From positions 1 to 13,070 of the forward strand of contig JALPMN010000503.1 of the NCBI GenBank assembly GCA_024243835.1: a DNA stretch of 13,070 nucleotides, written 5' to 3'. Shown piece by piece: positions 1-13,070 of the stretch. The DNA is from Enteropsectra breve (taxonomy: Eukaryota; Microsporidia). Made by a program: the position numbers and the translations under genes. The notes under the pieces were generated by a model. The model was given only the letters and a program-made list of their open reading frames with translations, had not been told where the DNA came from and ran no database searches. The first letter of the stretch is position 1. The number at the start of each line of letters is the position of its first letter.

Positions 1-1
1 T

Positions 2-1537
2 CATGATATTTATAAGATGATAGATAACGAAATAGCAGAGCAAAAGGAGCATGCACTTATCTTAAAAGAGGATCTTGATCTGTTTATTGAGCAAACGGAA
101 GTTAAATTTGGTGAAATAGTAAAAAAACATATGACAGAATATTGCTCTTTATGTGCAAGAATTGACGATTATAATGAGATTATAAAGAGCTCTATGAATC
201 CGGCTGTAAAAGCAATTGAACTGAATATTAGAAAACAAAGAAATGTGCTTGAAGACATAAATAATAAGATTATAAAAACAAAAATAGAGAAACTTGAAAG
301 TATAAATAATGAGAAATCAATATTAATAAAATTTTTAGTGAATATGCTCACATGCTGTGAATCTACAACAGCGTGTAAGTATATTGATGCTTTCAAAAAT
401 AGCGTATATAAGGCTATAAATGATCTTGAAGCAATGTCTGATGAGATAAAAACAGTATCGGAAAAACTAAAGATATTCAATGAAGACATTTACACAACAC
501 TATTTGAGCTGGAAAATGAAACAGAATCAATGCAAAATAGCAATGAATTTAATAGGATATTTGAGGAAGCTATGAATAAAGTGAAGCAAGCAGTAGATAA
601 GTATAAGGAAACTGAAATGCGTTTTAAAAAAGTTGAGGATTTTGGTATAAATACTTTTATAAACCTTAGAGCCACTATTATTCCCGAAAGCGATTTCTAC
701 AAGAATGACTTGAGTAGAATTATTAAAAGCCTCAAAAATACGAAAGATGAATATCTCAAGTTATATGATGAGGTTATGAAGATAAAAATCATTCGGTTTT
801 ATATCGTAGATTTTCAATCTGATGCAAGCCGGAGTTTGAAATTGTACAAAGCCGGGAAGATGTGATGTGCTGAGGCAGAAGAAATTTTATTTTACACAGA
901 GGAAGCTAGTCGATACCTGGATAATTTATACGAAAAAATAAGAATCATAGCAAATGAAGCAAAAATGTATGAATCGATTAAAGATATGAAAGTGGAAAAT
1001 CACAAACAGGATAAATCGACAAAGATATCAATGCAAAGGGCGATAGAAGATAAAAATAACATGACCACTAGAGAAGTAAAGGCACCGGAGTTACAGCAAG
1101 ATCTCTATGATCATGATTGCCGTGCTATGAAAGCGCGTCTTCTTTATCGTTTCATTATACGTGAATATAAGTTTGAAAGGCGGGAAGAAGCTGCTTTTAG
1201 AGTCTTAGAAAATAAGTCTGCAAGGCTGTATAACGAGGCTAGATTATATAGAGATCTAATTGGAAAAATAAAAAAGCCATATCAGGAAATGAAAGTAAAA
1301 CTTGAGGGATCAAATCATCATATTGAAATTTTATCAGCATTGAGATGCGAATTAATGAATATCTATAATAATGGGAATGATATTGAAAATAACTTTGATA
1401 AAATTTTAAAGCAGTATAAGAAGGTAACGAATGATCTTTTGAATATAATCGATGAGTTTACAAAATGTCGTGAGGATACGAATGAGGGGATCGATGTGCT
1501 AGATAAGGAGATAAACAACAAACTTTGTCAGGCTTAA
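2..1537 (+). pseudogene. Gene 1: helical secreted-family member, 5' partial, interrupted by in-frame TGA
   Basis: The reading frame is open from the first bases of the window, so the true start and signal peptide lie upstream. It runs to TGA at 863-865, then continues in the same frame without another stop to TAA at 1535-1537, which makes it one gene with a single nonsense codon rather than two genes. The first ATG in the window is at 17 and the first ATG after the TGA is at 965, but the roughly 33 codons between TGA and that ATG also read as family-like sequence (AEAEEILFYTEEASRYL). The product is Lys/Glu-rich and helical throughout. A first domain (nt ~60-520) resembles domain 1 of gene 4. 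A second (nt ~540-960) carries the motif IIPESDFY, matching ILPESERAAY in gene 5. A third (nt ~1110-1530) resembles the last domain of gene 2. There is no C-terminal membrane segment, as in the A-type genes 2 and 4. It could be a recent pseudogene, a sequencing error or a readthrough gene. Function unknown. Confidence 0.7.
863..865 (+). other. In-frame TGA splitting gene 1
   Basis: Frame +2 is open from 2 to 862 and again from 866 to 1534, with this TGA as the only break. The base context is GAAGATGTGATGTGCTG, which contains a short ATGTG direct duplication. An open stretch of more than 220 codons after the stop would be unlikely by chance in AT-rich DNA, so the downstream part was coding until recently or still is. 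Confidence 0.85.
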
Positions 1538-1548
1538 TAGCCTGACAA
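1525..1548 (+). repeat. Perfect hairpin spanning the gene 1 stop codon
   Basis: The ten-base arms TTGTCAGGCT (1525-1534) and AGCCTGACAA (1539-1548) flank a TAAT loop that contains the TAA stop codon. RNA would gain one more G-U pair at the base. No T-tract follows, so it does not look like a bacterial intrinsic terminator. It may affect the mRNA 3' end or be chance. Confidence 0.7.
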
Positions 1549-1944
1549 GCTACAATAACACCTCACACGGTTTAACACTCGTAGCAAGAGAAATATTCAT
1601 TTTCAAAAATGATTTAGGGAGTTTGTGTTCAGACAGAATTCTAGAATAGCTACATTTAGGATAGAACTGCTCTCATTATTTGAGTATATGGTGAACCATC
1701 TAACATTCATGTTTTAATTCAAGATATGCTCATAATTTATTTTTGAATAAGGGACAGGAGATGTGTGTAGGGATGTTATGCGGGTATGAGGTTTTGTTTG
1801 TTCCTTGATGATAAGTGAACATCATTAAAAACGCGTTAGCACTTTAACATCAGATATTTTAGCAGAATCAATTAAATAAATTAAAATAACAGTAGTAAGA
1901 TAAGAAACTATTAGTGGCATGCAACAGGCCTGCAGCTAGTAAAG

Positions 1945-1962
1945 AATATAAAGTTTTATATT
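1945..1962. promoter_or_regulatory. Palindromic AT element upstream of gene 2
   Basis: AATATAAAGTTTTATATT is a palindrome except for its central GT. It lies 226 bp before the ATG of gene 2. Its core recurs at 5644-5659, 231 bp before the ATG of gene 4, while much of the surrounding flank has drifted. A role in transcription or DNA structure is inference. Confidence 0.4.
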
Positions 1963-2172
1963 TTTTCATTCGTATTTAAAATGCAACTTTACCAGCTCTA
2001 TGTTTGATTTTGGAACGTCTAAACCTACAGAAATCTTCCAAGTTTCTAAGATTTATGTGCTGAAGCTCGAACACCGCCTGACTAAGTATTTAACATAGTC
2101 GTTTTAAAAATACAATTGATTTCATCCTAACATGTCGAATGTTGCCTTCTCTTCACATTAAAAATTTTATGT

Positions 2173-2185
2173 AAAAATTTTGCCC
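2173..2185 (+). promoter_or_regulatory. AAATTT/CCC-like start-proximal signal, gene 2
   Basis: AAAAATTTTGCCC ends three bases before the ATG of gene 2. Close matches precede genes 4 and 5 and a weaker one precedes gene 3. Microsporidia are known for AAATTT-like and CCC-like signals just before start codons, and this box fits both parts. The copies are paralogous, so shared ancestry also contributes. Confidence 0.5.
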
Positions 2186-2188
2186 ATT

Positions 2189-3832
2189 ATGTTGGGTTCA
2201 ATTGATTCATTATTGATCCTGATTGCATGCAGCAGATGTACATCAGCTGATTGGCAAGAAGAGGATAACCCGCAAGAAATAGCTGCAGGGTTAACTTCAG
2301 AACTAGCATATGCACAAGACACAGGCAGAAACCTAAGTGATACGCGTTCTTATGTTAGCATCAATCAAGTCAATGATAGTGTAAATCCTGCTGTAGGTAT
2401 ACAGGCAGAAGCATCTGGAAGTTGCTCTCAAATTTCAGGCAATAGCATTTCATCGTCAGTTATCAGTAGAATAAATAACTTTAATGTAATCTCAGTGGAT
2501 TATATGGCGTCAGTCACATCAAATATAACTGAAGACTTACGTTTTAATGCAGAGGAAAAATATGATAACGAAATTAGGCATTGCACAGATTCTGAGAGTT
2601 TAAGAAATGAGGCGACAGCGGAACTGTCTGCAGATGTGCTGAAGGTGAGAAATGATTTTTATTGGTTTTTTAAGGAAATGTTCATTGATTATGTTGATAA
2701 TAAAAGTAGCAGTTTTAGAACTTGTATCAATCTTGCTAGTAGAATTAAGGATCTTATAAAGGATATTCTTAAAAGAACAAATAGTGATATTGGCGTTTTT
2801 TCAAAGGAAGTAAAAGAAGTCAATGAAATTAGAGAACAATTCAAGAGCACACTAATTGAGCGTAAGATTAAAGAGAGGATCCTAGTAAGTCTAAAGAGCT
2901 TATCAACGAAGTTCATACAAAAATTATTGGACCAGGGTGCAGATAGAGACTATAAACAAAAATGGATTAATGAAGCAGAAAGTATTAAAAATATGGCAAG
3001 AAAGGCAAAGAAAGAATATGATGAACAAGCTAATAAGTATGAAGATCTTTATTATGATATAATAGATATATTTGAAGGCATTAAAGAATCCTTAGCCGAT
3101 GCGAAGCAAAATGAGGGTGATGAAGAGACTGAAAAAAGAGATGAAACTAGCATGGCTCATGATATTGACGCAGAAAGTAGTCTAGAAGTTTATAATGAGC
3201 TAATGAAAATACTGGAAGCAGATTATGTTTTTGAAAAAACTGAACATAGCTTTGAAGAAGATGCACTACTTTTGACCGAAGAAGAGGTCAAAGAAATTAA
3301 AAAAGAAAGTAATTATTGGAGAGACATCCGTTACTTCGAAGACAAAATTAACATTAACATAGAAAGATATACGCGCTGCTGTAATGCTTTCAATATGCCT
3401 CTATTTAATGTGAGAAGATCGTGTGCAATAGAAAGACGTTTAGTTATGTTGCCTGAAGAGAGCGAGGACTATAGAAATAGACTCCATTTACTTGCTGAAA
3501 GAATCTATTCGATGAAACTAAAGCTTGAAGAAGAAAAAGCTTTTGTTGAGAGCATATTAGAAGATGTTCTGCAATTAAATATCATGTTTGAGACAGATAG
3601 TTGTACTAGAGAACAGCAAGAAATTAAACGACAAGAATGCGAGGATAAGTTAAAAAGGTTGAATGAGTTGTTTAAACTGGCTAAGAAAATAGATCGTGAT
3701 ATTGATTGTGATAAAACTAGTATTCAATATGAAATAATTTCTAAAGCGAATGCAAGACAAGATGAGGACAGAATGAAACAAAAAGAAATGCAAACTGGAT
3801 CCACAGAAGTCGAGAACCAGCCATCCAATTAA
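2189..3832 (+). CDS. Gene 2: secreted helical (coiled-coil-like) family protein, type A
   Basis: I read 547 residues from the ATG at 2189. The frame also extends nine bases upstream to a TTG, but the ATG is conserved in gene 4 and follows the start-proximal box. A signal peptide (residues 1-19, MLGSIDSLLILIACSRCTS) is followed by a Ser/Asn-rich region to ~140, helical domain 1 (~145-303), an acidic linker (~305-330) and helical domain 2 (~340-515) containing MLPEESEDY at 420-428. There is no C-terminal membrane segment, so the mature protein should be soluble and secreted. It is collinear with gene 4 almost without gaps: the first ~104 residues are about 74% identical by hand count, while the helical body is far more diverged. 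AATAAA lies ten bases after the stop. No enzymatic motif was recognised and the function is unknown. It forms a duplicated pair with gene 3. Confidence 0.85.
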   Translation: MLGSIDSLLILIACSRCTSADWQEEDNPQEIAAGLTSELAYAQDTGRNLSDTRSYVSINQVNDSVNPAVGIQAEASGSCSQISGNSISSSVISRINNFNVISVDYMASVTSNITEDLRFNAEEKYDNEIRHCTDSESLRNEATAELSADVLKVRNDFYWFFKEMFIDYVDNKSSSFRTCINLASRIKDLIKDILKRTNSDIGVFSKEVKEVNEIREQFKSTLIERKIKERILVSLKSLSTKFIQKLLDQGADRDYKQKWINEAESIKNMARKAKKEYDEQANKYEDLYYDIIDIFEGIKESLADAKQNEGDEETEKRDETSMAHDIDAESSLEVYNELMKILEADYVFEKTEHSFEEDALLLTEEEVKEIKKESNYWRDIRYFEDKININIERYTRCCNAFNMPLFNVRRSCAIERRLVMLPEESEDYRNRLHLLAERIYSMKLKLEEEKAFVESILEDVLQLNIMFETDSCTREQQEIKRQECEDKLKRLNELFKLAKKIDRDIDCDKTSIQYEIISKANARQDEDRMKQKEMQTGSTEVENQPSN

Positions 3833-3841
3833 CATTCTTGA

Positions 3842-3847
3842 AATAAA
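3842..3847 (+). promoter_or_regulatory. Polyadenylation signal, gene 2
   Basis: AATAAA begins ten bases after the gene 2 stop and is followed by ACTTCG. Gene 4 has AATAAA followed by GCTTCG at nearly the same place. Such closeness to the stop implies a very short 3' UTR. Confidence 0.5.
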
Positions 3848-4261
3848 ACTTCGATTTTTAAAATGGCTTATGGAGCAGCGCTCACTTATATGGGACGGCT
3901 AGTAGTGTGGAGAAGCAATCCCTTATTACTAGCTGCCCTTATTAGTTTATCTTTGATAAATCTATTTTTTATAACATGTTAAATTATTTGGTCAAGTTTA
4001 TTATTCTATAAGTGCTGATGAAAAGAATATTCTTTAAAACATCTGCTCCACAGTTTATCCAAAAGATTACTTAGGTTGTTAGCGAGAAAATATGCAAGGG
4101 AAAAAATATAATTTTTTGGAGTCTTTAAAGAAAATGAAATTTAACTTTTTAATCTTAAAATATATTAAGAAAGTGAAAGCTGTAGTTTTGACTTATAGCT
4201 CAAGGTATTCTAATGTAAAAGACATCTCATTTACTATCTAAATGATGATATCTTTGTTATA

Positions 4262-4340
4262 TAAAAATTTGATGATTTTTTCTCCTTAAAAGAATTCAAT
4301 AATGTTTTCTCCATGTAAAAATTTGATGAAGTTTTTGTCC
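4262..4340 (+). repeat. Three imperfect ~24-27 bp repeats leading into the gene 3 start
   Basis: Copies lie at 4262-4285, 4286-4312 and 4316-4340. Copies 1 and 3 share TAAAAATTTGATGA, and all three end in TTTT[CG]TCC. The last runs directly into the ATG at 4341. Copy 2 is followed by ATG-TAA, a minimal upstream start-stop. The ATG at 4302, inside copy 2, is in frame with gene 3 and would add 13 residues. Confidence 0.55.
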
Positions 4341-5120
4341 ATGAAAATTATGAACTTTGAACTTGTAACAGTGCTAATCACATACAGTTTATGTACAGCG
4401 GCAGAAAGAGAAAATTCAAAAAGAGCACAGGATTTACACAATAAACACGAAGATAGTCATGAAAATCAAAGCAATGGCGATTTGCGAGGATTTCAATCTG
4501 AATTGTCTCAGAAAAATAAAGCAGAAGCACATAAAATGGAAGAAGAACTTAATTTGTATGTTAATGATTTAGAAAAGCAATTTGAAAGCATAAGAGACAA
4601 GTATTTTAGTGAATGCAGCGATTTATTTGATACAATTCGCCATCATGATAGCCTTATTAAAAGAGCAGTAAAAGTTTTAGATACTGAAGATTTCAATAAA
4701 ATAAATACAAGAGAACGTTGTGATGAATATGAAAAATTTGTAAATGAATTAAAAAGAACACTGGAGATGCTTTCAAAGTTATATGGTTCGAAAACAAAGC
4801 TTATACATAATTTATGGAGTTTGTGTGATGATGATTTTACTAGAAACAGTATCATTTTGGTTGATAATTTTAAAAACAGTGCAAATACAGATTTCACCAT
4901 TTTTAAAGAATTATGCTCCAAGGGCAAAGGGCTGTTAAATGAACTGTGGGAGAGAAATGATAGCATTTTAGAGAAAATACAGCCTGCAGAGGTTAACAAA
5001 AAATTTGAACCGATTCGAAAGAGTATTGAAGATTATTGGAAATCTCTAGATATAGTTGATTCCTCAAGTAATAATGATAGTCAACCTAAAAATATAAATA
5101 ATGAAAATGCTGATGAGTAG
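4341..5120 (+). CDS. Gene 3: short secreted helical family protein, type B with lost anchor
   Basis: I read 259 residues from the ATG at 4341, chosen because it matches the gene 5 start (TCC-ATG-AAA) and gives a clean signal peptide; an in-frame ATG at 4302 would add 13 residues. The signal ends LITYSLCTA at ~20. A charged region is followed by helical domain 1 (~60-212), collinear with gene 5: EEELN, FNK, DEY and ILVDNFK (172-178) fall at the same positions. The second domain and repeat stalk of gene 5 are absent. An Asn/Ser-rich tail (~238-259) ends NADE, then TAG. The bases after the stop still encode a recognisable membrane anchor (5121-5225), so the protein was probably membrane-anchored in the past. 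As it stands it would be secreted and soluble. Function unknown; it is either a decaying copy or a functional truncated form. Confidence 0.75.
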   Translation: MKIMNFELVTVLITYSLCTAAERENSKRAQDLHNKHEDSHENQSNGDLRGFQSELSQKNKAEAHKMEEELNLYVNDLEKQFESIRDKYFSECSDLFDTIRHHDSLIKRAVKVLDTEDFNKINTRERCDEYEKFVNELKRTLEMLSKLYGSKTKLIHNLWSLCDDDFTRNSIILVDNFKNSANTDFTIFKELCSKGKGLLNELWERNDSILEKIQPAEVNKKFEPIRKSIEDYWKSLDIVDSSSNNDSQPKNINNENADE

Positions 5121-5225
5121 AGTTCATTTAGGAATTAATCGATTTGGTTTGTTGTTGGGATAGTAGCTGTGACAGGAGTAGCATTTATATATTTCCTTGC
5201 AGGTAAAAAGCTATCACACTCTTGA
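5121..5225 (+). pseudogene. Remnant C-terminal membrane anchor of gene 3, behind two stop codons
   Basis: Read in frame after the TAG at 5118-5120, the DNA gives SSFRN, a second stop (TAA 5136-5138), then SIWFVVGIVAVTGV followed by AFIYFLAGKKLSHS and TGA at 5223-5225. Gene 5 at the same place reads DESSSSRNLWILLG and later IYVFTGKK. The first stop corresponds to a TCG-to-TAG change relative to gene 5. The hydrophobic segment and the following GKK are preserved with conservative changes only. Confidence 0.8.
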
Positions 5226-5643
5226 ATTTAAGAAACCATCAAACAAATTAAAATATTCGATAATTTCCTTCTAAAATTCCTGAGACAATTATAAGCAATA
5301 ATATTTTTTTAGAGTTTAAAAATCTGTTCAGGGAAAGGAAACAGTAGGAAATATTATCTTTAACGCAGATTTGCAAACCGAAGAGGGTTTTTTACAAGAT
5401 TGTATAAATTTAAAATGTAGTACCGTTACTTTCAAGATGATCTCCTTTGTAGTGCCGTCCCCAAATACTCGCAAAAACCGTTTAGATAAAATCAAGTATT
5501 GATTAGACTTTAAGCCATTGTATATTTATCATGGAACCCTTTTAGAGATGTTTCATTACTCAAAGCGACCTAAGTTTGCAGAAATAACAGTTTTTAAGAT
5601 AAATGCGAGATTTGGCCTGCTACTTGCTATGCACAAGTTGAGG

Positions 5644-5659
5644 ATATAAAGTTTTATAT
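5644..5659. promoter_or_regulatory. Palindromic AT element upstream of gene 4
   Basis: ATATAAAGTTTTATAT is the counterpart of the element at 1945-1962. It lies 231 bp before the gene 4 ATG and is nearly symmetric around a central GT. Its function is unknown. Confidence 0.4.
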
Positions 5660-5874
5660 TCATGTCATTTGTATATTGAAATATACACTTGAAAAGCTCT
5701 CTATTTGAATTTAAATATTTCAACTCAAGGCTGCTGTTAGTAAACTAAAATTTAGTGCATTATAAGCCATGAAAACCGTCGGGTCAAGTATTTATCACAG
5801 TAGTTTAAAAATGAAGTTGATTTCTACCTAGAATATCGAATGCTACTTTCTCTTCGAATTTATTTATTTGATGT

Positions 5875-5887
5875 AAAAATTTTACCC
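5875..5887 (+). promoter_or_regulatory. AAATTT/CCC-like start-proximal signal, gene 4
   Basis: AAAAATTTTACCC ends three bases before the ATG at 5891, with the same spacing as in gene 2 and one base different. Its presence supports 5891, not 5840, as the start. Confidence 0.5.
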
Positions 5888-5890
5888 ATT

Positions 5891-7546
5891 ATGTTAGGTT
5901 CAATTGATTCATTACTGATCCTGATCGCATGCAGCAGATGTACATCAGTTGACAGGCAAGAGGAGGATATCCCGCAAGAAATAGCTGCTGGGTCTTTTTC
6001 AGAACTAGCGGATGCTCTGGACAGAGTCACAACCTTAAGTGATACTCATTCTAATGGTAACATAAACCAAGTCACTGATAGTGTAAATCCTGCTGTAGAT
6101 ATACAGGCAGAAGCATCTGTTAGTTGCTCCCGAACTTCAGACAATAGCATTTCATCGACAGTTATCAGTAGAAGAGATAACCTTAATGAAAGCTCAGTGG
6201 ATGCTGTGATATCAGATGTAGTAAATAGGAATGAGGGCTTAGATTTAAGTATTTCAGAGAATCATGAGGGCGAAATAAACCATTCTTTATATTCTGACTT
6301 TATAAAAAACAAAATAGCCGAACAAGATGTAGCAAAAATGCTTAAAGTAAAGAATGGACTTTCTGCATATATCAAGAAGCTATTAATTAGATACATTTGC
6401 AACAGAGATGAGTGTACCAGCGAGCTTTTGGTTATATCGAATAAAATTAGCGAATATAAAATCCTTATCAATGATATTTTAAAGAGTAACAATATTCAAA
6501 TTGCAGCTGTATCATGTGAAGTAGAAGAGATCAAAGAAATCAGGGAACAGATAAAAATCATGCAAATTGCGTACAAAGCAAAAGAAGATAAACTACAGCG
6601 TATAAAACAATTATCAAATAAGCTTGTACAAGATTTAATGGCTAATGATAAGGATAGTGATTTTAAACAGAAACTTACGAATGATGTAGATAGCTTTAAA
6701 ACTATGGCTAAAGAGGCTGGTAAAGAATATTACAACATATCCACAAAGTATTTAGAACTTTATAATCAGTTAGCAGATAATTTTGAAAGTATTAGTAATA
6801 AGCTGTCCGCAGCGCTGCAAAATGAAAAATCAAAAGAAAAGGAGACTTATGGTATGGTCAATGGAAGCCAAGAAAGTGCAGGAAATGATAAGCAGGGTTG
6901 TTCTGATCTAATAGAAATATTGGAAGCTGATTATTTTGCTGAAAACAACGCGTATAATTCAGCAGAAGGTTCATCATTATTAACAGAAAGCGAGTTAAAA
7001 GAACTTGAAGAAAATTCCAGACTTTATCAATTAATCAGCAAAAATAGAAAATGGATTCTTCATGCTTTAGAAGAATACGGCCTCTTTTCTGATGAGTATA
7101 AGAAACTGTCAGAGGAAATGTTTTGGTGTGAAGCTATGCAAGAGTTGATGAAATTGCCCGTAGAAAATGAATTGTTCAAAAAAGAACTAGACTCAATCGA
7201 GGAAACATACAATGCAATGAGACTTAAATTTAATAAGTCTAAAGCTATAGCTGATATTTTATCAGAATGTTTTAGAGAACTAGTGAGAAATTTTAACCAA
7301 GATAGATGTACTAACGAGCAGATTGAAGAAAACCTACAGAATTGCATGAATGAAGCTAATAACATTATATATTTAATACATGAATCTCAGTGTTGCATAT
7401 ATGAAACAAAACGCAAGGCTAAGTATATTCAAACAGAAATCAAGCGCGAACTTATTTTACTAGAATATGGAATAAGCTTGAAAAATGAAGAACAACGAGC
7501 TGTTTCGACAGAAGAAGCGGCTCAGTCGTCTAAATTTAATCCATAA
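5891..7546 (+). CDS. Gene 4: secreted helical (coiled-coil-like) family protein, type A
   Basis: I read 551 residues from the ATG at 5891. An in-frame ATG at 5840 would add 17 residues and bury the signal peptide. The first 19 residues are identical to gene 2 (MLGSIDSLLILIACSRCTS). A Ser/Asn-rich region runs to ~140, helical domain 1 covers ~145-312 with VEEIKEIREQIK matching VKEVNEIREQFK in gene 2, a polar linker follows, and helical domain 2 covers ~340-525 with KLPVENELF at 421-429. No C-terminal membrane segment is present. It is collinear with gene 2 almost residue for residue, but beyond residue ~105 it is strongly diverged, in contrast to the conserved N-terminus. Pairs with gene 5 as the second copy of a two-gene unit. 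Function unknown; predicted to be secreted. Confidence 0.85.
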   Translation: MLGSIDSLLILIACSRCTSVDRQEEDIPQEIAAGSFSELADALDRVTTLSDTHSNGNINQVTDSVNPAVDIQAEASVSCSRTSDNSISSTVISRRDNLNESSVDAVISDVVNRNEGLDLSISENHEGEINHSLYSDFIKNKIAEQDVAKMLKVKNGLSAYIKKLLIRYICNRDECTSELLVISNKISEYKILINDILKSNNIQIAAVSCEVEEIKEIREQIKIMQIAYKAKEDKLQRIKQLSNKLVQDLMANDKDSDFKQKLTNDVDSFKTMAKEAGKEYYNISTKYLELYNQLADNFESISNKLSAALQNEKSKEKETYGMVNGSQESAGNDKQGCSDLIEILEADYFAENNAYNSAEGSSLLTESELKELEENSRLYQLISKNRKWILHALEEYGLFSDEYKKLSEEMFWCEAMQELMKLPVENELFKKELDSIEETYNAMRLKFNKSKAIADILSECFRELVRNFNQDRCTNEQIEENLQNCMNEANNIIYLIHESQCCIYETKRKAKYIQTEIKRELILLEYGISLKNEEQRAVSTEEAAQSSKFNP

Positions 7547-7547
7547 A

Positions 7548-7553
7548 AATAAA
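7548..7553 (+). promoter_or_regulatory. Polyadenylation signal, gene 4
   Basis: AATAAA starts two bases after the stop of gene 4 and is followed by GCTTCG, mirroring the arrangement after gene 2. Confidence 0.5.
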
Positions 7554-8020
7554 GCTTCGGTTATTTTAAGTCTTTTTTGATCATTACTCACTCGGAAGGG
7601 CCAGTTTTAGTGTGGCAAAGTGATTTTTTTACAAGAGAGCTTAATAAGTCTGCAACTAATGCTTTTAATTTTATATTTTGCTTATTATATTTAAAATAGA
7701 TTATAACCCGTCCCTTCATCTTTTTACTACTAATCGTCCATGAATGCACAAAACTACCGTACTTTGAAATGGTAAAAGCTTCAGAATAATAGAGTATAGT
7801 GAATATTTTAGACTTTGAGTTCTAATCGAGTTACTCGCACAGTACTAATTTTGATAAATGACAGTCTGCAGGAAATATTTAGCCCATTTTCTGATTGATT
7901 CTTTAATATGTTGAAAAACAAGTATAAGAAGTGGCTTAAGTTTGGTTCAAGCTGTACTCATATGAATGTTATACCATTAACTAATAGGAGGACGATACCC
8001 CTTTTCAAGAAATTTTGAAG

Positions 8021-8033
8021 AAAAATTTTATCC
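8021..8033 (+). promoter_or_regulatory. AAATTT/CC-like start-proximal signal, gene 5
   Basis: AAAAATTTTATCC abuts the ATG of gene 5. Gene 3 has AAGTTTTTGTCC (4329-4340) in the same place. Both end in TCC directly before the ATG, against CCCATT-ATG in genes 2 and 4. Confidence 0.5.
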
Positions 8034-9905
8034 ATGAAATTTGTGAAGATTGAAATTGTAACGGCATTGATAGCATGCAGCAGCTGCACTGCTGCAGAAG
8101 AGCAAAATTCAGACAAAACGAAAGATTTGGATGCTATGTCTGACAACAATAAAATCCCATATAGTAGTGTTATTGAAAAGTTAAAAAAAGACATGAAATT
8201 TGCAAATGAACCAATAGTAAAAAAAGTAGAAGAAGAGCTTAATTTGTTTGTTCTGAACATACAAGAGCAATACACTAAGTTAGAGGATCAGTATCGCATA
8301 TCACTTTGGGATTTATTTACGAAAATTTCAAGTCATAAAGCTAATGCTGCAGCTGCTGCAAATGCTCTAACTAATGAAGTTTTCAATAAATTAATAAGTA
8401 AAGAACAAAGTGATGAATATAAAAGAATAATGGGAGAAATCAAAAGACCAGAGGATAGATTCAATATATTAAAGGATTTGAAATTAGAAGCATTCTGTAA
8501 ATTAGTGGCAATGAGTGCTAAAGATGACTTTGTTGAAAAATATAAAATTCTGGTAGATAATTTCAAAAAAGATATAAGCACAAAATTCAAAATTTTTGAA
8601 GATATTTGCATTAAGTCAGGGGAAATTATACGCGAACTAGAGGCCCTTAATGTAAAAATTTTCGAGGAAACAGCTTATGCTAAACATGCAAAAAAGCTTG
8701 CGATGAGCGGTGATGACCGTATAGAAGAAATAACTGTGGTGAAATTGGAAAAAGAACCTACAGTAGAAAATTACGAAGATGCAGGCAATTTGAAGGAATT
8801 TTTAGAGAATGCAGAAAGATATATTACACAAGTTATCGATAAATATCGTGATGTTAGTAAAATCATCGATGATTCTTATTTTAAGAGGCTTGATAAATGC
8901 AATAAACTAAAAGTTGAAATTGCTATACTCCCAGAAAGTGAGAGAGCTGCCTATGAAACAGAGGTAAAGGAAATTAAAGAAAGCATAGAAGTTAAGAAAC
9001 ATGAATACTATGAACTTGATACTGAAGTCACACATATGAAATATGATAGAAAAGATATAGCAAAATACTTAAAACAGGATTTAACTGAAAAAACAAGTTG
9101 TAAAGTGCTCTTCCAGAATGTTGAAAAGAGTATTGAGAGAGCCAAAAAAATTCTAACTATTGTAACTGAAGTTGAAAATTTACTTGCTGGCACAGACTCT
9201 GAGCTTGAAAATATGCTAAATGCTATAAATGAAAGAATAGATGACATAAGGAAAAGGGAAATTGAACAGGCACAAAGAAATGCGCCTATTTTAAATTTTT
9301 TCCAATGTGATTCGAGTTATCGGGGTGATAAACAAAGCCATAGAAATATAAATACACAGCATCACGTAGATATAGGATACAGTGTCCCCACTGGAAGAGA
9401 AGATGATTTGCAAAAGAATGCAGCCGGTCAGCCTGTAAAACAAAACCACGAAAATATAAAGATTCAACATAAAGTAGATTTAGAAAACAGCGTTATTAAT
9501 AGAAAACAGGATAGTTCTCATAATGATCCAACAGCCAAGATACCAAAAGAAAGTAGCAGAAATATAGAACTACAACCACAAGTAGATATTGATCTCAATA
9601 ATCGAGCTATGAAAGGGGATGATTCAACTGGTAAGACTGCAGAAGAAAATATCGAAGAAATACAAATACCAGGAAATGAAGCATTTGGACGCAATAATCG
9701 AATTGAAAAAGAAGACGACTCTCATGTTGATTTAACAGACAAGACTCCAAAAGGAAACATTGAAAATGACAATTCCCCAAGAGCTGATGAGTCGAGCTCT
9801 TCTAGGAACTTATGGATTTTACTCGGAGTTGGAGTAGTAATTGTTATAGGAGCGATAATTATATATGTCTTCACGGGTAAGAAGGCCTCAGTTTCTTCAA
9901 TATAA
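8034..9905 (+). CDS. Gene 5: membrane-anchored helical family protein with repeat stalk, type B
   Basis: I read 623 residues from the ATG at 8034. The signal peptide is residues 1-20 (LIACSSCTA), with likely cleavage after CTA. Helical domain 1 spans ~55-212 and is collinear with gene 3. Helical domain 2 (~250-412) contains FLENAERYI, DKYRD and ILPESERAAY. A polar stalk at 431-572 is made of four degenerate repeats, then a Ser-rich spacer, one transmembrane helix (593-613) and a short basic tail starting TGKK. The layout is that of a type I membrane protein: helical head and stalk outside the cytoplasm, ten-residue tail inside. This is the only complete anchored member in the window. AATAAA lies seven bases after the stop. 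Function unknown; surface or secretory-pathway membrane location is inferred from the signal and anchor. Confidence 0.88.
   Translation: MKFVKIEIVTALIACSSCTAAEEQNSDKTKDLDAMSDNNKIPYSSVIEKLKKDMKFANEPIVKKVEEELNLFVLNIQEQYTKLEDQYRISLWDLFTKISSHKANAAAAANALTNEVFNKLISKEQSDEYKRIMGEIKRPEDRFNILKDLKLEAFCKLVAMSAKDDFVEKYKILVDNFKKDISTKFKIFEDICIKSGEIIRELEALNVKIFEETAYAKHAKKLAMSGDDRIEEITVVKLEKEPTVENYEDAGNLKEFLENAERYITQVIDKYRDVSKIIDDSYFKRLDKCNKLKVEIAILPESERAAYETEVKEIKESIEVKKHEYYELDTEVTHMKYDRKDIAKYLKQDLTEKTSCKVLFQNVEKSIERAKKILTIVTEVENLLAGTDSELENMLNAINERIDDIRKREIEQAQRNAPILNFFQCDSSYRGDKQSHRNINTQHHVDIGYSVPTGREDDLQKNAAGQPVKQNHENIKIQHKVDLENSVINRKQDSSHNDPTAKIPKESSRNIELQPQVDIDLNNRAMKGDDSTGKTAEENIEEIQIPGNEAFGRNNRIEKEDDSHVDLTDKTPKGNIENDNSPRADESSSSRNLWILLGVGVVIVIGAIIIYVFTGKKASVSSI
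9324..9749 (+). repeat. Tandem 32-37 residue repeats in the gene 5 stalk
   Basis: Four degenerate units lie at 9324-9434, 9435-9545, 9546-9641 and 9642-9749, with a partial fifth after that. Shared positions include [RE]-N-I near the start, Q-x-x-V-D-[IL] in units 1 to 3, an R/K-x-x-D-D-[SL] block and T-x-K-[TI]-P at the end. The units are hydrophilic and fit an extended, probably disordered stalk that holds the helical head away from the membrane. Confidence 0.65.
9810..9872 (+). other. Transmembrane segment of gene 5
   Basis: Residues 593-613 (LWILLGVGVVIVIGAI, then IIYVF) form a 21-residue hydrophobic run. It is preceded by SSSSRN and followed by TGKK, consistent with a single C-terminal anchor and a basic cytoplasmic tail. 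Confidence 0.9.
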
Positions 9906-9911
9906 AAGGCC

Positions 9912-9917
9912 AATAAA
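9912..9917 (+). promoter_or_regulatory. Polyadenylation signal, gene 5
   Basis: AATAAA begins seven bases after the TAA stop of gene 5, as close as in genes 2 and 4. Confidence 0.45.
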
Positions 9918-9958
9918 AAAATGGGCGTATTATTTTTGTGTATAAATTTCGACTTTAT

Positions 9959-10165
9959 TTACGAAAATATAAAATCTTTGATAAGGAATTATGAAAATAT
10001 AAAATCTAATAAAATAATTACAAAACTATAAAATTTCAAACAAGGTTTATAAAAATATAAAATTAAATAAGCAAGTTTTATGAAAATATAAAAAATGTAG
10101 TTAAAATTAAGAAAATATAAACGAACAAAGAAATACTTATAAAAATATAAAGAAACTAGGATTAA
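9959..10165 (+). repeat. Left array: seven ~30-bp AT-rich units (core TTATGAAAATATAAA)
   Basis: Units start at 9959, 9989, 10018, 10047, 10078, 10107 and 10137, a regular 29-31 bp period. Each begins with a close match to TTATGAAAATATAAA, followed by about 15 bases that differ from unit to unit. A degenerate further core, TTATGAAAATAGAG, lies at 10238-10251. The reverse-complement array is at 10505-10856, so the two can fold together. Confidence 0.8.
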
Positions 10166-10504
10166 TTTAATTTTGTGTAAATCCGTTTCAAAAAACTACC
10201 TATTTTTTCTACAAATAATAACGTTGCTCCAAAAACTTATGAAAATAGAGTTAAAAATAAGGATATTGTTATATGAATATAACATTGTGAATCAAAGAAG
10301 AGGAAGACCATGGACTAGTCAAAGAATTAGAACTCGGGGTGAAATAACAGGAAGATGTCTGAAAACTTGTAGTTTTATGCGCGCAGCAAAGCCATAATAA
10401 GAGGGCATGTGCAGGAAATAATGCAAGTTCTAATGCTAATGATTAAATAATTAAATTTTTCTTTATTTGTAAATTAAAATTTTGCAAGTTTTGTAGCAAA
10501 ATAG
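10166..10504. other. Spacer between inverted repeat arrays
   Basis: About 340 bases with fewer core repeats and somewhat higher GC around 10300-10420. A 74-codon frame (10173-10397) exists only if a TTG start is allowed. From its first ATG (10239) it would be 52 residues, ending in a basic stretch with QRRGRPWTSQRIRTRG. I do not consider it a supported gene. It may be a remnant of something carried between the arrays. Confidence 0.4.
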
Positions 10505-10856
10505 TTATATTTTCTTAATTTATTTTCGTAAACTTTATATTTTCTAAATTTATTTGCTTACAGTTTATATTTTCTTAAATCTTTCAAAAACTTTTATATT
10601 TGTATAAAGTTCGATTTTATATGCTTTTTATAAATTTTATATTATTCTAAATGTCTCATTTTATTATTATACTAACGTAAATTTTTATTTTTATCTAAAC
10701 ATTTTCCTAACTAATCTTTACTTTTATATATTTTTATAATGTTTGTTTGAAAATGTTATATTTTCGTAATTAATTGCAAGATTTTATATTTTCATAATTC
10801 TTTACCAAAAGTAGTATATTTTTATAAATATTTTTAAAATTCTTACATTTTTATAA
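10505..10856 (-). repeat. Right array: about twelve inverted ~30-bp AT-rich units
   Basis: The core TTATATTTTCATAA and close variants starts at 10505, 10535, 10565 and 10594, becomes irregular and degenerate through 10617-10698, then resumes at 10724, 10756, 10784, 10814 and 10843. The core is the reverse complement of the core of the left array, and the spacing in the well-kept parts is again 28-32 bp. Long inverted arms built from short tandem units recall foldback elements, but no target duplication could be identified. Confidence 0.75.
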
Positions 10857-11046
10857 TTATTCCTAAAAAAATTTAATCATTTAAACTACTTACACTTAAA
10901 AAGCTTTTGGATAATTATAAAACCGTGTAATTTTAATTATATTTTAAGTTTATGTGCTGGAATAGGAAGCTTTAGGAATCTTATTTTCAGAAAATATTTA
11001 CAAACTGACGAGGACATTTTATAAAGCTGTAACATTTTTTTGTGTA
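10857..11046. other. AT-rich intergenic stretch before the MITE
   Basis: I see no gene or clear repeat here. Confidence 0.5.
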
Positions 11047-11070
11047 CCGGATTTTACCGAAAATAAGACC
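11047..11070 (+). repeat. Left terminal inverted repeat of the MITE
   Basis: Matches 11329-11352 in reverse complement without mismatch over 24 bases, 26 if the flanking TA is counted. It ends in GAAAATAAGACC and runs into the first poly-C tract (11069-11077). Confidence 0.85.
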
Positions 11071-11118
11071 CCCCCCCTAAAAAGCTCAAAATTGAAAAAT
11101 TTTTCACTTTCAAGGAAA

Positions 11119-11138
11119 GAAAATAAGACCCCCCCCCC
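11119..11138 (+). repeat. Internal copy of the terminal motif with second poly-C run
   Basis: GAAAATAAGACC followed by C's (ten in all) repeats the inner part of the left terminal repeat exactly 60 bp further in. A third copy of AAAATAAGACC lies at 11316-11326. Confidence 0.75.
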
Positions 11139-11315
11139 TTCACAAAAATATTATCATGATATAAGCTTTTAAAATATAACTAAAAAGCTGTAAATAGTGT
11201 TAAATGCATTAAATTTATTACATTTTATCTATTTCAGTATTTAAAAACACATTTCTTTACTTCTTCTTCCTCCCCATTCCCAATAGTAAACAAATAAAAA
11301 ATTTTTCAAGGCATA

Positions 11316-11339
11316 AAAATAAGACCATGGTCTTATTTT
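11316..11339. repeat. 24-bp perfect palindrome at the right MITE end
   Basis: A perfect palindrome centred on CCATGG at 11325-11330, with arms AAAATAAGACCA and TGGTCTTATTTT. It arises where a direct copy of the motif meets the inverted terminal copy head to head. Confidence 0.85.
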
Positions 11340-11352
11340 CGGTAAAATCCGG
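11329..11352 (-). repeat. Right terminal inverted repeat of the MITE
   Basis: Exact reverse complement of 11047-11070, ending ...AAAATCCGG and followed by TA at 11353-11354. Confidence 0.85.
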
Positions 11353-11474
11353 TAAGCGTTGTCATGCAGAATAAGGCAAATTTCATTTTATCAGCTTTCA
11401 AAGCATAATACAGGTGATTCGTCATCTTCAATATGATATTATTTAAATCCTTTTACTGGTTAACCACAAAATCA

Positions 11475-11534
11475 AGAATTAATCATAAATTTTCAGCATT
11501 AATTATAAATTTTGAGCAATAGTTATAAAATAGG
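11475..11534 (+). repeat. Three 20-bp tandem repeats upstream of gene 6
   Basis: Units at 11475-11494, 11495-11514 and 11515-11534. Units 1 and 2 share the pattern AG[AC]ATTAAT[CT]ATAAATTTT, and unit 3 is degenerate (AGCAATAGTTATAAAATAGG). They lie about 130 bp before the gene 6 ATG. The region 11355-11659 is otherwise featureless. Confidence 0.6.
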
Positions 11535-11659
11535 AAGAGTGTCCCCTATATTATTACATTTTGAAGCCTCCGCTAGTGCTTGAGTTCGTTGCGTTAATGC
11601 TACCTCCTTATTCGTTCAATTAAATATTTCAACCCCTTTTTTTCTATTCAAAAAAATAG

Positions 11660-13070
11660 ATGGCTCTGTTCATTATGAGAACAGGAGGGACATATACGCT
11701 TATTTCTTTGATCTCTTATACCAGGTGCACAGCCGAAGCAGAGAGAACAAATTCTCAAAATATTACGAATCCATTGCTTCAACAGATACCTGATAATAAA
11801 AGGGATGCTTCTCAACCAGGGGATGAAAGCAATAATAATGAACATTCATATGAATCACTGCCCCAGTTGCACACAATCGACAAATGCATCGCATTCTTAG
11901 AAGAGCAAAATCAAAAATGTGGAGATGATCTATGGAACATCCAAAAAACTCTCAAATTAAAACCTGGCCCAGCAGTGCATATTGCCGTGAAGGGATATGA
12001 TTTTGAAAGGGCTGTAAAAAGTGTCATAAAAAGCGTTTCTCATAGTGGCCCATATAACGAGAGAAAGCGCAAGTATTTTTATTTTCTGCTGAAGATTGAG
12101 AAGATTCTGATAAATGTGTTTTACAACACCTGTGATCTAATCAAGCAGGCTCAAAATGATGAAGACCTGAAATCCAAAGATGTAAGAGAGAAAATGCTAT
12201 CAATTTACATTGAGCAGCTGTCTAAGATATCCTTGCTGATGCAAGACATTGCCTTGTATACAGCAGATAAATATAGAAACTCACCAAAGTCATTTGCAGA
12301 ATATTATGCTTACTCAATAGATCCGTCAACGAATCTGTACAAGGAACTTAATGAGCTGATTGAGAATTTTTATTTTTCGTTTTTTTATGAAGCATCTTCC
12401 AACAGCAAGAAAATAGAGAATAAAGACGCACAGATGCAAGACTGGGACAAAAGCATCAAAGAGGAACTAAAAGAAAAGGTTCATGCCATGGCTATTCTGG
12501 AGCTTAGTAAGAAGGAGGATCCCAATAGTACTCCTCCTGAAAATAAAAATGGTAGGAAAGATCTGAAAAATAAAGGCTCGGGCAGAAAGAATGTAGGAAC
12601 AGGATATGCATTAGCTGAGGCAATGAGAGTACAAATAGCTGCTGAAACTGGACTGATTGATAATAACACAGAAGTAAATAAACTGCTGGAAAATGCCAAA
12701 AAGCAGCACTATAGAGCAAAATATGACTACAAGCACGGATCATATGGAGAAAATATAAATAAGCTAAAATCTTATATGGTAAGACTCTATGAAAATAATC
12801 CTGACGGTGAAGAGGCCCAGGCATATACAGCAGCAATCAAGAATATTGAAGAAATGCATAGGAAAATTAAGGCTGATTTAGAAGAAGAAGCAGTAGAAAT
12901 TGAGGGAGAAATAGATAATTTGAAAGTCGCAATGTTAAACATCTTCAGCAGGGATCCGCATAGTAATGAACTAATCATTTATGGAGAGAGATCCATCAGA
13001 GAGGCAAATGACATGCTGAAGTTGATAAAAGGCGTGAATAAAAACATGGATGATATGAGTGAAAAGATTC
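11660..13070 (+). CDS. Gene 6: secreted helical family protein, 3' partial
   Basis: The frame opens at the ATG at 11660, directly after an in-frame TAG, and stays open for 470 codons to the window end, so the C-terminus is missing. The signal peptide reads MALFIMRTGGTYTLISLI, then SYTRCTAEAE, with the same S/T-x-C-T-A ending as the other genes. Met6 is an alternative start. A charged Asn-rich region (30-70) precedes helical domain 1 (~74-205), a long linker with Pro/Gly/Lys (~285-315) and helical domain 2 (from ~335), whose LLENAKKQHYRAKYDY aligns with FLENAERYITQVIDKY of gene 5. Codon use is less AT-rich than in genes 1 to 5 (frequent CTG, some CCC and GGC). Whether a membrane anchor follows cannot be seen. 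Function unknown; a divergent member of the same family. Confidence 0.82.
   Translation, partial: MALFIMRTGGTYTLISLISYTRCTAEAERTNSQNITNPLLQQIPDNKRDASQPGDESNNNEHSYESLPQLHTIDKCIAFLEEQNQKCGDDLWNIQKTLKLKPGPAVHIAVKGYDFERAVKSVIKSVSHSGPYNERKRKYFYFLLKIEKILINVFYNTCDLIKQAQNDEDLKSKDVREKMLSIYIEQLSKISLLMQDIALYTADKYRNSPKSFAEYYAYSIDPSTNLYKELNELIENFYFSFFYEASSNSKKIENKDAQMQDWDKSIKEELKEKVHAMAILELSKKEDPNSTPPENKNGRKDLKNKGSGRKNVGTGYALAEAMRVQIAAETGLIDNNTEVNKLLENAKKQHYRAKYDYKHGSYGENINKLKSYMVRLYENNPDGEEAQAYTAAIKNIEEMHRKIKADLEEEAVEIEGEIDNLKVAMLNIFSRDPHSNELIIYGERSIREANDMLKLIKGVNKNMDDMSEKI

Follow-up and report, generated by a model that had tools for sequence, protein, structure and literature searches.

Lineage-specific families of microsporidian proteins with signals or membrane anchors have already been published, E. 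breve (Enteropsectra breve) included, as the initial annotation of the present locus had assumed for microsporidia (available text of PMC10393165 and PMC5423893). According to the same text, a family is classed as an LGF (large gene family) if it has at least 10 homologous members per species and if at least 50% of them carry a signal peptide or a transmembrane domain; clade restriction is typical of such families, but is not required. Host-exposed proteins of Nematocida are described there as enriched for signals or anchors, family membership and clade restriction (PMC5423893). In the accounts available, NemLGF1 has a three-domain architecture and occurs in Nematocida and Pancytospora, with E. 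breve counted among the lineages without it, and EbrLGF1 is recognised by homology to ENBRE01_2406 and has more than 100 members (PMC10393165). E. breve itself inhabits the intestinal cells of Oscheius, which is infected by Enteropsectra and by Pancytospora philotis, and the available text of PMC5179134 reports that no tested Caenorhabditis strain was infected.

The window analysed here is the entire E. breve contig C81 (13,070 nucleotides), which is occupied by six family genes on the + strand; the assignment to this species is supported by RPA1, with an identity of 100%. Our best reading is that these genes belong to a lineage-specific, host-exposed family of the known microsporidian kind, of which we infer the exposure and the function. 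What the sequence itself shows is the family and its architecture, together with the signal motif, the sharing of domains, the 5' module and the interrupted frames; the fold and the anchors are predictions.

Gene models and family membership

Gene 1 runs in from outside the contig. Its first part (2..865) contains an N-terminal helical domain of type A (approximately 17-526) followed by a second domain, D2 (approximately 518-862), both assigned by profile match, and has the body plan that had been suggested for it. This part is similar to C93 and to genes 4 and 5. Past a TGA codon the same frame continues (866..1537) with a second D2-like stretch (approximately 1154-1525), and the type-A D2 profile scores 20.3 bits in this continuation. 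Gene 1 also shows a weak match to C37 (E 0.034). Genes 2 (2189..3832) and 3 (5891..7546) are both composed of a signal (2189-2245 and 5891-5947, each ending in LIACSRCTS), a linker that is Ser/Thr-rich in gene 2, a type A N-domain (approximately 2579-3142 and 6281-6844) and a D2 (approximately 3155-3769 and 6842-7456), without an anchor. Gene 4 (4341..5120) has a signal (4341-4400, ending in LITYSLCTA) and a type A N-domain (approximately 4473-5027), but lacks D2. In gene 5 (8034..9905), the signal (8034-8093, ending in LIACSSCTA) is followed by a type A N-domain (approximately 8166-8714), D2 (approximately 8769-9305), a charged linker and a predicted C-terminal membrane anchor (approximately 9816-9872). 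Gene 6 (11660..13069, open at the contig end) has a signal (11660-11734, ending in LISYTRCTA), an N-domain of type B (approximately 11897-12481) and a D2-like stretch (approximately 12653-13051); its start may be at 11675 rather than 11660.

The bodies of genes 2 and 3 are similar (E 3e-99), as are those of genes 4 and 5 (E 4e-31), and C93 matches gene 4 (E 3e-12), gene 3 (8e-12), gene 5 (2e-8) and gene 1 (3e-4). Identity amounts to 40% between genes 2 and 3 and to 25% between gene 5 and C93. The type A N-domain is common to genes 1 to 5 and ENBRE01_0341, and type B is found in gene 6 and in dispersed paralogues. At the BLAST level, no clear similarity was seen between the body of gene 6 and those of genes 1 to 5, and homology between the two types of N-domain was not detected by hhalign (E 0.21; reversed control 0.15). 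The second half of gene 6 fits the type-A D2 profile with 15.7 bits, versus 5.6 for the best reversed control, so that the profile comparison of the six bodies did find homology, with gene 6 linked via D2. The type-B D2 profile scores gene 6 at 10.3 bits and type A members at 4.9 or less, a level that reversed sequences also reach (best 5.0). The link from A to B depends on moderate, one-sided D2 scores. Taken together, signal and second domain support a single family in the window. The view of the bodies as built from helical domains of one family is thereby retained for the second domain, but the N-domain comes in two types and gene 4 has no D2.

At least 14 genes were linked, several of them with a C-terminal anchor. 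Members outside the window lie on at least five contigs (C17, C23, C93, C120 and C153), and tandem arrays are present in C81 (six genes) and C120 (four genes). The cluster that the initial annotation had proposed as one family is borne out, but the family is larger than the cluster, and interruptions affect two of the six genes in the window. Judged by the alignments, D2 is a modular unit, because in one C120 gene three D2 stretches could be aligned and the N-domain is missing, and because C23 carries a 205-residue segment that is absent from its close paralogue C153. The C70 genes and a reverse-strand C23 gene join type B by hhalign only (E 0.00033; reversed control 0.5) and were left out of the 14 linked genes; HMMER gave no support for the C70 genes (3.7 and -0.9 bits) and scored the C23 gene at 9.0 bits, but outside the expected region (352-416).

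Wadi et al. 2023 may already have printed this family among their EbrLGF families (e.g. EbrLGF1), a serious possibility, though not the one we expect, and one that is compatible with our preferred reading. The species is the same, the available text of PMC10393165 reports families of E. breve in which signals or anchors are enriched, and the 14 or more linked genes would exceed the size threshold of 10. A signal-like N-terminus was seen by hydropathy and inspection in 13 of the 14 (the start of gene 1 being outside the contig), where the LGF definition asks for at least half of the members. However, single-sequence searches reach 2 to 7 places in 3.96 Mb, a count that includes the query and takes pieces of a single gene separately and is far below 100, and the A-to-B link needs profile scores weaker than the E 1e-5 given in the available text of PMC10393165.

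The signal ending and the 5' module shared by genes 2 and 3

Signals and anchors were called by hydropathy and inspection rather than by a predictor such as SignalP or TMHMM. The signal ends previously listed for genes 2 to 6 (ACSRCTS, ACSRCTS, TYSLCTA, ACSSCTA and SYTRCTA) are correct, but the exact motif S-x-C-T-[AS] fits four of the five visible signals, because gene 6 has T-R-C-T-A; the signal of gene 6 is also only weakly hydrophobic (1.05). A strict degenerate DNA pattern for this ending had six matches in the 3.96 Mb of E. breve sequence, five in the window and one on C93. Since all of these are family genes and the reversed control gave none, the shared ending is not due to chance. A looser pattern gave 17 matches (reversed control 3), eight in family genes and nine elsewhere, and the placement of the motif was inspected at the nine non-family loci and at C23, C93 and C153. 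The motif begins 11 residues past a Met of a long frame in these three family genes and 10-11 residues past a Met in the window genes with visible signals (n=5), gene 6 having 16 (11 from its second Met). At the nine non-family loci, the frames have 106 residues or fewer and the motif lies away from the gene start. A longer pattern, [LF]I[AST][CY]xxC, was found in family genes alone within this sequence. The idea of a Cys at -3 as a family-exclusive tag is weakened by N-termini in which, as read by eye, a Cys lies near the same place, namely those of an M16-type gene of L010, one L011 gene and one C70 gene. The start context AAATTTTRYCCATG was rejected as a family-specific promoter: it matches 32 places in the genome (control 1), 30 of which were inspected, it also precedes unrelated genes, and it fits the AAATTT-like and CCC-like signals described in the available text of PMC2803860.

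Genes 2 and 3 have in common a 5' module of approximately 330 bases that comprises start context, signal and linker (2159..2488 and 5861..6190, both +). Third positions differ at 16 of 110 sites in this module and at 233 of 435 in the bodies. By NG86, dN is 0.52 versus a dS of 0.88 for the gene pair, and 0.02 versus 0.33 for the signal part. The third-position differences indicate that the module is much younger than the bodies, and the signal cassette therefore appears to recombine between paralogues. The shared module suggests how such families can reuse an export signal while the bodies diverge. A movable 5' secretion cassette is a reading that we entertain tentatively and consider doubtful. 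It would contain the start context, a Cys-type signal whose Cys at -3 is invariant, and a linker rich in Ser and Thr; it would recombine between paralogues and would have been joined to different helical bodies, and the conserved signal end would mark host-exposed proteins for sorting in a way specific to the lineage.

Interrupted frames, predicted fold and domain searches

In-frame stops interrupt gene 1 (TGA 863-865), gene 4 (TAG 5118-5120, where its frame ends, and TAA 5136-5138) and C153 (one TAA). With three of the 14 linked genes affected, some of the array may be in decay, although assembly errors may also account for these stops. The two stops of gene 4 sever an anchor-like tail in its frame (5139..5225, +), which resembles the anchor of gene 5 and whose hydropathy was equalled by 5 of 2000 shuffles. 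The stretch 5076-5225 matches gene 5 at 569-622 (E 1.8e-4) with three stops inside. An intron across the stops was dropped as an explanation, because the frame runs unshifted through both. Gene 2 also has a hydrophobic in-frame piece past its stops, which 29 of 2000 shuffles equal. Such pieces and the interrupted frames are what one would expect if the array consisted mostly of decaying duplicates, that is pseudogenes of an earlier expansion. We regard this as quite improbable, since genes 2, 3 and 5, C93 and C23 keep open frames of 529-811 codons despite low identity, and dN is smaller than dS in all six NG86 pairs.

The models of genes 5 and 6 are almost wholly helical, in agreement with the helical bodies proposed earlier, and D2 of gene 5 is modelled as a three-helix bundle (pLDDT approximately 75-90). 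Neither model gave a significant fold match among known structures, the matches being within the helical-bundle background. A predicted 19-residue anchor with a mean hydropathy of at least 2.5 is present in 7 of the 15 sequences or pieces scored (gene 5, C93, C23, C153, two C120 genes and one C70 gene). Proteins of this kind could be spore wall or polar tube components, secreted coiled helical proteins assembled inside the parasite at sporogenesis with no direct host role. The membrane anchors of several members, the tandem expansion and the fast divergence of the bodies (25% amino-acid identity between the D2 of genes 2 and 3) argue against this, spore structural proteins being usually more conserved, and we consider it unlikely; known spore wall and polar tube proteins were compared by Pfam scans only.

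None of the seven proteins or pieces from the window scored above a Pfam cut-off, in line with the view that no known domain is recognisable, and Pfam and structure searches gave no clear match to a known conserved cytoplasmic family. The lowest E-value among the seven was that of ATG17_like (0.0036; 17.3 bits versus a cut-off of 43), and PRESAN (0.069) was also below cut-off. The mature part of gene 6 matched no Pfam family at E 0.01. Vip3A_N (E 1.6e-4) and AHH (E 0.0059), each found in one of seven type B members, were read as chance coiled-helix matches, since no Pfam match was obtained with C93, C23 and two C120 genes at E 0.01. Against the PDB, the type A profile matched 10 sequences at E of 1 or less, the best being three receptor fusions (5.9e-4 to 8e-4, one described as fused to a de novo design), followed by designed bundles (0.0096 and 0.016), with Mediator 11 among the remaining matches (0.08 to 0.46); the type B profile gave four matches, the best a designed peptide (0.35). 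Both sets were read as generic helix matches. Two database searches, with about 8000 candidates scored in each, returned the query alone and ENBRE01_0341 alone, respectively; the latter search is insensitive to true relatives, as it missed gene 5 and the C23 and C120 paralogues.

Proposed role and comparison with known systems

We consider it probable that the proteins encoded in the array, some secreted and others type I membrane proteins, belong to a family specific to the E. breve lineage and are located at the interface with the intestinal cell of the nematode. The N-terminal signal would send the chain to the secretory pathway, with cleavage probably after the small residue two positions past the conserved Cys, which would place this Cys at -3 and, in most cases, Ala, Ser or Thr at -1; the mature protein would lack both the signal and the Cys. 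What remains would be an elongated ectodomain, in most cases beginning with a helical domain of either type, followed by D2 modules in varying number (none in gene 4, three in one C120 gene) and a charged linker. Several members would end in a single membrane anchor, and those without it would be soluble. Paralogues may arise in tandem, gaining or losing segments and anchors, and recombination could share 5' ends between them while the bodies diverge. On the parasite side of this interface, the members may bind host proteins or proteins of the parasite surface, or may make up a variable coat; we infer the binding role, the location (surface or secreted) and the cleavage site from these features. 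We know of no Enteropsectra effector or surface family with a demonstrated function, and a family that has its own signal motif and a modular ectodomain, and in which anchored members occur beside soluble ones, provides concrete host-interface candidates.

Among helical-bundle surface proteins, the trypanosome haptoglobin-haemoglobin receptor (4e40) and ISG65 (8ovb), whose group is characterised by a three-helix bundle ectodomain, have Z-scores within the helical-bundle background and a different biology, and the fold match to the Plasmodium reticulocyte-binding protein PvRBP2b (5w53) falls within the same background. The closer comparison is with the LGF families (NemLGF, PanLGF and EbrLGF), which, in the available text of PMC5423893 and PMC10393165, are likewise lineage-specific paralogues with signals and/or C-terminal anchors, mostly without known domains and often in adjacent copies. 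Unlike these, the C81 family has a short signal-end motif that marks members with two different N-domains, and a D2 module that can be repeated.

Gene layout and extent of the family

The window is the entire contig C81 (13,070 bases). It is filled by six family genes, all on the forward strand and arranged in the order g1, g2, g4, g3, g5, g6; the numbers of g3 and g4 reflect similarity rather than position. The 5' end of g1 and the 3' end of g6 lie off the contig. The remaining frames of at least 80 residues are antisense to these genes, and no tRNA was found in the contig. Judged by start context and spacing, Met 2189 is the favoured start of g2, Met 4341 that of g4 and Met 5891 that of g3. 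The start context AAATTTTRYCCATG occurs at 32 places in the assembly (control 1) and is likely a start-site and promoter-like signal of E. breve. Several genes are interrupted: g1 carries a TGA at 863-865 in a frame that stays open to 1537, g4 has in-frame stops at 5118-5120 and 5136-5138, and the family gene of contig C153 contains one TAA. These interruptions may represent assembly error, decay or strain differences.

Two further elements lie in the window. One, between g5 and g6, is a MITE-like element of 310 bases (11045-11354) that contains two C runs and whose 26-base terminal inverted repeats match perfectly; its exact end was matched by 4 of 82 scanned loci, all four being this contig itself. 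The other is a stretch of some 900 bases very poor in G+C (9939-10847; 0.20 in 10001-11000), which contains many GAAAATATAAAAT-like units whose orientation is reversed from one half to the other (arms of 124 bases, 72%).

The search covered 3.96 Mb in 155 contigs and linked 14 genes, namely the six described here, one each on C93, C23, C153 and C17, and four on C120. The published genome measures about 6.0 Mb (PMC10393165). Roughly one third of it thus lies outside the assembly searched, and the numbers given for the family are minima. A third branch (B_N vs C_N) may be formed by two C70 genes and a C23 gene on the reverse strand, which are left out of the count of 14; this placement was not confirmed by HMMER. 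Adjoining the C153 family gene, a gene at 7394-9613 of locus L010 begins with a signal-like sequence and matches Peptidase_M16_C barely above the cut-off (23.3 vs 23 bits).

A cysteine near the end of the signal peptide

The initial annotation had claimed a shared signal-peptide ending for the five window genes with visible signals (for example ACSRCTS and SYTRCTA), and these endings were borne out on reading the sequence. The motif was tested against chance by scanning the whole assembly with a degenerate DNA pattern and a control pattern. The strict pattern gave 6 matches, all in family genes, and the control none. With the last codon dropped, 17 matches were obtained (control 3), eight of which are the N-termini of g2, g3, g4, g5, g6 and the C93, C23 and C153 genes. 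The five in this contig coincide with the signals of its genes; the C23, C93 and C153 loci and the nine non-family matches were inspected, and none of these nine stands at the start of a long frame. Since the pattern was composed with all eight signals known, and the C23, C153 and C93 genes were first found through body similarity, what the scan tests is that there are no other matches, plus the presence of the motif in those three.

Five more relatives, found via start context or body similarity, carry the Cys at the same place, always preceded by Lys (LIAHSKCSA, FVAQIKCMN, LIVNNKCAN, FSTNAKCLN and VIAYAKCAS), so that it is present in 13 of 13 visible signals. Under the -3/-1 rule of signal cleavage, position -3 would be taken by the Cys and position -1 by a small residue (Ala, Ser or Thr; Asn in three); the Cys is therefore predicted to be removed together with the signal. 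A Cys near this position also occurs in a few unrelated signals of the genome and is by itself not family-specific. Another secreted-looking family (L054, L057, L059 and L070, on contigs C18, C26, C50 and C101) has signals ending in EQA or VQA and a Cys-rich stretch that looks RING-like by eye; L057 and L059 are 48% identical, and L057 gave no Pfam match at E 0.01.

A shared 5' module and variable anchors

Between g2 and g3, third codon positions differ at 16 of 110 sites in codons 1-110 vs 233 of 435 in codons 111-550 (Fisher p 2.6e-14), counts that include changes accompanying amino-acid change. At four-fold silent sites the difference is modest (5 of 33 vs 12 of 26; p 0.019). NG86 dS is lower in the signal (0.33) and the linker (0.25) than in the N-terminal helical domain D1 (1.27) and the second, repeatable domain D2 (1.49); DNA identity drops near codon 100 and is patchy upstream. 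Protein constraint alone is disfavoured as the cause, because it would leave the number of silent differences in the linker undiminished. The simplest reading of this one gene pair, with boundaries picked on the same data, is that the 5' end has been exchanged or has undergone gene conversion.

Anchors were scored in 15 sequences or pieces by averaging hydropathy over the best 19-residue stretch past residue 45. High values were obtained for g5 (3.04), C93 (3.14), C23 (2.76), the second piece of C153 (2.85), two C120 genes (2.51 and 2.73) and a C70 gene (3.23). Values were below 1 for g2, g3, g4 and the C120 gene with three D2 domains, and at most 1.35 for g6, C17, another C120 gene and the first C153 piece, all four being incomplete sequences. 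Past the two stops in its frame, g4 is followed by a tail resembling the g5 anchor (E 1.8e-4). A hydrophobic piece also follows the stops of g2 (score reached by 29 of 2000 shuffles); no comparable piece follows those of g3 (534 of 2000).

Restriction and nature of the family

RPA1 (contig C35) is 100% identical to that of E. breve across the 1,011 residues compared, and the nearest other named species is Pancytospora, at 56% identity. A protein database search with g5 returned solely the query. The profile of type A, the type to which g1-g5 belong, returned solely ENBRE01_0341 and missed g5 as well as the paralogues on C23 and C120, which belong to the same genome; this search was thus insensitive and says little about other species. 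Among titles and abstract openings of the open-licence literature, no publication on the signal motif or the domains was found. PMC10393165 names EbrLGF1, a large gene family of E. breve, among families with more than 100 members, and reports that of the four other largest families modelled, NemLGF2 alone resembles a solved protein.

On balance, we lean towards a family that is lineage-specific and whose members are secreted or anchored. In Nematocida, proteins exposed to the host were identified by tagging in infected worms; these are enriched for proteins that carry signals or anchors, belong to gene families and are restricted to a clade (PMC5423893), and by analogy host exposure of the present family is likely. 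It would be of the same kind as the families that PMC10393165 and PMC5423893 report from Nematocida, Pancytospora and Enteropsectra.
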